Source of the DNA: a virus
IMG/VR virus record: IMGVR_UViG_3300019458_000037
Span: 1-60,611 of that record
Length of the DNA stretch: 60,611 bases
Reading direction: 5' to 3' (one strand)
The notes under the pieces were generated by a model. It saw nothing but the letters and a program-made list of their open reading frames with translations, made no database searches and was not told the origin of the DNA. Both the position numbers and the translations under genes were made by a program. This document shows positions 1 to 60,611 of the stretch, one piece after another (the first letter of the stretch is position 1; every line of letters starts with the position of its first letter).

Positions 1-209
1 ATGACGCCACTTCAGAGACTCCGCTTTTCCTGTCCACGATGACGAGTTTATCGAACTCAGCGCACACCATTGATCTTGATGGTAGTATAAATGCTACAAC
101 GGGTACTCCAACGGGAAAGCAGCGTGCTTTGATTGCCGTGACAATGGAATTGGCACCGACGATAGAACTGGACACCGAAGAGCTACTCGGGCAGATGGCG
201 AGCTTTTAG
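1..209 (+). CDS. C-terminal part of the protein that starts at 59618
   Basis: Codons start at base 3 and read through to TAG at 207-209. The phase fits the open frame at the right edge exactly. The third beta-rich module continues across the junction (SRVQVDN ... YQF then HDATSETPLFLS ... LIAVTMELA), aligning with the two modules upstream. This supports a circular or circularly permuted molecule rather than two unrelated fragments. Confidence 0.7.
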   Translation, partial: DATSETPLFLSTMTSLSNSAHTIDLDGSINATTGTPTGKQRALIAVTMELAPTIELDTEELLGQMASF

Positions 210-239
210 AGGCGACGCGCACAAAGGAGGCGCGCGGGC

Positions 240-2159
240 ATGGCCACGAGACTGAAAACCGTCGAGTACTGGTTTCAAACCCTGGACTCGATTGTCGACA
301 ACACGGATACCAACTTCACGCAGATCACGGTCTATCTGCCAGAGACTGGGACCAAGACTTTCCGGTCAGTGACGCTGGAAGTCCAACTGCACAACCGGAA
401 CACGACCATCTCGAACTTGAACCGCCGCCAAATCTCACTTCAATTAGCAGCCGCAGGCTACAGCGCCGTCAACAACACGAACGCCATCACGCAATCCGGC
501 GAGCAATACAATATCCAGATGTCGGGGGATTTCACATCCTACTTCACGACCAACTGGTCAGGGACGTCGATGACCTGCGACGCCCGAATCCTCTGCGATG
601 ATGCCACGTCAACCCCGCTGAACCCGAGCTTCCACAATGCAACAGGACTGCTGACGATCACGTATGAATACGACGACACCTCAACCACGCAAGTCAAGAC
701 CGTTCGCATTCCGCTTGATGCGCCGCTCGGGGCGGTAGCGACTTCTAAGCCAGGCTCGGCTGTGGCGACGATTCCAGCCCTGGACACGTATTGCCCTGAG
801 GCCAGTAAGACATTTCGACAGCGGACGGTAGTGATACAGGGAAACAATAGTTCAGCCAGCACAACAGACTTCAGTATGTCCACTGAAGTCGATACGGCTG
901 GCGTCAAGACGGCCGGGACGGTGGAGGCAGGCTCGAACGCGGCCCAATGGCACAGGATCGTCTGGCACGAGAATGCCTTTACGACGAGCGCCACGCATAG
1001 CTGGTATCTCTGGGGGTCCTCCGCGAAGTGGAATCACATGCAAGCCTGGCTGGTGGTGACCTACGAGTTTAATGCCTCGACCAGCACGACTATCCTCAAT
1101 TCCTTGCTACTGCCGATGGAAGTCGATGGGGCGATGGGAGGAACGGCGGCAGGGGATGTGCAGCGGACTAAACGGAGCCTCTGGATTGAAGAACCGGCCA
1201 CGATTACCGTTCAAGATGCGGCGATCTTTGTCTTCTGGGATCAGTCTGCGGCGATGACTGGCCTCAATATGCAGGCCTACCGCGATGGGGTCACGCCGCC
1301 TGGGTATTCCTCGTATACCGACCAAGCGGCTGCCTTATGCGGCTGCAATGGAGCGATGTTCTTGGTGCCCACCCCATCAACCAACATGGCGCTGGCGCGA
1401 GGGCTGAACACCTTAGTGCATGACATCTATAACACTGATGCCACGAATCGCGGCTATAACGTCTCAACCTTCTGGCTAATCAACTACCATAGCGGGAAGC
1501 ATACAGACGGCGTGGGAGCGCATAACCATTCCGTAGCATGGAACATCTTTACGCACGGCACTGGGACCGCAAACGTCTCACGACTTGTCTCAGCAACCGC
1601 CCCCATCATTCCCGAGGCTAGTTATTTCTTAAACAGCATCGGGATGAATTATCAGTACTACACTAACTCGACGGGCAACGCTGCGGGCGTGGCAGTGGGC
1701 GCAGAAATCTCCTCTGGAACTGGCTGGGCGATCATCTACGAAGGCATGGGCGGGACGGACCCGGAAATCGGGACACGGCAGATATGGGGCACGGCGCGAT
1801 CCGTCTTTCAGCGATGGCCTGGCGACAATGCCGACTCTGATCGTCTGGACTTGGAAACCGCTCGGCGTTGGCGAGCGACGGTCGGCGGGTCGGCGAATTC
1901 ATGGGACCACATGGATCTATGGTTTACCTATCACACGATTAGTGCGGTGCAGACGCGGGCCATTACTGGATCAGGCGGAGGCACGGTCAATATCGCCATT
2001 CATCGAACGGCCGGAGATGAGCGCATTGCGACGACCTCGCGGTCTGGAAACGGGAATTATACTTTCACTTGGTATGACGATACGGCCACGCTCTATGCGG
2101 TGGCGCGCGAAGACGCGACGCACGTCGGGCGCAGCGAGAACTTTACGCCAAGCCTCTAG
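240..2159 (+). CDS. Large beta-rich virion structural/adhesin protein
   Basis: 639 residues; start set by AAAGGAGG 10 bases upstream of ATG 240. It is rich in T, S, N, G and aromatic residues with repeated stretches such as TFRSVTLEVQ and KTFRQRTVVIQG, suggesting two or three similar beta-sandwich units. The last 60 residues (from GSGGGTVNIAI) resemble a carboxypeptidase-regulatory or transthyretin-like domain. No catalytic motif or signal peptide is visible. It lies in the block between portal and head morphogenesis genes with other surface-type proteins, so a virion decoration or receptor-binding role is likely but unproved. Confidence 0.6.
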   Translation: MATRLKTVEYWFQTLDSIVDNTDTNFTQITVYLPETGTKTFRSVTLEVQLHNRNTTISNLNRRQISLQLAAAGYSAVNNTNAITQSGEQYNIQMSGDFTSYFTTNWSGTSMTCDARILCDDATSTPLNPSFHNATGLLTITYEYDDTSTTQVKTVRIPLDAPLGAVATSKPGSAVATIPALDTYCPEASKTFRQRTVVIQGNNSSASTTDFSMSTEVDTAGVKTAGTVEAGSNAAQWHRIVWHENAFTTSATHSWYLWGSSAKWNHMQAWLVVTYEFNASTSTTILNSLLLPMEVDGAMGGTAAGDVQRTKRSLWIEEPATITVQDAAIFVFWDQSAAMTGLNMQAYRDGVTPPGYSSYTDQAAALCGCNGAMFLVPTPSTNMALARGLNTLVHDIYNTDATNRGYNVSTFWLINYHSGKHTDGVGAHNHSVAWNIFTHGTGTANVSRLVSATAPIIPEASYFLNSIGMNYQYYTNSTGNAAGVAVGAEISSGTGWAIIYEGMGGTDPEIGTRQIWGTARSVFQRWPGDNADSDRLDLETARRWRATVGGSANSWDHMDLWFTYHTISAVQTRAITGSGGGTVNIAIHRTAGDERIATTSRSGNGNYTFTWYDDTATLYAVAREDATHVGRSENFTPSL

Positions 2160-2172
2160 CTAGGAGGGGATG

Positions 2173-2280
2173 ATGGTAGACGGGGATATTCAGTTGAGGG
2201 ATCCCGGCGCGACGGCCGGCGACATCTCGCTCACGTCGGCGGCGGCAGAAGAGGAGCTAAGAACGTTTATGGTAGGCTAA
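2173..2280 (+). CDS. Small hypothetical protein (35 aa)
   Basis: Short frame MVDGDIQLRDPGATAGD... ending TAA at 2278. GGAGGGG lies five bases before the second of two adjacent ATGs, so 2173 is preferred to 2170. It fills the gap between two late genes. The acidic start followed by QLRDP, then an AAAEEE stretch, shows no known motif. I do not recognise the family. Confidence 0.45.
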   Translation: MVDGDIQLRDPGATAGDISLTSAAAEEELRTFMVG

Positions 2281-2303
2281 TCGCCTAGAAAGGAGTACTG
2301 CCG

Positions 2304-2903
2304 ATGATCGCTGATCCGCCTCACATGAAAGCGCCCATGGCGATCTATTTTTGTGAATCCTGCGGCGCGCATTTCCCCCACATGGGCAGCAAGCGTTCAA
2401 GCCAGCGCGCCGCACTGCACCAATCCGCCGGGCATGTGGTCGTGGTCACCGAACGGGATCCCGCGACGATGACGGTGACGGGCGTGACCAGAGACGGCAA
2501 GATAGTCAAGCGCGATGACGTCAAGCGCCATATTGCCGAGGAAACCGAGCATTGCGAACCGATCTATTGGTGTCAAACCTGCGGATGGTCGATTGCACAA
2601 GATCAGAGCGAGCAAAGCTACCAGGATATGCTCGACCATCAAGCGCTCGGGCACGTAGTCGTGGTGACCGAGGCAGATCCGAGGGATCTGCAGGTGACGG
2701 CGCGCCAGCGCACGAGCGACGATGCCGAGCAGATCAATGACGCCATTACGCGCATAAAGGCAGGGGAAAGCAACGTGGCGGTCTCGCTGGCACGTGAGCC
2801 TGAATTGCTCTTGCATGGCACCGGTCGCGTGCAGTTGCAGAAGGAACCCGTAGCCGTACCGGCACGCCAAGACGACGAGGAAGAGAGCTTTCATGACCTC
2901 TAG
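2304..2903 (+). CDS. Double C2H2-type zinc-finger protein
   Basis: 199 residues, start supported by AAAGGAG before ATG 2304. Two tandem copies of one module are visible: CESCGAHF ... HQSAGHVVVVTE and CQTCGWS ... HQALGHVVVVTE, each with a CxxC pair and a distal H-x4-H type pair that could hold zinc. The C-terminal third is charged and ends in a DDEEES tail. It lies among virion genes, so it could be a DNA- or protein-binding accessory factor. The internal duplication is clear; the function is unknown. Confidence 0.6.
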   Translation: MIADPPHMKAPMAIYFCESCGAHFPHMGSKRSSQRAALHQSAGHVVVVTERDPATMTVTGVTRDGKIVKRDDVKRHIAEETEHCEPIYWCQTCGWSIAQDQSEQSYQDMLDHQALGHVVVVTEADPRDLQVTARQRTSDDAEQINDAITRIKAGESNVAVSLAREPELLLHGTGRVQLQKEPVAVPARQDDEEESFHDL

Positions 2904-2942
2904 CGGCAGGGAAATGGTAAATAGCTTTTCTTTCGGAGGCAG

Positions 2943-3221
2943 ATGGGCTACCTTCTGAAGTGGAGTGAAGGCGGCGCGAAGATCGATCTGGAAGCCGATA
3001 CCATTTCGTGCTCGCATTGTCAAAAGGTCGTCTGCAAGCAAACGGTGGTGGTCGATGGGCGAGCGATTACCGGATGGAATGAGCGAGGGGCCTGGTGCTG
3101 GGGCTGCGGCAAACCGCTATGTTTGTCCTGTTATGGCAGGCTGTCGCAGACCGGCTGCATTCCCTTTCTCAAACAAATGGAGAAGGCCTTGCAGCGCGCC
3201 CGTTTGAAATCGCAGGTCTGA
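2943..3221 (+). CDS. Small treble-clef-like zinc-binding protein
   Basis: 92 residues, with CSHC, CWGC and CLSC pairs that could bind one or two zinc ions. TCGGAGGC precedes ATG 2943. The gene ends four bases before the next one (3226), so the two are probably translated together. The family is not recognised; short cysteine-pair proteins of this kind recur throughout the genome. Confidence 0.55.
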   Translation: MGYLLKWSEGGAKIDLEADTISCSHCQKVVCKQTVVVDGRAITGWNERGAWCWGCGKPLCLSCYGRLSQTGCIPFLKQMEKALQRARLKSQV

Positions 3222-3225
3222 GCCT

Positions 3226-3756
3226 ATGTACACCCTGATTGCACGCTATCAAGGCAGTCTGGAACGTCTACTCGCAGAAATTCCTCGTCTCTCCCCTCAG
3301 CGCGGAGGGGGAGGCTATTGCTGCACCTATCATGATTCGTCACGCGCCATTTTCGAGCCACTCGTGAAGGAGAGTTTCCCCGGGCTCTGGACCGCCTGCT
3401 TTGCGGTGGTCGTCTGGCCTGACGGCCATATCATGCCGCATGAACAATCAGGGGAGGTGATCGAGGACGGCTCAATGCGGTATCATTTGGTCCTGCAGAC
3501 GAATGACAAGTCATGGAATATGCACAACAATCAATGGCAGCGCCTAGAGCGAGGCGGGTTATATGAAATGGACCCTCGTTTCGTCCACGCCTCGATCAAT
3601 TGGGGCGCGGAGCCGCGCATTCACTTGGTCGTCGATATTGATGGAGGCATGCATAGTCTCGGCAAGGACATGATGGCTATAGCTCAGGCAGAGGTATTTG
3701 CCAATACAGTTGTGGGAGTGCCGAGCCACGCCATACAGTCTGTCGTGCTCAAGTAG
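3226..3756 (+). CDS. Aspartyl/asparaginyl beta-hydroxylase-like 2OG-Fe(II) oxygenase
   Basis: 176 residues. The second half has the cupin-like pattern of Asp/Asn beta-hydroxylases: PHEQSG near residue 75, YHLVLQTND, a GGLYEMDPRFVHASINWG segment and RIHLVVDID. The histidines in MPHE, FVHAS and RIHLV are candidate metal or substrate ligands. The family oxidises side chains using 2-oxoglutarate and iron. A second protein with the same C-terminal signature is encoded at 38226. Lying among virion genes, it might modify a virion or host protein; that is inference. It could also be an inactive cupin. Confidence 0.55.
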   Translation: MYTLIARYQGSLERLLAEIPRLSPQRGGGGYCCTYHDSSRAIFEPLVKESFPGLWTACFAVVVWPDGHIMPHEQSGEVIEDGSMRYHLVLQTNDKSWNMHNNQWQRLERGGLYEMDPRFVHASINWGAEPRIHLVVDIDGGMHSLGKDMMAIAQAEVFANTVVGVPSHAIQSVVLK

Positions 3757-3829
3757 CGCGTAAGTTCAACAATGGCCGCCCCATGGATGACTGACCGTCG
3801 CGCGGCGTTTTTAACGAAGGAGGGCATCC

Positions 3830-4288
3830 ATGGCAGGGTATTCAACCTCTAGGGCAGCCTTTACACCGTCAGCGACCCAGAACGTCGTGCTCGAAGCCGA
3901 TACCGCCGGTGACTACGGTCGTGTGACCAAGGTCACCTGGGGCGGCGAACTGACGACCAGCACCGCGGCGCGCACGCGCTGGGTGCGTCCCTCGACCGGC
4001 GGATCCGGTATCTTCACCGCGGTCGTGATTCAATCCAGCCATCCGTCCAATAGCGCACGGCTGCGTACCGGGACCTTCGGCACTGCGCCGACCATTCCTG
4101 GCGCGCCAGAAGCGCTGCTGGGGATTTCATGGAACCAGCACGGTGGCGGTGGTATCTGGTCCGCCTCGCAGGTCGACGAGGAATGGGTGGTGCTCAATGG
4201 CGTCGGTCAGGCGCAGATTTCCTGTGTGAACGACGTCGGGGTCTCGGCCACCTCGATGTCCACTTCGATCCACCGGCGCGAAGACTAA
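3830..4288 (+). CDS. Putative virion structural protein
   Basis: 152 residues; AAGGAGGG precedes ATG 3830. The sequence is small-residue and beta-rich (for example LEADTAGDYGRVTKVTWGGE) with a central glycine run, like minor capsid or decoration proteins. No motif gives a function. A terminator-like hairpin follows it. Confidence 0.45.
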   Translation: MAGYSTSRAAFTPSATQNVVLEADTAGDYGRVTKVTWGGELTTSTAARTRWVRPSTGGSGIFTAVVIQSSHPSNSARLRTGTFGTAPTIPGAPEALLGISWNQHGGGGIWSASQVDEEWVVLNGVGQAQISCVNDVGVSATSMSTSIHRRED

Positions 4289-4317
4289 CAGTCGTCCGCT
4301 AGAGGATTGGAGCAGCG

Positions 4318-4364
4318 GAGGGCCGTGCTGGACCTTCCCTCCCCGGCCGGCCCTCACCCTTTTT
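4318..4364 (+). terminator. Probable Rho-independent terminator
   Basis: GAGGGCCG (4318-4325) pairs perfectly with CGGCCCTC (4348-4355), followed by ACCC and five T residues (4360-4364). The loop is long (22 bases) and C-rich, so it may be a weak or regulated terminator separating the structural gene at 3830 from the repeat protein at 4378. Confidence 0.45.
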
Positions 4365-4377
4365 GTGAAAGGAGCCT

Positions 4378-6933
4378 ATGGCTGGTAAAGCCATCATGGG
4401 GCATGCCAAGCGGGCGGCGACCGCTGTCGTCTTGGCGAATGTCGTCTGGGCGGCCCAAAACCCGTATGAAGCACGCGAGCTAGAGCATTGGGCGAGAGGG
4501 CAAGATCGTCAATCCACCGCCATTCCGCTCAGTGCGCTCTATGCGGGGTTGAACCCCTATGAAGCGAGGGAACTTGAACGCTGGGCGTTCACCTCTCCGC
4601 CAGTCGCGCCGCTCTATACACTAAAAGACGTCTATCGGGCACCGAAATACCTTGGGATTAAGCTCGGCGGGCGGTGGTCAGGCTCGACTCTGCGCCAACC
4701 GCCTCGCCAGACCGTTTCGTCGATTGCGCCAAAATCAGAAGAGTTTGAGGTCTATGAATCATGGCGTCAAGCTATCACCGCGGCGCCGCCGCAACCGACG
4801 GCCTCGAAACGCTCGGATGTCTTTGCCGGGCTCAATCCCTATGAAGCGCGTGAATTAGAGCATTGGGCGTTTGGACCACCTCGACAGGCAATTCCCATTC
4901 CGCTCAGCGCATGGCATGCCGGGCTCAATCCCTATGAAGCGGTCGAGGCGCAACGACTCATTCCTGGTGCCGCGCGTCAGCTTGAACCATTCAAGCTCTC
5001 TTCGATCCAACCAGGGCTGAATCCTGAAGAATCGCTGGAATTGCACAAGACGCTACAAGGCGCCGCGCGTGCGCTCACGGCACTTCCTCAATCATCTTGG
5101 TACCCGCTGCAGATCGAGGAAGCACTGATCCCTCTGCCGGAAGAATTGTTGCGTCCGCACGTTACGGTACCGAGGCAACCGCAACCCATTCCGATCAGTC
5201 TGGTGCGAGAAGGGATAAACCCTGAAGAATCAGTGGAGATACGACGCCTGCTGCCAGACGCGCCCTATGCGCCGACCGCTGTCCCGCTCAGCGCGATCCA
5301 AGTCAGCGTGACCCCAGAAGAAGCGCGCGAGCTAGAGCGCTTTACGGTCGGCGACCTACGTCAGCCTGAGCCGAGCAAGCTCAGCGCGATCACGGCGGGG
5401 CTGAATCCCGAAGAAGCGTTGGAAGTGCAACGTCTCGTGACGACACCCGAGCGTCAGCTTGAGCCTGAACCATTCAGCCTGACCATTCCGCCGAGCATTG
5501 CCATTCCAGAGGTCTTTACGCTCAACCTGTTGGCTGGCAGTGAGTTTGCGCGCCCGCTCTATTTTGCCGCCTCCCAATGGAAGGTGCGTCAGATCGACGA
5601 TCCGCTCATCGTTGAGGTGATTGAAAATAAATTCCGACTCAGCGCCCCGCGCCAACCGCAGCCGGTGAAATTCTCGCTGGTGCGCAAACCGCAATACAAA
5701 GGGCGCATTTTCTTCGGGCATTGGATCAAATCACAGGTGCGCGTGCCGCTGCTGCCGAAGGTCTCCTCCTTGGTGCCGGTGCGACCTGTTGGTCTACCCA
5801 TCATTGACTTGCCGGTCGAACTGCAGCACTTCCTACAGCCAGACCCTCGCACGCGCGTAAGAGACACGCAGTCGCTCTATTGGTCCGGGCGGGCAGGCCA
5901 CCAGCATGCACGGTGGCGCTTCGCACATCCAGAATGGCAGCGGTTGCCATTCTTCCCAATTTCACGCACCTGGTATTACGCACCGCATGAACCGGCCATC
6001 GACGTCGAGCGGCATTGGACCATCGAGCACCAGCGCCAATTCGTGCGCCAAACCGAAAGTGCATTTCGCCTCCTGCAGATCAGCCCCGCGGTCGATCTGC
6101 CTGAAGAATTAAGCCTTTGGACGGTGGGCCAAGATTCACAACCGCCTCGCCAGCACGTAGATCGTATCATCACCATCAAGGTCACGGATCCAGAGTTTGA
6201 AATCCCCATTGAATTGCGCAAGCTGCTGACGGTGGTGGATCGACATCCGACCAGGCCGGAAGAGGTCATGATCGTCAGCCCATCCCTAGCACATGAACCG
6301 CCGCCAGGGCTGGCCGCGCTTGATCTGGATATGTTGAAAGAGCGCGCCAGAGGGCTGCGCGAAGCGAATCTAACGATAGGGCCTCCATTGGGCCTACCGC
6401 TCGCCGAAGAGCTGCAGCGGGCCTTTACCAATGTGCCCTCTTGGCCCGCGCGTTCGCCCGAATCGCTGATCTTGCCCAAGCAGGTGGATTATGAATTGCT
6501 GCCGCGCGTGCTCGCCATGCAGGCGTTCGTCGAGCGCACGCGCCATTATCGCACCGAGAGCCGTTGGCTGCTCACGCCCTCAGGGCTGGTGGTTCCTGAA
6601 GAGACCATCCAATGGCATACCGGGGCCGAGCGTGCGGCGGTGCCGCTCGATCTGGAAGCGCAGCAAATCGCCAGAACCCCGCTCGGGCTGCCGACGGCCG
6701 AAGAGAGCGCACGGTGGTGGTCGACCTCGCCGAGACTGCTCTATACGCTGAGGCCGACGCAATCGCTCTTCCTGCGGCCACCGATTGCGGAACTATTGAT
6801 CGGCGCCCCGCTGCCCTTCAAGATCTGTGCCGATGGGCAAATCTTTACCATCAACGCCGGTGATCGTGTGGTGATTGACGCCGACGGGCAACTCTTCATC
6901 ATCAAGCCGGACGAGAAGGGAGGCCAGTGCTAG
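4378..6933 (+). CDS. Giant tandem-repeat protein with 31-residue units
   Basis: 851 residues; GAAAGGAG precedes ATG 4378. A repeat with core NP[YE]EAxELExW recurs at residues 28, 59, 153, 184, 215, 281, 312 and 343, exactly 31 residues apart within runs. Each unit also carries a RQ-x-x-P-x-x-LS element. Weaker copies (LPVELQHF, LPEELSLW, LPLAEELQ, VPEETIQW, LPTAEESARW) continue to near residue 800. The C-terminus has two DGQ[IL]FTI/DGQLFII strands. The N-terminus is mildly hydrophobic. I do not recognise the family. The repeated acidic-aromatic core with prolines suggests an elongated solenoid or a scaffold with many identical binding sites, in or on the virion. Confidence 0.65.
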   Translation: MAGKAIMGHAKRAATAVVLANVVWAAQNPYEARELEHWARGQDRQSTAIPLSALYAGLNPYEARELERWAFTSPPVAPLYTLKDVYRAPKYLGIKLGGRWSGSTLRQPPRQTVSSIAPKSEEFEVYESWRQAITAAPPQPTASKRSDVFAGLNPYEARELEHWAFGPPRQAIPIPLSAWHAGLNPYEAVEAQRLIPGAARQLEPFKLSSIQPGLNPEESLELHKTLQGAARALTALPQSSWYPLQIEEALIPLPEELLRPHVTVPRQPQPIPISLVREGINPEESVEIRRLLPDAPYAPTAVPLSAIQVSVTPEEARELERFTVGDLRQPEPSKLSAITAGLNPEEALEVQRLVTTPERQLEPEPFSLTIPPSIAIPEVFTLNLLAGSEFARPLYFAASQWKVRQIDDPLIVEVIENKFRLSAPRQPQPVKFSLVRKPQYKGRIFFGHWIKSQVRVPLLPKVSSLVPVRPVGLPIIDLPVELQHFLQPDPRTRVRDTQSLYWSGRAGHQHARWRFAHPEWQRLPFFPISRTWYYAPHEPAIDVERHWTIEHQRQFVRQTESAFRLLQISPAVDLPEELSLWTVGQDSQPPRQHVDRIITIKVTDPEFEIPIELRKLLTVVDRHPTRPEEVMIVSPSLAHEPPPGLAALDLDMLKERARGLREANLTIGPPLGLPLAEELQRAFTNVPSWPARSPESLILPKQVDYELLPRVLAMQAFVERTRHYRTESRWLLTPSGLVVPEETIQWHTGAERAAVPLDLEAQQIARTPLGLPTAEESARWWSTSPRLLYTLRPTQSLFLRPPIAELLIGAPLPFKICADGQIFTINAGDRVVIDADGQLFIIKPDEKGGQC

Positions 6934-6937
6934 GCGC

Positions 6938-7237
6938 ATGGGAGGGTCCTTCATCAAACAACCGTATGAGGAATTCCAATTCCCCAATGAATGGGCCGGG
7001 AAACTGCCTACTGGCGCCTCGCTCAGCACGGCGGCCTTATCCGCGGTGGATGAAGATGGGAACGACGCCTCCACACTCGTGCTGCAATCGACCACGGGGA
7101 CGATCAGCGGCACGCAGGTCATTATTGGCGTCAAGGCAGGGGCGGCAGGGAAGAAATACAAGATCACGGACCGCGTCGTGCTCTCGAACGCCGACAAACT
7201 CGAAGACGATATTTGGATGTATGTGGAGGAGAAATGA
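6938..7237 (+). CDS. Small virion protein (connector/decoration type)
   Basis: 99 residues. I chose ATG 6938, just after the stop of the repeat protein, although the frame is open further upstream. The second half (TISGTQVIIGVKAGAAGKKY ... VVLSNADKLEDDIWMYV) has the look of the small immunoglobulin-like phage proteins whose genes lie near portal or head genes. It overlaps the next gene by ATGA, implying coupled translation. Confidence 0.5.
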   Translation: MGGSFIKQPYEEFQFPNEWAGKLPTGASLSTAALSAVDEDGNDASTLVLQSTTGTISGTQVIIGVKAGAAGKKYKITDRVVLSNADKLEDDIWMYVEEK

Positions 7238-8217
7238 GCGGCGCCTTGGTTGAAGCCTGCACCATTGCCGAGCTAAAGGCCTTATCGATGCCGACCCCCT
7301 GCGGTGGGAGGATGGCAAAAGCCAAGCGGCCGCCGTATATTGACAGGTACGCCAGCGAGCCGGTCTATCGTATCATTCAACGCATTGCCGACCGCAACCG
7401 AGGACCAGTGCGGCGCGCCATTCTGAGCGCCATTGCCGATACACTGGGCGAGACGAGAGGGCGCGATTTCACCGCCGCGCTCGCCAGTCGCACTATCGAG
7501 GACGTCCTGAGAGCCGTCCCATGGGATGACGTCGCGGTCCCGAAGCTGCAGGAGAATCTGACGGAGCGTCTTGGCCAAATCGCCAGCGAGTCAGGCGAGG
7601 CCACTAATCGCTTTATTCCGCGAGAAGTGAAACTGAATTTGGACCTACTGAATGAGAAGGCCGTGCAATGGGCGGCGACGCGCTCAGCGGAGCTAATCAC
7701 GGTCGTGGGCAACGAAACCAAAGCGGCAATCAGGACCATGGTTGCGGAGGCCTTCCAGGAAGGGATCCCTGCGCGCACGCTCGGTCGACTGATTCGCCCC
7801 TTGATTGGGCTGAATGAGCGGCAAGCCAAAGCGGTGGTGACCTTTGGCTTGAACCTCATGGCCGAAGGTGTCTCGGTCGCCGAAACCGATGAACGTATGG
7901 AGCGCTATGCGCAGCGCTCGCTACGCTTTCGTGCGGAAATGATTGCACGGACCGAAACCATGCGCGCTGCCAATCGAGGGCAAGAATTGAATTGGGAGAG
8001 CGCGGTCGAGGAGGGGCTGATCGACCGCACGCAATTGGTGCGCGAGTGGATCACGACCCCTGATGATCGATTATGCCCGCTCTGCGAACCGCAGGACGGG
8101 CTGCGTGCCAAGATCGGCGAACCATTTGCCTTGCGCCAGCCTGCCGAAGGGCTGGCGGACACGCCGAACGAAATTCATCCGATGTGCCGTTGCGCGGAAG
8201 GACTAGTGGAGGCCTAG
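7234..8217 (+). CDS. Phage Mu F-like / SPP1 gp7-like minor head protein
   Basis: 327 residues. GAGGAGAA sits before ATG 7234, which overlaps the upstream stop. The C-terminal half carries the family signature: EMIARTETMRAANRGQ, then EWITTPDDRLCPLCEPQDG and a final EIHPMCRCAEG with the conserved HP-x-C-R-C. These proteins associate with the portal and help capsid assembly or DNA entry. The gene is followed by protease, scaffold and capsid genes, the standard order. The portal gene itself is about 12 kb upstream across the circle origin, which is a larger separation than usual. Confidence 0.85.
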   Translation: MSGALVEACTIAELKALSMPTPCGGRMAKAKRPPYIDRYASEPVYRIIQRIADRNRGPVRRAILSAIADTLGETRGRDFTAALASRTIEDVLRAVPWDDVAVPKLQENLTERLGQIASESGEATNRFIPREVKLNLDLLNEKAVQWAATRSAELITVVGNETKAAIRTMVAEAFQEGIPARTLGRLIRPLIGLNERQAKAVVTFGLNLMAEGVSVAETDERMERYAQRSLRFRAEMIARTETMRAANRGQELNWESAVEEGLIDRTQLVREWITTPDDRLCPLCEPQDGLRAKIGEPFALRQPAEGLADTPNEIHPMCRCAEGLVEA

Positions 8218-8218
8218 C

Positions 8219-8632
8219 GTGAAGCAGATCCTTTCATCGGTGCATATTGCCAAGACCATTCCATCGGAGCGGCTCGTCGTGGGATGGGCCTCCATCGTGC
8301 GGCAGAACGGGCAGGACGTCATTGATGAACAGGGCGATATTATTCCGCCGGAGGTGCTCGAAAAGGCCGCCATCGACTTCTCGCTCTATGTGCGCAAGGC
8401 GGGCGAACAGCACCAGCGCCTTGAAGGCATCGGGCGTTTGGTCTGGTCCTTGGTCACCACCGACGAGATGGTGAAGGCGCTGTTTCCTGCTGCACATGCA
8501 GGCGCGATTCCCGTGGGATGGATAGTGGGATTCAAAATCGACGACGAGAACACTTGGGCTAAGGTGCAGAATGGGGAGCTATCCGCCTTTTCGATTGGAG
8601 GCACCGGCGTGCGCGAGCCGGTGGCGTCCTGA
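8219..8632 (+). CDS. XkdF-like prohead serine protease
   Basis: 137 residues starting at GTG 8219. The pattern VVGWASIV ... DEQGDIIPPEVLEKAAIDF ... GIGRLVWSLV ... VGWIVGFKI ... GELSAFSIGG matches the XkdF family of prohead proteases. These process the scaffold and capsid during maturation. The stop overlaps the next start as TGATG, so the following small gene, which looks like the usual C-terminal tail of this family, is translated with it. Confidence 0.7.
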   Translation: MKQILSSVHIAKTIPSERLVVGWASIVRQNGQDVIDEQGDIIPPEVLEKAAIDFSLYVRKAGEQHQRLEGIGRLVWSLVTTDEMVKALFPAAHAGAIPVGWIVGFKIDDENTWAKVQNGELSAFSIGGTGVREPVAS

Positions 8633-9039
8633 TGGCCAATAAACTCAAAAATCTGGTTCTCGACGAGGTCTCCTTAGTCGATACCGGCGCGAATAAAGGC
8701 GCGCGTATTTCGCTCTTCAAACGAGGCGCGACTGTGCTGGAAAAGAAAATCGTGCGTCGCGAGGGGCAATGGTGCGTTACGACCGAAGATGGCCGTAAAA
8801 CCCTCGGCTGTCATGATAGCCATGCCGCCGCGCTGCGTCACCTGCGTGCGATTGAAGCCAATAAGGGGATGTCCGCGCTGCTTGGTCTATTGACTGGCGA
8901 TACGTCGGTGGTGAAAGTCGCCACGTTAGATCCGGTGATCGAGTCCTTGTCGCTCTCCGATCCGTGGACTTTGCATGCGTGGATCAACGAACGAGCAAGA
9001 AACGAGCAAGAAAGGAGGGAGCACGATGACGGCTCGTGA
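8632..9039 (+). CDS. Detached C-terminal domain of an XkdF/prohead protease
   Basis: 135 residues. Its start, LKNLVLDEVSLVDTGANKGARISLFKR, is the segment normally found at the C-terminal end of phage prohead proteases (LxxxEVSLVDxxAN). Here it is a separate protein linked by a TGATG overlap. The rest is basic, then acidic, without a motif. It may be a split protease or a protease-scaffold adaptor. Confidence 0.6.
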   Translation: MANKLKNLVLDEVSLVDTGANKGARISLFKRGATVLEKKIVRREGQWCVTTEDGRKTLGCHDSHAAALRHLRAIEANKGMSALLGLLTGDTSVVKVATLDPVIESLSLSDPWTLHAWINERARNEQERREHDDGS

Positions 9040-10084
9040 ATTTCTGAAAGAGGTCTGGCAGCGCTTAGGGTATGACCAGGTCTCGGTTCAAAAACTCGAC
9101 GACGAAATTGCCACCTTTCAAGACAGCTTGGCGCGCCGTCAATTCAATATGATTATGGAAGACGTGTCCGTGCATTCGAGCGCGCTCATGGACACGCTCT
9201 ATGGCATCGTCTATGGGCAGGCTGGCGACGACCGCGCAGCCTTGGCCGCAAAGGCCATCGCCGATATGGCGGGCGCCTTGGACGCGGCGGTGGCATCATG
9301 GCTGAGCCCTGAATCCGTCAGCAAAGAAGGGCGCAAGATCAGCGCGGAACGGCTCAACCGTCTGCGCGGCATGGCGAAAATGCTACAAGAACTCTTGCGC
9401 GAGGTGGACGCACAGAAAGGAGGAGGAGCAATGGGAGAATTCAAGAAAGAAGGACTGGCAGCCGAGGTACTCAAGCATATTGAGGACCTTGAAAAACGTG
9501 TTGAGGCGGCTGAACAAGGGCAGAAGGCCGCCGAAGAGGCGCTGGCGAAGGCGAAGGACAAGAAAGAGCCAGAGAAAGATGAAGACGTGCTCAAGGATCT
9601 TTCGCCTGCCGCGCGTGCGCTGATCGAGAAGCAACAGAAAGAGATGGACGCGCTCAAGCAACAGAGCGAGGAATCGGCTAAGATCGCCAAGGAAGAGCGC
9701 GAGCAGCGTATCTTAAAAGAGTATGAAGGCAGGATCGGCGACTATAAGTCGCTCGGCTTGGTCAAGGCCGATGCCTCGATACTCAAGGCCATCGACGAGA
9801 AATTGACCAAAGAGGAAGCCAAGCGCCTCTGGGAGGTGTTGAAGCAGGCGGATGCTTCATTGCTCAAGAGCGCACTGTTCCACGAGACCGGCGTGGGCGG
9901 TGGCGAGAGCGACGCGGGCACCGCGGTGGGAGAATTCGAGAACAAGTGCAACGAGGCCATCGAAAAGAAGGAAGCGAAGAACATGGGCGAGGCCGTGGAA
10001 TTGATCGGCAAGCGTGAGCCGGACCTGTACCTACGCTACCGCGACGAGCAACTGCAGCGCGGAGGGGCGAAGAGTCGCAGTTAG
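9026..10084 (+). CDS. Scaffold/capsid assembly protein with an internal start
   Basis: 352 residues from ATG 9026 (AAAGGAGGGAGCACG in front). The centre (about residues 135-240) is a charged coiled coil rich in E, K, A and Q, as in scaffold proteins. An in-frame ATG at 9431 (residue 136) has its own perfect AAAGGAGGAGGAGCA ribosome site, so a 217-residue shorter form beginning MGEFKKEG is very likely made. This resembles the nested C/Nu3 arrangement of phage lambda. The N-terminal 135 residues have no recognised motif. Confidence 0.65.
   Translation: MTAREFLKEVWQRLGYDQVSVQKLDDEIATFQDSLARRQFNMIMEDVSVHSSALMDTLYGIVYGQAGDDRAALAAKAIADMAGALDAAVASWLSPESVSKEGRKISAERLNRLRGMAKMLQELLREVDAQKGGGAMGEFKKEGLAAEVLKHIEDLEKRVEAAEQGQKAAEEALAKAKDKKEPEKDEDVLKDLSPAARALIEKQQKEMDALKQQSEESAKIAKEEREQRILKEYEGRIGDYKSLGLVKADASILKAIDEKLTKEEAKRLWEVLKQADASLLKSALFHETGVGGGESDAGTAVGEFENKCNEAIEKKEAKNMGEAVELIGKREPDLYLRYRDEQLQRGGAKSRS
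9420..9433 (+). promoter_or_regulatory. Internal ribosome site and start within the scaffold gene
   Basis: AGGAGGAGGAGC lies directly upstream of an in-frame ATG at 9431. The match to the anti-Shine-Dalgarno sequence is better than at many true gene starts here. It would give a separate scaffold core protein from the same frame. Confidence 0.6.
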
Positions 10085-10152
10085 TACACGGCTCGATCTT
10101 TGCTGAGAGGTGTGCGTATCGCTGTAGATTGAACAGAAGGGAGGAATAGGAC

Positions 10153-10545
10153 ATGGCACATGAAGCCCCGGTTTTCACGATCCCAGGCCTTTCGGCTGGC
10201 GCCAGCCTGGTGAACGATCAATATAAGTTCGTCAAGCTCTCGGCGAACAACACCGTGGTGTTGTGCGCGGCGGCCACCGACCGACCGATCGGCGTGTTGC
10301 AGAACAACCCGGCGAGCGGTCAAGCGGCTGAGGTGCTGGGCATCGGGCTCTCCAAGGTCAAAGCGGGAGGGACTATTGCCGCTGGCGATTTGGTCGGCAC
10401 CGATGCCAGTGGGTTGGCCGATACCAAGGTAGCCGGCACCGATACCACGCAGTTCATCTGCGGGCAGGTGGTGCTGGGCGTGACCAACTCAGGTGAGATT
10501 GGCACTGCCTTTATCAACTGCGCCAACATCGCCAGGGCCGCCTAA
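10153..10545 (+). CDS. DUF2190-like capsid decoration protein
   Basis: 130 residues; GGGAGGAATAGGAC precedes ATG 10153. VKLSANNTVVLCAAATDRPIGVLQN ... VLGIGLSKVKAGGTIAAGDLVGTDASG is characteristic of small beta-rich capsid-associated proteins encoded just before the major capsid gene. Probable role is capsid stabilisation. Confidence 0.65.
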   Translation: MAHEAPVFTIPGLSAGASLVNDQYKFVKLSANNTVVLCAAATDRPIGVLQNNPASGQAAEVLGIGLSKVKAGGTIAAGDLVGTDASGLADTKVAGTDTTQFICGQVVLGVTNSGEIGTAFINCANIARAA

Positions 10546-10564
10546 GACCTGAAGGGGGTCTGGT

Positions 10565-10747
10565 ATGCTGACGCTGCAGTCGCTCGAAGAGCACGCGCAG
10601 AATTTGGAAGAATACGCGCGTGCACGACAGGCAACCACGGCGTCACGCGATGAACGCATTTTAGCCGATACGCTCTTGCGACATGCGGTCGGCGCCTTGA
10701 ACGCGATCAGAAAATGGAAGCAGCGCGAGCATAACTTAATGAGGTAA
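10565..10747 (+). CDS. Small helical hypothetical protein
   Basis: 60 residues, mostly predicted helix (LQSLEEHAQNLEEYARARQ), with GAAGGGGG before ATG 10565. It lies between decoration and capsid genes. I do not recognise a family. Confidence 0.4.
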   Translation: MLTLQSLEEHAQNLEEYARARQATTASRDERILADTLLRHAVGALNAIRKWKQREHNLMR

Positions 10748-10848
10748 GAACGCAGCAACAGAGCCCGCTCGTCGATCCCGCCTGTCTATAGGCCGCACGC
10801 GACGCCGCCTCCTCACAGACAACGTGTCACAGAAAAGGAGGACCGACT

Positions 10849-11841
10849 ATGAGGCAGCGGCTTGCAGTTGCAGGGGTCGTACGCAAAGCGCAGCCGACCC
10901 CAAGCGCACAACACGTCGATGCGGTGCTGACGAATATCAGTGTGGCGTATATCCAATCCCAAGCGGATTTCATCGCCACGCAGGTATTCCCAGTCGTGCC
11001 GGTTGACAAGCAGACGGACAAGTATTACACCTACACGAAGGCGGATTGGTTCCGCGATGAGGCGCAGAAGCGTGCCGATAGCGCTGAGTCGGTCGGCAGC
11101 GGCTACAACCTCTCGACGGATTCCTATTCGTGCGACGTGTGGGCGTTCCATAAGGACGTTGGCGATCAGGCGCGTGCCAATGCGGATGCGCCGATCAACG
11201 TCGATGCCGACGCCACACGGTTCGTGACGAATCGCCTCTTGCTGCGGCAAGAGATTCAATGGGCGTCCGATGCCTTCGCAACTGGCATTTGGGCGACCGA
11301 TAAGGTCGGCACCACTGACTTCGTCAAGTGGTCCGATTATGCCGGCTCGGATCCGCTCACGGATATCGAAGCAGGCAAAGAGACGATCTTATCCTCCACT
11401 GGCTTTATGCCGAACACCTTGGTGCTCGGCTATGGCGTGTGGCGTTTCTTGAAGAACCATCCCGACATCGTGGATCGGATCAAGTACACCAGTTCCGAAA
11501 TGGTGAGCGTCCAATTGCTGGCGCGCATGCTGGAACTGGATCGTGTGCTGATTTCACGCGCGGTGCGCAACACCGCGGTCGAAGGGGCGACGGCCGCCAT
11601 GTCCTTCGTCTTTGGTGGCAACGCCTTGCTCTGCTACGTGAACCCGTCGCCAGGGCTCCTGGTGCCATCGGCTGGGTACACGATGGGCTGGCGCGGAGTG
11701 GCCGGCGCGCTCGGGACCGAAGTGGCCATCAACCGCATGCGGATCGATACCAAAAAGACCGATCGGATCGAAGGCGAGATGGCGTTCGATCATAAGATCG
11801 TAGCCACCGATCTGGGTTATTTCTTCTCCGTCGCGGTCTAA
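10849..11841 (+). CDS. Major capsid protein
   Basis: 330 residues; AAAAGGAGG upstream of ATG 10849. The position after protease, scaffold and decoration genes, the length, and segments such as YIQSQADFIATQVFPVVPVDKQ, TFMPNTLVLGYGVWRFLKNHPDIV and GWRGVAGALGTEVAI fit an HK97-fold capsid subunit of the kind encoded beside DUF2190 proteins. No cleavage site can be assigned. A 6-bp inverted repeat straddles its stop codon. Confidence 0.8.
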   Translation: MRQRLAVAGVVRKAQPTPSAQHVDAVLTNISVAYIQSQADFIATQVFPVVPVDKQTDKYYTYTKADWFRDEAQKRADSAESVGSGYNLSTDSYSCDVWAFHKDVGDQARANADAPINVDADATRFVTNRLLLRQEIQWASDAFATGIWATDKVGTTDFVKWSDYAGSDPLTDIEAGKETILSSTGFMPNTLVLGYGVWRFLKNHPDIVDRIKYTSSEMVSVQLLARMLELDRVLISRAVRNTAVEGATAAMSFVFGGNALLCYVNPSPGLLVPSAGYTMGWRGVAGALGTEVAINRMRIDTKKTDRIEGEMAFDHKIVATDLGYFFSVAV

Positions 11842-11850
11842 CAGGACCGC
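11833..11850 (+). terminator. Hairpin across the capsid gene stop codon
   Basis: GCGGTC (11833-11838) pairs with GACCGC (11845-11850), loop TAACAG containing the stop. There is no T-run, so termination is doubtful; it may instead protect or process the abundant capsid mRNA. Confidence 0.3.
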
Positions 11851-11917
11851 TGGCAGGTAGTTCATTCGCGGGGTGCCATCCAGCAGCCCGCCACACGAAA
11901 GGATGAGAGGTGCGCAC

Positions 11918-12136
11918 ATGCAAACGATTGTACAAAAGCCCTTCAGGGCGGAAGGCAAGGATCTGCAATCCGGGACAGTGGTGGATTCGACGGGATGGCG
12001 CAACGAGGATGCACTGATTCGCACGCGCTTCCTGCGGCCGCTGCAACCTGGCGAGGAAGTTCCGGTGCAGACCAAGCCACGTCGCATGAAGGCGGGAAGG
12101 AGACCACATGCCAACAAATCAAGTCACGCGCGGTGA
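11918..12136 (+). CDS. Small basic head-region protein
   Basis: 72 residues from ATG 11918 with GAAAGGATGAGAGG upstream; the frame is open a little further 5-prime but lacks a better start. It reads MQTIVQKPFRAEGKDLQSG and ends in a basic tail (RRMKAGRRPHANKSSHAR) that overlaps the next gene by 29 bases. Similar short proteins follow capsid genes in many phages; function unknown. Confidence 0.45.
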   Translation: MQTIVQKPFRAEGKDLQSGTVVDSTGWRNEDALIRTRFLRPLQPGEEVPVQTKPRRMKAGRRPHANKSSHAR

Positions 12137-12533
12137 TGCCAAAGTTGGCGACCTGAAGTCGCAAGGTTCAAAAGGATTGATCTTCGCGACGATGTTCTAT
12201 GATCCCAATTCTGCGGATACGCCATTCTTCGTCGCCACCAGAAAATGTCGCGTCGTTGGCATCACGGCGCGTGTCGAGGTGGCCGGGACCGATGGTGGGG
12301 CGGTCACCGCGGCCGTAACGAAAGCCGCCTCAGGAACCGCGATACCCTCAGGCACGGCCTTGCATTCAGGGACCGCCAACCTGAAAGGGACCGCGGCGAC
12401 CAATCAGGTCTTGACCTTGAGCACGACGTCGGCGGATTTGGATATCGCAGCAGGCCAAGCGATTGGCGTGAATTTCACAGGCACCATGACTGCGGCGGTG
12501 GGTTGTATCACCGTGGCGCTTGAGCCTCGGTAA
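12108..12533 (+). CDS. Putative virion structural protein
   Basis: 141 residues; GGGAAGGAGACC precedes ATG 12108. The sequence is alanine/threonine/glycine-rich with alternating hydrophobic strands (CRVVGITARVEVAGTDGGAV, ANLKGTAATNQVLTLS), typical of a beta-sandwich decoration or head-fibre protein. No motif. Confidence 0.45.
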   Translation: MPTNQVTRGDAKVGDLKSQGSKGLIFATMFYDPNSADTPFFVATRKCRVVGITARVEVAGTDGGAVTAAVTKAASGTAIPSGTALHSGTANLKGTAATNQVLTLSTTSADLDIAAGQAIGVNFTGTMTAAVGCITVALEPR

Positions 12534-12557
12534 CCTTCCTAAAAGGGAGTCTAGGCG

Positions 12558-12908
12558 ATGAGGCGCGAAATGTTCAGAGGGGCCATTGATGCGAACGCTG
12601 GCAATGTGCACGTACCAGCCTCCAATACGGCCGCCGTGATCACGATCCCTGCAGTGGCCAAGACGCGAATCATCATTGAGGATATTTTTTCCTCATATAG
12701 CTTAAATCCGAGCGGAGGACGGCTGCAGATGACTGATGGCGGCACAACGGTGTTGGATATCGACATCACTGAAACTGGGATACGGCACTTGATTTCACAG
12801 CCGCTACGAGCCGAAATCAATTCCGAGGTTGTCGTGACGCTGGCGGCCGGCGGTGTGTCGGCAGTTGGCAAATTGAATGTCTATTGGCGTCGCGTGACTG
12901 AGAACTAA
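12558..12908 (+). CDS. Putative virion structural protein
   Basis: 116 residues; AAAAGGGAG upstream of ATG 12558. Beta-rich (VITIPAVAKTRIIIEDIFSSY, TTVLDIDITETGIRHL). It ends in TAATG shared with the connector gene, so it belongs to the head-completion operon. Function not recognised. Confidence 0.45.
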   Translation: MRREMFRGAIDANAGNVHVPASNTAAVITIPAVAKTRIIIEDIFSSYSLNPSGGRLQMTDGGTTVLDIDITETGIRHLISQPLRAEINSEVVVTLAAGGVSAVGKLNVYWRRVTEN

Positions 12909-13303
12909 TGTCGTGGTCCTATAATCCAGGATTGGAAAAGCCGCTCGATCAGGTGCGCTTCCTGGTCGGCGATACGAAGATCGCCAAGCAATTGGTGCAG
13001 GATGAAGAAATCAATTGGGCACTCAAGCAGGAGCACAATATCTATATGGCAGCGGCCTCGGTTGCGGACAAATTGGCGACCGAGAGCCGAGGGCTGCGCA
13101 GCCGTACCACTGGGTCACTCAGTCGCACCTTTGGCCCAGAATTCTGGACCGCGCGCGCCTCTGATCTGCGCAAGCGAGGATCGACCCATCAAGTGCTCAG
13201 CGCAGGAGGATTGTCAATTTCAGGCAAAGAGGTGCAGGAATTGGATAGCGACGCCGTGCAACCGGCGATCAAGCGAGGCATGCACGACAACGAACTGGAT
13301 TAA
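12908..13303 (+). CDS. Head-tail connector (adaptor)
   Basis: 131 residues, starting YNPGLEKPLDQVRFLVGDT, the usual opening of small helical adaptor proteins that bind below the portal. Helical middle (DEEINWALKQEHNIYMAAASVADKLA) fits. Next genes are stopper, tail-completion and tail-terminator candidates in the classical order. Confidence 0.65.
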   Translation: MSWSYNPGLEKPLDQVRFLVGDTKIAKQLVQDEEINWALKQEHNIYMAAASVADKLATESRGLRSRTTGSLSRTFGPEFWTARASDLRKRGSTHQVLSAGGLSISGKEVQELDSDAVQPAIKRGMHDNELD

Positions 13304-13308
13304 CCAAG

Positions 13309-13635
13309 ATGTCGTTTGATGACGATTTCATTGAAGACATGCCAAGCACGGTGGTCATTGAGCCATGGCAATCAGGAGACGCCTATAGCAAGCCAACCTA
13401 CGGCGCGGCAGTCTCGTATCGCTGCCGTCTCGAAGCCGGGGCACATCGCATTCTTGACGCCAATGGGCAGGAGGTCGTCAGCATGACGCGTCTGTTTCTG
13501 GCTGGCAGTTTTGCGATTTCGACGAAGGATCGTCTCACGATGCCAGCCGGCACGATCCCGTCGCGGCCACCCATTAAGCGTGTCGACCAGGTGCACGACG
13601 AGGAAGGACCGCACCATACGGTGGTGCATATTTAA
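13309..13635 (+). CDS. Head-closure/stopper-like protein
   Basis: 108 residues. The pattern VSYRCRLEAGAHRILDANGQEVVSMTRLFLAG ... DRLTMPAGTIPSRPPIKRVDQVHDEEGPHHTVVHI resembles the small beta-barrel head-closure proteins (SPP1 gp16 / minor capsid type). Gene order supports this. Confidence 0.6.
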   Translation: MSFDDDFIEDMPSTVVIEPWQSGDAYSKPTYGAAVSYRCRLEAGAHRILDANGQEVVSMTRLFLAGSFAISTKDRLTMPAGTIPSRPPIKRVDQVHDEEGPHHTVVHI

Positions 13636-13638
13636 CCG

Positions 13639-14073
13639 ATGGAAGCCTCATTCGAACTCGAAGGTGCCGAGAGGCTGCAGGCTGCGCTGCAGCGTCTAGG
13701 GCCGCGTGCGCTGGAGCTTGGCGGGCGCGCCATTCGCACCGAAGCCGAGCTAATCATGACGAAAGCCAAGCGTCGCACGCCAGTCGATACTGGCAACCTG
13801 CGCGCCAGCGGGCACGTGCAAGGGCCGACCTTCTCACGCGAAGGCGCGACGGTGGTGCTCGGGTTCGGTGGCGTCGCCGGTTCAGGCAATCATGGCAATG
13901 CCACCAACGACGAGGAAGTCGGCTACGCCGTCTATGTGCACGAGGATTTGACGAAGAACCATCCGGTAGGGCAGGCGAAATTTTTGGAATCCGCCATCCG
14001 AGAAGCCATCTCAGGGATGTCCTCTCGTTTGGCACAGCGCATACGGCGCGAGGGATTGACGAGCAAGACATGA
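13639..14073 (+). CDS. HK97 gp10-like tail-completion protein
   Basis: 144 residues with the family hallmark KAKRRTPVDTGNLRASGHV and the later YAVYVHEDLTKNHPVGQAKFLESAI. It connects the head stopper to the tail. The stop overlaps the next start by ATGA. Confidence 0.8.
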   Translation: MEASFELEGAERLQAALQRLGPRALELGGRAIRTEAELIMTKAKRRTPVDTGNLRASGHVQGPTFSREGATVVLGFGGVAGSGNHGNATNDEEVGYAVYVHEDLTKNHPVGQAKFLESAIREAISGMSSRLAQRIRREGLTSKT

Positions 14074-14471
14074 GCTTGTTGGATGACGTGGGGTTGGTCT
14101 TGCAGAATAATGCCATTGGGATCTTAGGCGTGGATCTATTTCTCGGCATGCGCCCTGATACGCCAGACGTCTGCGTGGCGGTCATGGAAACCCAAGGGCT
14201 CGAACCGATTGAAGGCTACGGCGCGCAGCCGATGGACTATCTGATTGACCGTCCCTCCGCGCAATTCGTGGCGCGTGCGTTCGACTACGTCTCGGCAGTC
14301 AATAAAGCGGTGGCCGCCTATAAGGTGCTGCATGGCTTTCATGGCCTCGTCAACGGTGTCAATTATCTGGCGATGCGCGCCGCGCAGCCTCCGTTTCGTA
14401 TCGGCACCGATCAAAACGACCGGTTCTTGGTTGGGTTCAATCTTAATTTCTTGAAAGCGCCCCCGCCCTAA
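14070..14471 (+). CDS. Tail terminator/minor capsid-like protein
   Basis: 133 residues; MSLLDDVGLVLQNNAIGILGVDLFLGMRPDTPDVCVAVMET is typical of phage tail-terminator (minor capsid C-terminal) proteins that end tail polymerisation. It sits directly before the tail tube gene. A perfect 8-bp hairpin spans the stop. Confidence 0.65.
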   Translation: MSLLDDVGLVLQNNAIGILGVDLFLGMRPDTPDVCVAVMETQGLEPIEGYGAQPMDYLIDRPSAQFVARAFDYVSAVNKAVAAYKVLHGFHGLVNGVNYLAMRAAQPPFRIGTDQNDRFLVGFNLNFLKAPPP

Positions 14472-14491
14472 AGGCGTGCGCGTGCCTTTAG
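14468..14491 (+). terminator. Hairpin between tail terminator and tail tube genes
   Basis: CTAAAGGC (14468-14475) pairs perfectly with GCCTTTAG (14484-14491), loop of eight bases. It includes the upstream stop codon and lies just before the tube protein ribosome site. With no T-run it is more likely an mRNA-processing or partial termination signal that raises the ratio of tube protein. Confidence 0.4.
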
Positions 14492-14506
14492 CCAAGGGAG
14501 GATGTT

Positions 14507-14935
14507 ATGGCCACAGCGGCAATCTCAGCATACGGAACCCTGATTAAGCGGGGGGACAGTGGGTCGCCAGAGACCTTTACGACCGTGCCAGAAGTGCGCT
14601 CGATTGACGGCCCTTCGATGGAGACCGATGAAGCCGAGGTGACGACGCATTCCTCGGCTGCCTCCGGGGCGTTTCGAGAATATATCTTGACCCTGATCGA
14701 TGCCGGCACATTGGATTTTGAAATCAATTACGTGCCATCGGATCCAGTGCATCAAGGCATCAGAGATGACTTTCTGAATCGCACCAAAAGGAATTGGCAG
14801 GTCGTGCTCCCGGGCGCCATCCAGACGATCAGCTTTACGGCCTACGTGCGCACGATGCCGCTCTCATTTCCGACCGACGACGCCATTACGGCGGCGATCA
14901 GTCTGCGTCTCACCGGCGGCCCGACCTTCAGTTAA
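14507..14935 (+). CDS. Major tail tube protein
   Basis: 142 residues; CCAAGGGAGGATGTT precedes ATG 14507. ATAAISAYGTLIKRGD ... EVRSIDGPSMETDEAEVTTHSS ... GTLDFEINYVPSDPVHQGI ... SFTAYVRTMPLSFPTDDAITAAISLRLTG matches siphovirus tail tube proteins. Followed by chaperone and tape-measure genes. Confidence 0.8.
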   Translation: MATAAISAYGTLIKRGDSGSPETFTTVPEVRSIDGPSMETDEAEVTTHSSAASGAFREYILTLIDAGTLDFEINYVPSDPVHQGIRDDFLNRTKRNWQVVLPGAIQTISFTAYVRTMPLSFPTDDAITAAISLRLTGGPTFS

Positions 14936-15065
14936 GCGCCGGCAGCGGTCGAGTAGGTCGCAGTCGAGGAACGCTATGGGTAGCACGCGGAACTCATTGG
15001 GGACGCCGAAATCCAACGGATTTCAGGTGGGTTTTGAGCCCTTTACTGAGCATTAAGGAGGTCTT

Positions 15066-15446
15066 ATGGCGCGCACAACGATCCCTGCAGCTTCGATCAT
15101 TACACCGGTCGGTCCCTATCCGACCTTGCAGCCGGCAGCCAATTCGCTGGATCTGGTTTTCCAGGCCGCCGATACCGTCAATCAAAACCAATTCGCACTC
15201 GGGTTTGGCAAATACGTCGTCCTGGCACGCAACACACATGCCACGACCACCTACACCGTGACGTTCACCAGCGCGGTCGATCCTCGCACGAAGCGCTCAG
15301 GCAATATCACGGCCTACAGCCTGGAGGCTGGCGACCAGATGGCGTTCTTGATTGACAGTCAAGATGGCTGGAAGCAAACCGACGGCATGTTCTATCTGGA
15401 GGCGAATAACGCGTCAGTGCAATTTTGCATTTTGCGAATCACGTAA
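15066..15446 (+). CDS. Tail-region structural protein
   Basis: 126 residues; ATTAAGGAGGTCTT precedes ATG 15066. Beta-rich, with YVVLARNTHATTTYTVTFTS and AYSLEAGDQMAFLIDSQDGWKQ, which looks like a small decoration domain. The 130-base gap before it contains no other gene I can support. Function unknown. Confidence 0.45.
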   Translation: MARTTIPAASIITPVGPYPTLQPAANSLDLVFQAADTVNQNQFALGFGKYVVLARNTHATTTYTVTFTSAVDPRTKRSGNITAYSLEAGDQMAFLIDSQDGWKQTDGMFYLEANNASVQFCILRIT

Positions 15447-15488
15447 CGAGAGCGCACGGCCATCACCCATAAACATAAAGGAGGCATC

Positions 15489-15920
15489 ATGGCCAGTCCC
15501 AACGGATCGAGCGAGTTTTTATCCAAAGATGACATTCTTGGGGTGGACGACTATGAATACGAAGACGTCCATATTCCTGAATGGGGCGGCAAAAAGGTAC
15601 GCGTCTGCCGTCTCACCGGCACGGCACGCGACGCCTTTGAAGCGGAGGGCATTCAACAGCGGGGGCGTAGCTTCTCAGTCAATATGCAGAACCTTCGTGC
15701 TCGCTTGCTTGTGCGCACCTTGGTCAACGAGAAAGGCGACCGACTGTTCAACGACCAAGAGATACAGAAGTTGGGCAGCAAGAGCGCCAAGGTTTTGGAT
15801 CGAATCTTCACGGTGGCCCAGCGGTTGTCAGGCCTGCGCACGGAGGATATCGAGAGTCTGGCAAAAAACTCCGACGCCGGCCAGAGCGACGATTCTACCA
15901 CCGACTCGCTCTCGCTCTGA
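15489..15920 (+). CDS. Tail assembly chaperone, short form (G-like)
   Basis: 143 residues; AAAGGAGG precedes ATG 15489. Acidic helical protein placed between tail tube and tape measure, the position of lambda gpG. About 17 codons before its stop the frame contains the slippery heptamer A-AAA-AAC. In most tailed phages a small share of ribosomes shifts here to make a longer form that wraps the tape measure. Confidence 0.75.
   Translation: MASPNGSSEFLSKDDILGVDDYEYEDVHIPEWGGKKVRVCRLTGTARDAFEAEGIQQRGRSFSVNMQNLRARLLVRTLVNEKGDRLFNDQEIQKLGSKSAKVLDRIFTVAQRLSGLRTEDIESLAKNSDAGQSDDSTTDSLSL
15863..15869 (+). other. -1 ribosomal frameshift site (A AAA AAC)
   Basis: In the frame of the 15489 gene the codons are GCA-AAA-AAC, giving a canonical A-AAA-AAC heptamer. 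After a -1 slip the new frame is open from 15869 to the stop at 16219, with no stop between. The product position and size match known G/GT pairs. Confidence 0.8.
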
Positions 15921-16219
15921 GGTACCGTTCTGTCCGGCACTTGCTCAAGTCATTGAATTCCTACGAACTGACTGAGTGGTACGTCTATGAGCAGATCGAA
16001 CCATTTGGCGAGCGCGGGGCGTATTTTCGCAACGCGATGCTCTGCGCCATCATGGCGAATCCTCATCGCAAGAAGGGGACGAAATCCTTGAAGGTGCAGG
16101 ACTTCATGCCGAAGTTCGATGACGATGGACAGGAGAAGCCTGGAGCAACGGCGCAGTTGCAGCACTCGATGGAAATGGCGGCCGAATACTTTAAGATACA
16201 AGAAAGCAAAAAAGGATAG
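15869..16219 (+). CDS. Tail assembly chaperone, frameshift extension (T-like)
   Basis: This frame has no good independent start (TTG at 15941 only) but is open from the slippery site. The joined protein would be about 243 residues. LRYRSVRHLLKSLNSYELT followed by EWYVYEQIEPFGERGAYF is the classical chaperone segment preceding a tape-measure gene. It ends two bases before the tape measure start. Made only by frameshift, if the family rule holds. Confidence 0.75.
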   Translation, partial: LRRRPERRFYHRLALALRYRSVRHLLKSLNSYELTEWYVYEQIEPFGERGAYFRNAMLCAIMANPHRKKGTKSLKVQDFMPKFDDDGQEKPGATAQLQHSMEMAAEYFKIQESKKG

Positions 16220-16221
16220 GC

Positions 16222-18672
16222 ATGGCGACCATTGAAACCTTGACCGCCAAACTCAATCTCGATATTGGCAATTGGACCTCGAACCTCACGAAGGCTCAGA
16301 AATCTCTCGGCGCCATCGGCGTCACCTCAGTGCTGGTCGGCAATCTGCTTACGAAACTCAGTGAAACCGCGCTGTCCGTAGGAAAAGATTTAGTCAAATT
16401 CCCTATTGAGGCGACCAAGGCGGCTGGGCGTTATGCCGATAGCATGGATGCGCTCTCTGCGCAGACCGGTATTGCCACCCAAGCCCTGCAGGGGTACGGC
16501 ACGATCTTGCGGCGCGTTGGGGTCGAGACGCACGGTCTTGGAATATCGATGCGCACCTTGGCCATGCGGCTGCAAGATGTGCGCCAAGGCAGCATTGAGG
16601 GCACGCGCACATTCCAGGAATTAGGACTGAGCTTAACCGGGCGTGAATCCCCTGCCGAAGTCTTCAATATGGTGGCCGATGCGCTCGGCAGAATGCCAGC
16701 CAGCTTTACGCGCTCCGCGTTGGCGAGTGAATTGTTTGGGCGCCAAGCACAGGGCATGCTACAGGCGATCAATGAGGGGCCTGGTGCCTTTCGGCGCGCC
16801 GCGCTAGAGGCCGAGCGTATGGGGTTGGTCTTGAGCGGGACGACCCAGAAGGCGCTGCTCGGTGCGGATGATGCCTTCGATAATCTCACGTCGGCCATGC
16901 AAGGCTTCACCATCCAAGTTGGCGTGGCCTTTGCCCCGGCCATAACTCTCTTGACCAATCTGTTGGTGGAGGCGACGATCATTGCCACAGATTTCTTCCG
17001 AGTGATCAGCGGAGAGGCCGACAAAAAATTACTCGAAGACATTAACAAGCTCTCCAAGGACTTCCTTGCGTTGCAAAAACAGCGCGTGGAATTGGCCGAA
17101 AAGATACGAGCAGGGGTGGATATTGAGGAAGCCAAGCAGACGCGCCTCGGTAAGGAAACCGTCGAGCGCACGCAACTCGCCATCGTCCTCATGGAAAAGA
17201 TGGGGACGAGCTTTGAAATTGCGTTTGACCTCGCCGCGAAAGGCTACCGTTTGGCTGGGGCCGAGCAACTGAAGTTCATCGAAAACACCGTGGCGGCTGG
17301 GAATGCGCAGAAGGCGCTCGGAGAATTCCTACTACAGCAGCAGCAGCGGCAACCGCTGCCAGTGACCAACGTGCCTGGACCTCCCAGTCAACAGCAGATC
17401 ATCGGCGAAGAGGCGGTGAAGCAGGCGCAAGCCGCCCATGAAGGCTTACTGAACGTCCAGCGCATGGAGGCGGCAGAGACCTTGCGGAGGCTAGAGATTC
17501 AAGACCGACTGGGGATTAGCATTGAACAACAATTGGCTAATGAAAAGGAAGCGGCACTGCTACAAGAGGAATTGAATGAGAGTTATCGCACGCGTTTTGA
17601 AATTCTTGAGAGCAACGCGTCGGTCTACGACACGCTGTTCAAGAGCGAGGAGACCTACGCCGCAGTTACTCGACAAACAACGGCCAAGGTGGATAGTCTT
17701 CGCTTCCATGCCACCGAAGCGCAATTGGTGCGCCAGGCGTTGGAGACTGCCAAGCTACAAGAACAATACGATCTACGCGTGATTACTGCCAGGGAGTTTC
17801 AAGATCGATTGTTTGCACTCGAAGAACAGGGAGTGAATGACCGCTTGCGCATTGTCGAGCGGTTCCCCTCGTTCTGGGAAAAGCAGTTACAAGATATTGT
17901 CTCGGCGAACGTCTTTTCCATGGGCCTTATCATCTCCACATGGACGAGCGGATTGGCGCGAGCGATTGTACAGTGGCAGGATTTCAACTCAGTCCTGCAG
18001 CAGTTATGGCAGCAGACTGCCACCACGCTCTTGCAAAGCCTTTTGAATTTCCTCGTGCAATGGTTGGCCGAATTGGCGCTGGCGGCGCTCAGAGAGCAAG
18101 CTATTTGGGTGGCGCTGAACGCGTTCAAGACGACGCTGCTTGGCCAAGAGGCCGCCGCGAAGACTGCCGCCGCCATTGCAGGGACAAAGATCGAAGCGGC
18201 CTCTGCCGGGAGCACCGTTGCTGCAATGTCGGCCGTCGGGGCTGCCGCCCTAGGGATGGCAACCGCGGTAGTTACGTTAACCGTTGCCTTCTATGAAGCC
18301 TTGGCGGTGGCCGCGGCAGCATCGGTCTATGGCGCGCCAGCCGCGCCTGGCTTCGCGGCTGCAGGTGCGGCCATAGCTGCAGCAGGCGTCACCGCGATTG
18401 CGGCGGCGGCGGCTGGGATGACTGCCGCCACGTCAGCCGCAGGCGGCGCGATTGCCGGGCTTGGCGCCTTTGCTGAAGGCGGATTGGTTACCAGACCAAT
18501 GATCGGTTTGTTTGGCGAGGCAGGCCCTGAGTTGGTTATTCCATTAAATAAAGTAGGATCGATGCTCGGAGGCGAACAGACTATCATTGTTGAGCTTGAC
18601 GGGCGCGTGCTGATGAAGCATACCGCACGTCGACTCCCAGCTACTTTGCGCTTGAAAGGATTGCCTGCATGA
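16222..18672 (+). CDS. Tape measure protein
   Basis: 816 residues, the second longest frame. It starts IETLTAKLNLDIGNWTSNLTKAQKSL, continues with long alpha-helical stretches (SLGAIGVTSVLVGNLL, ALQGYGTILRRVGVETHGLG), a glutamine-rich linker near residue 375 and a hydrophobic alanine-rich C-terminal region with GAFAEGGLVTRPMIGLFGEAGPELVIPL, a common ending of tape measures. It sets tail length and enters the host membrane during ejection. By the usual 0.15 nm per residue, the tail should be near 120 nm (inference). Confidence 0.9.
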   Translation: MATIETLTAKLNLDIGNWTSNLTKAQKSLGAIGVTSVLVGNLLTKLSETALSVGKDLVKFPIEATKAAGRYADSMDALSAQTGIATQALQGYGTILRRVGVETHGLGISMRTLAMRLQDVRQGSIEGTRTFQELGLSLTGRESPAEVFNMVADALGRMPASFTRSALASELFGRQAQGMLQAINEGPGAFRRAALEAERMGLVLSGTTQKALLGADDAFDNLTSAMQGFTIQVGVAFAPAITLLTNLLVEATIIATDFFRVISGEADKKLLEDINKLSKDFLALQKQRVELAEKIRAGVDIEEAKQTRLGKETVERTQLAIVLMEKMGTSFEIAFDLAAKGYRLAGAEQLKFIENTVAAGNAQKALGEFLLQQQQRQPLPVTNVPGPPSQQQIIGEEAVKQAQAAHEGLLNVQRMEAAETLRRLEIQDRLGISIEQQLANEKEAALLQEELNESYRTRFEILESNASVYDTLFKSEETYAAVTRQTTAKVDSLRFHATEAQLVRQALETAKLQEQYDLRVITAREFQDRLFALEEQGVNDRLRIVERFPSFWEKQLQDIVSANVFSMGLIISTWTSGLARAIVQWQDFNSVLQQLWQQTATTLLQSLLNFLVQWLAELALAALREQAIWVALNAFKTTLLGQEAAAKTAAAIAGTKIEAASAGSTVAAMSAVGAAALGMATAVVTLTVAFYEALAVAAAASVYGAPAAPGFAAAGAAIAAAGVTAIAAAAAGMTAATSAAGGAIAGLGAFAEGGLVTRPMIGLFGEAGPELVIPLNKVGSMLGGEQTIIVELDGRVLMKHTARRLPATLRLKGLPA

Positions 18673-20387
18673 TGTTCGGAGGCACCCCGCTCGCAAGCAG
18701 TGCGCTGGCCTCGCATACGCCCTTCTCGACCGCTGTCGTCGATGCCGAGGATCGTCAGCCTTACCACGTTCTCATTAACAACGTGCACCGCCCAGACGTC
18801 TTGTTCGAATCATTCGGCGCAACACTCACGATTGGCGAGCAGGACAATGCCTCGCTGACGATTGTCAATCCTATCGTACCGCCAGTGCTGGGTGATGAAA
18901 TCGAGGTGCGGTTTTTTGGGGAGGTGCTGATTGCAGGGACGATCAATTCACTGAGGATTGAACGTGACATGGCGGCAGCCGTCACGAGCTACAACATCGA
19001 GATAGTCGATTGGGCGCAACTGCTCTCACGACATAAAGTTCGTAGGAATTTTTTCAACATGCCGCTGGCCGCCATTGCGGCCTCACTCCTGGATAATGAA
19101 CTTGCTGGCGAGGGATTGTCGATTGGCACGATTGATTCGCCAGTAACGATCCCGCTCGTCGATGCACGCAGCGCCAACGCGCTGGATGTGCTGCGCGAGG
19201 CTGGCGCCTCCGCCGGTCAAGTACTCAAAGTTGACTCACAACGAAGGATTCATTTTCTATCTACCTCGGTTGGTACCGCGCCATCGCTCGACGACAGCAG
19301 GCTCGAAGAAATCTCACTAGAAGATAGCCGCGACGATTACGCCAACCGCCAAACGGTGATTGCCGAAGGGACGCCGGCCCTTAGCCAAGCGGCACTTGTG
19401 TCGATCTTTACGGCGAGCAATCAAGATCAAATCGATGAGCGTGCCGCCGTTGAAGGCGGATCAGGCATTTATGAAATGATGACGGAAGTCAGGCATCCGT
19501 TCTCGAACCTAGCCATTGACGTGAACCTGCTGGCGCGCAGCGTGGCGACGATTAAGTTGGCCGTTTCTGAGACGCCAAAGCGCACCATACGTTGTCGCGT
19601 ACGAGGGTACGGCTTTCGCCCATTCCAAGAGATAGAGGTGGCGTTCCCTGGATTTGGCATCGCCGGCACATGGCTGGTGCAATCTGCAGAAATTCACCAG
19701 GATGGTGACGTAAAGCTGTTGTACGATTTGGAATTGACTGAGACCACCTTTTTGCGACGCGCGTATGAATCCTGGCTGGAGATTATCGCACAAGGCAAGA
19801 TCATTATAGTCGCCCCTGGCATGGTGGCCCCGGAGGCGTTCGTCGAGGAATTCAATACAGTCGGTGCGACCAACTGGGTAGCGCCCGCCAATACCGTAGT
19901 AACGATTACCGCCTGGGGAGGCAGCGGCGGCGGAGGCGGAGGCGTACAGTTGTTCTCTACCGGCTGCGTCATGCTAGGGCATGAACCTGGCGGCAAAGGC
20001 GGCAATAGCGGGAAAGTCACCTCCAGCGTCAGCGTGGTGGCAGGCGACCAATTCGACATTGTGATTGGTGCGGCTGGAGTAGCAGGGCTAAACGGGAACA
20101 ACGGCAACGAGTTTCCTTCGTGCATCACCTATATCAACCCCACGAACGGCACGAATGGTGGCGACACGACGGTGCATCGCAGCGGAGTGCCGCTGGCGAT
20201 TGCCGAAAAGGGCGGCGGTGGTAAGGCGCACGATGAAGGCTCGACGCCAGGCAGTACTGGCGGTGGCAGCGGCGGGATCGTGAAAGTCGGCGGCGGGCGT
20301 GTCGGTGGGAAGGCTGGTAGCGGGCAGCAGCCTAGCGACGCTGGCAATGGTATCAAGGGAAAGGTCAAGCTAGAATATGTCGTTTAA
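18669..20387 (+). CDS. Tail hub/baseplate protein with glycine-rich tip
   Basis: 572 residues overlapping the tape measure stop. Residues 1-390 resemble hub proteins (late-control D / gp27-like: PYHVLINNVHRPDVLFESF ... DEIEVRFFGEVLIAGTINS ... WAQLLSRHKVRRNFF). From about 395 (EFNTVGATNWVAPANTVVTI) it carries the W-x-x-P-x-x-V-T glycine-rich domain often found on tail tips, with long GGGGG and GGSGG stretches. Likely forms the tail tip and may contact the receptor. Hub and glycine-rich adhesin appear fused in one chain. Confidence 0.7.
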   Translation: MMFGGTPLASSALASHTPFSTAVVDAEDRQPYHVLINNVHRPDVLFESFGATLTIGEQDNASLTIVNPIVPPVLGDEIEVRFFGEVLIAGTINSLRIERDMAAAVTSYNIEIVDWAQLLSRHKVRRNFFNMPLAAIAASLLDNELAGEGLSIGTIDSPVTIPLVDARSANALDVLREAGASAGQVLKVDSQRRIHFLSTSVGTAPSLDDSRLEEISLEDSRDDYANRQTVIAEGTPALSQAALVSIFTASNQDQIDERAAVEGGSGIYEMMTEVRHPFSNLAIDVNLLARSVATIKLAVSETPKRTIRCRVRGYGFRPFQEIEVAFPGFGIAGTWLVQSAEIHQDGDVKLLYDLELTETTFLRRAYESWLEIIAQGKIIIVAPGMVAPEAFVEEFNTVGATNWVAPANTVVTITAWGGSGGGGGGVQLFSTGCVMLGHEPGGKGGNSGKVTSSVSVVAGDQFDIVIGAAGVAGLNGNNGNEFPSCITYINPTNGTNGGDTTVHRSGVPLAIAEKGGGGKAHDEGSTPGSTGGGSGGIVKVGGGRVGGKAGSGQQPSDAGNGIKGKVKLEYVV

Positions 20388-21921
20388 GGTGACAAATTGG
20401 GGCAAGGCCATCGTCAGCGGAACGTACGACGATACTGCGATCACTGTAGTTTTGAATTCAGGCCATGGCTCTCGGTTTCCGAGCACCTTCCCATTCCGAT
20501 TGGAATGGTACAATGCCACCGACTTTCCTGATCCTGCGGACGATCCTAACCGAGAAATCGTGCATGTGACTAACCGGGTGACTGATACCTTGACAGTGGT
20601 GCGTGGGGCGGAAGGCTCAGGGGCCTCGACCAAGAATGCCTCTGGTAAGGTCTATCGCATGATTCTCGGTTACACCAAAGAGATGCACGAGGAATTACAG
20701 GCGCGTGCATCTGCGCAGACGTTCAATAATCTGCGCCTGCAAACCCACACAGATAGTGATGTACAGAACAGTAAGGTCATGTTCTCGGCGGATTTCATCA
20801 TCTTGAGCGATGGCGAGCGCGTCGCTAACTGGGACAAGATCGTGCTCGATCTGACCGCAACCGGCGTGAATGGGCTGGATACTGGCTCAGAGCAGGCGAG
20901 TACCTGGTATTCCGTGCATGCGGTCTATAACGGGTCGACCAAAGGCGGCCTCTTTCATCGTGAGAAGGATTATTTCCTCGACGAGGATTCCAGCAGCGGT
21001 GAAGACGCCAGCCAAGCGCTGCGTTCATTGGTCGATAATTCGAACAATAAAATCAGCCAAGGGTTCAAAGTCGATACCGCCGGCAAAGTGCCGTTCGTCG
21101 ATGTGCGCTTAACAAAGAACGGGACCATTACTGGCAACTATTGGCTGACGATCCAGGGCGACAATTCTGGCGTTCCTGACGAGGCGGTTATCATTGCAAC
21201 GAGCGACAAGTATAATGCCGATCGGTTGGTGACTGGCAACCGATGGATGCGAATCCCTTTCCGTAGTAAGCCCAGCCTCTCAGCGGCGACGCAGTACCAT
21301 CTGGTGCTGCAGGGTGATTATACAGTCAGCGGATCCAATTTCATCGCCTGGCGCATGGATGGTTCGGCAGGCGCCTACGGGAATGGCAGCAAAGCGCTCT
21401 TTGATTCCGACACCTCAACATGGACGCAAGATACCGACGACGACATGATGTTCAAAATGTATATCGAGCGCAACGAGGCGCCTGTTACGCTCCCGTCAGG
21501 CTACGTTGGTGCGCTGATTGGGTATATCTATAACAATTCGAGCAGCAATCTGCTGCAGTTCTTCCAGAAGGATCACACATGGCGTCTCACGAACCTGCTC
21601 AACAATGGCTTGCTGATTAACGAAACCTCAGGCGCGCCAGCCTTGATTGATCTGTTCGCGGTCGTGCCGCCGCAGGATCTGCTTGAGGTCGTTTTGAGCG
21701 GATCAGGGACTGGGGCCGCCACCGCCGCCTTGGCGTTTGCAGGAATTCGCGCTGGCGATCTGGACATTACGGCACCAGGAGTTGGCGTGCAGGTGACGAC
21801 TTTCAATTCCAATACCAATGAGCGCCCATCTGATCCTGTAGCGGTCTTAGTAGAATATTCCTCAGTCCTGGTCGACGGGACATCTGGAGCTGATGTCTAT
21901 TCACAAGGATTCAATTGGTGA
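20377..21921 (+). CDS. Tail fibre/tip protein
   Basis: 514 residues, overlapping the hub gene by 11 bases. The N-terminal 110 residues (TFPFRLEWYNATDFPDPADDPNREI ... VVRGAEGSGAS) look like the domain that joins fibres to the tail tip. The middle has a carbohydrate-binding-like beta region (NYWLTIQGDNSGVPDEAVI ... RIPFRSKPSLSAATQYHLVLQG). No lyase motif. Probable host-contact protein. Confidence 0.65.
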   Translation: MSFKVTNWGKAIVSGTYDDTAITVVLNSGHGSRFPSTFPFRLEWYNATDFPDPADDPNREIVHVTNRVTDTLTVVRGAEGSGASTKNASGKVYRMILGYTKEMHEELQARASAQTFNNLRLQTHTDSDVQNSKVMFSADFIILSDGERVANWDKIVLDLTATGVNGLDTGSEQASTWYSVHAVYNGSTKGGLFHREKDYFLDEDSSSGEDASQALRSLVDNSNNKISQGFKVDTAGKVPFVDVRLTKNGTITGNYWLTIQGDNSGVPDEAVIIATSDKYNADRLVTGNRWMRIPFRSKPSLSAATQYHLVLQGDYTVSGSNFIAWRMDGSAGAYGNGSKALFDSDTSTWTQDTDDDMMFKMYIERNEAPVTLPSGYVGALIGYIYNNSSSNLLQFFQKDHTWRLTNLLNNGLLINETSGAPALIDLFAVVPPQDLLEVVLSGSGTGAATAALAFAGIRAGDLDITAPGVGVQVTTFNSNTNERPSDPVAVLVEYSSVLVDGTSGADVYSQGFNW

Positions 21922-21929
21922 GGTAAAGG

Positions 21930-22274
21930 ATGATTTATTGTCGATACCGTCTGAGTGATGGACAATTCCTCTGCGCCTGGCCAAACAAACCTGACTTCGA
22001 TGCGTCCACTGAAGGAGTGCAGGACTTCCTGAACCATGAGCGCCCAGACCTTCGTCTGCATCGGTTTGATGCTGTCAGTCCAACGAAAAAGCGCTTGGCG
22101 ACCGCACCTGAATTGTCTGCCTACGATGATGCGGTGGCCGATGCGCAGGCCGCAGGACAATTCGATCAGCAAAAGGCCCTCAAGGCAATCGTGCTCTATA
22201 TCGCACAAAAGCACGGGCTGACGCCAGCGCAAGCCAGGCAAGAAATCATCGCCATCTACAAAGGACTGCCATGA
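21930..22274 (+). CDS. Small tail-fibre-linked protein
   Basis: 114 residues directly behind the fibre gene. N-terminal beta region (MIYCRYRLSDGQFLCAW) and a helical C-terminal half ending HGLTPAQARQEIIAIYKGLP. Position suggests a fibre assembly or tail accessory protein; not recognised. ATGA overlap with the next gene. Confidence 0.45.
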   Translation: MIYCRYRLSDGQFLCAWPNKPDFDASTEGVQDFLNHERPDLRLHRFDAVSPTKKRLATAPELSAYDDAVADAQAAGQFDQQKALKAIVLYIAQKHGLTPAQARQEIIAIYKGLP

Positions 22275-22447
22275 TCGAGACGACCATTTGGATCTTATGG
22301 ATGCTCTCTTTGCCGCACCCGACGGCCATCAAGGGGTTTGAGTCCTCCGACAGTTGTCAACGCGCCATCACGCGCGTGCTGGAACAAGCGCACGACATCC
22401 AATTGTGGTGCGAGCCCTTGAAGTTTGAGAAGGGACGGCCGACATGA
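22271..22447 (+). CDS. Small exported or membrane protein (58 aa)
   Basis: Frame from ATG 22271 to TGA 22447, overlapping both neighbours by four bases. The hydrophobic N-terminus (TTIWILWMLSLPHP) is followed by F-x-S-x-D-S-C-x-x-A and a late W-C, so two cysteines may form a disulphide. The protein at 23822 has the same layout (hydrophobic start, F-x-x-x-x-A-C-F-x-x-A, late C), so the two may be paralogues. Function unknown; located in the lysis block. Confidence 0.5.
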   Translation: MIETTIWILWMLSLPHPTAIKGFESSDSCQRAITRVLEQAHDIQLWCEPLKFEKGRPT

Positions 22448-22941
22448 ACCAACACCTGGAACGTCTGGACGGGATGGCGCCCTTCATGGTGAAGCCAGTC
22501 ATGCGGTTGATCGAACGCTGTCAGATCAGTCTCGGGCGCAGGCTGTTGGTTGTTTCAGGGTATCGCTCTGCGGAGGAACAACGGCAGAAATATCAGCAAG
22601 GGCGTCGATTGGTGGGTGGCGTCTGGTTGATCGAGGATGAACTCAAGATCATCACACGCGCCTTGCCTGGGCTGACGCCGCATAACGTCGTGACGGTGAA
22701 GGATCATGCGCCAGCATCCGTCGCGGTCGATCTGATTCCCTTGTTCGATGATGGGCGCGCCGATTGGCATGTTAGTGATGCGTTTTGGGCCAATCTCTAT
22801 GAGCTTTCGTGGAAGGTGGGGCTAGACCCGCTCGGGGATGAAATTGGCGCGGTACTCAAGAATGACAAAGGGCATTTTGAGGAACCGGCGTGGAAGCTCA
22901 AACTTGAAGGTCTAGGCTTGATGCAACCATTGAATACCTGA
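22444..22941 (+). CDS. Endolysin, M15-type zinc peptidase
   Basis: 165 residues. The pattern VVSGYRSAEEQRQKYQQGRR, then a DHAPASVAVDLIPL segment and a C-terminal KNDKGHFEEPAW fits the D,D-carboxypeptidase / L-alanyl-D-glutamate peptidase family used by many phages to cut peptidoglycan cross-links. H in HAPAS, D in AVDL and H in GHFE are the likely zinc ligands. It has no signal sequence and would need the holin-like proteins downstream. Confidence 0.8.
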   Translation: MNQHLERLDGMAPFMVKPVMRLIERCQISLGRRLLVVSGYRSAEEQRQKYQQGRRLVGGVWLIEDELKIITRALPGLTPHNVVTVKDHAPASVAVDLIPLFDDGRADWHVSDAFWANLYELSWKVGLDPLGDEIGAVLKNDKGHFEEPAWKLKLEGLGLMQPLNT

Positions 22942-22951
22942 GAGGTGCCGC

Positions 22952-23257
22952 ATGGTAAATGGTCCATGGTGGGCTGAAGGCAAGCAATTGGTCTGGACGC
23001 TCGGTCCGGTGACGATTGGCTTCTTTCTCTTTACGGCAGTCTTGTTTGGTTGGCTTCCGTCGCCCATGTTGAGAGCCATCGAGTCGAACCATGAATTGAT
23101 TGCAGAGGGATACAAGCATAGGCAGACCATCGAAACTATGTTGGCGGCGCATTTCCGAGCGCTTGAACAAGAACGCAGGCAGTTATCTAAGACCCTATTA
23201 AGTATCTGCAGACACACGGCGAAATCTGAGATGCAGCGCTATGACTGCGATCAATAA
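22952..23257 (+). CDS. Membrane-anchored coiled-coil protein (lysis block)
   Basis: 101 residues with one transmembrane segment (about residues 15-33, LGPVTIGFFLFTAVLFGWL) followed by a helical charged region (LAAHFRALEQERRQLSKTLL). This topology fits a holin accessory, inner-membrane spanin or signal-anchor protein. ATG 22952 is preceded by CTGAGAGGTG. Next gene starts four bases later. Confidence 0.5.
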   Translation: MVNGPWWAEGKQLVWTLGPVTIGFFLFTAVLFGWLPSPMLRAIESNHELIAEGYKHRQTIETMLAAHFRALEQERRQLSKTLLSICRHTAKSEMQRYDCDQ

Positions 23258-23260
23258 GCG

Positions 23261-23590
23261 ATGGCGTGGAGTCCGACCATGATCCTTGGCACTACAATAT
23301 CAACAGGCGTCTTGATCGGAATGCTGTATAGTGCAGGACAATGGATCGACCAACGCTATGCACACAACGACGACGTGCAGTTAATTGACATGCGTCTCGA
23401 ACAGAAGATCCAGTCGGATCGTATCTATCAGATCCGTCAACAACTCTTTCAGATGGAGCGCGAATATCCTAAAGGGCTGCCAACCGCACCGCCATCGGTG
23501 CAGGATCAATATAGGCGCTTGCAGGCAGCGCTGGAGGATGCCATCCGTGAGCAGGACCGGCTCATGGAGCAGCAACCACGGTCCAAATAG
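23261..23590 (+). CDS. Inner-membrane spanin-like protein
   Basis: 109 residues: an N-terminal transmembrane stretch (MILGTTISTGVLIGMLYSAG) and a long periplasmic-type helix (QIRQQLFQMEREYP ... YRRLQAALEDAIREQDRL). A lipoprotein gene follows after ten bases, the expected order for an i-spanin/o-spanin pair. Sequence families of spanins are too variable to confirm. Confidence 0.5.
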   Translation: MAWSPTMILGTTISTGVLIGMLYSAGQWIDQRYAHNDDVQLIDMRLEQKIQSDRIYQIRQQLFQMEREYPKGLPTAPPSVQDQYRRLQAALEDAIREQDRLMEQQPRSK

Positions 23591-23600
23591 GAGGTACGTT

Positions 23601-23801
23601 ATGCGAACGATTGTTGCGTTGTGTGCTATACTGACCTCGTTGGTGCTGCCGCTGAGCGGATGCGCCAAGACGAAAGAGTCCCTGAAGACGATCATTGGCC
23701 ATAGCTGCGAGTTGGGGAAGTCTCTCCTCAACCTCCCGCTCGATGTCTACCAGGACACGAAGGAGAACGCGGAAACGATCACGACGGCGACCAGCAAGTA
23801 A
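23601..23801 (+). CDS. Outer-membrane lipoprotein, o-spanin-like
   Basis: 66 residues from ATG 23601, with AGGAGGTACGTT upstream; the frame is open much further 5-prime but that part is a shadow of the upstream gene. N-terminal signal and lipobox LPLSGC (cysteine near residue 21). The mature part is a short helix (SLLNLPLDVYQDTKENAE). Likely partner of the protein at 23261. Confidence 0.55.
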   Translation: MRTIVALCAILTSLVLPLSGCAKTKESLKTIIGHSCELGKSLLNLPLDVYQDTKENAETITTATSK

Positions 23802-23821
23802 GCACGGCAAGGGAGTAACCA

Positions 23822-24034
23822 ATGAGCTTGTTGGTGGTGTGGTATGTGGTCATTGTGCTCTACCTCGCACCGGGGGCAGCCGGCAGTAGCATGTTGCTTA
23901 ATCCGGTGCCCTTTCCTGATGAGCATGCCTGTTTCAAGGAAGCCGCCAGGATCTACGTCCACATGCGGCATGCCTATCCTGGGGATTACAGCTACACCAT
24001 CACGTGCATCAAGCGCGACAAACCTATCAAGTAA
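23822..24034 (+). CDS. Small secreted protein (70 aa)
   Basis: GGGAGTAACC precedes ATG 23822. Hydrophobic N-terminus (LLVVWYVVIVLYLAPG) like a signal anchor, then two cysteines (HACFKEA and ITCIKR). It shares layout with the 58-residue protein at 22271. Function unknown. Confidence 0.5.
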   Translation: MSLLVVWYVVIVLYLAPGAAGSSMLLNPVPFPDEHACFKEAARIYVHMRHAYPGDYSYTITCIKRDKPIK

Positions 24035-24043
24035 GGAGGCATT

Positions 24044-24337
24044 ATGTTAGAAAACATCCTGCACAGCATTCTGCCGCCAATCTGGGTGGCATTGGGACCA
24101 CTACTGACCGCCGGCATCACGAAGCTGGTCAATAAAGTGGCCACGACCTTTGTGCCGCGTTTTGTGCAGACGATCATTTCCGGCGTGCTCATGGCGGCCG
24201 TGGCAGGTCTCACCGGCGACATGGCCGGCGTCGATACCACCATCGCGCTGAGCCTTGGCGGCGTCAGTGGGGTGACGGGACAGATCCTTGCGGCCACCTC
24301 GCCAAAGACCTTATTGACGGAGGCCAAAGCAAGCTGA
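24044..24337 (+). CDS. Holin-like membrane protein
   Basis: 97 residues; TAAGGAGGC before ATG 24044. Two or three hydrophobic segments (ILPPIWVALGPLLTAGITKL, IISGVLMAAVAGLTG, TIALSLGGVSGVTGQIL) and a short charged tail, the layout of small phage holins. It sits among endolysin and spanin-like genes. Confidence 0.55.
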   Translation: MLENILHSILPPIWVALGPLLTAGITKLVNKVATTFVPRFVQTIISGVLMAAVAGLTGDMAGVDTTIALSLGGVSGVTGQILAATSPKTLLTEAKAS

Positions 24338-24612
24338 TGTTCGACTTTATTGGTCTTGCAAAAGAGGCGCTTGGCGTGACCAGGCGCCTCATGGATCGAT
24401 ACTGGGGCACGCAGACCAAAAAGGCGGCCACCTTGGAAGAGCAAGCCGAGGAGGCCGCCCAAAAGAAACGGGAGGCGCTGGACAAACGCTATGAAGCAAT
24501 CCAAGCCAATAACCGTGAGTTGGCAAATCAGTGTTTGGCTGACGCTGATTTTTGGAATACTGAGTTGGAACGGCTGCAGGGCGAAATCCGCGCCAAGGCC
24601 GGTACCGGATAG
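24337..24612 (+). CDS. Coiled-coil lysis-block protein
   Basis: 91 residues, TGATG overlap with the holin-like gene. Strongly charged helix from residue 25 (KKAATLEEQAEEAAQKKREAL). The N-terminus is amphipathic and lacks a clear transmembrane segment. Another gene starts inside it in a different frame (24491), a nested layout as in lambda Rz/Rz1. Confidence 0.5.
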   Translation: MFDFIGLAKEALGVTRRLMDRYWGTQTKKAATLEEQAEEAAQKKREALDKRYEAIQANNRELANQCLADADFWNTELERLQGEIRAKAGTG

Positions 24613-24769
24613 TCGTATCTGCTACCTCGGCACGGTGTTCCCGCAAGACCTGCCAGCCGTCCGCGTCTGGGCCCCGAAGGCGGAGGTCGGCGATATTTTG
24701 CTGAATCCGACGTGCGATGATAAGCAGACCGAGGCGACGCTGAACGAAATCAGACGATTGACTCGGTGA
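24491..24769 (+). CDS. Nested lipoprotein-like gene (Rz1-like layout)
   Basis: 92 residues in another frame, overlapping the 24337 gene by 122 bases. N-terminal hydrophobic stretch (ISVWLTLIFGILSWNGC) ends in a cysteine that could be lipidated, although WNGC is a poor lipobox. The mature part has two further cysteines and prolines (PRPVPDSRICYLGTVFPQDLP). May be a second outer-membrane spanin; moderately supported. Confidence 0.45.
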   Translation: MKQSKPITVSWQISVWLTLIFGILSWNGCRAKSAPRPVPDSRICYLGTVFPQDLPAVRVWAPKAEVGDILLNPTCDDKQTEATLNEIRRLTR

Positions 24770-24799
24770 GTGGTTGCGTCCGCCCTCCATAGGAGGTGA

Positions 24800-25057
24800 A
24801 TGAGGATGAAGCGCTCCGCGCGTCTGAGCCGCCCGAAGCGTTGCCTGCGCTGCGGCGGATTGATGTGGCTTGAAACCCATCGCCATGACGGCAGTTCGAC
24901 CGCGGCGCTCCTCTTGATCCATGCCTGTGTGAATTGCGGCGATCGGATCGACGCTATCATTCTGCGCAATCGAGCGCGTCGCCCTGGGCTGCGCGCCATA
25001 CGACCAGGCTCGAAATCCCCCAGCCATCTCTTTCCGCTTTTGCTCTTCTCGAATTGA
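24800..25057 (+). CDS. Small zinc-ribbon protein
   Basis: 85 residues; AGGAGGTGA precedes ATG 24800 (ATG 24806 also possible). CLRCGG ... ACVNCGDR gives two CxxC knuckles about 28 residues apart. Basic C-terminus. Last gene of the late block; a 270-base non-coding region with a promoter-like element follows. Confidence 0.5.
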   Translation: MRMKRSARLSRPKRCLRCGGLMWLETHRHDGSSTAALLLIHACVNCGDRIDAIILRNRARRPGLRAIRPGSKSPSHLFPLLLFSN

Positions 25058-25222
25058 TCGAGCAGCGCGCCGGCACGCACCATTATATATACCGGCATAT
25101 ATCGAGCGCGAAAACATTGAGAAACAGCGTATTTCCTTGCATTCACGCAGAGGAATCATCTAACTTATTGATTCGTAAAGGCTATTCAAGCACTCTTTTT
25201 TTCTGATTCTGCCGCTTTTCGC

Positions 25223-25268
25223 TTGACCAGTCTGCCGGCGTATGCGAACATGCTTCTATCATGATAGC
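25223..25268 (+). promoter_or_regulatory. Promoter/operator-like element A
   Basis: TTGACC at 25223, TATGCGAACATGCTTCT from 25241 and ATCATGATAGC at 25258. The same ordered elements recur at 30029 (B) and 33955 (C), each at the head of an early gene group. TTGAC resembles a sigma-70 -35 box, but spacing to TATGC varies (12 or 18), so the TATGC and ATCATGRTAGC parts may be operator sites. The rest of the gap (25058-25222) holds no gene I can support. Confidence 0.5.
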
Positions 25269-25334
25269 TTATTCAATGATAGAGCGATTCGCCAAGCAGA
25301 TTCCCGCCCCTCTCCAGGTCTCGATGCTGGCTGA

Positions 25335-25691
25335 AAAAACGACCAGCGTCAGCGGCCAGACTGCTGCGCTCTCTGCGATGAAACTGGCGACCGCTCCACT
25401 GAGCAGATCGAACTCGCCAAGGTCGCCAGCGTCTATTCAGGTATCAATGGTCGTTGCTGCTGCGGATGCTCAGGCAAGCACACCTACGCCTCGGCGCACC
25501 GCGTAGCGGCATCGAAGAATCGAGGCTATGAAGTCGAGAGCGATGAAGTGAACGACAGGACCGTTAAGCTGATCGTCAATCGTATGAACAGAATCATGGC
25601 GACTGATTCGAGCGCTAAGGCGCAGGTCGAGCACGACTATATCTCGGTCGAGCTTGGCGGTCGTCTGTACATCGCTTATTTCGCTCGCTGA
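25335..25691 (+). CDS. Conserved-looking small phage protein with broken or shifted 5-prime end
   Basis: The frame ending at TGA 25691 is coding-like: QIELAKVASVYSG, then a cysteine cluster (CCCGCSGKH), AHRVAASKNRGYEVESDEVN and a final LGGRLYIAYFAR. It has no ATG, GTG or TTG between the upstream TGA (25332) and the conserved part. The neighbouring frame from ATG 25261 would join it by a -1 shift at a run of six A (25334-25339). Either a one-base deletion in the assembly, a real frameshift site, or a recent mutation. Confidence 0.55.
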   Translation, partial: KNDQRQRPDCCALCDETGDRSTEQIELAKVASVYSGINGRCCCGCSGKHTYASAHRVAASKNRGYEVESDEVNDRTVKLIVNRMNRIMATDSSAKAQVEHDYISVELGGRLYIAYFAR

Positions 25692-25734
25692 TCGATCAAG
25701 ACAATTCACCTTCCAACCCTACCTGGAGGCTGCC

Positions 25735-25917
25735 ATGATTGAAACAACATTCATGCTTGATGCCGAGACTGCGAGGATGATCGGTGCCTGTGAGCAGCGT
25801 GCGGCGCAATATGCGAACGCCTATCCAAACGTCAGCGATGACGAGACGCGTGAGGCGATTTACGTCACCCATCTCACGCACCTGATTAACAACAGCGAAG
25901 ACGTCACGATCCATTAA
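25735..25917 (+). CDS. Small hypothetical early protein (60 aa)
   Basis: ATG 25735 follows CCTGGAGGCTGCC. Sequence MIETTFMLDAETARMIGACEQRAAQYANAYP is helical and acidic. Not recognised. It lies in a run of small early genes upstream of the AAA+ ATPase. Confidence 0.5.
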   Translation: MIETTFMLDAETARMIGACEQRAAQYANAYPNVSDDETREAIYVTHLTHLINNSEDVTIH

Positions 25918-25930
25918 GGAGGGAGCCATT

Positions 25931-26236
25931 ATGAGGGAAAACCTGCGTCGATTCCCAAACAATATGGTGTTGCTCGAAATCTGCAAGGACGGTGTGGTGA
26001 CCTACCGCCTATCGCCGAGCCAGCCGCGAAGGCTTGGGGCGGCGCTGCCATTCTATCGAGCGCGCAGCGAGCAGCACGCCAAGATGCTGCAAGTCCTCCA
26101 TTGCAAGCGCCAATATAGCGGCGAGTACAGAATCTATCCCTTCAGCGGAGAAGTGAAGGACATTTTCAGAGTTGCGAAGTCGTTTGCCGAGAGTGATCCG
26201 GGATGGAACGGGCTGAAAGGAGAGCCGCTTGGTTAA
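25931..26236 (+). CDS. Small hypothetical early protein (101 aa)
   Basis: AAGGAGGGAGCCATT precedes ATG 25931. Basic, mixed alpha/beta (NMVLLEICKDGVVTYRLSPSQ, CKRQYSGEYRIYPFSGEV). No motif; small early genes in phages often encode host-takeover factors, but nothing here shows it. Confidence 0.5.
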   Translation: MRENLRRFPNNMVLLEICKDGVVTYRLSPSQPRRLGAALPFYRARSEQHAKMLQVLHCKRQYSGEYRIYPFSGEVKDIFRVAKSFAESDPGWNGLKGEPLG

Positions 26237-26250
26237 CCAAGGAGGGAGCC

Positions 26251-26466
26251 ATGAGTGCGACAACGATGAATGCGACATCACTCTTCGTCGATGTGCCGGA
26301 TGAGGACGGCTGCGAGACCGGCGTGTCGATCTTGGTTTTTCTCGACTTCATACGCGACGAGGTGGACTTTGACTTCGGCGCCGATGCCGACGGCAATCGA
26401 GGCACGATGCTGGTCTCGTATGAGTGCTCGACGTCACGATTGACGATGGCTTTCGCGCCATTCTGA
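26251..26466 (+). CDS. Small acidic early protein, probable first part of a shifted gene
   Basis: 71 residues from ATG 26251 (AAGGAGGGAGCC upstream). Acidic: FVDVPDEDGCETGVSILVFL, then DFIRDEVDFDFGADADG. The last residues (CSTSRLTMAFAPF) look non-coding, while the -1 frame from 26424 becomes strongly coding-like at the same place. A one-base error or slip near 26424 would give a single protein of about 96 residues. Confidence 0.45.
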   Translation: MSATTMNATSLFVDVPDEDGCETGVSILVFLDFIRDEVDFDFGADADGNRGTMLVSYECSTSRLTMAFAPF

Positions 26467-26540
26467 GCGAGGAGCAGATTGTGCAGGTGAAGCGCGATGC
26501 GGAAGTGATCTTCCACCAGCGCGACAAGCATCATCTCTAA
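26424..26540 (+). CDS. Probable second part of the 26251 gene (-1 frame)
   Basis: Open frame beginning GTG 26424: LDVTIDDGFRAILSEEQ then IVQVKRDAEVIFHQRDKHHL, stop TAA 26540. No ribosome site of its own. It overlaps the end of 26251 and reads naturally as its C-terminus in the -1 frame. Could alternatively be a short overlapping gene. Confidence 0.4.
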   Translation: MLDVTIDDGFRAILSEEQIVQVKRDAEVIFHQRDKHHL

Positions 26541-26548
26541 GGTGAGGG

Positions 26549-26568
26549 CACGGGGCTGCGGCCCCGTG
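26549..26568 (+). terminator. Strong hairpin, terminator-like
   Basis: CACGGGGC (26549-26556) pairs with GCCCCGTG (26561-26568), loop TGCG. No T-run follows (TAAACC), so termination is uncertain. It lies between two early genes. Confidence 0.4.
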
Positions 26569-26618
26569 TAAACCTACTGCCTGGTCCCAAGTCTAGGCGC
26601 AACCAGAAGGAGGGCGTC

Positions 26619-26918
26619 ATGTCAAACATGAGCTACTGCAGGTTCGAGAATACCTATCGGGATATGGAGGACTGCAAGGAAGCACTTGACGAGTTGTTCA
26701 ATTACCAACAACTCAGCGAGAGTGAGTTACGCTACGCCAAAAAGCTCTGCGTCACATGCGCTGAGATTTTGTCGGCGGTCGCTGATTCTAGCGTTAACAC
26801 CGATGTGCAGGGCTTGGTAAACGATCATGACATAATCAGTGAAGCGCTCGACGAGGCCCAATTGAGCGCGAGGCAGCACGCGCTTGACGAGTCGCGCGCC
26901 AAGGCCGACGAGAAGTAA
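26619..26918 (+). CDS. Conserved phage/bacterial protein of unknown function
   Basis: 99 residues; AGAAGGAGGGCGTC precedes ATG 26619. The opening MSNMSYCRFENTYRDMEDC is a widespread N-terminal signature in small phage and bacterial proteins that I recall as having no assigned function. The remainder is helical with a C-x-x-C pair (CVTCAE). Confidence 0.55.
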   Translation: MSNMSYCRFENTYRDMEDCKEALDELFNYQQLSESELRYAKKLCVTCAEILSAVADSSVNTDVQGLVNDHDIISEALDEAQLSARQHALDESRAKADEK

Positions 26919-26973
26919 GTGAAATAAGTAGCGAGTGTCCAATCCACCATTCACCTACCAAATGGAGGGAGTT

Positions 26974-28488
26974 ATGACGATCAATCTCACAGAGCAATTT
27001 CTGAGTGCGCGCAAGTTTGGTGTGCCGCTGATCGGGGTTGAAACCCCGGACCAAGCGGCGACGGTCGAGCAACTGACGAAGGCGATCAACGGCAAGGGGC
27101 TGATTGCCGTGCTGGTCTGGGATATTGTGCGCGGGCTAAGAGCGGCAAACGAAGCGGGGAAGGCTGAAGTGCAGCGCTTAGCCCCTGATGAAGCCGCGCA
27201 GGCGGAGCTTATCAATCCGACCAGCATGTTGGCGCGTTCATTGGAATTGAAAGACAAGACGGTCGTCTTCATGCAGAACGCGCACCGGTTCTACGACAAC
27301 GAAGCGGTCATGCAGGGGATCTGGAATGTGCGGGATCCCTTCAAAGCGACCGGGCGTATGTTGGTCCTGCTCGGTCCGACGCTGAAGCTGCCGATGGAAT
27401 TAGAGCGCGACGTGATACTCTTCGACCAGGCGCTGCCATCGGACGCAGAGCTTGGCGGTATCATCAAGAATGTGTACGACTATGCTGGCTTGGCTACGCC
27501 CACCATCGAGCACAATGCCGCGCTGGTGCGTGCGGCGCGCGGGCTGGCGCCATTCCCAGCCGAGCAGGCGGTGGCGCTCAGCCTGTCCAAGACCGGGGCC
27601 GACGTCGCACGGCTCTGGGAATTGAAGCGCAAGATGGTCGAGCAGACGCGAGGGCTCGCCATGTACAACAGCGGAGAGACCTTCAGCGACATCGGCGGCA
27701 TCGAGCGTATCAAGCGCTTCGGGCGTTCGCTCTTTACGGGCAGCGAACCGCCAGCCGCGGTGATCTTCATTGATGAAATCGAGAAGGCGATGGCAGGCGT
27801 CGGCACCGGTGGCGTTGGCGATACCAGCGGCACCAGCCAAGATCAATTGGGCGTCCTGCTGAGCGCCATGCAGGATAATGAATGGTCTGGGCTGATCGCC
27901 GTCGGCCCGCCAGGCTGCGCGAAGTCGATGTACGCCAAAGCGCTCGGCAACACTCATAAGGTGCCCACCATCAAGCTCGATCTAGGCAGCATGAAGGGGA
28001 GCCTGGTGGGGCAGAGCGAGCAGCAAGTGCGTGCCGCGGTCAAGATCATTCAAGCGGTGGCTGGGAAATCCGCCTATTGGGTCGCCACCTGTAATTCGCT
28101 GAGCGTGCTACCGCCTGAATTGCGTCGGCGCTTCACCGACGGGATCTGGTTTTTTGATCTGCCAGATTTTGAGGAGCGTGCCTCGATTTGGGCAACGCTC
28201 ATTAAGCGGTACGGGTTGAATGAGGAGCAACATCAACTCAGCAACCCGCCAGACGATGATCGTTGGACCGGGGCCGATATTCGTAACGTCTGCTCGATTG
28301 CCTATCGGCTGAAGTGCTCACTTGAGGAAGCCTCCACGTTCATCACGCCAGTGGCGAAGAGCGATCCGGCGAGCATTGAGCGACTGCGCAAACTGGCGGA
28401 CGGGGCGTTTCTTTCTGCCAGCAAGATCGGGACCTATACCAGAAAGGACGAGTCACAGAGCGGTGGCGCGCGGCGCGTCGCGATCTGA
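26974..28488 (+). CDS. Ycf46-type AAA+ ATPase with permuted core
   Basis: 504 residues from ATG 26974 (TGGAGGGAGTT upstream). Residues 1-215 match the Ycf46 N-terminal region (VETPDQAATV ... LVWDIVRGLRAAN ... VVFMQNAHRF). The ATPase motifs are out of the usual order: Walker B VIFIDEIEKA (263-272) precedes Walker A GPPGCAKS (311-318). After these come sensor-1-like VATCNS, LPPELRRRF with an arginine finger and a C-terminal helical lid. Usual AAA+ order is A, B, sensor 1, finger, so this is a circular permutation of the core. Two small partner genes follow, as with chloroplast/cyanobacterial ycf46 and ycf35. Confidence 0.75.
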   Translation: MTINLTEQFLSARKFGVPLIGVETPDQAATVEQLTKAINGKGLIAVLVWDIVRGLRAANEAGKAEVQRLAPDEAAQAELINPTSMLARSLELKDKTVVFMQNAHRFYDNEAVMQGIWNVRDPFKATGRMLVLLGPTLKLPMELERDVILFDQALPSDAELGGIIKNVYDYAGLATPTIEHNAALVRAARGLAPFPAEQAVALSLSKTGADVARLWELKRKMVEQTRGLAMYNSGETFSDIGGIERIKRFGRSLFTGSEPPAAVIFIDEIEKAMAGVGTGGVGDTSGTSQDQLGVLLSAMQDNEWSGLIAVGPPGCAKSMYAKALGNTHKVPTIKLDLGSMKGSLVGQSEQQVRAAVKIIQAVAGKSAYWVATCNSLSVLPPELRRRFTDGIWFFDLPDFEERASIWATLIKRYGLNEEQHQLSNPPDDDRWTGADIRNVCSIAYRLKCSLEEASTFITPVAKSDPASIERLRKLADGAFLSASKIGTYTRKDESQSGGARRVAI

Positions 28489-28524
28489 TTACACCACCGT
28501 CATCATCACAAGGAGGGCGTCATC

Positions 28525-28857
28525 ATGCCATGCTGGACGATTGTGACCAATACCGTCAGAACAGAGAACATGCAGATCGAACTGCTCGTTGAAGGGCTGA
28601 AAGCGGCCGACTTCAGCGTCAGACACAGCCTGCAGAGGAAGTACGTGCAATTCTCGAAGCATGGTCAATCAGGCTTCTATCAGGAGGGCAGCCTGACGGT
28701 CTATGGCGAAGGGCAAAAGGCCAACGAGATAGCCGACGAGGTGAAGCGTGCCTATGCGGCGCAGACGATACGATACGCCACCGCGAAGTTCGGGTGGAAG
28801 GCGAACGAGAAAAAGACCACGCGAGGCGTTGAATTTGCTGTGAGCAAAAGGAGGTAA
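28525..28857 (+). CDS. DUF1257 (Ycf35)-like protein
   Basis: 110 residues; AAGGAGGGCGTCATC precedes ATG 28525. The N-terminal TIVTNTVRTENMQIELLVEGLKAA and the pattern GQKANEIADEVKRAYAAQ ... VEFAVSKRR resemble small DUF1257 proteins. In cyanobacteria and phages this family is encoded beside Ycf46 AAA ATPases, as here, so a joint complex is likely; activity unknown. Confidence 0.55.
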   Translation: MPCWTIVTNTVRTENMQIELLVEGLKAADFSVRHSLQRKYVQFSKHGQSGFYQEGSLTVYGEGQKANEIADEVKRAYAAQTIRYATAKFGWKANEKKTTRGVEFAVSKRR

Positions 28858-28860
28858 GCC

Positions 28861-29055
28861 ATGCAATTCGACCAATTGAAAATCACCGTGCTGGACGATG
28901 GGACGATCAAGGTCGAAACCGATGAAGTCGGCACTGCGAATCACGTGAGCGCCGATAAGCTCATGGCGCTGCTGAGCCAATTGGCTGGCGGCGAGACCAA
29001 GACCACACGCAAGCCCAAGGCGCACAGCCATGGGCAGATGTTCCATACACACTGA
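28861..29055 (+). CDS. DUF2997-like protein
   Basis: 64 residues starting four bases after the DUF1257-like gene. KITVLDDGTIKVETDEVG fits the short DUF2997 pattern (I-x-x-D-G-x-I-x-V-E-T). Histidine-containing C-terminus (HSHGQMFHTH) may bind metal. Third member of the ATPase trio. Confidence 0.5.
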   Translation: MQFDQLKITVLDDGTIKVETDEVGTANHVSADKLMALLSQLAGGETKTTRKPKAHSHGQMFHTH

Positions 29056-29100
29056 CGGCCTCAAGGCAATTCACCTTCACTCCATAAAGGAGATTTCATT

Positions 29101-30024
29101 ATGACTGCTGCAACCAAAAAGAAAGTCGATATACAGCGTGAGGCGATCTGCCTGAGTGTCAATCTGGGCATGGTGCGCTCACGAAAGCGAATCAATTCCG
29201 ATGATATTGAATCCGATGCCGACCGCAGTTTGCTACACGTCTCCAAAGAGATTTTCGAGAGCAAGGACCTGCAGGCGATCAGCGCCATGCACGGCGCGAT
29301 CCATACCTATCTCAAGTCGCGCTGCCTCCCCTCGCCATTCAAGCATGGCGTCTATCTGATCCGCTTGAGTCTGGTCACGGAGGTCATGGAAGAACTCGAT
29401 CAATACGAGAAGAAAATCAGTGACTTGATCGAGGCCTTCCTGGAGTTCTACGGCAAAATCTACGTGCAGCGACACGATCAGAAATCAGAAATGAGGACGC
29501 GCTTGGGCTCGCTCTATAACCCAGGCGATTATCCTGCGCCGGCGACGCTCAAAAGTGCCTTTAAGTTCGAGACGCAACTTTGGGAGATTGGCACGCCAGG
29601 TGCGCTCAGCACGGTGAGCCGTGCCCTCTATGAGCGAGAAAAGCGCAAGATGGACAACGTCTGGGAGCAGGCCAAGGAGCAGATTACGCAGGTATTGATG
29701 ACGGAACTGCGCGATATGACGAGCCGGCTCACGGAGCGCTTAACGCCGAACGAGGATGGCACGAAAAAGGTCTTCCGTGATTCACTGATTGGCAACCTGC
29801 AAGAATGGCTGGACGTCTTCAAGCGACGCGCACTGACGGACGATCAGGAATTGATCGACGTCGTCGAGAAGGCGCGTCAATTGATTGCGGGCGTCGATGC
29901 CAAGACGCTGCGCACCGATGAAGAGTCACGCAAGGATCTATCCGGTGCAATGGGCAAGCTCACGACCGCGCTGGAGCAATCGATCATTGAGAAGCCGGCG
30001 CGCAAGATCGATCTGGACGACTGA
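29101..30024 (+). CDS. Conserved phage helical protein of unknown function
   Basis: 307 residues; AAAGGAGATTTCATT before ATG 29101. All-helical, highly charged, with LTPNEDGTKKVFRDSLIGNLQEW and DQELIDVVEKARQLIAGVD toward the C-terminus. It resembles large helical proteins that accompany AAA+ ATPases in phages (DUF3150-like), but I cannot confirm the family. Probably a partner of the ATPase cluster. Confidence 0.5.
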   Translation: MTAATKKKVDIQREAICLSVNLGMVRSRKRINSDDIESDADRSLLHVSKEIFESKDLQAISAMHGAIHTYLKSRCLPSPFKHGVYLIRLSLVTEVMEELDQYEKKISDLIEAFLEFYGKIYVQRHDQKSEMRTRLGSLYNPGDYPAPATLKSAFKFETQLWEIGTPGALSTVSRALYEREKRKMDNVWEQAKEQITQVLMTELRDMTSRLTERLTPNEDGTKKVFRDSLIGNLQEWLDVFKRRALTDDQELIDVVEKARQLIAGVDAKTLRTDEESRKDLSGAMGKLTTALEQSIIEKPARKIDLDD

Positions 30025-30028
30025 GTGC

Positions 30029-30079
30029 TTGACGTCAGGGGATGGCCCATGCTATGCATGCTTCTAGCATCATGATAGC
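30029..30079 (+). promoter_or_regulatory. Promoter/operator-like element B
   Basis: TTGACG at 30029, TATGCATGCTTCT from 30053 and ATCATGATAGC at 30069. TTGACG and TATGCA are 18 bases apart, an acceptable sigma-70 spacing. ATGCTATGCATG and CATGATAGCAT form an imperfect inverted repeat around a ten-base centre, suggesting an operator. Copies A (25223) and C (33955) share the parts. Confidence 0.55.
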
Positions 30080-30111
30080 ATGGGCCGCTCCACCTACCAG
30101 GAGGTGCCATC

Positions 30112-30369
30112 ATGACCACCGACCACACCAGTAGTACTCAACACACGCTGGCGAATTACCGCAAGAAATTGGAGCGTGCGCACAAGGCACGCGAGCTTGC
30201 CGAGCAGCGCGTCATTCGTGCCGCGGATCTATTGTGGAAGCGTCGCCGCGCGGTCAAGTATTTTCTGCGGCAGATCGAACGGGCCGAGGGCTGCCTGGCG
30301 CGAGGGGAAGAATTCCGACCAGAGCGCGAGCGCAAACGCAAGCCAGGCCGTCGCATTGAATTGGACTAA
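30112..30369 (+). CDS. Small basic coiled-coil protein
   Basis: 85 residues; CAGGAGGTGCCATC precedes ATG 30112. Very rich in R, K and A (RKKLERAHKARELAEQRVIR), predicted as one long helix with a basic tail; may bind nucleic acid. First gene after element B. Confidence 0.5.
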   Translation: MTTDHTSSTQHTLANYRKKLERAHKARELAEQRVIRAADLLWKRRRAVKYFLRQIERAEGCLARGEEFRPERERKRKPGRRIELD

Positions 30370-30380
30370 GGAGGGGAGCC

Positions 30381-30992
30381 ATGACAATGAACGAACGACT
30401 CTATAACCTACCATTGCGCACCTGCGGCAACTGGAGGATCGAGCAGCGTACCTTCAGCGAAGCAGAAGCGAGTGCGTGCCAACTGCATGCCGCGATCAAT
30501 GGGAACCGACGCTATACACCTGCAGGCACCTACGTCGGATTGCTTCGAGGCGAGCACGTCATCATGAGCAATACGCCTGACGAATTGCATGACCTCTATC
30601 TCTTGAAATGGAACGCCAAAGGGCACGTCCTCATTGCCGGGCTCGGGCTCGGCTGCGCGGTCGACGTCGCGCTGGCCGCGCCAGACGTCAGCGAGGTGAC
30701 CGTGATCGAGCAATCACTAGACGTCATCGAATTGGTGGCGCACTCATTTACCGATTCTCGTCTCACGATTCTGCAAGGCGATATTTTCACCTGGCGCCCA
30801 CCGAAGGGCCAGCGCTATGGCGCGGCATGGTTCGATATTTGGGACGACATTTGCGAGGACAACCTAGCGGAGATGGCGAAGCTACACCGACGCTTTGCCA
30901 GAGTGGCCGACTGGAAAGGTAGTTGGTGCCGCGACGAATGCGAGCGCATGCGCGAACGCTGGCGCAGGTCGACGTTGGTCGTCTTTGTGTAA
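30381..30992 (+). CDS. Spermidine synthase-like SAM-fold protein
   Basis: 203 residues; AAGGAGGGGAGCC precedes ATG 30381 (ATG 30387 also possible). Rossmann motif VLIAGLGLGCAVDVAL then VTVIEQSLDVIELV, ILQGDIFTW and AAWFDIWDDICEDNL match the spermidine-synthase/methyltransferase fold, including the acidic motif-I end (E in VIEQ) and a D-x-x-x-W in place of the aminopropyltransferase D-x-x-D. Such proteins are common in phages; whether it makes polyamines or methylates something is unclear. Confidence 0.6.
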   Translation: MTMNERLYNLPLRTCGNWRIEQRTFSEAEASACQLHAAINGNRRYTPAGTYVGLLRGEHVIMSNTPDELHDLYLLKWNAKGHVLIAGLGLGCAVDVALAAPDVSEVTVIEQSLDVIELVAHSFTDSRLTILQGDIFTWRPPKGQRYGAAWFDIWDDICEDNLAEMAKLHRRFARVADWKGSWCRDECERMRERWRRSTLVVFV

Positions 30993-31009
30993 CCAAGGAG
31001 GTGTGATTC

Positions 31010-31189
31010 ATGGCAACCAAGGACTCGGTTCAGATACTCACGTGCCTGCGTTTGTGCTTCAACGGGAAGTCCTATCGATGGGTGCCGCGCCTGCTGGGCG
31101 TGCTCCCGCGTCGGTGCCCGAATTGTCAGTCGAGGAAATGGAACGAGCCACGCACGAAAACCAAAGGAGGGAAGCATGACGAAGACTAA
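31010..31189 (+). CDS. Small zinc-knuckle protein (59 aa)
   Basis: Frame from ATG 31010 (AAGGAGGTGTGATTC upstream) to TAA 31189. Ends with VPRLLGVLPRRCPNCQSRKW and a basic tail; an earlier TCLRLC pair may complete a zinc site. Overlaps the next gene by 14 bases. DNA/RNA binding is plausible. Confidence 0.5.
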   Translation: MATKDSVQILTCLRLCFNGKSYRWVPRLLGVLPRRCPNCQSRKWNEPRTKTKGGKHDED

Positions 31190-31928
31190 CACACAGCCTG
31201 CAATCGAGACGACCGCCTTGGTGCAGCAAGCCGAGGCGTTTGCGCTCAGCGAGGAACTCGCCATCCGCTTGCAAGAGGTGGAGACCTCGGTCACGAAGCT
31301 GGCCGAAGGCAAGCCCAAGCTCGTCATACGCTCTGCGATAGTCGAGGGCGAGGCGCGCCGCCTCTTCAATCTCTATAAGGAATACCTGAAGCAGATCGAC
31401 GAAGAGCGCGAAGCCGCGAAGGCGCCCATCTTGAATGCAGGGCGCACGATTGACGCGCGTGCGAAGGTCCACAGCGCGGCGGCCCAAGCGGCCAAGGATC
31501 TGCTCGAACGCTCGCTGCGCGAATGGACCGAGTTTCAAGATGCCAACGCGAGGGCCGAGCAAAACAGACTCAACGAAGAGCATCGCAAGCGTGTCGAGGC
31601 GGAGAACGAGAAGGCGCGAAAGAAAGGTGTCGAGCCGAGGCAGGTGACCCCTCCGCCGGTCGTGCAAACGCCTGCGAAATCCGTCACCATTGCGACTGGT
31701 GATGGTGGCGCAAAAACGCAGACGTGGGTCGATAATTGGAAATGGCGCCTGAACGGCGTGCCTGATCCTTCGGCATTGACCGCGGATCGTGCCGCGGACT
31801 ATGGTATTCCTCTGCGCTTTTTCCGACTGCATTGTTCGACGATTGACAGTCTCACGAAAGCAACCAAGTCCTCCATCGTCATCGAAGGCTCATTGATCGA
31901 GGGCTATAACGACAGGTATCTGAAATGA
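31176..31928 (+). CDS. Coiled-coil protein in the recombination operon
   Basis: 250 residues; AAAGGAGGGAAGC precedes ATG 31176. N-terminal coiled coil (residues 20-150) and a basic C-terminal half with NWKWRLNGVPDPSALTADRAADYGIPLRFFRL. It precedes the nuclease and RecT genes with ATGA overlap, the usual place of DUF1351-like or similar recombination accessory proteins. Function inferred from context only. Confidence 0.5.
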   Translation: MTKTNTQPAIETTALVQQAEAFALSEELAIRLQEVETSVTKLAEGKPKLVIRSAIVEGEARRLFNLYKEYLKQIDEEREAAKAPILNAGRTIDARAKVHSAAAQAAKDLLERSLREWTEFQDANARAEQNRLNEEHRKRVEAENEKARKKGVEPRQVTPPPVVQTPAKSVTIATGDGGAKTQTWVDNWKWRLNGVPDPSALTADRAADYGIPLRFFRLHCSTIDSLTKATKSSIVIEGSLIEGYNDRYLK

Positions 31929-32590
31929 GCATCAACGCCATCTACAGTGCCACAGGGAAATTCTATACCACCACCGAAGGACGCACCGTCCCCAGTGCGG
32001 GCATGATCTGTACCACGCTCGCCAAAGAGAGCTACGATTACGTTGGGATCGAGAGTCTGGAGCGTGCCATGCAGGAGGGCGAGGGCGCCCACCGCGTGGC
32101 GTGCGATTATTCCTTGACATGGCTCGGGCATCTCAACGACGTCGTGCTGCCTCTGGTGCCGGAAGGACACCTGCATTCTGAAGAAAGCTGGACGACGGCC
32201 ATGCTGCACGCACTGAATCAGGTCAAGCTACTCTTTGCGCAATACGCAGTCGAGCCGATTGCCGTTGAGCAACCGTCCATTTGCTCGCTCTATGGCTTCG
32301 GTGGTCAGCCTGATCTAAAGTGCTGGATGCGTTGGCGCGGGCAGCGTATCTGCGCGGTCTGGGATTATAAGCGGGTGCGCGCATTGGCGCTGGCGCACGC
32401 GCTGAAAATGGAATGCTACCGCCTGCTCGACGGCTACCAGGACTGCCAATCGGCCTTTATCGCCTGGCTTCAGAAAGATGGCAAGCCGATCTTGCGTCAC
32501 ATGCCGATCAATCAGCGCTACAAGGCGGCGATCTGCGGCCAAGCGGCCGCCTTCAATTTTCAGATCAGCGAACGTCTCTTGATTCCATAA
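31925..32590 (+). CDS. PD-(D/E)XK exonuclease (Cas4/RecB-like)
   Basis: 221 residues. The nuclease core is GFGGQPDLKCWM ... ICAVWDYKRVRALALAHALKMECYRLLDG: D in QPDLK and D-x-K in WDYKR are the likely catalytic residues, and the following H/K-x-x-x-Y helix fits the Q-x-x-x-Y motif of the Cas4/RecB branch. It would resect DNA ends for the RecT annealase encoded next. Confidence 0.7.
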   Translation: MSINAIYSATGKFYTTTEGRTVPSAGMICTTLAKESYDYVGIESLERAMQEGEGAHRVACDYSLTWLGHLNDVVLPLVPEGHLHSEESWTTAMLHALNQVKLLFAQYAVEPIAVEQPSICSLYGFGGQPDLKCWMRWRGQRICAVWDYKRVRALALAHALKMECYRLLDGYQDCQSAFIAWLQKDGKPILRHMPINQRYKAAICGQAAAFNFQISERLLIP

Positions 32591-32607
32591 CACTGGAGGG
32601 AATGCGC

Positions 32608-33927
32608 ATGACGAACACAACGAAACTGCCGGTGCTCAGTAAAGTCTCACAACTGCTGACGGAGAATTCCACGCAACTTGCCAAGCTCTTGCCGAAGGTG
32701 ATCACGCCTGCGCGCTTCGCCTCTATCGTGATCAACGTGATACAAGAGGACGATAATCTGCAGCAATGCACGGCGACCTCGCTGGTGCGCTGCATCTTCC
32801 AAAGCGCACAACTTGGGCTCACGCCAGGGCTGCGGCGGCAGTCGTATCTGGTGCCGTTCAATAATAAAAAGAAAAACTGCAAGGAAGCGCAACTGCTGAT
32901 CGGGTACCAAGGGCTCATGGACTTGGCGCGGCGCAGCGGGGAAATCTATAAGATTGACGCCAAAGAGGTCTATGAGGGGGACATTTTCCGCTACACTGAT
33001 GGGTATGACGACAGTCTGGTCCATGAACCCATCTCCAAAGTGCGCGTCGACGAAGCTGATCCTATCAAGCGATGGGAGTACGTGACGCATTGCTACGCCT
33101 GGGCCAAGCTCAAGAACGGTGAGCGGCAAAAGGTGGTGATGACGCGCAGGCAGATCGAAGGCCATCGGGACCGGTATAGCAAAGCCGCGGATGTTGGTCC
33201 ATGGAAAACCAACGCGATTGAAATGGCCCTCAAGACGGTGCTGCGCGAACTCTGCAACCTGCTGCCAAGCTCCGATGATGCGCCGAGCCTGGCGCACGCC
33301 TATGCGCTCGACACGCAGGTACAATTAGGGCAAGAGCAGACGATTGAAATTGAAAATTTCAAGGTGGAAGGACTTGAGGATGAATCAGTAGAGACCGGAG
33401 GAAGTGAAGGGGGGCAATCTAAACAGGAGGCAAAGGACCAAACGGCAACCCCGAAGCTGCCTGATTTCTGGGACTATGCAGGGCGCGAGATGCGCGATCC
33501 TAACGTCCCGTTCTCAGCACTGGAATGGTATCTCAAAGTCAAGACCGAGGGCTTGAATAAACCAGGGCGTGAGCGGTTTGCCGTCGCCGATCGTCAGACG
33601 ATCAAAGATTTGGAGGCCGAGATTCAGCGACGCAGAGAGGCCGAGCAGGCGGTAGCGACGAAAGAGAAAGCGGCGCCGCAGACGCACGCAACCACTGTCA
33701 AGAACGGCACCGAGAAAAAGACCGCTGCGCCAGCCGAGACGAAGGCAGATCAACAACCGACCGAAGAGCAATGGCAGGCCTGGGTGAAAAAGGAAAGCCT
33801 CGACAATATCGACGCCTTCGTCTATGTCAAAGAGGAATATCATTGCAAGAATGCACGCGAGGTACCGAAGCATAAACGCCTTGAATTTATGCGCCGGTTT
33901 CAAGAGGTTCTTGAGAAGGGCAAATAA
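32608..33927 (+). CDS. recT: RecT-like single-strand annealing protein with long C-terminal tail
   Basis: 439 residues. ATG 32608 is chosen because GGAGG is eight bases upstream; ATG 32602 is too close. Residues 1-240 match RecT (ASIVINVIQEDDNLQQCTATSLVRCIFQSAQLGLTPG ... LLIGYQGLMDLARRSGEI). The C-terminal 190 residues are an added charged region with a low-complexity linker (EKAAPQTHATTVKNGTEKK) and a final helical domain ending near VLEKGK. Drives recombination or recombination-dependent replication. Confidence 0.85.
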   Translation: MTNTTKLPVLSKVSQLLTENSTQLAKLLPKVITPARFASIVINVIQEDDNLQQCTATSLVRCIFQSAQLGLTPGLRRQSYLVPFNNKKKNCKEAQLLIGYQGLMDLARRSGEIYKIDAKEVYEGDIFRYTDGYDDSLVHEPISKVRVDEADPIKRWEYVTHCYAWAKLKNGERQKVVMTRRQIEGHRDRYSKAADVGPWKTNAIEMALKTVLRELCNLLPSSDDAPSLAHAYALDTQVQLGQEQTIEIENFKVEGLEDESVETGGSEGGQSKQEAKDQTATPKLPDFWDYAGREMRDPNVPFSALEWYLKVKTEGLNKPGRERFAVADRQTIKDLEAEIQRRREAEQAVATKEKAAPQTHATTVKNGTEKKTAAPAETKADQQPTEEQWQAWVKKESLDNIDAFVYVKEEYHCKNAREVPKHKRLEFMRRFQEVLEKGK

Positions 33928-33954
33928 GAGTCTGTGAGACTCGAAATTTTGTGC

Positions 33955-34009
33955 TTGACATATGCGAAGCACTATGCAAGCATATAGCTATGGCGAATAT
34001 CATGGTAGC
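33955..34009 (+). promoter_or_regulatory. Promoter/operator-like element C
   Basis: TTGACA at 33955, TATGCAAGC from 33973, GCTATG, and ATCATGGTAGC at 33999. Same ordered parts as A and B, with spacing stretched. If TTGACA is a -35 box, transcription would begin very near ATG 33990, so the next gene could have a leaderless mRNA. Confidence 0.5.
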
Positions 34010-34199
34010 ACCCCCAGCGCCGCGCAGCGAGATATGCCGCTATTGCAGGCAGACCTTCATGCAGCGCGTCTGGTTTCAGGTCTACTGCAGCCCAGAATGC
34101 CGCAAGGCCTACCGGTCAGATCAAGTCAAGCTCGGCCGTCAATTGGTGGCCGATTCGCTCAGCAAGGCTTCGACATCGGAGACACTCGACACAAGATAA
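33990..34199 (+). CDS. Small zinc-finger protein, possibly leaderless
   Basis: 69 residues from ATG 33990 (ATG 34002 also possible); neither has a ribosome site, and both lie inside element C. CRYCRQTF ... YCSPECRKAYR gives a CxxC ... CxxxC zinc site similar to small treble-clef proteins. Basic tail. First gene of the replication block. Confidence 0.5.
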   Translation: MANIMVAPPAPRSEICRYCRQTFMQRVWFQVYCSPECRKAYRSDQVKLGRQLVADSLSKASTSETLDTR

Positions 34200-34241
34200 G
34201 CGAGCCATGCACTCTCCTACCGAGTCATCGCAGCATCGTTT

Positions 34242-34327
34242 GGGCCGACGTGGGACGGCCCTTGAAAGGGCACCGAAATGGCCGCGGCTTGCATGGTAGG
34301 GCAAGCCCGCAGAGTAGGTGCCCTTTT
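34242..34327 (+). ncRNA. Structured RNA leader (riboswitch-like or attenuator)
   Basis: Three helices are visible. P1: GGGCCG (34242-34247) with CGGCCC (34256-34261). P2: AAAGGGCACC (34265-34274) pairs perfectly over 10 bp with GGTGCCCTTT (34317-34326). P3 inside: GCGGCTTGC (34284-34292) with GCAAGCCCGC (34301-34310), one bulged C. The internal loop between P2 and P3 has GAA right after CACC and AGTA right before GGTG, the signature of a bulged-G (loop E) motif. TTTT follows P2, so it could also terminate transcription. It lies between the zinc-finger gene and the replication gene start (GTG 34343). Confidence 0.5.
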
Positions 34328-34342
34328 GAATCGGAGCTTGTA

Positions 34343-35248
34343 GTGTATCGAACAGTACATGCGCATTTCTGGACCGACCCAGATGTTCGTCGCTTAACCC
34401 CTGACGAGCGGTTAATGTTTCTCTATTTGATTACCAATCCTCACAGCCACCTCTCAGGGATCTATTATCTATCGGTTAGCACCATGAGGGAAGAAACCGG
34501 GCTGCCGCTCGATGAAATGTTCGATAAGATCATGTTTGCGTTATATGATCGACCGAATTCAATCGTGTTCGTCAAGAAAATGCTCTTCTATCAGGCGCGC
34601 GGAGAAAAGGCACACCGCGCCGCTGCACGTCAATTAGTGACCTTACATCGCTCGCCGCTGATCGGGACCTTTATTGAAACCTATCCAATCGTGCAACGCT
34701 ATTTAACTCCAACAGAACTTCATACCCTATCGGATACCCTATCGTTACCCCATCAGATAGGCTATCTTCCTCAGAAACAGGATCAGAATCAGAAACAGGA
34801 TCAGGAACAGGAAGAGGAAGAAAGAGAAAAAGACACCCTGGGACAGGGTGTAGAAAAAGAGAAAGAGGCACTCTTCGATCTGCGCGTGGAACAAATTACG
34901 GCCGATCAAGTTCAAGCGATGTGGAATGCCTACCCGCAACTTAAACCGTTGAAGGCATTAACGGGACCGATACGCCAACGAATCACGCGTCAAATTATTC
35001 TGCATCCCTCTGGTGAATGGTGGCAGAAATATATACAGCGCATTGTCGCGTCACCGTTTCTGACTGGCGATATTGACGGCAGTCAGGGTAGACGCCCCTT
35101 CCATGCCACGCTGGATTGGGTGCTTGGTCCTCAGAATATGGCCAAGATTCTCGCAGGTAATTACGATCCGGATCCACCTCAGAAATCTCCAGTGCAGCGG
35201 CTTCGAGAACGATTCTTAGGACGGGAGAAACGACATGACTCACGTTGA
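34343..35248 (+). CDS. Replication initiation/replisome organiser-like protein
   Basis: 301 residues from GTG 34343; the frame is open far upstream but passes through the structured RNA, so GTG is preferred although CGGAGC is a weak ribosome site. The N-terminus (YRTVHAHFWTDPDVRRLT, DERLMFLYLITNPHSHLSGIY) is a winged-helix typical of phage replication-initiation proteins. A low-complexity QKQDQNQ/EEEE linker (about 145-180) joins a C-terminal domain ending FHATLDWVLGPQNMAKILAGNYD, common in primosome-type proteins. It would load the host replisome; the phage has no helicase or polymerase of its own. Confidence 0.6.
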   Translation: MYRTVHAHFWTDPDVRRLTPDERLMFLYLITNPHSHLSGIYYLSVSTMREETGLPLDEMFDKIMFALYDRPNSIVFVKKMLFYQARGEKAHRAAARQLVTLHRSPLIGTFIETYPIVQRYLTPTELHTLSDTLSLPHQIGYLPQKQDQNQKQDQEQEEEEREKDTLGQGVEKEKEALFDLRVEQITADQVQAMWNAYPQLKPLKALTGPIRQRITRQIILHPSGEWWQKYIQRIVASPFLTGDIDGSQGRRPFHATLDWVLGPQNMAKILAGNYDPDPPQKSPVQRLRERFLGREKRHDSR

Positions 35249-35834
35249 GCAGGCGAAGAATCACAAAATGACGCGAGAGGAGTTTTTCAAGGGCTGGTTT
35301 TTGCTGGTCGCACAGCCATGGGGTAAGCGTTATGGACAAAGCGATGAAATCGGACAGCTACAATCGGATTTCTATTACAGCAAGTTTCAAAAAGTGAACC
35401 CCTTCCTTTGGCTGGCGATCTGTGAGCAATTCGCCGAGGGCTCCCGATGGCCGAGCGTCGAAATGATGCGCGAGACGATCAACGCGAATATGCCGGCGGA
35501 GAAACACTTGACCAAACTGCCTGAGCAATATGCGGATAAGCCTGAAGCGCTGGCGGTCTGCCTGAGCTACCAAGACGACATCGGCTGCTCGGCGAATGAA
35601 TCCTACCTGGCCGTGCTGCCGAAATGGCTCAGCGAGCATCCAAAGCACGCTGATCGAGAAGAAGTCGAGCGCTTGCTAGAGCAGGCGAGGGCCTCGCAGG
35701 GCAAACCCGTGGTAACCCCGCTCAGGGAGGCGAACCTGCTAGGGGCTGAGCAAGAGCATAGGGAGTCGCAGGAACGCCTTGGAGAGGCCGAAATTGCCGC
35801 AAACTCGGTGGATTCCGGGCTCAGGGAGGGGTAA
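35235..35834 (+). CDS. Helicase-loader-like or replication accessory protein
   Basis: 199 residues overlapping the replication gene by 14 bases. Helical N-terminal half (MTREEFFKGWFLLVAQPWG ... QSDFYYSKFQKVNPFLWLAICEQFAEG) resembles lambda P-like loaders or DnaB-binding proteins by position and shape, not by clear motif. Its last 27 coding bases at 35772-35798 are duplicated exactly at 50956-50982. Confidence 0.45.
   Translation: MTHVEQAKNHKMTREEFFKGWFLLVAQPWGKRYGQSDEIGQLQSDFYYSKFQKVNPFLWLAICEQFAEGSRWPSVEMMRETINANMPAEKHLTKLPEQYADKPEALAVCLSYQDDIGCSANESYLAVLPKWLSEHPKHADREEVERLLEQARASQGKPVVTPLREANLLGAEQEHRESQERLGEAEIAANSVDSGLREG
35772..35798 (+). repeat. 27-base exact repeat, copy 1
   Basis: Identical to 50956-50982; starts GAACGCCTTGG and ends GAAATTGCC. 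This copy lies in the 3-prime end of the 35235 gene, the other lies between array 1 and the gene at 51042. Flanks differ. Confidence 0.85.
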
Positions 35835-35835
35835 A

Positions 35836-36408
35836 ATGCTGCTTTTAGGCATCGATCCAGGCATTTCCGGGGGGATGGGCCTTTTGGGCCATGACGGGCG
35901 GTATCTCGAATCATGGCTGATTCAATCGTGCATCCGCCGGTACCGTACGCTGAAATCAGGCAAGCTCTCACCACAGCGGGAATTGGATGCACGATGGATG
36001 TTTCTGACGATCAAGAGCGCGTTGATACTCAACGGCGTCATCATCGGTCAGGTAATCGCAGAGGAGCAGGTTGCCTTTCCTGACCAGCATGCCAATACCG
36101 GACTCTCGATGGGCGATACGCGCGGGGTGATTCGAGGCGTCTGTGCCGCATTGGGGATTTCTGTGTCGTACGTGAAGCCGAGCGAATGGAAGAAATTTTA
36201 TGGCCTGAAGGGCGCCAAAGGACGAAAATATGCCTCCAAAGAAGAATCACTCGCCTTGGCACGGTCATTCTATCCCGACGCGCCGTTGGCGAGCCATAAG
36301 GACGAGGCGGTGGCCGAAGCCCTCTTGATTGCACGTTGGCATCAAACGGTTGGTGAAAAAGGAGTGAAAGCACCATGGGGAGACGTCGCGGTCGCAAAAC
36401 GAGCGTAG
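35836..36408 (+). CDS. RuvC-like Holliday junction resolvase
   Basis: 190 residues from ATG 35836 (GGGAGGGGTAAA upstream). LLLGIDPGISGGMGLL gives the first acidic residue (D7), VIAEEQVAF the second and HKDEAVAEALLIARW the C-terminal D-E pair of the RNase H-fold RuvC family. It would cut branched DNA made by RecT-driven recombination before packaging. Confidence 0.7.
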   Translation: MLLLGIDPGISGGMGLLGHDGRYLESWLIQSCIRRYRTLKSGKLSPQRELDARWMFLTIKSALILNGVIIGQVIAEEQVAFPDQHANTGLSMGDTRGVIRGVCAALGISVSYVKPSEWKKFYGLKGAKGRKYASKEESLALARSFYPDAPLASHKDEAVAEALLIARWHQTVGEKGVKAPWGDVAVAKRA

Positions 36409-36683
36409 TGCCACAAATGGATTTCCTCTTGCCTTGGAAATTTCTGCCATCGCATAGGCCAACCAAACTCACGGGCAAGAAAGCGACGCAGGCCTTCGAA
36501 CGGATCAAACAAACAGGCTTAGCCGGGGCGACGCCACGCGAGATTGAACAGTTCTATGGATGGAACGAGAACACCGCCTCAGGGCGACTCTCGGAATTAC
36601 GTGCGCTCGATTTGGCGCGCAGCACAGGAGCCAGACGCAATGGGCAGTCGGTCTGGGTAGCGGTCGAGGTGGCGAACCGATGA
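36375..36683 (+). CDS. Winged-helix DNA-binding protein
   Basis: 102 residues, overlapping the resolvase end by 34 bases. FERIKQTGLAGATPREIEQFYGWNENTASGRLSELRALDL is a clear helix-turn-helix with a wing-like continuation. Basic N-terminus (MGRRRGRK). Probably a regulator or a DNA-binding accessory. Confidence 0.6.
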   Translation: MGRRRGRKTSVVPQMDFLLPWKFLPSHRPTKLTGKKATQAFERIKQTGLAGATPREIEQFYGWNENTASGRLSELRALDLARSTGARRNGQSVWVAVEVANR

Positions 36684-37927
36684 GTGAATATCGCCAGCAG
36701 TCCGGTGATCTATTCGAGTGGTTGCGCGGCCAACCGCTCATAGCGGCACCGCCACCAGCCGAAGTCGTCACTGAGGCACCGCCGCTGGCTGAGGAACAGA
36801 CCTCGGCAGAGGACGTCAATAAGGTAGCGAGCGAGACGCTGGAGGATGAACAGACAGGTGCAGAGGAGATTGACTTCGATCCAGAGAATTCGCCGGACGT
36901 CACATTCTCTGATCTGCCCGTGCTAGAGGCCCCTATTTCTTCGAGCGGACCATACCTCGCTGATGAAATCGTGGAGTCCGCGTTCGAGTATTTCCGAGCG
37001 ACCGGTTTTCCCTATCGCATTTTGGCCCCGCATGAATGCATGCAGGCGATCAATCAATTGGCAGCCACGCCGACGGAGAATCTCTTCCATTCTGCCTTCG
37101 GCATTCAAGTCGCCAATAGCTTTCACCCACATCGGTACGAGGGAAAGGTGCACGGCAAGAAAACGCCCTATGAGGCCTTCCATGATGACGCCCTGCTCAA
37201 GAAAACGCTGGCCTTCGAACTGCGCGAATCAGGCGGGCTGGGGAAATTCGTGAACTCTCTAGCGGTGGCGAGCGGGACGCAAGGCTGCGCCAATTTTCGC
37301 CCAGGCTTCGCGCTCTCGATCTATCGACGCTTTGCGCCAGCCAATGGAGTAGTATTCGATCCTTGCACGGGATACGGCGGGCGCTTGGTGGGCTTCCTGG
37401 CGTCGCAATGCCAGACCTACGTCGGCTGTGATCCGAATACCCCGACGCATGCAGGGAATTCTCGTATGGCCGAGGCGCTTGGTGTCGCCGACCGCGTGCA
37501 CCTCTATTGCAGCGCGATTGAGGATTGGGATCCACTGCCATGGTTGCAGCGCTGCGACTGTGCGTTCACCTCGCCTCCCTATTTCTCGAAAGAGCGCTAC
37601 AGCGAGGAGGATACGCAAAGCTGGCGTCGGTATCCAGAGTATCCGCAATGGCTGGATGGGTTTGTGTTTCCCCTGCTCGAACAATGCAGTAACGTCGTGA
37701 AGCCTGGCGGCTATACCATCATCAATATCGCTGATGTGAAAATCGCAGGGAAGCGGTACGAACTCGTCGCCGACGCGAAGCGGTTGGCGGCCCGCTGCGG
37801 GCTCACGCTGATCGAAGAGGAGCAGTTGTATCTGGGGCCGAGGATGTATCAATACGACACCGGGGATCAGGCCATCGAAGCGGTCTTGATCTTTAAGGTG
37901 CAACCACCACAAGGAGGGACGTCATGA
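36680..37927 (+). CDS. DNA methyltransferase (TSPPYF motif)
   Basis: 415 residues from ATG 36680, ATGA-overlapped. SAM-binding motif I is VFDPCTGYGGRLVGF (near 227) and catalytic motif IV is TSPPYF (297-302), the form used by amino-methyltransferases acting on cytosine N4 or adenine N6. Motif X-like and later VVKPGGYTIINIADVK follow. Motif I precedes motif IV, with a short gap. The first 90 residues are an acidic linker; residues 90-220 may recognise DNA. Begins the modification cluster. Confidence 0.75.
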   Translation: MSEYRQQSGDLFEWLRGQPLIAAPPPAEVVTEAPPLAEEQTSAEDVNKVASETLEDEQTGAEEIDFDPENSPDVTFSDLPVLEAPISSSGPYLADEIVESAFEYFRATGFPYRILAPHECMQAINQLAATPTENLFHSAFGIQVANSFHPHRYEGKVHGKKTPYEAFHDDALLKKTLAFELRESGGLGKFVNSLAVASGTQGCANFRPGFALSIYRRFAPANGVVFDPCTGYGGRLVGFLASQCQTYVGCDPNTPTHAGNSRMAEALGVADRVHLYCSAIEDWDPLPWLQRCDCAFTSPPYFSKERYSEEDTQSWRRYPEYPQWLDGFVFPLLEQCSNVVKPGGYTIINIADVKIAGKRYELVADAKRLAARCGLTLIEEEQLYLGPRMYQYDTGDQAIEAVLIFKVQPPQGGTS

Positions 37928-38229
37928 GAAATTCCGATAAGCTCAACCGTTATCTCAACCAACTCTTGGCCGAAACACCGCCAGAGGGGAAAGAGTATTC
38001 CAAGGACTACCGCAAGGGCGTGATCGATACCTTGGAATATGCTCTCTCGAAATCGGACGCGCTGCCGATCAAGGTGTCCGAGCCTGAGGAGAAGGAGCAA
38101 AAGACCAACGGCAACAACAAGAAAGAAAAGGAGGCCACCGCGAAGGCGAAGCCCACCACCAATAATCCTGGCAAGGCGTTCCGTCCAGTCCCGAAGCCCA
38201 ACCAGAAGAAAAAGGTGGCGGCGGCATGA
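37924..38229 (+). CDS. Small lysine-rich protein in the modification cluster
   Basis: 101 residues; CAAGGAGGGACGTC precedes ATG 37924, overlapping the methyltransferase stop. Folded N-terminal half, then a disordered K, P, N-rich tail (KTNGNNKKEKEATAKAKPTT). May bind DNA; not recognised. Confidence 0.5.
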   Translation: MRNSDKLNRYLNQLLAETPPEGKEYSKDYRKGVIDTLEYALSKSDALPIKVSEPEEKEQKTNGNNKKEKEATAKAKPTTNNPGKAFRPVPKPNQKKKVAAA

Positions 38230-39392
38230 TTACCGACTTGGATCGTGCGTGCGCTCGCTTAGGTCGACGGTGCACGCACGGTATCCATTTCAACGGGTTG
38301 ACCTTGCCGCAATCGCCCGCAATTGCGCAATGGCGCGAGCGCGACGCACTGCGGGTCTGGAAGCACGTCGACGGGACGCCGTACGGATGGGCGGCGGTCG
38401 AAACGGCCACGGCTCGCAGCACCTTGACGTTATGGACAGGAAAAGAATGGTCGATCCCGGCAGGCGACCTGATCGTGCGCGCCTGGTTCGGTGAACCTGC
38501 CTTCTGGGGCGCCATGTTTTCAGATCTACTGCGACAAAAACAGCCAGGGCAGATTATATGGTTTCGTGTATTTCAAGAGACCGCAGGACTGGCGGACTTT
38601 TTGCAACGACATGGCGCACGATGGGTCGGCGGACAAGTGATGGCCATGAGCGAATTGCTTGGATGGTATTGCGTGCCTGCACGTGAGCGACCCATAGCAG
38701 CGTCGGAATTTCGCACGCTCGCACTCTTGCTGCAGGAGTTTTGGGGCAGCGCGCAGCGCGCCCTGGTGCTGGCGGAGGTGCGTGCCTATATCGAGAACGA
38801 TGGCGGATGGGCGAATCATTATTCCAAATACAACATTCGCGACTCCTGGTCTGGGTTCACGCTGCAAGGCTATGATCGTGAGGATCCGAATTTCATCATC
38901 AAGCCCGATGAAATGTCCGCCTCCTGGCGGCGTGAGCATCGTGAATACGACAAGGCAATCTGTGAGCGCACGATCATTGCGGATCGTTTTCCCGCCACCT
39001 GGGAAGGGCTGCGCGATCTGAAGTGCGACTTTGATCGTGTGCGCTTCCTTCGGGTGCGCGCCGGTGATGGGGCGCTCGGTCGCCATGCGGATATCACCAA
39101 TCGTGATGCTGGCTCAGTCGAAGGCAAGCTGGCGCGACTGCACATCCCATTGACCACCAGCGCTTCATGTCATTTCTCGGCGTGGAATATCTTTGGCGCT
39201 CGGTTGGAGGCACATCTACCGGCAGGCAGCCTTTGGTATCTCGATCAGCGTAAGCCGCATGCCGTCAGCAATATCGGTGGCTCGGAGCGCATTCATTTGG
39301 TCGTTGATGCCAAGGTAACGCCTGCGCTGCGGGCACTTATTGAAGGAGGGACCGATGCCGAAGTATCCGTGGGAACAACCAGCGGTAGTTGA
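38226..39392 (+). CDS. Two-domain 2OG-Fe(II) beta-hydroxylase-like enzyme
   Basis: 388 residues. The C-terminal domain (about 270-365) has the Asp/Asn beta-hydroxylase pattern: LGRHADITNRD (H287, D289), LARLHIPLTTS, KPHAVSN (H345) and RIHLVVDAK (H357). The N-terminal 250 residues may include an acyltransferase-like fold (IIWFRVFQETAGLADFLQRHGARWV ... AMSELLGWY) but this is tentative. Sits between a DNA methyltransferase and a PLP fold-II enzyme with overlapping starts, so all three may act in one pathway. Confidence 0.55.
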   Translation: MITDLDRACARLGRRCTHGIHFNGLTLPQSPAIAQWRERDALRVWKHVDGTPYGWAAVETATARSTLTLWTGKEWSIPAGDLIVRAWFGEPAFWGAMFSDLLRQKQPGQIIWFRVFQETAGLADFLQRHGARWVGGQVMAMSELLGWYCVPARERPIAASEFRTLALLLQEFWGSAQRALVLAEVRAYIENDGGWANHYSKYNIRDSWSGFTLQGYDREDPNFIIKPDEMSASWRREHREYDKAICERTIIADRFPATWEGLRDLKCDFDRVRFLRVRAGDGALGRHADITNRDAGSVEGKLARLHIPLTTSASCHFSAWNIFGARLEAHLPAGSLWYLDQRKPHAVSNIGGSERIHLVVDAKVTPALRALIEGGTDAEVSVGTTSGS

Positions 39393-40119
39393 GCAATGCG
39401 AGAAGGCGCCCTATCGTAATGTCTGGGTGGTGCGCGACGATTTGCTCGAAGGAGGGACGAAGGTGCGCGTGCTGCCGCATATCGTGAAAGGCGCCGAGGA
39501 AGTCGTCTTTGGCGGCCCTTTCTGCGGCGGGGCACCGCTGGCGCTCAGCGTGCTCGCCAAGTACACCAAGGTCAAGGTGACGCTATTCTTTGCGAAGCGC
39601 ACGCGTTGGCATCCGCGCCAGCAATTGGCGAAAGCGAACGGCGCGCGCCTGATTGCCGTACCGATGGGCTTCATGACGCACGTGCAGCATCGTGCCGCGA
39701 AATATGCCAAGCGTAAAGGAGCACTCTTTCTCCCGCTCGGGTACGACGTGCCTGAATCGGAACCGATTATCATTGAGGCGGCACAAGCGGCGCTGAAAAG
39801 TCTCGGTGAGTTTGCGCAACTCTATACGGCCTGTGCCTCAGGGATGCTCACGCGCTGTCTGGCGCTCGCGTTTCCTTCGAGTGAGATAGTAGGCGTCTGC
39901 GTCGGGCTGAAATCTCGATGGGCCAAACAAGCCTTCCCGCCGAACGTACGGCTGGTTGAATGGCCGACCGTGCTCGGCACGCCCGCCAAGGGCGAGCCGC
40001 CACCATTCGATTGCTGCCCCTATTATGAGCGCAAGGCCTGGGAGGTCTTAAAGCGCGAAGCGCTGCCAGGGCGCACGGTCTTTTGGAACGTGCTCGGCAA
40101 TGCTGGCGTGGCAAGCTGA
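39355..40119 (+). CDS. PLP fold-type II enzyme (ACC deaminase/desulfhydrase-like)
   Basis: 254 residues from ATG 39355 (GAAGGAGGGACCG upstream). RDDLLEGGTKVRVLPHIV matches the cofactor lysine region of ACC deaminase-type enzymes (G-G-N/T-K; K36 here), followed by VFGGPFCGGAPLALSVLAK, LAKANGARLIAVP and a phosphate-cup-like TACASGMLTRCLALAF. Family members act on small amino acids (deamination, sulphur loss or condensation). A metabolic enzyme directly downstream of a DNA methyltransferase and a hydroxylase suggests it supplies or edits an amino-acid-like DNA or protein modification; inference. Confidence 0.6.
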   Translation: MPKYPWEQPAVVEQCEKAPYRNVWVVRDDLLEGGTKVRVLPHIVKGAEEVVFGGPFCGGAPLALSVLAKYTKVKVTLFFAKRTRWHPRQQLAKANGARLIAVPMGFMTHVQHRAAKYAKRKGALFLPLGYDVPESEPIIIEAAQAALKSLGEFAQLYTACASGMLTRCLALAFPSSEIVGVCVGLKSRWAKQAFPPNVRLVEWPTVLGTPAKGEPPPFDCCPYYERKAWEVLKREALPGRTVFWNVLGNAGVAS

Positions 40120-40131
40120 GAGGAGGCAGGC

Positions 40132-40305
40132 ATGCCCTATACCGTGCTTCTGAACGGGGACATCGTGTGCGATACCGCAGAAGAGGCATTGGAGCTACAA
40201 CGGTTCATGCACAAAAAGGAGGTGAAGAATGACGAAACGATCCAAGCTCAAGGCGGTGAAGGTGCAGCAAGCGCGCAAGACGAGAACGACGGTACGCTCC
40301 CTTAG
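40132..40305 (+). CDS. Small hypothetical protein (57 aa)
   Basis: Frame from ATG 40132 (GAGAGGAGGCAGGC upstream) to TAG 40305. MPYTVLLNGDIVCDTAEEALELQRFM has the strand-loop-helix look of a small folded domain. Overlaps the next gene by 77 bases in another frame. Not recognised. Confidence 0.5.
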   Translation: MPYTVLLNGDIVCDTAEEALELQRFMHKKEVKNDETIQAQGGEGAASAQDENDGTLP

Positions 40306-40681
40306 GTGCGAATTGACCGAGGCCGACCAGCGGCGCATTGGGCTGGAGATGGCGCAGGCGCAGAAGGAAATGGAGGAACTCGAAGACGAGCGCGCTGGCG
40401 AGAATAAGCGCCTTGGCGAGGCTATCAAAGAGCGCTCAGGGCACGTGCGGTCGCTCGCCAAAACGCTCAACGAGGGGTGGGAGATGCGCAGCGTCAACTG
40501 CACGGAGATTTTCGAGTACGAGACCGGCAACGTCTATCTGAAACGCACCGATACCGGGGAGGTCTGCCACGAGCGGGCCATGACCGAAGACGAACGCCAG
40601 GTCTCATTTCTGCAGGAAGACATCGGCGAGGATACCGCGTCTGGAGAGTCGACGCAGACGCAGACGGCCGCGCCTGCATGA
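40229..40681 (+). CDS. Coiled-coil hypothetical protein
   Basis: 150 residues; AAGGAGGTGAAGA precedes ATG 40229. Basic N-terminus, coiled coil (QKEMEELEDERAGENKRLGE), then a beta segment (GWEMRSVNCTEIFEYETGNVYLKRTDTGEV) of the type found in conserved early phage proteins. Function unknown. Confidence 0.5.
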   Translation: MTKRSKLKAVKVQQARKTRTTVRSLRCELTEADQRRIGLEMAQAQKEMEELEDERAGENKRLGEAIKERSGHVRSLAKTLNEGWEMRSVNCTEIFEYETGNVYLKRTDTGEVCHERAMTEDERQVSFLQEDIGEDTASGESTQTQTAAPA

Positions 40682-40701
40682 ACGCGCAGAAGGAGGGGAA
40701 G

Positions 40702-40899
40702 ATGCTGCAAAAGGTACGAAGCGACCTGCTTTTGGTCGCCAGCGCGGATGGGCTGGTCTGCGTATCGGACGCGCTCGCCTGCGTGCGCTGCAGGACGATG
40801 CACTTTTTCTTTCTGAATCGCAATGGGCATACGCTCTGTCTGGAATGCTCAAGGAGGGAGAATGAGCAAAACATTGGAGCCGAATCAGCCACCAGTTGA
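40702..40899 (+). CDS. Small zinc-finger protein (65 aa)
   Basis: ATG 40702 chosen for its GAAGGAGGGGAAG ribosome site (ATG 40678 in frame is weaker). CVRCRTMHFFFLNRNGHTLCLEC is a compact CxxC-x16-CxxC zinc knuckle. Confidence 0.5.
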   Translation: MLQKVRSDLLLVASADGLVCVSDALACVRCRTMHFFFLNRNGHTLCLECSRRENEQNIGAESATS

Positions 40900-41104
40900 C
40901 GTGAGCACGACCACCCCAAACCCGATGTGCCCATGGTGCCATACCGATCTTGATTGTCGCTTCAACGGCAAGGCGACCGCGAATAAGGACGAGTCGATCT
41001 GGTGTTTTTGGTGCGGGAACTGCGGCGCGGCACTGGGCTTCCAATTGCGCACGCAACAATCGGTGATCGTGAAAGGGGCTGATGACTTTCGTCGAATCCA
41101 TTGA
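40862..41104 (+). CDS. Zinc-ribbon protein (80 aa)
   Basis: ATG 40862 follows AAGGAGGGAGA. CPWCHTDLDCRF and WCFWCGNCGAALG form a zinc ribbon similar to restriction alleviation (Lar-like) proteins, though too short for certainty. Overlaps both neighbours. Confidence 0.5.
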   Translation: MSKTLEPNQPPVDVSTTTPNPMCPWCHTDLDCRFNGKATANKDESIWCFWCGNCGAALGFQLRTQQSVIVKGADDFRRIH

Positions 41105-41657
41105 CCGCCAAATCATCGTCTGGTGCAACCGTTGTCGATGTCTCGTCGAACGTTTGTTGGTTGACCATACGATTGACTTGAATGTCACGCTACGCGCGTC
41201 GTGCCACGGTGAAACGGTCAAGATCACGCTGTCTCGTCATTTGCTGGCCACTATCTTGCCGGTGCGTGGACCTCATCTTACGCCGCTCTACAGTGTCCCG
41301 CCCTTCTTCATCTGCGTGCGTTCGCTGGACATCAATGACGCAAGAGTGGCAAGCCTGCTTGGTATGACCGATGGGCAGAGGTTTGAAATTCGGTCATCCG
41401 GTGGTAGTCTGCGCGCCATTCTCGACATGCCATCTGTGCGTAATCATCTCCACGTACATGAGCCACGGCGTGAGCCGGCACAAAGTCAGACTGTCCCAAC
41501 CGGCGTGCCGTCCAAGCCCACCTGCTTCGATTGCAACAAGCGTAATCTCACAGAATACATGACCGCGAAGGAAGGCGGCTACACGATCTGCCTTCCATGC
41601 TTTGAATATCGGCAAGCCATGGGGCGCGCCAAAGAGGCGAAAGGAGAAACAATATGA
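41082..41657 (+). CDS. Hypothetical protein with two zinc-binding sites
   Basis: 191 residues. N-terminal CNRCRCLVE and C-terminal CFDCNKRNLT ... ICLPCFEY pairs flank a beta-rich centre. Start overlaps the previous gene by 23 bases. Not recognised. Confidence 0.45.
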   Translation: MTFVESIDRQIIVWCNRCRCLVERLLVDHTIDLNVTLRASCHGETVKITLSRHLLATILPVRGPHLTPLYSVPPFFICVRSLDINDARVASLLGMTDGQRFEIRSSGGSLRAILDMPSVRNHLHVHEPRREPAQSQTVPTGVPSKPTCFDCNKRNLTEYMTAKEGGYTICLPCFEYRQAMGRAKEAKGETI

Positions 41658-41800
41658 TGCGGATAACACTCGGAACGTTGTTCATTGGGCTCTTGTCCTA
41701 TGTGCTGGCCTACGTCTGGTTTCGTCGCACCGGTAAACCGACCGCGGTGCGACGAAACCTACGACTGGTGAAGGTGCGCAGTAATGGATCTGTTTCTTGA
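41654..41800 (+). CDS. Small single-pass membrane protein (48 aa)
   Basis: ATG 41654 (or 41657), AAAGGAGAAACAAT upstream, ATGA overlap with the previous stop; ends TGA 41800. One transmembrane segment (TLGTLFIGLLSYVLAYVWF) and a basic tail. Function unknown. Confidence 0.5.
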   Translation: MMRITLGTLFIGLLSYVLAYVWFRRTGKPTAVRRNLRLVKVRSNGSVS

Positions 41801-42266
41801 CAGCCATGCCGTGATCGATCCCAGCGGACGCTATCGATACCGGCTGGATCGTCGATGGGGCAGAGGAAAGCGAATCTGTTTTGTGATGCTGAATCCGAGC
41901 ACCGCCGATGGCGAGAAAGATGATCCGACCGTGCGGCGCTGTCTGCAGATTGCGAGAGCTTGGAAGTTCGAATGGCTCGTCGTGGCAAATCTCTACGCCT
42001 TTCGCACCGCCTCTCCGATGGAGTTGTTTCTGGCGGAGGATCCCATCGGCCCTGAGAATAACCGTTGGATCATGGATGCTGCCGTCGGGAGCTTTGTGGT
42101 CTGCGCCTGGGGCGACCGCGCCAAACCGGAGCGCGTGCTGCAGGTGAAAGGCTTGCTCTCAGGCATCCACCTGCACTGTCTCGGGGTGACAAAGGCGGGG
42201 AATCCTCGCCATCCTCTTTGGACCTGGTCGAACGCACTGAGCGATTTTAAGCTGGAGGAGCCATGA
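41784..42266 (+). CDS. DUF1643 family protein
   Basis: 160 residues. The family signature is clear: YRYRLDRRWG ... ICFVMLNPSTADGEKDDPTVRRC ... LVVANLYAFRTASPMELF ... GPENNRWI ... VCAWG ... HCLGVTKAGNPRHPL. The domain is widespread in phages and mobile elements, with no settled biochemical role that I know of. Confidence 0.8.
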   Translation: MDLFLDSHAVIDPSGRYRYRLDRRWGRGKRICFVMLNPSTADGEKDDPTVRRCLQIARAWKFEWLVVANLYAFRTASPMELFLAEDPIGPENNRWIMDAAVGSFVVCAWGDRAKPERVLQVKGLLSGIHLHCLGVTKAGNPRHPLWTWSNALSDFKLEEP

Positions 42267-42532
42267 ACGAGGTCAGGTTGGTCTCTATGGTGTGCGCCGA
42301 ATGTGGCATGACAACCGGTCTGCAAGAATATCATCCATTCGCCGCCTGCTTGATGTTCAAGGCGTGCCACAATGCGATAACGGTCAGGGACAACCTGGCT
42401 GCCGTGCGCAGCGAGGAGCGAGAAGCATGCGCCATAGAAGCTGAAATCTTTTGGTCCAAACATCCAGATCAGACACACGTCGGTCGACAAACGGCGGTGG
42501 CCATCGCCAACGTTATACGAGCAAGAAAATGA
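42263..42532 (+). CDS. Small hypothetical protein with CxxC
   Basis: 89 residues; TGGAGGAGCC precedes ATG 42263. CAECGMTTGLQEYHPFAAC and a following ACHNA may bind metal; the C-terminal half is a helix typical of phage early proteins (REACAIEAEIFWSKHP). Overlaps neighbours by four bases. Confidence 0.5.
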   Translation: MNEVRLVSMVCAECGMTTGLQEYHPFAACLMFKACHNAITVRDNLAAVRSEEREACAIEAEIFWSKHPDQTHVGRQTAVAIANVIRARK

Positions 42533-43119
42533 AAGAGCGCGGCTTATTGATGACGGCAGAGAATGCGAGCAAGACGCACTGAGGGCTGAAAACGCAGACG
42601 AGGCGGATCATCCCCAATACCGATCATCCGATTTACGCCAATCTCTACATCGTGAAAGTCGGCGTCTCCGATCAAGGCCCAGTGTTCGATGTCTGTGAGA
42701 AATGGCGTGCGCTGTATTCGATTGGCTGTCCCTTCGGCCAACCAGGTGATCGGTTGTGGATTCGAGAGACCGCGAGGCTACGTACTTATGCGACGAGACG
42801 ATGGCGCTCGATCAAATATAAAGACGGCACCGACCAGCGGTGCGCGTGGACGAAGAAATCGCCTTATACCTCGGCGCGCTGGACGTCTGGGCGGTTTATG
42901 CCGCGCTGGGCCTCACGCACGCTCGTCGAACTGGTGTCAGTCGATGTACAGCGCTTGCAGGCAATCAGCCTTCAGGATTGCCATGCAGAGTTAGGCGATC
43001 CTTGCCATGCTTGTGCTCAATACGGGATGGAGCAACTATGGGAGTCGATACATGGTCAAGGAAGCTGGAAGAGAAACCCCTACGTCTGGGTACTCGACTT
43101 TTGGAGGATTCAAACATGA
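42529..43119 (+). pseudogene. ASCH-domain-like gene interrupted by an in-frame TGA
   Basis: ATG 42529 reads MKERGLLMTAENASKTH, then TGA at 42580, then continues in the same frame GLKTQTRRIIPNTD ... FGQPGDRLWIRETARLR ... YVWVLDFWRI to TGA 43119. KTQTRR and the G-D-R-LW-x-R-E segment are hallmarks of phage ASCH-type RNA-binding proteins, whose N-terminus normally runs without a break. With CAC-TGA-GGG the reading is either a nonsense mutation, a sequencing error, or readthrough. TGA is a normal stop elsewhere in this genome. Confidence 0.65.
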
Positions 43120-43442
43120 AGGAACGCGAACTCGCCAAGCATCAAGTCTGCTCGAAATGTCAAGGAAGCATTTTCCAGTCAGGCGTGCCGATGTTCTTCA
43201 GAGTCACGCTCGAACAGTTCGTACTACGTGTCGATCAGATCAAGCGACAAGCCGGGCTGGCCGCCTTTCTCGGCTCTGGCGCGGTGGCGCAAATCATGGG
43301 GCCAGACGAAGACATGGCCGAATTATTCTACAAGGCAATCACATTGACTATTTGTCACCGGTGTTCACTGGAAATGGAACCCTGCTCAGTGCAACGACTC
43401 TATGAAATGGAAGGACGGCACAATGGGCAAGACCTCGATTGA
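43116..43442 (+). CDS. Small zinc-finger protein (108 aa)
   Basis: ATG 43116 follows TTGGAGGATTCAAAC. CSKCQGSIF ... ICHRCSLEME gives paired CxxC sites separated by a helix. Not recognised; overlaps the DUF5131 gene. Confidence 0.5.
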   Translation: MKERELAKHQVCSKCQGSIFQSGVPMFFRVTLEQFVLRVDQIKRQAGLAAFLGSGAVAQIMGPDEDMAELFYKAITLTICHRCSLEMEPCSVQRLYEMEGRHNGQDLD

Positions 43443-44319
43443 ATGGACCGATGCGACCTGGAATCCGATCAGAGGCACCAAAGGCCGCTGGCACTGCACC
43501 CACGTCTCAGAGGGGTGTCGCAACTGCTATGCCGAACGCCTGAATGTCCGCTGGGGCGGACCGGCCTACAAGCCCGGCGCGGACACGTTTCGGCTGGATG
43601 AGAAGATCCTTGAACAGCCCTTGCACTGGAGGCAGCCGAGAAAAATCTTTGTCTGTGATATGACCGATCTGTTTCACGAAGAGATCCCGCGCAAGTGGGT
43701 GCATCGAGTATGGGAGATCATGCAGCGATGCCCACGCCATACCTTTCAGGTCTTGACCAAACGAGCAGAGCACCTTCGCAAGGTCACGCTTGAATTTCCA
43801 GACGACTACGTGCAGTTGTCGAACGTCTGGCTCGGCGTCTCCGTGGAAGATCAACCGACTGCCGACGAGCGCATTTTGGAGCTGGTACAGCTCCCCGCCG
43901 CCGTGCGGTTTGTGAGTTATGAGCCCGCGCTGGGGCCGGTCACTTTTCATCCTCCGGCTTCACCGGCCTGGAAAATACTAAGTCGCTACTACGGTGGCAA
44001 CAAGTTCGATCCTACTGGCTCGCAACCGGTGCAGACGCGACAGAGCAATCTTTTCCCGAAGATTGATTGGGTCATCATCGGCGGCGAATCCGGCCCGAAG
44101 GCGCGGCCCTGTGATGTGGCGTGGATTCGGTCAGCGGTTCAGCAATGCCAAGCCGCGAAGGTGCCTGTATTTGTGAAGCAGCTCGGAGCCTATATCCGAA
44201 CCGCGCTCCCTATTGGTGGTCTGACTCGGTTGTGGTTGAAACACAAGAAGGGCGGCGATCCCTCTGAATGGCCGGAGGATCTGCGGGTACGCGAATGGCC
44301 GAAATTGGTGACGCCATGA
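43423..44319 (+). CDS. DUF5131 (phage Gp37/Gp68) radical-SAM-like protein
   Basis: 298 residues from ATG 43423. TSIEWTDATWNPIRGT, then C25-x6-C32-x2-C35 (CTHVSEGCRNCYAERL), KIFVCDMTDLFHE, FQVLTKRAEHL, NVWLGVSVEDQ, FVSYEPALGP and a GGESGPKARPC segment define the Gp37/Gp68 family. Its three-cysteine cluster and fold resemble radical SAM enzymes such as photoproduct lyase relatives. Found in many phages; DNA repair or modification is suspected, substrate unknown. Confidence 0.8.
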   Translation: MGKTSIEWTDATWNPIRGTKGRWHCTHVSEGCRNCYAERLNVRWGGPAYKPGADTFRLDEKILEQPLHWRQPRKIFVCDMTDLFHEEIPRKWVHRVWEIMQRCPRHTFQVLTKRAEHLRKVTLEFPDDYVQLSNVWLGVSVEDQPTADERILELVQLPAAVRFVSYEPALGPVTFHPPASPAWKILSRYYGGNKFDPTGSQPVQTRQSNLFPKIDWVIIGGESGPKARPCDVAWIRSAVQQCQAAKVPVFVKQLGAYIRTALPIGGLTRLWLKHKKGGDPSEWPEDLRVREWPKLVTP

Positions 44320-45221
44320 GAGAAACCTTTATTGAGAAAAAGTTCACCGCGGCGAGCCTGCGGCTGATCGAGCAGGCCAATGCCATCATCGACGAATACC
44401 AAGCGCAGCGCTTTCGGCTGACGCTGCGGCAACTCTATTACCAATTCGTCGCTCGTGATCTGGTCCCAAACCGACTGCGCGAATATAAGCGCCTTGGCTC
44501 AGTGATCAACGATGCGCGATTGGCAGGGCTGATCGATTGGGATGCCATAGAAGATCGTACCCGCTTCGTGCGCAGTCAGCCTACATGGTCCGATCCCTCC
44601 GGCATCATTGAATCCGCAAGCCTGCAATATGCGATTGACCTATGGGAAGGGCAGCCCTTTCGGCCAGAAGTCTGGATCGAGAAAGACGCCTTGGTCGGGA
44701 TTATCGAGCGCGTCTGCACGCGCTACCAGACCCCCTATTTTGCCTGTCGCGGCTATACCAGCCAGAGCGCACAATACGAGGCCAGCAAGCGACTCTTGTT
44801 GTATCAGAAAAACGGGCAGCGTCCAGTCATCTTTCACCTGGGCGACCATGACCCTTCGGGGCTGGACATGACCAGGGACAACCAAGATCGATTGAATTTG
44901 TTTGTGCAATTAGCAGGGCTGGCGGATGTGCGGCGCCTGGCGTTGAATTTCGACCAGGTGGAGCGCTATCGACCACCACCGAATCCTGCGAAGGAAACCG
45001 ATAGTCGTAGCAGGAGCTATATCGACGAATTCGGGCAAGAGTCCTGGGAATTGGACGCGCTCGATCCTCGCGTCATTAGTGATCTGATCGAGCGCAATGT
45101 GCGTCGTCTCTTAAATCGCAGCCGGTGGGAGGCCTCACAGCAGCGCATGGAGAACGAAAAGGCGATCCTCAGACAATGCTCTGAAAATTGGGAGCGCGTC
45201 ACGGAGTTTCTACAACAATGA
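44316..45221 (+). CDS. TopoVI-A/Spo11-like Toprim protein
   Basis: 301 residues, ATGA overlap with DUF5131. LTLRQLYYQFVARDLVPN is the winged-helix tyrosine region, with YY as the candidate for the DNA-attacking tyrosine of topoisomerase VI-A. The Toprim metal residues are E122 in WIEKDALVG and D177/D179 in GDHDPSGLDM. Known TopoVI-A needs a GHKL B subunit, which I do not see here, so it may be a nuclease or work with host proteins. Phage versions are common and usually unannotated. Confidence 0.7.
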   Translation: MRETFIEKKFTAASLRLIEQANAIIDEYQAQRFRLTLRQLYYQFVARDLVPNRLREYKRLGSVINDARLAGLIDWDAIEDRTRFVRSQPTWSDPSGIIESASLQYAIDLWEGQPFRPEVWIEKDALVGIIERVCTRYQTPYFACRGYTSQSAQYEASKRLLLYQKNGQRPVIFHLGDHDPSGLDMTRDNQDRLNLFVQLAGLADVRRLALNFDQVERYRPPPNPAKETDSRSRSYIDEFGQESWELDALDPRVISDLIERNVRRLLNRSRWEASQQRMENEKAILRQCSENWERVTEFLQQ

Positions 45222-45742
45222 GCGACGAACTGCGGCAACGCGCCGAAGTCATACGCGATACGCTCGACCGTGACTTTACGTGCGTCGATGGCACCTGGCG
45301 CAATCCTGACGAGGTGGCCTCGTATCTCGCCGAGCAATTAGAGCAGGCACGCCGCTGGCGCGAAGAATTGCCCGCCTACCGCGAGACGATCCGGCAAAAG
45401 ATCAAGCTCGGTGGCCGGACCGCCTACCTCGACGTCGGCTTCTATGATGGCGCCTGCACGAGGATCGGAGAGGTGTTCATCGTCGTCGATAAGAACGGCA
45501 GCACTGAGCGCTTCCTGCTCGACGAATTGGCGCGCATGACGAGTGTGGCGATCCAGTATGGCGCGCCTGCAGAGGAAGTCATCGGCGGCTGGTTGTTCAC
45601 CAAAGGCAGCCTCTTCGGTACTGTCCTCGGCGATGATCGAATCAAGAATGCCACGAGCGTCCTGGATTGGGTGGCGCGCCATATTCTCGTCAACTACTAC
45701 AGAAGGAACGAATTAGCGCACGTGAAAGAGGAGTCGACGTAA
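45218..45742 (+). CDS. TSCPD-like (ribonucleotide reductase-associated) protein
   Basis: 174 residues. The N-terminal half is helical. The C-terminal VVDKNGSTERFLLDELARMTSVAIQYGAPAEEVIGGWLFTKG resembles the TSCPD domain at the end of B12-dependent ribonucleotide reductases. No catalytic reductase domain is present, so it may regulate a host enzyme. ATGA overlap with the Toprim gene. Confidence 0.5.
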   Translation: MSDELRQRAEVIRDTLDRDFTCVDGTWRNPDEVASYLAEQLEQARRWREELPAYRETIRQKIKLGGRTAYLDVGFYDGACTRIGEVFIVVDKNGSTERFLLDELARMTSVAIQYGAPAEEVIGGWLFTKGSLFGTVLGDDRIKNATSVLDWVARHILVNYYRRNELAHVKEEST

Positions 45743-45770
45743 CCAACAACACCAACAAAGGAGGGACGCC

Positions 45771-46217
45771 ATGCGAACGCGAATAGTGATGGTTTGTGTC
45801 ATGCTCGTGCTCGGCTGCACCAGCACCAGTGAAGTCAAGCTGGATCTAGGGGAGGGCAAGGTGCGAGTGATGCGCACCATGAGCAATCCCCATATGCTGG
45901 TCTCGTCGCCGCAGATTTCCACGCTCGAAGATTGCGAGGAGGCGGATGGCGCGCTGATACGGTGCCGCCCGCTGAGCCCACCGCAATATACCGCGAGCAC
46001 CGGCTGGTTGGCAGGGCTGATCGGCCCTGCGCTCTATAGCGGCGCCATTGCGTATTCAGGCCATGCTATCGGCAGAGGGCTTGGCAAGAGCGGAGATATA
46101 GTGAATCAAGAGCAAGGCAATGGGCAGGTCCAAGGTCAGGCGCAAGAGCAAGCGCAGCGTCAGCACCAGCGCCAGTCACAAGGACAATCTCAGCACCAGT
46201 CGCAACGGAGGTATTAG
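45771..46217 (+). CDS. Lipoprotein with glutamine-rich tail
   Basis: 148 residues; AAAGGAGGGACGCC precedes ATG 45771. Signal and lipobox VLGC (C16), a beta-type middle with a hydrophobic glycine stretch (WLAGLIGPALYSGAIAYSGHA) and a C-terminal tail that is mostly Q, with H, R, G and S (QAQEQAQRQHQ repeats). Probably anchored in the outer membrane. Next gene encodes a secreted barrel-like protein. Confidence 0.6.
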   Translation: MRTRIVMVCVMLVLGCTSTSEVKLDLGEGKVRVMRTMSNPHMLVSSPQISTLEDCEEADGALIRCRPLSPPQYTASTGWLAGLIGPALYSGAIAYSGHAIGRGLGKSGDIVNQEQGNGQVQGQAQEQAQRQHQRQSQGQSQHQSQRRY

Positions 46218-46223
46218 ATCAAC

Positions 46224-46889
46224 ATGCCATGGGTCATGCTATTGGCAGCGCTCTTGATCGGCGGTCAGGCGTCTGCCGGATCGATTGAGCCTTATATGGC
46301 CGGCGGCGTCGGGGCGTCGATGTTTCATGGCTTGCCAGGTGACGGCACATGGTATCAGCAACCCTTTCCGCATAGTTTCACGACTACGGCGGTGGCCTGG
46401 CGTGCTGGCGTCGGTGCGCGGATGTTTCAGGACTGGACCGTCGAAGCGGTCTACGTCTCGCTAGGTGCCGCGGAAGCCAAGGCCAAGTTCGTTTGGGATC
46501 ATAACTACGACGCCGTGGCACATCGCTGTCTGGCGGAATGCGAGCAGCTACACCGACTGCACAACGTCGATCATTACCATGGGGTCGAAGTGACGTTCGG
46601 CCGACGGTTCGTAATCCAAGGACCAGTGGTGCCGTTTCTACGGCTCGGCGGGGCGATGCTCTGGCATCGTGGCGTTGTATGGGGACTGAGCGTCGATGGG
46701 GCAGACATTGGGCTAATCTCCAGCGGCACGATGCCATCGTTTGTCGTAGCCGGCGGGGCCTGCTATCGATGGCTCTGCGCTGAGACGGCTTTCTATCAGG
46801 CAGTCGGCCACAGCGGCAACCCGATCAGCACGCAAATTCTCGTCCCAATGCTGAGCGTGCGAGTGCCAATTGATTCCGGCGCATGGTGA
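46224..46889 (+). CDS. Outer-membrane beta-barrel-like protein
   Basis: 221 residues. Signal peptide MPWVMLLAALLIGGQASAG, then GSIEPYMAGGVGASMF, AWRAGVGARMFQDWTVEAVYV, VEVTFGRRFVIQGPVVPFLRLGG and a final strand-like tail, similar to small OmpW/Opa-type barrels. Phage-encoded outer-membrane proteins often alter receptors or exclude other phages. Function here is inference from the signal and strand pattern. Confidence 0.55.
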   Translation: MPWVMLLAALLIGGQASAGSIEPYMAGGVGASMFHGLPGDGTWYQQPFPHSFTTTAVAWRAGVGARMFQDWTVEAVYVSLGAAEAKAKFVWDHNYDAVAHRCLAECEQLHRLHNVDHYHGVEVTFGRRFVIQGPVVPFLRLGGAMLWHRGVVWGLSVDGADIGLISSGTMPSFVVAGGACYRWLCAETAFYQAVGHSGNPISTQILVPMLSVRVPIDSGAW

Positions 46890-46923
46890 ACGGCCATGCA
46901 AGAAGAGGAGGCCTGAAGCGACG

Positions 46924-47115
46924 ATGTTTCACAAACGTGATCGATTTGGAGTCTTGAAGCGACCTGGCGCTGTCTACGCGAGCTTTAAGGAGATGAAGGC
47001 GAGCGGCGTGCTGCCGACCAGCCTCACCTGGGAGCGCTTCAATGCGCGGTATCGCAAACGGCGCCGCCGCGACAAGATTGCGAAGCTGAGCCGGCGGCGC
47101 AATCGTTCACGATAG
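46924..47115 (+). CDS. Small basic protein (63 aa)
   Basis: ATG 46924 preceded by AGAGGAGGCCTGAAG. Very basic C-terminus (RYRKRRRRDKIAKLSRRR), probably nucleic-acid binding. Not recognised. Confidence 0.5.
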   Translation: MFHKRDRFGVLKRPGAVYASFKEMKASGVLPTSLTWERFNARYRKRRRRDKIAKLSRRRNRSR

Positions 47116-47151
47116 GTCGAAACCACTTACCCACCAACCAAGGAGAATGTC

Positions 47152-48072
47152 ATGACACGTAAAGCCAATAAACCAGCCGAGGCGCAGGAGCCGAACGGTG
47201 AGGCGACCAGCGCGTTTCCCGAAGAGACGATTTCCCTGGCGCGTCTCTCGAAAGATTTGAAAGCCGCGGCCAAGCTGCTGACGCCGGAGCAGGCGCGCTA
47301 TTTGGTCGACACCTATTATCAGATTCAGCAATTCCGCATTAACGCGAGAGGGCAGGAGCGCGCCGCCGAAGAGAGCCGCGAGCCGCATGGGTTCGTCTCC
47401 TGGACGGCGGATCTGCTCGACCGGATCGAAGCCTCCATCAAGCTCTCGCTGGACATCTTCTCCGAAGAGCATACGGCCGGGCGATGGGCGAAGCGGCAGA
47501 TGGGCGTAGGGCCGGTGCTCGCGGCCGGGCTGCTGGCGCATATCGATCCGCAGAAAGCACGCACCACCAGCGGGTTGTGGCGCTTCGCCGGGCTCGATCC
47601 CACACAGCAATGGAATAAGAAAGAGAAACGCCCCTGGAATGCCAAGCTCAAGGTCTTGGCCTGGAAGCTGGGGGAATCGTTCGTCAAGGTCCATAATAAG
47701 CCCGAGGCGTATTACGGCAAGGTCTATGCCGATCGGAAAGAGGAAGAGATTGCGAAGAATGCGCAACGGCTCTTCGCCGACCAAGCCAGGGCGATGCTGC
47801 AGAAAAAGAATTTCAGCAAAGATACCAAGGCGCGCCAAGCCTACCAGCAGGACCTCTTGCCGGATGGGCACATCCATGCACGCGCCAAACGGTACGCGGT
47901 GAAACTCTTTTTGGCACACTATTTCCAGGTCGCCTGGGAATCAACCCAGCAAACGCAGGTCCCGAAGCCGTATGTCATTGGGATCTTGGGGCATGCGAAA
48001 TATCTGGCGCCGCCGTATTGGGATCCCGCGCGGCGCGAGGTGCAAGGCGAGGACGGCGAACAGTCAGCATGA
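47152..48072 (+). CDS. Phage protein with IS110 transposase-like helix-hairpin-helix
   Basis: 306 residues; CAAGGAGAATGTC precedes ATG 47152. KRQMGVGPVLAAGLLAHIDPQKARTTSGLWRFAGLDPT resembles the C-terminal Transposase_20 domain of IS110 proteins (G-x-G-P-x-x-A ... L-x-x-F-A-G-L-x-P). The DEDD catalytic domain of IS110 is absent, so it is not a transposase. It probably binds DNA; related proteins are frequent in phages. Confidence 0.55.
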   Translation: MTRKANKPAEAQEPNGEATSAFPEETISLARLSKDLKAAAKLLTPEQARYLVDTYYQIQQFRINARGQERAAEESREPHGFVSWTADLLDRIEASIKLSLDIFSEEHTAGRWAKRQMGVGPVLAAGLLAHIDPQKARTTSGLWRFAGLDPTQQWNKKEKRPWNAKLKVLAWKLGESFVKVHNKPEAYYGKVYADRKEEEIAKNAQRLFADQARAMLQKKNFSKDTKARQAYQQDLLPDGHIHARAKRYAVKLFLAHYFQVAWESTQQTQVPKPYVIGILGHAKYLAPPYWDPARREVQGEDGEQSA

Positions 48073-48506
48073 AGCTGTTCAAGAAAAGCGTCATCGGGCT
48101 CGGCTCGCCCTTGATGATACGGTATGTGCTCTTTCGCTGCGCCGCCTTCGGGATCTATGTGCATCATTTCCTGCGCAGCGATTACGACCGTGCGCTGCAC
48201 GATCATCCCTGGCCGTATGTCGCCCTCATTCTGAAAGGCGGCTATTGGGAAGAGCACGATCAAACGCTCGATGGCGCAAAGACGCGCGTCTGGTATGGGC
48301 CTCGTCGCGTGCTGGTGCGTCAAGCCGAATGGCGGCACCGTGTGATTCTGCCAGACGGGCAGACCTCATGGAGCGTCGTGCTGGTCGGGCGGCGCCAGCG
48401 CCGTTGGGGGTTTTGGCTGCCCACCGGCTGGTGCTGGTGGCGGCAGCACAATCCGTATGCAAATCTCTGCGAGGAGGAACCAGTATGGCACGGCGGCGAG
48501 GATTGA
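48069..48506 (+). CDS. Cupin-like phage protein
   Basis: 145 residues, ATGA overlap. IYVHHFLRSDYDRALHDHPWPYVALILKGGYWEE ... WRHRVIL ... SWSVVLVG is a small cupin-type metal site (HDHPW with a later H). This family is common in phages; substrate unknown. Confidence 0.6.
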   Translation: MKLFKKSVIGLGSPLMIRYVLFRCAAFGIYVHHFLRSDYDRALHDHPWPYVALILKGGYWEEHDQTLDGAKTRVWYGPRRVLVRQAEWRHRVILPDGQTSWSVVLVGRRQRRWGFWLPTGWCWWRQHNPYANLCEEEPVWHGGED

Positions 48507-48691
48507 GACGAACAGTGCCCAGGCGATGGGGTCAGCGGCGTTGTGTCTGCGGGCATACGGCACCGCGGCATCGTTGGCAATGGACCGACAGAATGGACGA
48601 TGTCCCGCCGCCGTGCACCGTCTGCGCGTGCGGCGGGTTTGCGCCTCAGCGCCTGACAGCGCTCGAAAAAACATTGGGTATGACGGCGTGA
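48485..48691 (+). CDS. Small zinc-finger protein (68 aa)
   Basis: ATG 48485 (GCGAGGAGGAACCAGT upstream) to TGA 48691. RRCVCGHTAPRHRW and PPCTVCACGGF supply two cysteine pairs. Very basic N-terminus. Overlaps the cupin gene by 22 bases. Confidence 0.5.
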   Translation: MARRRGLRRTVPRRWGQRRCVCGHTAPRHRWQWTDRMDDVPPPCTVCACGGFAPQRLTALEKTLGMTA

Positions 48692-48734
48692 GATGGCACG
48701 CCGCCAGAAGGGGCGCCGCGCCCTTGGACTGCGG

Positions 48735-48753
48735 CCCTGCCTCCGTTGCAGGG
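48735..48753 (+). other. Short hairpin
   Basis: CCCTGC (48735-48740) pairs with GCAGGG (48748-48753), loop of seven bases, followed by AAAAGG. It lies in the 262-base gap 48692-48953, which contains no gene I can support. Confidence 0.35.
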
Positions 48754-48780
48754 AAAAGGCCAGGAGGCGGTAGAATCGGT

Positions 48781-48811
48781 CGAAGCCGGCGTGAGCGTCG
48801 CGCCGGTTTCG
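48781..48811 (+). terminator. Strong hairpin, terminator-like or structural RNA
   Basis: CGAAGCCGGCG (48781-48791) pairs with CGCCGGTTTCG (48801-48811) over 11 bp with one G-T wobble; loop of nine. No T-run follows. It separates the replication/modification block from the run of tiny genes before array 1. Confidence 0.45.
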
Positions 48812-48953
48812 GCTTGCCTAGAAGGACGTCATATTCATTCCTGATCCAGGCGTCTATGTTGCAATCAAGAAAGAACTAGACATGAACAGGAGAAACTCAT
48901 GATTGATTGCTTGGGATCTGACACCAAACCGTGCAGCGGATTGGGAGGTAGAC

Positions 48954-49178
48954 ATGAACAAGCCTGATCGCTTTGAGCGAGCCGTGCATAGAGTAGAAAC
49001 ATTTAGATGGAATGTTGGCGCGTTTGCAGTACGTCAGGAGGACGCAGACAAGCTCCTTCGTGCCCAATACCGCGCCCTGCGGCGGGTGGTGAAGCAGCTC
49101 CCACTTGGGAACATCGAAGGTCCGCACTTGACACGACAACGTATCCTCGCCGCGCTAGAACGATGGAGGAAATTATGA
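48954..49178 (+). CDS. Small helical protein (74 aa)
   Basis: ATG 48954 after TTGGGAGGTAGAC. Helical, basic (RFERAVHRVETFRWNVGAFAV, LLRAQYRALRRVVKQLPLG). Not recognised. First of a run of tiny genes. Confidence 0.5.
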   Translation: MNKPDRFERAVHRVETFRWNVGAFAVRQEDADKLLRAQYRALRRVVKQLPLGNIEGPHLTRQRILAALERWRKL

Positions 49179-49294
49179 TATATGCCCGTGTGGGAAAAAG
49201 ATTAGAGGGGCGAACAAAATGAAACGGCACGGTGTATGGATTCACAAGAAGTGCCCAACCCCATGACCCCCGACGCGCTGGGAGGAGAGGCGAT

Positions 49295-49531
49295 ATGACC
49301 CGAGATCGACTGGCAAACCATCCAAACATCGAAGTGGTGGCCACTGACCTTCGCGCCTTGCTGTTTTGGGCCAGCGTGGGCGTGTCGCAGTCAGTCGATG
49401 GGATGTATAGCGAGGAGATTGAGGAGATTATTCGCTCGTATAGCGAATCGCTCCAACTGCAATGGAAACCTCCGCGCTTTAAGCCCCCGACGCGTTGGGA
49501 GGAGACGAACGATGCAAACTCCACAAACTGA
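49295..49531 (+). CDS. Small hypothetical protein (78 aa)
   Basis: ATG 49295 preceded by GGGAGGAGAGGCGAT. Helical: VVATDLRALLFWASVGVSQS and EEIEEIIRSYSESLQLQW. Not recognised. Overlaps the next gene by 20 bases. The 115-base stretch before it has only very short frames (15 codons) with ribosome sites. Confidence 0.45.
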   Translation: MTRDRLANHPNIEVVATDLRALLFWASVGVSQSVDGMYSEEIEEIIRSYSESLQLQWKPPRFKPPTRWEETNDANSTN

Positions 49532-49670
49532 GGCAGGGCGTTTAACTGAACGTATCATGATGCAATGGCTCCACAACTTGACACAATGCCGGGAACCGCA
49601 GCCGTCAGTGAAAGTCTATAACGCAGCCTATGAAGCGGTCCTAGAGGTATTAGATGAGGAGATGCGATGA
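49512..49670 (+). CDS. Small hypothetical protein (52 aa)
   Basis: ATG 49512 after GGGAGGAGACGAACG. LTERIMMQWLHNLTQCREP then VYNAAYEAVLEVLDEEMR; helical and acidic. Not recognised. Confidence 0.45.
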   Translation: MQTPQTEAGRLTERIMMQWLHNLTQCREPQPSVKVYNAAYEAVLEVLDEEMR

Positions 49671-49813
49671 GTGAGCCAACAGAAAAACAACGAGCGATTG
49701 ACAACCTACGGACTCAATTTGTGGGGTTAGGCTTAGAAGATCTATTGACTCCCGAGCAAGCTGAGAGGTTTGGTGATGCCATATACAAGCTCTATCGTGC
49801 TGATGTTACATGA
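49667..49813 (+). CDS. Small acidic protein (48 aa)
   Basis: ATGA overlap with the previous gene; ends TGA 49813. Reads MSEPTEKQRAIDNLRTQF then ERFGDAIYKLYRADVT. Helical; not recognised. Confidence 0.45.
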   Translation: MSEPTEKQRAIDNLRTQFVGLGLEDLLTPEQAERFGDAIYKLYRADVT

Positions 49814-49877
49814 CCGACTCATAGCAGCTCAGGCTGAGATTAAGGCCTTGGAGGACGAACGGGAGACGCAGCCATGA
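49803..49877 (+). CDS. Tiny helical protein (24 aa)
   Basis: ATG 49803 to TGA 49877, overlapping the previous gene. MLHDRLIAAQAEIKALEDER is a single amphipathic helix. Weak ribosome site, so only tentative. Confidence 0.25.
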   Translation: MLHDRLIAAQAEIKALEDERETQP

Positions 49878-49911
49878 CCGCCTTGGCGTTGCTGAACAAG
49901 GAGAAGACGGT

Positions 49912-50103
49912 ATGAGCGCACTCATGTGGTGGGGGTACCGGCATGCCAACGGGAGCATTCAGGTCAAACGGTGGTTCGGCGACCACCAAGACTATACGAC
50001 GGATTGCGAGGGGAATGACTTTATTGCGCAGGTCTGCCCGCCGTGTATTGCCGCGACGCGCGAAGAGGCAGAGGGGATCGTGCGACGGTGCGTCGGAGGG
50101 TGA
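49912..50103 (+). CDS. Small conserved-looking phage protein (63 aa)
   Basis: ATG 49912 follows AACAAGGAGAAGACGGT. LMWWGYRHANGSIQVKRWFG, then YTTDCEGNDFIAQVCPPCIA and REEAEGIVRRCV. The WGYRHxNGxIQVKRW opening is a pattern I associate with small uncharacterised phage proteins. Last gene before array 1. Confidence 0.5.
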   Translation: MSALMWWGYRHANGSIQVKRWFGDHQDYTTDCEGNDFIAQVCPPCIAATREEAEGIVRRCVGG

Positions 50104-50151
50104 ATCACTTGCATTTCTTCACGCTTGGTTCTAAAGTAGCACCTGACTGAC

Positions 50152-50899
50152 GGTGCGCAGCCATTGACCAACGAGCGCGTCACGGTGGAAGAGCGAGCCA
50201 CAAAAGAGGACGGCGGCCAAAGAAGTGTGCGAGCCACGTACCATGAAGGCGTCCTAGAAAGGGAGCGAGCCAACGTTGGCGAAGGCGTCACAATTGGCGA
50301 GCGAGACACACGGCCAGCGCTTGCGTCATGTAGACAGATCGAGCCATCATGAATGACTGCCGCGCAGGCAAAGAGCGAGCCGAAGAGAGGGAGTGCGACA
50401 TCGAGCAGCGAGCGAGACAAGGGACGCGAGGGAGGCCACTTTCCAGATCGAGCCATAGTGCATGAATACAGCATCATCTAGTGAGAGCGAGCCCGAGATG
50501 GAGACTGTTGCAGTCTGACGCGAGCGAACCATTGACCCCGAGTGCGCCATTGGATAGGAGTGAACCATAAGTGACGACTGAGTCCGCCGTTGCGAGTGTG
50601 GAGCCATTGAAACGGAGCGCGTCCTGAATTGAGAGCGAGCCCAATGATCGCGACAGAGACACAGCTGAGGAGCGAGCCATATCACGAGACGGCGGCATAA
50701 GGATCGAGCGAGCCATCGTTGACGACGGTGACCGAAGGAATGAGCGAGCATGGTGCATGAATGTGTAGCATAGCGAAAGAGCGAGCCCTTATCCAAGGAG
50801 TGCCGCCTGGTGGTGGAGCGAGCCATGAAGAGGGAACGGCGTCTACAAGCGGGAGCGAGCCATAGGAGGCGGAATGCAGCCGACGTGAAGAGCGTCAAA
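50152..50899 (+). repeat. Bipartite 18-base-period array 1
   Basis: About 40 ten-base motifs on one strand. Type I GAGCGAGCCM (19 copies, e.g. 50191, 50263, 50373, 50633, 50706, 50816, 50853) alternates strictly with type II GAnnGnGnCM (e.g. GACGGCGGCC 50209, GAAGGCGTCC 50245, GAGTGCGACA 50391, GACTGAGTCC 50576). Spacers are usually exactly eight bases and all differ. Full unit 36 bases. A few spacers are 9-11. No long forward frame runs through it; reverse frames are open but change phase, so it is unlikely to be coding. Confidence 0.9.
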
Positions 50900-50955
50900 T
50901 CCGCCGTCAGCGCGGGCAGCACGCCTGGGCTGAGCAAGCATGCAGAGCGACCCTT

Positions 50956-50982
50956 GAACGCCTTGGAGAGGCCGAAATTGCC
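50956..50982 (+). repeat. 27-base exact repeat, copy 2
   Basis: Identical to 35772-35798 in the 3-prime end of the 35235 gene. Here it lies between the end of array 1 and the gene at 51042, in a stretch (50900-51032) with only degenerate array motifs and no gene I can support. Confidence 0.85.
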
Positions 50983-51041
50983 TGGATTTAAGGGTATTCC
51001 AGCCCTAGATCAAGAAAGCGGCAAGCGAGAAGGAGCGAGCC

Positions 51042-51293
51042 ATGAGCGGTGAGATGACCAAAGTTTCACCCTCTGAGCACAGCATCAAGATCAAGCTGCA
51101 CGGGATATTCGATTCGCGCAACAGTGTGGTCATCGACGGCATCGAGCTTGCCAGCTACGTGCGTAAAATCGACGTCATGGCGGATGCCGGTGATTTGCCG
51201 ATGGTGGTATTAGAAATACCTGTCACGCAAGTCATGGAATTTGAAGCGGTGGCTGCACGCATAGGGATCAAAATGCCTACCGAGAACAGATAG
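51042..51293 (+). CDS. Small protein before the terminase genes (83 aa)
   Basis: The start codon is formed by a perfect type I array motif: GAGCGAGCCA at 51033-51042 followed by TG, with GGAG acting as ribosome site. Beta-rich: EHSIKIKLHGIFDSRNSVVI, then VRKIDVMADAGDLPMVVLEI. Not recognised; likely a structural or packaging accessory. Confidence 0.55.
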   Translation: MSGEMTKVSPSEHSIKIKLHGIFDSRNSVVIDGIELASYVRKIDVMADAGDLPMVVLEIPVTQVMEFEAVAARIGIKMPTENR

Positions 51294-51307
51294 GATAGGT
51301 AGCCGGC

Positions 51308-51682
51308 ATGTTCGTGAAAGGCCAAGGCAAGGTCGGCGGGCGCAAGCCAGGGGTGAAGAATAAGCGCACGCTCGAATTGGCGAAACTCTGCGCCAAGCTC
51401 ACGCTCGATAATCCGAAATTCGTCAAGCAACTCCAGGACATGATTGACAAAGATTTCACGCAGATCGATACCCCGCTCCTCCTCCGCTTGATTGACTACG
51501 GCTATGGGCAGCCGCAGAAGCGCGTCGAATTGAGCGCGCCGGGCGGCGGGCCGATTGAAGTCGTCAGCCCCGATTTTGGCGCCCCCAGCCGCTACCAGCA
51601 ACCAGCGGCTCGCGGCAATGGCGGGCGCAATGGCTCTCCAAGTACAACCACACCTTCCAACGGCCGCCGAACACGACGTTAA
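51308..51682 (+). CDS. Small terminase subunit-like protein
   Basis: 124 residues. Starts FVKGQGKVGGRKPGVKNKR, a basic G-R-K-P-G-x-x-N-K-R motif usual at the start of small terminases or DNA-binding packaging proteins, then helical (LELAKLCAKLTLDNPKFVKQ). It overlaps the large terminase by about 65 bases. It would recognise the packaging site; arrays lie on both sides. Confidence 0.55.
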   Translation: MFVKGQGKVGGRKPGVKNKRTLELAKLCAKLTLDNPKFVKQLQDMIDKDFTQIDTPLLLRLIDYGYGQPQKRVELSAPGGGPIEVVSPDFGAPSRYQQPAARGNGGRNGSPSTTTPSNGRRTRR

Positions 51683-52973
51683 GCGACGGCTGCACTACCG
51701 TCGCCCCTGGCTCTATGAGGCCCAGGAGAACGCCATCTTCACCTTGGCGCGCTTCGCCTTCATTGAAGCCTCGACCAAGAGCGGGAAAACGCTCGGCGCA
51801 CTGATCTGGCTGTTCGAACAACTCCTGCAAGGCAGCGAAGGGGATGCCGTCTGGTGGGTGGCGCCTTGGTTTCGAGCGAGCCGCATTGCCTACCGGCGCA
51901 TGCGCTTTGCCTTGCGTCATTGGCCGCAACTCTTCCGACATAACGATAGTGAAATGACCATCACCGCGGTGCCGATTGGCGCGACGATGTTCTTTCTCTC
52001 GGGCGAGAATCCGGACTCCCTCTATGGGGAGGACGTCAAGGCGGCGGTGATCGACGAAGCGAGCCGGTGCCGAGAGGAGGCCTTTCATGCCGTGCGTACG
52101 ACCTTGACCGCCACGGGCGGGCCGCTGCGCTGCATCGGCAATGTCAAAGGCCGGCGCAATTGGTTCTACCGGTTGGCACGCCAAGCCGAAGCCTCCAGCA
52201 AGACGGACGCCGAGCGCACCAATACCCATTATGCCAAATTCACCTGGCGCGATGCCTGCTCAGCGGGCCTGGTCGACGAGCAAGATATTCGAGAAGCCCA
52301 GGCGATGCTGCCGACCAACGTCTTCAAGGAACTCTATGAAGCCGAGGCGGCCGACGATAGCGGCAATCCCTTCACCTACCGCAAGACGACCATGGCGAAA
52401 GGACCGGCGGTCGCCTGGGGCTGGGATCTAGGGAAATCGGTCGACTGGACGGTGGGCATCGGCCTCAATAGCAAAGGGCAGGTCTGCGCGGTCGAGCGCG
52501 TGCAATTCCCCTGGGAAGAAACCATTGTCTTTATCAAAACACATACCGGTCGAGCGAAGGCGCTCGTCGATAGCACGGGCGTTGGGGATCCCATCGTCGA
52601 ACGCTTGCAGCGCACCGAAGCAGAGGAAGGGGCCGAGGACACGCGCTGGGTGAAAGATCAGATGGGCGGCAATTTTGAAGGCTTTAAGTTCACCTCACCG
52701 TCCAAACAACAATTAATGGAAGGCTTGGCGTTGGCGCTGCGCGAATGGCTCAGAGTCCCTGAAGGGGTCGTCACCGCCGAGCTTGACGTCTTTGAATATG
52801 TTTACACGCGCACCGGGGTACGCTATAGTGCGCCATCAGGCAGCCATGACGATGCCGTCTGTGCGCTCGCCTTGGCCGCCTGGCTCTGGGTCACCGAATT
52901 CAAAACACGCGCCGCCATCTCGGCCGCTCAGATTGTTGGCATCGGAGGGACGAGCAAATGGAAAGGCCATTGA
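51618..52973 (+). CDS. Large terminase subunit
   Basis: 451 residues from ATG 51618 (ATG 51630 possible; the frame is open to a TTG at 51555). ATPase: Walker A-like ASTKSGKT (51-58), Walker B AAVIDEAS (142-149). Nuclease: GWDLGKSVDWTVGIGL, LVDSTGVGDPIVE and a C-terminal GSHDDAVCALALA, the three acidic clusters of RNase H-type terminase nucleases. Packages DNA through the portal. Confidence 0.9.
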   Translation: MAGAMALQVQPHLPTAAEHDVKRRLHYRRPWLYEAQENAIFTLARFAFIEASTKSGKTLGALIWLFEQLLQGSEGDAVWWVAPWFRASRIAYRRMRFALRHWPQLFRHNDSEMTITAVPIGATMFFLSGENPDSLYGEDVKAAVIDEASRCREEAFHAVRTTLTATGGPLRCIGNVKGRRNWFYRLARQAEASSKTDAERTNTHYAKFTWRDACSAGLVDEQDIREAQAMLPTNVFKELYEAEAADDSGNPFTYRKTTMAKGPAVAWGWDLGKSVDWTVGIGLNSKGQVCAVERVQFPWEETIVFIKTHTGRAKALVDSTGVGDPIVERLQRTEAEEGAEDTRWVKDQMGGNFEGFKFTSPSKQQLMEGLALALREWLRVPEGVVTAELDVFEYVYTRTGVRYSAPSGSHDDAVCALALAAWLWVTEFKTRAAISAAQIVGIGGTSKWKGH

Positions 52974-53022
52974 CGGCGCTCTCACCTCGAACGCTTGGCG
53001 TGCCTGCGCGATCCTGCTAGAC

Positions 53023-53583
53023 TACGGAGCCAGCCAATGAAGCACGACTGCAGCCTGGCTGTGGAGCGAACCAATGAGCCAGAATGTCCCATAGAAACTG
53101 AGTGAGCCAACCTGTGTGAAGGCGGCAGGGTTGAGGAGCGAGCCATCCGTCCTGACGGGATCATGAAACGTGCGCGAGTCAAAACAGTGGACTGACACAT
53201 AAATTGAGAGCGAGCCATGGGAAAGGGACTGCGACCAGCTTACCGTGCGAGCCACGTATATGGACTGAGGCCAAGAATAGGAGCGAGCCCGGGTGGGTGA
53301 TGGCAGCATCGAAGTTGGAGCGAGCCAATTACCGGGAGTGTGGCCAACCCTGAGAGCGAGCCATGTGAGACGATTGTGTCCTTGTAGCAGCGCGAGCCAA
53401 AGGTACCAGACTGCGGCATGGAGCAAGAGCGAGCCCTAGCTGGAGATGGCGTCCTCAAAGTTGAGCGAGCCCTACGATCTGAGGAGCAGCATGAAGAATG
53501 GAGCGAGCCATTCATCGAGAATGCCACCAAATGCAAGAGCGAGCCAGATAGTTGGATTGACACCTTGGAGGTTGAGCGTTTCA
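53023..53583 (+). repeat. Bipartite 18-base-period array 2a
   Basis: About 31 ten-base motifs with the same alternation as array 1 (type I at 53064, 53100, 53136, 53208, 53281, 53318, 53354, 53427, 53463, 53501, 53537; type II at 53082, 53118, 53190, 53263, 53336, 53372, 53409, 53445, 53519, 53555). The last motif, GAGCGTTTCA (53574-53583), supplies the A of the next gene's ATG. Begins about 50 bases after the large terminase stop. Confidence 0.9.
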
Positions 53584-53942
53584 TGAGCGACTGGATCCGT
53601 CATGGGGAGTGCAACCAATGTGGGGATTGCTGCCGTCAGGCGACGAACCCGGTCGAGGTGCTGGTCCCGCTCGAAGCGAGCTATGGGCGCGTGCGCTTCG
53701 GCGAGCCGGTGCGCTTGACGATGGAGAATGGGACGCCGGTCACGCTCTTTCGCATTCGCGGGCCGATCTTGAATCCCTGCCCGGAATTGCGCGGCAATCT
53801 CTGCGGGATTCAGGCGTCGAAGCCGATGGCCTGCGTGGTCTTTCCAACCGAACCGCTGCAGATCGAAGGCACACGGTGTAGCTATTGGTTCGAGCATCGG
53901 CAGACCGGTGCCATTAAGCGCGCCGAGAGCCCTGAAACTTGA
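53583..53942 (+). CDS. YkgJ-like cysteine-cluster protein
   Basis: 119 residues from ATG 53583 (TTGGAGG upstream); the frame is open further 5-prime through the array, but that part is repeat-derived. GECNQCGDCCRQA has the CxxCxxCC cluster, followed by NPCPELRGNLCGI and KPMACVVFP, typical of the YkgJ family thought to bind zinc or an iron-sulphur cluster. It sits between two arrays, whose motifs begin again within its last codons. Confidence 0.75.
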   Translation: MSDWIRHGECNQCGDCCRQATNPVEVLVPLEASYGRVRFGEPVRLTMENGTPVTLFRIRGPILNPCPELRGNLCGIQASKPMACVVFPTEPLQIEGTRCSYWFEHRQTGAIKRAESPET

Positions 53943-54293
53943 GTGCCGCCTGGTCGTCGAGCGAGCCATCGTGGATGACTGAGGCCCATAGAGTGAGCGA
54001 GCCATGTGGTTGGTCGGCAGCATGCTACGCGAGCGAGCCGTGAGAAAGGACTGGCACAGTCGGAGGAGCGAGCCCATCCAGAAGAGTGTGGCCAACAGGG
54101 AGAGCGAGCCATCGAGAGAGACGGCGGCAAGAATGTAGAGCGAACCCATCGGGATCGACTGCCACAACACTCGTGAGTGAGCCCAGTGGTGGAATGGCGT
54201 CCTGAACCTTGAGCGAGCCCTTTTTGGCGATAGAGGCATTAAGGACGAGCGAGCCAGAGGCATCGAGTGCAGTCACCAACCGAGAGCGAGCCA
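53923..54293 (+). repeat. Bipartite 18-base-period array 2b
   Basis: About 21 motifs, the most regular of the three: nearly every spacer is eight bases (type I at 53959, 53995, 54031, 54066, 54102, 54138, 54175, 54211, 54247, 54284; type II at 53941, 53977, 54049, 54084, 54120, 54157, 54229). The final GAGCGAGCCA (54284-54293) forms the ATG of the next gene. Confidence 0.9.
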
Positions 54294-54547
54294 TGTGGAC
54301 GAATTTCACCCTCACTGATGGTGCCTTTCACAAAGTCGTCTGCCCGCTGATGGAGCGGTATCTGGCGACTTGCGGCGCGTGTGGTACGGAGCGCCAATTC
54401 TTCGGGACCTTTGAAGAGGCGTGCGAGGCGGCCAGGCATGCCTGCTGGCAGATCGAGCGCGAGGCGCTGCGCGTGTGCTGCCCTCTCTGCGCATTGCAAG
54501 CCAAACAAGGAGACGAGCTTGCCGCCAGTTCGCGTACCTACGCGTGA
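54293..54547 (+). CDS. Small zinc-finger protein (84 aa)
   Basis: Start codon is the end of the last array 2b motif (GGAG-type site lacking, AGAGCGAGCC in front). ATCGACGTER contains a CGAC pair, and RVCCPLCALQ a second CxxC; the helix between (TFEEACEAARHACWQIERE) is typical of phage zinc knuckles. Overlaps the next gene. Confidence 0.5.
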   Translation: MWTNFTLTDGAFHKVVCPLMERYLATCGACGTERQFFGTFEEACEAARHACWQIEREALRVCCPLCALQAKQGDELAASSRTYA

Positions 54548-54725
54548 GCAAATTGCCGAACGGTTGGCGCAGCGCATGTCGCATATCATCCCCTGCAGCA
54601 TTGAGGAGGCGCGCCAGATCATCGGGCCGCAGATTGGCCCCATGCTGCACCTCGTAGCAGGCGTGGCGGCAGAAATGGCGGTGCACTATGCAAGCCGTTA
54701 TTTGTACCCAGATGATGGCGGTTGA
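54519..54725 (+). CDS. Small helical protein (68 aa)
   Basis: TTG start at 54519 with AACAAGGAGACGAGC upstream. VPTREQIAERLAQRMSHIIP, then SIEEARQIIGPQIGPMLHLV and a C-terminal helix. Not recognised. Confidence 0.45.
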   Translation: MPPVRVPTREQIAERLAQRMSHIIPCSIEEARQIIGPQIGPMLHLVAGVAAEMAVHYASRYLYPDDGG

Positions 54726-54789
54726 TTGGTTTATCGGACTCTTGATTGCACTTGGGCTGCTGACGCTCGCGGCCTATTGGGATTCCTGA
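54715..54789 (+). CDS. Tiny membrane protein (24 aa)
   Basis: ATG 54715 to TGA 54789. MAVDWFIGLLIALGLLTLAA is one transmembrane helix. It overlaps both neighbours, ending TGATG into the next gene. Supported by tight overlap and hydrophobicity only. Confidence 0.4.
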   Translation: MAVDWFIGLLIALGLLTLAAYWDS

Positions 54790-55013
54790 TGGAAACGCGT
54801 CAATCGTATCGCTTCGAGAAGAAACCTGCTAAGCTCCCTTGTGAGCATTGCTATACCGATATAGCACGCACCGCGGATCTGAAAAAAGTACGCGCCATGT
54901 GCGTCTATTGCCGTCAGATTTGGCTGATGTCGGTCGAGTGCTGGAATGCCTTGGTCGGCGCAGGGTTAACGAAGCCGCCTACCCCTGAGCCGCCGTTCAT
55001 TGGGACCTATTGA
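54789..55013 (+). CDS. Small zinc-finger protein (74 aa)
   Basis: ATG 54789 in TGATG overlap. LPCEHCYTDIARTADLKKV ... AMCVYCRQIWLMSVEC: two CxxC pairs 20 residues apart, a zinc ribbon. Not recognised. Confidence 0.5.
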   Translation: METRQSYRFEKKPAKLPCEHCYTDIARTADLKKVRAMCVYCRQIWLMSVECWNALVGAGLTKPPTPEPPFIGTY

Positions 55014-55016
55014 GCA

Positions 55017-55337
55017 ATGGGCGAATTACGCATTGCACTGGGTACGCCATTGATGCTGCCGGATGGACAGCGCTTAGAGACGGTCGTGATTCCGACTCCG
55101 CTGCGCGCCTATCATCTGCTGACGCTGCAGACGGGCGACGCGAACGCCATGTTTCGCTTCGTCGAATCGATTGCAAGGCTGCCGCGCGGCACCGCCGGGC
55201 AATTCACCTTGGATGATTATGCCGTCATTCAAGAACATTTGCTTCCGCTCTTGACCTCGTTTATTCGTCTCGGGCCGCTCTTTCAAAATATCACCAATTC
55301 GTTCTTGACCACGCCCCCACCGAAGGAGTCGCCATGA
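55017..55337 (+). CDS. Tail-assembly-chaperone-like or portal-associated protein
   Basis: 106 residues. LRIALGTPLMLPDGQRLETVVIPTPLRAYHLLTL ... ARLPRGTAGQFTLDDYAVIQEHLLPLL resembles the Mu gp41-type chaperone family, though another chaperone pair is present at 15489. Ends with ATGA into the portal gene. Confidence 0.4.
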   Translation: MGELRIALGTPLMLPDGQRLETVVIPTPLRAYHLLTLQTGDANAMFRFVESIARLPRGTAGQFTLDDYAVIQEHLLPLLTSFIRLGPLFQNITNSFLTTPPPKESP

Positions 55338-56713
55338 GCCGCCAGACCGACAACGGCAAGGTGGAGAAACAAATGCTACAGCAAGCCATTGCCATTGCGG
55401 AGCTTGGCGCGCCTGGGCTGAAAATCTCAGGAGGCCTGATCGATGAAGAATTCCTGCCAGAGCTCCGGGGGCGCAAAGCGGCGCGCGTCTTTGAAGAGAT
55501 GCGTCAAAATGATCCCACCATCGGGGCCGTCCTGATTGCGATTGAACATCTCCTGAAGCAGATCCCATGGACGGTGCAGGCGGCGAGCGACGCGCCGCAA
55601 GCGAAAGAGCTACAGGAATTCGTCTCAGGGGCGCTCTTCCATGATATGTCGACCAGTTGGCAGGAAGTCCTCAGCGAAATCCTCACCATGGTCCCCTTCG
55701 GCTGGGCCTATCTGGAGGTGGTCTATAAGCTGCGCAAGGGGCCAGGCAAGGATCCGACGACCAGATCGAATTTCAATGATGGGCGGATCGGCTGGCGCAA
55801 ATGGTCGCTGCGCGGGCAGAATACGCTCGTGCGCTGGGAATTCGACGAGGCCGGGGGCATTCAGGCGATGGTGCAGAATCCTCCCCCGGCCTATCGGCAG
55901 ACCATCATCCCGATTGAAAAAGCCATGCTCTTTCGTACGGTCGCACATCGCAATAATCCAGAAGGCCGCTCGCTGCTGCGCAATGCCTATCGACCGTGGT
56001 TCTTCAAAAAGCACATCGAAGAAATCGAGGGGATTGGGGTGGAGCGTGACCTCGCCGGCTATCCGGTATTCAAGATCGATAAAGAGGCCCCGGATATTTG
56101 GAACAAAAATGATCCTGACGCCTTGGCGGTGAAAGCGAAATTGGAGAGCATCATCACGGCGGTGAAACGCGACGAGCAGGAGGGGATGATGCTGCCCTGG
56201 TGGGTGGACTTCCAATTAGTGAGCACCGGGAGCCGTCGCGCCTTCGATACCACGGCGATCATCTCACGCTATGACCAGCGTATCGCCATGAGCTTGATGG
56301 CGGATTTCATCTTGCTCGGCTCTAGCGACGTCGGCAGCTTTGCCCTCTCGACCGACAAAAGCAGCATGTTCGCCTCGATCCTGGACGGCTTGGCGGATAA
56401 TATCGCCGAAATCATCAACCGGCACGGGATCCCGCGCTTGCTCGATCTGAATAATTGGCCGCTCGATCTGGCGCCCAGGCTCGATCACGGCAAGGTCGAG
56501 CCGAAGGATATCGCCGGGTTAGCGGAGTTCGCGGCGAAACTCGGCGCAGGGGGGCTGATCCAGCCCTCAGTCGAGCTAGAGGCTGCACTGCTGGAATCGG
56601 CAGGTCTACCGGTGCCTCCAGAGGTACGAGGGCTAGAAAAAGCCGCCTGGACTGGCCAGCGCGCCTTTCGCCAGGCGATGGCACGCTATAAGCAGGCGCA
56701 CCAGCGCCGGTAG
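55334..56713 (+). CDS. Portal protein (DUF935/Mu gp29-like)
   Basis: 459 residues. QNDPTIGAVLIAIEHLLKQIPWTVQAASD, FGWAYLEVVYKLR, KAMLFRTVAHRNNPEGRSLLRNAYRPWFFKKH and a QRIAMSLMADFILLGSSDVGSFAL segment match Mu gp29-type portals. Forms the DNA entry ring. Unusually, the Mu F-like partner is far away, at 7234 on the other side of the circle origin. Confidence 0.85.
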   Translation: MSRQTDNGKVEKQMLQQAIAIAELGAPGLKISGGLIDEEFLPELRGRKAARVFEEMRQNDPTIGAVLIAIEHLLKQIPWTVQAASDAPQAKELQEFVSGALFHDMSTSWQEVLSEILTMVPFGWAYLEVVYKLRKGPGKDPTTRSNFNDGRIGWRKWSLRGQNTLVRWEFDEAGGIQAMVQNPPPAYRQTIIPIEKAMLFRTVAHRNNPEGRSLLRNAYRPWFFKKHIEEIEGIGVERDLAGYPVFKIDKEAPDIWNKNDPDALAVKAKLESIITAVKRDEQEGMMLPWWVDFQLVSTGSRRAFDTTAIISRYDQRIAMSLMADFILLGSSDVGSFALSTDKSSMFASILDGLADNIAEIINRHGIPRLLDLNNWPLDLAPRLDHGKVEPKDIAGLAEFAAKLGAGGLIQPSVELEAALLESAGLPVPPEVRGLEKAAWTGQRAFRQAMARYKQAHQRR

Positions 56714-56722
56714 GAGCAGGGC

Positions 56723-57163
56723 ATGAAATGCCCGCGCTGCAACGGCTTCATGATCTATGAAAAAGGGGCCACCACGCAGTCGTCGTTTTATCGCTGTCTG
56801 AATTGTGGCCACCAGCGCGACGAACGGTATGATCTGAACGAGGTAGCGGTGGGACAAACGACCCAGACGCGACGGCCAGGCATGCGCGGGTGGTCCCCTG
56901 CGCAGCGTGAGGCGCACCGTCGAGCGATGCGTGAGTCCTGGGATAAGCGAAGAGGGGTGGACAGGCTCGCGCATATCATGAATGGCAAAGCGAAAGGGCG
57001 TTCGGTGGAAGGCCTGGTGGACGCCGCGCGGCTACCGGTCCCTGCCAAATATGACCAATATGGCTCACTCATCAAAGAGCTTGAGGCGCGTCGCGAGGCG
57101 ATCAACCAAGCGCTCGACGCCTTGAAACGCCTGCAAGTGGACAGAACTCTGCAAACCGCCTGA
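56723..57163 (+). CDS. Zinc-ribbon and coiled-coil protein
   Basis: 146 residues; GTAGGAGCAGGGC precedes ATG 56723. N-terminal zinc ribbon MKCPRCNGFMIYEKG ... YRCLNCGHQRDERYD, basic middle (WSPAQREAHRRAMRESWDKRRG) and a C-terminal coiled coil. The ribbon-plus-basic layout suggests nucleic-acid binding. Confidence 0.55.
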   Translation: MKCPRCNGFMIYEKGATTQSSFYRCLNCGHQRDERYDLNEVAVGQTTQTRRPGMRGWSPAQREAHRRAMRESWDKRRGVDRLAHIMNGKAKGRSVEGLVDAARLPVPAKYDQYGSLIKELEARREAINQALDALKRLQVDRTLQTA

Positions 57164-57169
57164 GCGAGG

Positions 57170-57343
57170 ATGTTCAAGTCCTGTTGGTTGAAACATGATC
57201 TGGTGCAAGGGCGCTGCGAGCGCTGTGGGAAAGTCTGCCCACCAGAAGCGCAGCAAGGCGCGGTCGCCTATTCATTGGGGGCGATTTTCTTGAGCCACGC
57301 GCCAGCGAGCAAGGCACGAGACTGCCGGCCAGGGGATGCATGA
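57170..57343 (+). CDS. Small zinc-knuckle protein (57 aa)
   Basis: ATG 57170 (AGCGAGG upstream) to TGA 57343. SCWLKHDLVQGRCERCGKVC has C, H and two CxxC-type cysteines for one zinc. A hydrophobic middle (VAYSLGAIFLSHA). ATGA overlap with the next gene. Confidence 0.45.
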   Translation: MFKSCWLKHDLVQGRCERCGKVCPPEAQQGAVAYSLGAIFLSHAPASKARDCRPGDA

Positions 57344-57630
57344 GCAACCGCGCGACGATCAGTTGGAATGCTAATTCTGAGCCCGATCTGGCCGGGTATC
57401 GTATTTATGCCTCGCAGCGCGAAAATGCCTTGGCGCTCTTCGATGATTTGACGTTGGCTGAACTCTCGAATCCGGCGTTGCCGTCTGTGACCTATTGGAA
57501 TTTCCAATCGTATGGTCGTTGGTTTTTTGCGGTCAGCGCCTATGATACGAGCGACAATGAGTCACAGACCAGCGCCATCGTCAGCAAATTGATCGGCGGC
57601 GACGATAGCTTTGCTGGCGCTACGTTGTGA
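57340..57630 (+). CDS. Fibronectin type III-like protein
   Basis: 96 residues. ATISWNANSEPDLAGYRIYASQ and YWNFQSYGRWFFAVSAYDTSDNES define a fibronectin III fold, a common surface domain on virions and secreted proteins. No signal peptide. Confidence 0.6.
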   Translation: MSNRATISWNANSEPDLAGYRIYASQRENALALFDDLTLAELSNPALPSVTYWNFQSYGRWFFAVSAYDTSDNESQTSAIVSKLIGGDDSFAGATL

Positions 57631-57654
57631 ACAATAACAAGGAGGGCTCAATCG

Positions 57655-58083
57655 ATGTATAGGCTTAAAGCAGTGTTACGATTGCCGCTGCTGCTCGTGC
57701 TACTTCTCTTTGGTGCACCGCGCGCTGACGCTGAAACCTGCTCTGGCGATCAGTGCAGCTATATCGCCTCTGGGATCGAACCGACCGAGAAGGTCGGCGG
57801 TGCGCCGCTGGACAATCTGAAACAGATCGTCTTGACCCCGAAACTCAACGGCGTGGTGCAGGCTCCGGTGACGATTCCAGCGACGAAGCCGCAAGGGGGC
57901 GGGACATTTTCTAAAACACTGACCATTACCACGCCGGCCTGCAAGGTGACCACCTTGGCCGTGGATGCGGTGGCTGAGAATAGCGAAGGTCTGAAAAGCA
58001 CGCCATTAAGCGATGCCGTCTCAAAGGATCGTACGCTGGACCCTACGTGTGCCCCCAGTCAAGGAACCTTTTCACTCGACTGA
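57655..58083 (+). CDS. Secreted beta-domain protein
   Basis: 142 residues; AACAAGGAGGGCTCAATCG precedes ATG 57655. Clear signal peptide (LRLPLLLVLLLFGAPRADA, cleavage after ADA), two disulphide-type cysteines (TCSGDQCSY) and a fibronectin-like domain. A Sec signal on a phage protein beside virion genes suggests export to the host envelope rather than assembly in the virion. Confidence 0.55.
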   Translation: MYRLKAVLRLPLLLVLLLFGAPRADAETCSGDQCSYIASGIEPTEKVGGAPLDNLKQIVLTPKLNGVVQAPVTIPATKPQGGGTFSKTLTITTPACKVTTLAVDAVAENSEGLKSTPLSDAVSKDRTLDPTCAPSQGTFSLD

Positions 58084-58269
58084 GGTGGCTGCTTTGCCGG
58101 TGGTTCAGCTGGTGGTGTTAAGCAACGCGTGACACAGACTCTTATGTACGACGTGGGCTAGGCAGTACGAGCATTGCACTCGTGTTAGCTAATCTCTCAT
58201 GACACGCAGGAAGTACGGGCGTATAAATCTGTTTCTTCTCCTGGCTGTCCGCCTGGCAAGGAGCTATCG

Positions 58270-59556
58270 ATGATCTTTTATCACCTGGTCTTAATGACGA
58301 TCATCTTGTGGTGTCTCTCGCCGTTGGCCTGGGCGGGACGGTATTGGGTGTCCTTATTGGGAAATGACGCGAATGGCTGCATTCCCAGCGATACGCAACC
58401 GGCAGATCTGGCGAACAACGCGCGCGCCACTCCGTTGCAAGGCGATGCCTGCCTCGGTCAGCCAGGTGGTCCGCATCGAGTCACAATCTTAGCCGGCACG
58501 TATACAGGCCCGAATGCGCGACTGGATATTGCAAACAGCGGCGTCAGCGGCAATCACCACATTGTCGAAGGTGATCCCTCCAGTTCTCCTACCTGCGCCA
58601 AGACCTCTACCTGTCCGACCATATTGGTACCCGATTCGTCGGTCGTATGGGGCGTGGTCCTTACAGGATCGTATATCACGATACGGAATCTTGACGTAAA
58701 TAGCCAGAATACCATCTCGTACGCGATGCGTCTAGGAACTTCCGATGCGGTTACCTACACACAACATCTCATTGAGAACGTCGAACTACGCAATTCGCCT
58801 GCAAGCGGCATTTTTGTCCATACCACCACGAGTTTCTGGACTCTTCGTGGAATGAACTCACATGACAACGGTACGGATGGCTTCGATCACGGAGGGTATC
58901 TGAGTGGTGATGATGGGCTGATCGAGAACAGTTGGTTTCACCACAACGACGGCAATGGCATCCAGTGCTATAACTCAACAGACGATCAGGCGGATCGTTG
59001 TACGGTTCGCTTCAGCCGGTTCAATAACAATGGAGCGGATGGATTCGTCCTTGAAGGCGATGATGACCTGGCGTATGCGAATGAAACGTACGGCAACGCG
59101 TTCAGCGGTATCCTGTGCATGAGGGCGCGCAACAAAGTGTTCAACAATCTAATTTATGGCAACGGCACTCTCGGATTTAGTACCAGCGGAACTGGCTGCG
59201 ATGACCTGCAATTCAAAAACAACATCGTGACCGAGAATGGTTCAACAGAAGTCCAGATCGCGCCAGGGAATACTGGGGCCGTGCTCTCTAATAATGCGTG
59301 CGGGGCCAGTGAATCGTGCGGCACGACTGGTAAAGTGACGATTACGAGCATCTTGGATTGTGTGGTCTCGCTAACGGATTTTAGGCTGAAAGCAGGCGCG
59401 CCGTGTATTGATACCGGGCTAACCCTCCCCGAAGCCTCGATAGACTTTCTCGGGGTCAGTCGGCCGCAGGGTGCGGCCTACGACATCGGGGCCTACGAAT
59501 TCGTCGACGTGGATGTAACGCCTCCGAGCATCCCGACGGGCGTCAGAGTCGATTAA
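58270..59556 (+). CDS. Secreted right-handed beta-helix protein
   Basis: 428 residues; GCAAGGAGCTATCG precedes ATG 58270. Signal peptide (VLMTIILWCLSPLAWAG), then YWVSLLGNDANGC, a DUF1565-type opening, and beta-helix rungs (ITIRNLDVNSQN, HLIENVELRNSPASGIFVH, LIENSWFHHNDGNGIQCYN, FKNNIVTENGS). The end, VTPPSIPTGVRVD, is a fibronectin-type linker. Fold fits polysaccharide-degrading or adhesin proteins; no lyase residues are assigned. The 186-base gap before it (58084-58269) holds a small inverted repeat (ACGAG/CTCGT) but no gene. Confidence 0.6.
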   Translation: MIFYHLVLMTIILWCLSPLAWAGRYWVSLLGNDANGCIPSDTQPADLANNARATPLQGDACLGQPGGPHRVTILAGTYTGPNARLDIANSGVSGNHHIVEGDPSSSPTCAKTSTCPTILVPDSSVVWGVVLTGSYITIRNLDVNSQNTISYAMRLGTSDAVTYTQHLIENVELRNSPASGIFVHTTTSFWTLRGMNSHDNGTDGFDHGGYLSGDDGLIENSWFHHNDGNGIQCYNSTDDQADRCTVRFSRFNNNGADGFVLEGDDDLAYANETYGNAFSGILCMRARNKVFNNLIYGNGTLGFSTSGTGCDDLQFKNNIVTENGSTEVQIAPGNTGAVLSNNACGASESCGTTGKVTITSILDCVVSLTDFRLKAGAPCIDTGLTLPEASIDFLGVSRPQGAAYDIGAYEFVDVDVTPPSIPTGVRVD

Positions 59557-59617
59557 CCTGCGCGTTCACGATGATGACCGGCCGCACCCTGCTGACCAGT
59601 TGTTGAAAGGACTAGAT

Positions 59618-60611
59618 ATGGCCGCCATTGCCCATGCGTTCGCTGAACAGAACTCACTTCAGACGGATACCTCAGGAGTCTTCACTGACGTAGTGAGCAT
59701 TACTTCCGGCAATTTTACGACCGGCAAGAAATATCTCATCTACGCTACCGCCAACATCAATGAGCACTCAGGCAGTGGTACGTGTTGGATCAAATTACTC
59801 CACGGGTCTACTGATTTCTCCGAAAGCCTGATGGCAAGGACTACACAGAGTGACAGCAGCCTGTATTGGTCTTGTTACGGATTTCTGACGCTCTGGACTG
59901 CTGTTTCTGGTGAAGGTGTCAAGATCCAATTTAGAAGGACATCCAACAGCACCGCTCGTGTCGATCAAGTGAGTCTACTGGCGATCAACTTGAGCGACGA
60001 TATTGTTGAGAACACCGATTGGTTCTTCGCCGAGCGAACAACAGACGATGCTCTTGGTACTACACCAGACGATGGGGCGTCTGTGACGTTTACACCTAGC
60101 GTGGCAGGTGACAATTGGCTGGTGCTGACGTATGCGGGATATACAATTGGATCAGTCTCTACCACTCACGTCATCTCGCGTATTGAACGATCAGGAGAGG
60201 CCACGTCAACAACGCCAACTTGCCGAATTAGACCTCCTACTGCTACTTTAGGAGAAGTCGCGCTCTTAGCGCGAGCCTATAACTTAGGTGCTGCATCCAA
60301 TACGTTCAAAGAAGTGTCAGAAGAAACTGCTACGAACAGCACACGGAATTATTCTTCGATCTTCGTATTAAATCTCAACAAATTCCGTAACCATGCTGTG
60401 GCGTACACGGATGGTACAGTCAATCTTGGGACAACGGACTACGGTGATGAACTGCAAACCATCTCGCTGACGCCAAATGTGACTGGCGACGTGTGGATAG
60501 TGGCCTACTGGAATGGTGACATCAATTCTGCAGCCAATCAACTAGAGTCTCGCGTCCAAGTCGATAACAGTGACCAACCATCCTCGCAGACCAGCGACAA
60601 TTATCAGTTCC
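59618..60611 (+). CDS. Virion surface/adhesin-like protein, N-terminal part (continues at base 1)
   Basis: The frame opens at ATG 59618 and has no stop before the window ends; the last base is the first base of a codon that is completed by bases 1-2. The joined protein is 400 residues. It contains three loosely repeated beta-rich modules of about 120-130 residues, each ending in a pattern like S-R-[IV] ... VALLA/LLAINL, typical of virion-surface beta-sandwich proteins. It lies between a secreted beta-helix protein and another beta-rich protein at 240. There is no signal peptide and the start codon context is weak. Role in host binding or capsid/tail decoration is inferred from composition and position only. 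Confidence 0.7.
   Translation, partial: MAAIAHAFAEQNSLQTDTSGVFTDVVSITSGNFTTGKKYLIYATANINEHSGSGTCWIKLLHGSTDFSESLMARTTQSDSSLYWSCYGFLTLWTAVSGEGVKIQFRRTSNSTARVDQVSLLAINLSDDIVENTDWFFAERTTDDALGTTPDDGASVTFTPSVAGDNWLVLTYAGYTIGSVSTTHVISRIERSGEATSTTPTCRIRPPTATLGEVALLARAYNLGAASNTFKEVSEETATNSTRNYSSIFVLNLNKFRNHAVAYTDGTVNLGTTDYGDELQTISLTPNVTGDVWIVAYWNGDINSAANQLESRVQVDNSDQPSSQTSDNYQF

Follow-up and report, generated by a model that had tools for sequence, protein, structure and literature searches.

What are the three blocks of short alternating motifs that flank the terminase genes in IMG/VR virus record IMGVR_UViG_3300019458_000037, and what might a phage use them for? The 60,611 nucleotides analysed are referred to here as the window. 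An earlier note, made from the letters alone, described two 10-base motifs repeated with an 18-base rhythm and freely varying spacers, and knew of no described repeat class with this design. The blocks are almost certainly TIGR arrays of a TIGR-TasA system, a kind that is already known, and a Tas gene is found in the same window. According to Faure et al. (2025, PMC12045711), a TIGR array alternates two kinds of repeat, edge and loop, each of 8-12 nt; spacers are usually 9 nt (8 in SpTIGR), and arrays of 5-15 units are reported most often. Cleavage halfway along the edge repeat yields the 36-nt tigRNAs, and the arrays begin and end with a truncated edge repeat. The ends of the two repeats, box C and box D, covary from edge to loop, and each of the two spacers, A and B, pairs with a different strand of the DNA. 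The same authors list the gain of spacers by arrays, and their targets, as unknown.

A cyclic profile of the two motifs (10-base motif I, 8 free bases, 10-base motif II, 8 free bases) makes two array calls in the window, at 50159-50894 and 53027-54293, which score 376 and 434. Among 25 dinucleotide-preserving shuffles the highest score was 23.3, and the rest of the 60.6-kb window gave no more than 22.4. The arrays are real, with motif spacing better than in shuffled sequence. The second call spans blocks 2 and 3 and crosses the gene that lies between them, so it is treated as two arrays, the third starting at about 53928 (Table 1). Complete 36-base units number 20, 15 and 10 in blocks 1-3 (about 45 in all); together with truncated end repeats this gives about 93 motif copies, in good agreement with the first count of about 92 (40, 31 and 21). 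Edge and loop repeats, each 10 nt, alternate strictly, every repeat lies on the + strand, and most spacers in the window are exactly 8 bases long, all as originally described. Coding repeats were considered and are ruled out by stops in the spacers and by shifts of the period; the description of the blocks as noncoding was correct.

The arrays terminate in a truncated GAGCG, which identifies the type I motif, GAGCGAGCCM, as the edge repeat and type II as the loop repeat. Array 1 begins with AGCCA and finishes with GAGCG, and array 2 also finishes with GAGCG. The last repeat of array 3 is a full-length edge repeat located at an ATG. The loop repeat of the window is more variable than that of most relatives. 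No convincing intrinsic (Rho-independent) terminator was found past the arrays, where site counts were no better than in shuffles; a terminator is a typical TIGR feature, not a defining one. An Rfam search relaxed to E ≤ 1 gave no match in the region of the arrays, and neither PADLOC nor a blastn search against named phages gave a match. The arrays are interleaved with genes of the terminase region. The open reading frame listed for the large subunit overlaps the preceding gene, so that its true start is probably near 51680.

Table 1. Arrays, Tas gene and neighbouring genes in the window
Feature	Position	Strand	Basis and remarks
tasA, 306-aa TIGR-associated Nop/IS110-C-like protein without a nuclease domain	47152..48072	+	NCBIfam, PDB profiles, fold
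TIGR array 1	50159..50894	+	20 units; cyclic profile
Isolated edge repeat GAGCGAGCC	51033..51041	+	adjoins ATG of gene 51042-51293; GGAG could be a Shine-Dalgarno sequence
Small gene ahead of terminase	51308..51682	+	terminase small subunit by position only; no family match
Terminase large subunit	51555..52973	+	Pfam Terminase_3 5e-7; PHROG 7579 1e-10
TIGR array 2	53027..53578	+	15 units; truncated edge GAGCG at end, beside ATG at 53583
Gene separating arrays 2 and 3	53583..53942	+	CxxCxxCC metal-binding domain, Pfam PF03692 8.8e-6
TIGR array 3	53928..54292	+	10 units; start (truncated edge) overlaps 3' end of preceding gene; final edge repeat abuts ATG 54293

Not all edge repeats are intact. 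Insertions within them cluster after base 5 (GAGCG^AGCC), where about 21 of the roughly 32 internal ones are located, for example in GAGCGTTTCAGCCA. This is the position of the mid-edge tigRNA cut and of the truncation at array ends, so the extra bases would stay outside the guide core. The clustering is indirect evidence that the same mid-edge cut may be used here.

The partner gene was found by all-against-all blastn of the array loci, in which a single block is conserved beside the arrays in many otherwise unrelated contigs. In the window this block maps to 47500-47920, inside the tasA reading frame. The protein scores 185.9 bits against the NCBIfam equivalog NF052498 TIGR_Tas_endo ('TIGR-Tas system RNA-guided endonuclease'; cut-off 100), a model that gives the validated SpTasH 118.9 bits. 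Profiles of PDB entries match it as well: TasR (9mty) at 3e-29, TasH (21kl) at 2e-19 and the IS621 recombinase at E = 1e-4. An AlphaFold model built with 44 homologs (pLDDT 87.1) is all helical, with no beta-sheet nuclease fold, and when it was used for a fold search the top 11 PDB matches were all TasH or TasR chains, with IS621 lower. Neither a Pfam scan nor the model contains an HNH or RuvC nuclease family, and by the published nomenclature a protein without such a domain is a TasA. The N-terminal DEDD/RuvC-like catalytic domain of IS110 is likewise absent from model and Pfam scan, and no IS110 match is listed in NCBIfam at E ≤ 0.1. PHROG 4285 labels this gene 'transposase', which was rejected as a name for its function. 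About 2.1 kb separate tasA from the arrays, which follow it downstream on the same strand; in most relatives they abut tas, also on the same strand.

Arrays of this design are widespread in environmental phages. A search of IMG/VR with the pattern GAGCGAGCC-N(24-30)-GAGCGAGCC returned at least 120 stretches, and nearly all of those listed are the same kind of array. In the listed matches the edge GAGCGAGCC, followed by A or G, is succeeded by 8 free bases, a second motif and 8 more free bases. The second motif is fixed within a phage and differs among phages (GAGAGAACC, GAGAGTACC, GAGAAAACC, GATAGAAAC, GATGTGC and others), and spacers compared pairwise are on average 0.2-0.35 identical, close to chance. 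A very large population of environmental phages is recognisable from the edge repeat GAGCGAGCC alone, and the query undercounts it; for example, L346-L348 have the same design with the edge GAACGAGTYA. Matches in isolate bacterial genomes are for the most part unrelated, being coding sequence or perfect tandem repeats in which spacer identity exceeds 0.8. True arrays were seen only on metagenome-assembled contigs. Of 38 viral records selected by their arrays, 34 have a tas homolog, as do 38 of 46 further ones (72 of 84 overall), the second count leaving out four more records that were themselves picked by Tas. Several of the array records without tas are short fragments. Among records carrying relatives of the window's TerL, tas was found in none of four, and no arrays were seen in the TerL regions of six.

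Variation among these phages bears on the rhythm of the repeats. The loop motif is 8, 9, 10 or 11 bases long according to lineage, and the spacer stays constant at 8 (about 95% of spacers in 38 related contigs). The period is accordingly 34, 35, 36 or 37, depending on the phage. Since the period shifts with the loop length and the spacer does not, 18 bp does not represent a constant distance along the helix, and the proposed phasing of binding sites on the DNA helix is not needed. The unit is the 36-base spacer pair, not the 18-base step. Edge and loop repeats also covary, in line with the published boxes C and D: the last base of the two (base 10, A or G) is correlated with r = 0.98 and the first base with r = 0.86 across 37 contigs, values uncorrected for relatedness.

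How the spacers change is seen best in phages L347 and L348, whose tas genes are 96% identical and whose arrays hold about 40 units each. Thirty units align, with spacers 97% identical, a figure too close to that for tas to support the idea that spacers are more conserved than their flanks. The remaining units show no relation between the two phages and occupy eight internal blocks, each with shared units on both sides, for example as a one-for-one replacement of a single unit. Best matches between dual spacers are bimodal: 29 of 40 agree at 15 or more of 16 positions, one at 13, and 10 at 11 or fewer. Other pairs (L079/L098, L039/L106, L033/L064, L027/L124 and L049/L112) have 4-8 units in common, and spacers A and B of a unit are almost always shared together. 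The order of the units has changed in some of these phage pairs. G089, whose flanks diverge by about 24% at the nucleotide level, has no units in common. Within one phage, single spacers are also found with a new partner (23 A-only and 31 B-only, about 1 expected).

Sharing as A+B pairs, together with replacement in internal blocks, indicates that spacers are inherited as dual-spacer units and that turnover is internal and by whole units. The spacers are therefore not free to drift independently, as had been supposed; the suggestion of an array assembled unit by unit is consistent with this inheritance, and tandem duplication alone was correctly set aside. New to this analysis is that whole dual-spacer units appear to be replaced inside an array while their neighbours are kept, a pattern that either exchange or independent loss and gain would fit. 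Polarised growth of the CRISPR kind, suggested by L079/L098, was not adopted, the replacements in L347/L348 being spread along the array.

The same comparisons weigh on two readings in which no guides are made. In the first, the motifs are protein-binding sites on duplex DNA (for partition or packaging, or as replication iterons near the terminase), so that function rests on the motifs alone and the spacers are free to drift. Both the position of the arrays around the terminase genes and the pairing of conserved motifs with spacers of near-random composition are what such sites would give, but a period of 34-37 that follows loop length at a fixed spacer of 8, A+B pairs that are either identical or wholly different in phages with 96% identical tas (no graded drift), and the Tas gene that accompanies the arrays make it very improbable. 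The second reading, that the arrays are non-functional remnants of expanding tandem repeats retained by drift, could draw on the duplicate units present within single phages, some adjacent and some far apart. It is scarcely credible given an intact and conserved tas gene, the covariation of edge and loop, and motifs conserved across unrelated phages in which spacer identity is at the level of chance.

If the arrays instead encode guides, as in TIGR-Tas, their targets can be sought with the A and B spacers together. The 46 pairs of the window have no exact match in the window itself, and near-matches do not exceed those of permuted pairs. For 1187 pairs from 39 contigs there was likewise no excess over permuted A/B pairings, either in self or in other phages. 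In the larger set of 1805 pairs from 67 contigs, self-matches in the opposite-strand arrangement numbered 131 against 168.5 expected (sd 13.2; 0 of 400 permutations), and those in the same-strand control 171 against 169.4. This depletion is due to the initial set of 38 contigs, with 77 against 111; the added contigs, with 54 against about 57, do not replicate it, and it is no more than a hint of self-avoidance by the guides. Direction of the guides at the phage's own genes and not at other elements, with the nuclease-free TasA serving as an RNA-guided repressor, is a use to which such a protein could be put; the lack of exact self-matches, and of any excess of near-matches in both the window and the 67 contigs, makes it unlikely.

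By analogy with published work on TasA, TasR and TasH, the TIGR-Tas arrays of the window would be transcribed with the downstream genes as a precursor RNA. A cut halfway through each edge repeat (GAGCG^AGCCM) would release 36-nt tigRNAs with the layout AGCCM, spacer A, loop repeat, spacer B, GAGCG, and one tigRNA would be held by a TasA dimer. Each spacer would pair with a different strand of a 16-bp DNA site, A and B on adjoining stretches. As the protein has no nuclease, it would be expected to bind and bend its target, not to cleave it. The function in this phage would then be RNA-guided, nuclease-free binding of DNA, probably that of other elements, and transcription, replication or integration of competing elements would probably be blocked. 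The biological role is a matter of speculation, with interference against competing elements, regulation or help to recombination as candidates. It is possible, and is put forward tentatively, that guides are renewed by internal exchange of whole units, phage-encoded or recombination-based, unlike Cas1-Cas2, and not by addition at an end, with the new pairs aimed at foreign DNA. The turnover pattern bears on how TIGR arrays are renewed, and whole-unit internal replacement in related pairs makes their turnover directly testable.

Among known systems, CRISPR resembles the window in having repeat-spacer arrays that encode guide RNAs. A CRISPR array has a single repeat of about 25-36 nt and spacers of similar size, whereas the window has two alternating 10-nt repeats and split spacers of 8 nt, with no Cas genes seen and no polarised growth shown; CRISPR had rightly been dismissed from the start. 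The bridge-RNA transposases IS110/IS621 have the C-terminal RNA-binding domain in common with TasA, but the window system is without a DEDD/RuvC catalytic domain or a bridge RNA and has long guide arrays. With TIGR-Tas the likeness extends to alternating edge and loop repeats, paired short spacers, a 36-base unit, truncated ends, covarying box C/D-like ends, a nuclease-free Nop-domain Tas of the TasA subtype and a phage host. Compared with the usual TIGR-Tas locus, the window has spacers of 8 and not 9, a total of 45 units in three arrays that lie 2 kb from tas, and a degenerate loop repeat, and it lacks a clear terminator. SpTIGR-TasH of Salicola phage CGphi29 (HQ634153), the array of which has been processed and laboratory-tested (PMC12045711), alternates the edge AAGCGAGCCA and the loop AAGACAACCA with 8 nt after each. 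Its effector has an N-terminal HNH nuclease, which the window protein lacks; in the arrays the two are alike, with edge repeats one base apart, 8-base spacers and a 36-base period. TIGR-Tas, a compact system for RNA-guided DNA binding that was found in 2025, gains a many-unit TasA phage from the window; the comparisons add a large family marked by one edge repeat, a signature of insertions at the cut site and internal turnover by whole units.

Edge repeats in the window also occur immediately upstream of three start codons, once in the truncated form GAGCG, and at these positions they could have a second role as ribosome-binding sites. Unlike these three, other genes of the window phage are served by AAGGAGG-type signals. 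One intergenic region of the phage contains a twister ribozyme of the P5 type, which matches Rfam family RF02684 with 50.9 bits (gathering cut-off 37.6).

Coordinates of the features discussed
Feature	Sequence	Position	Strand	Context
Edge repeat GGAGCGAGCC-ATG	window	51033-51042		directly 5' of start codon
Truncated edge repeat GAGCG-TTTC-ATG	window	53574-53585		start codon just 3'
Edge repeat GAGCGAGCC-ATG	window	54284-54295		directly 5' of start codon
Twister ribozyme	window	26540-26596	+	
Morrissey gene 42 region	L350 (Gordonia phage)	3540-4830		Tas protein
SarFire gp72	L432 (mycobacteriophage)	1230-1937		Morrissey-like tas region

Across the spacers of 2982 units, A/T is over-represented at the first position and G/C is depleted: T has a frequency of 0.35 there in spacer A, and A and T have frequencies of 0.36 and 0.33 in spacer B. 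Spacer A GATGACCC is paired with three different B spacers when L079 and L098, two sequences that share units, are compared, which suggests half-unit recombination at loop repeats. L131, a 7183-base contig of a Proteobacteria MAG, may be a small circular element with a TIGR array, since identical TIGR units occur at both its ends.

A Tas protein is also present in a cultured phage, Gordonia phage Morrissey (gene 42; NCBIfam TIGR_Tas, 206.8 bits). Three perfect hairpins (stems of 13-21 bp, 30-nt loops with CCA boxes) flank the gene, an arrangement that resembles a TIGR array of the stem-loop kind, here in a phage that is tractable in the laboratory. DNA resembling this tas region has been detected in 76 mycobacteriophages (phages collection), e.g., SarFire. 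Several of the matches are annotated as 'transposase', and these may be mislabelled Tas proteins.
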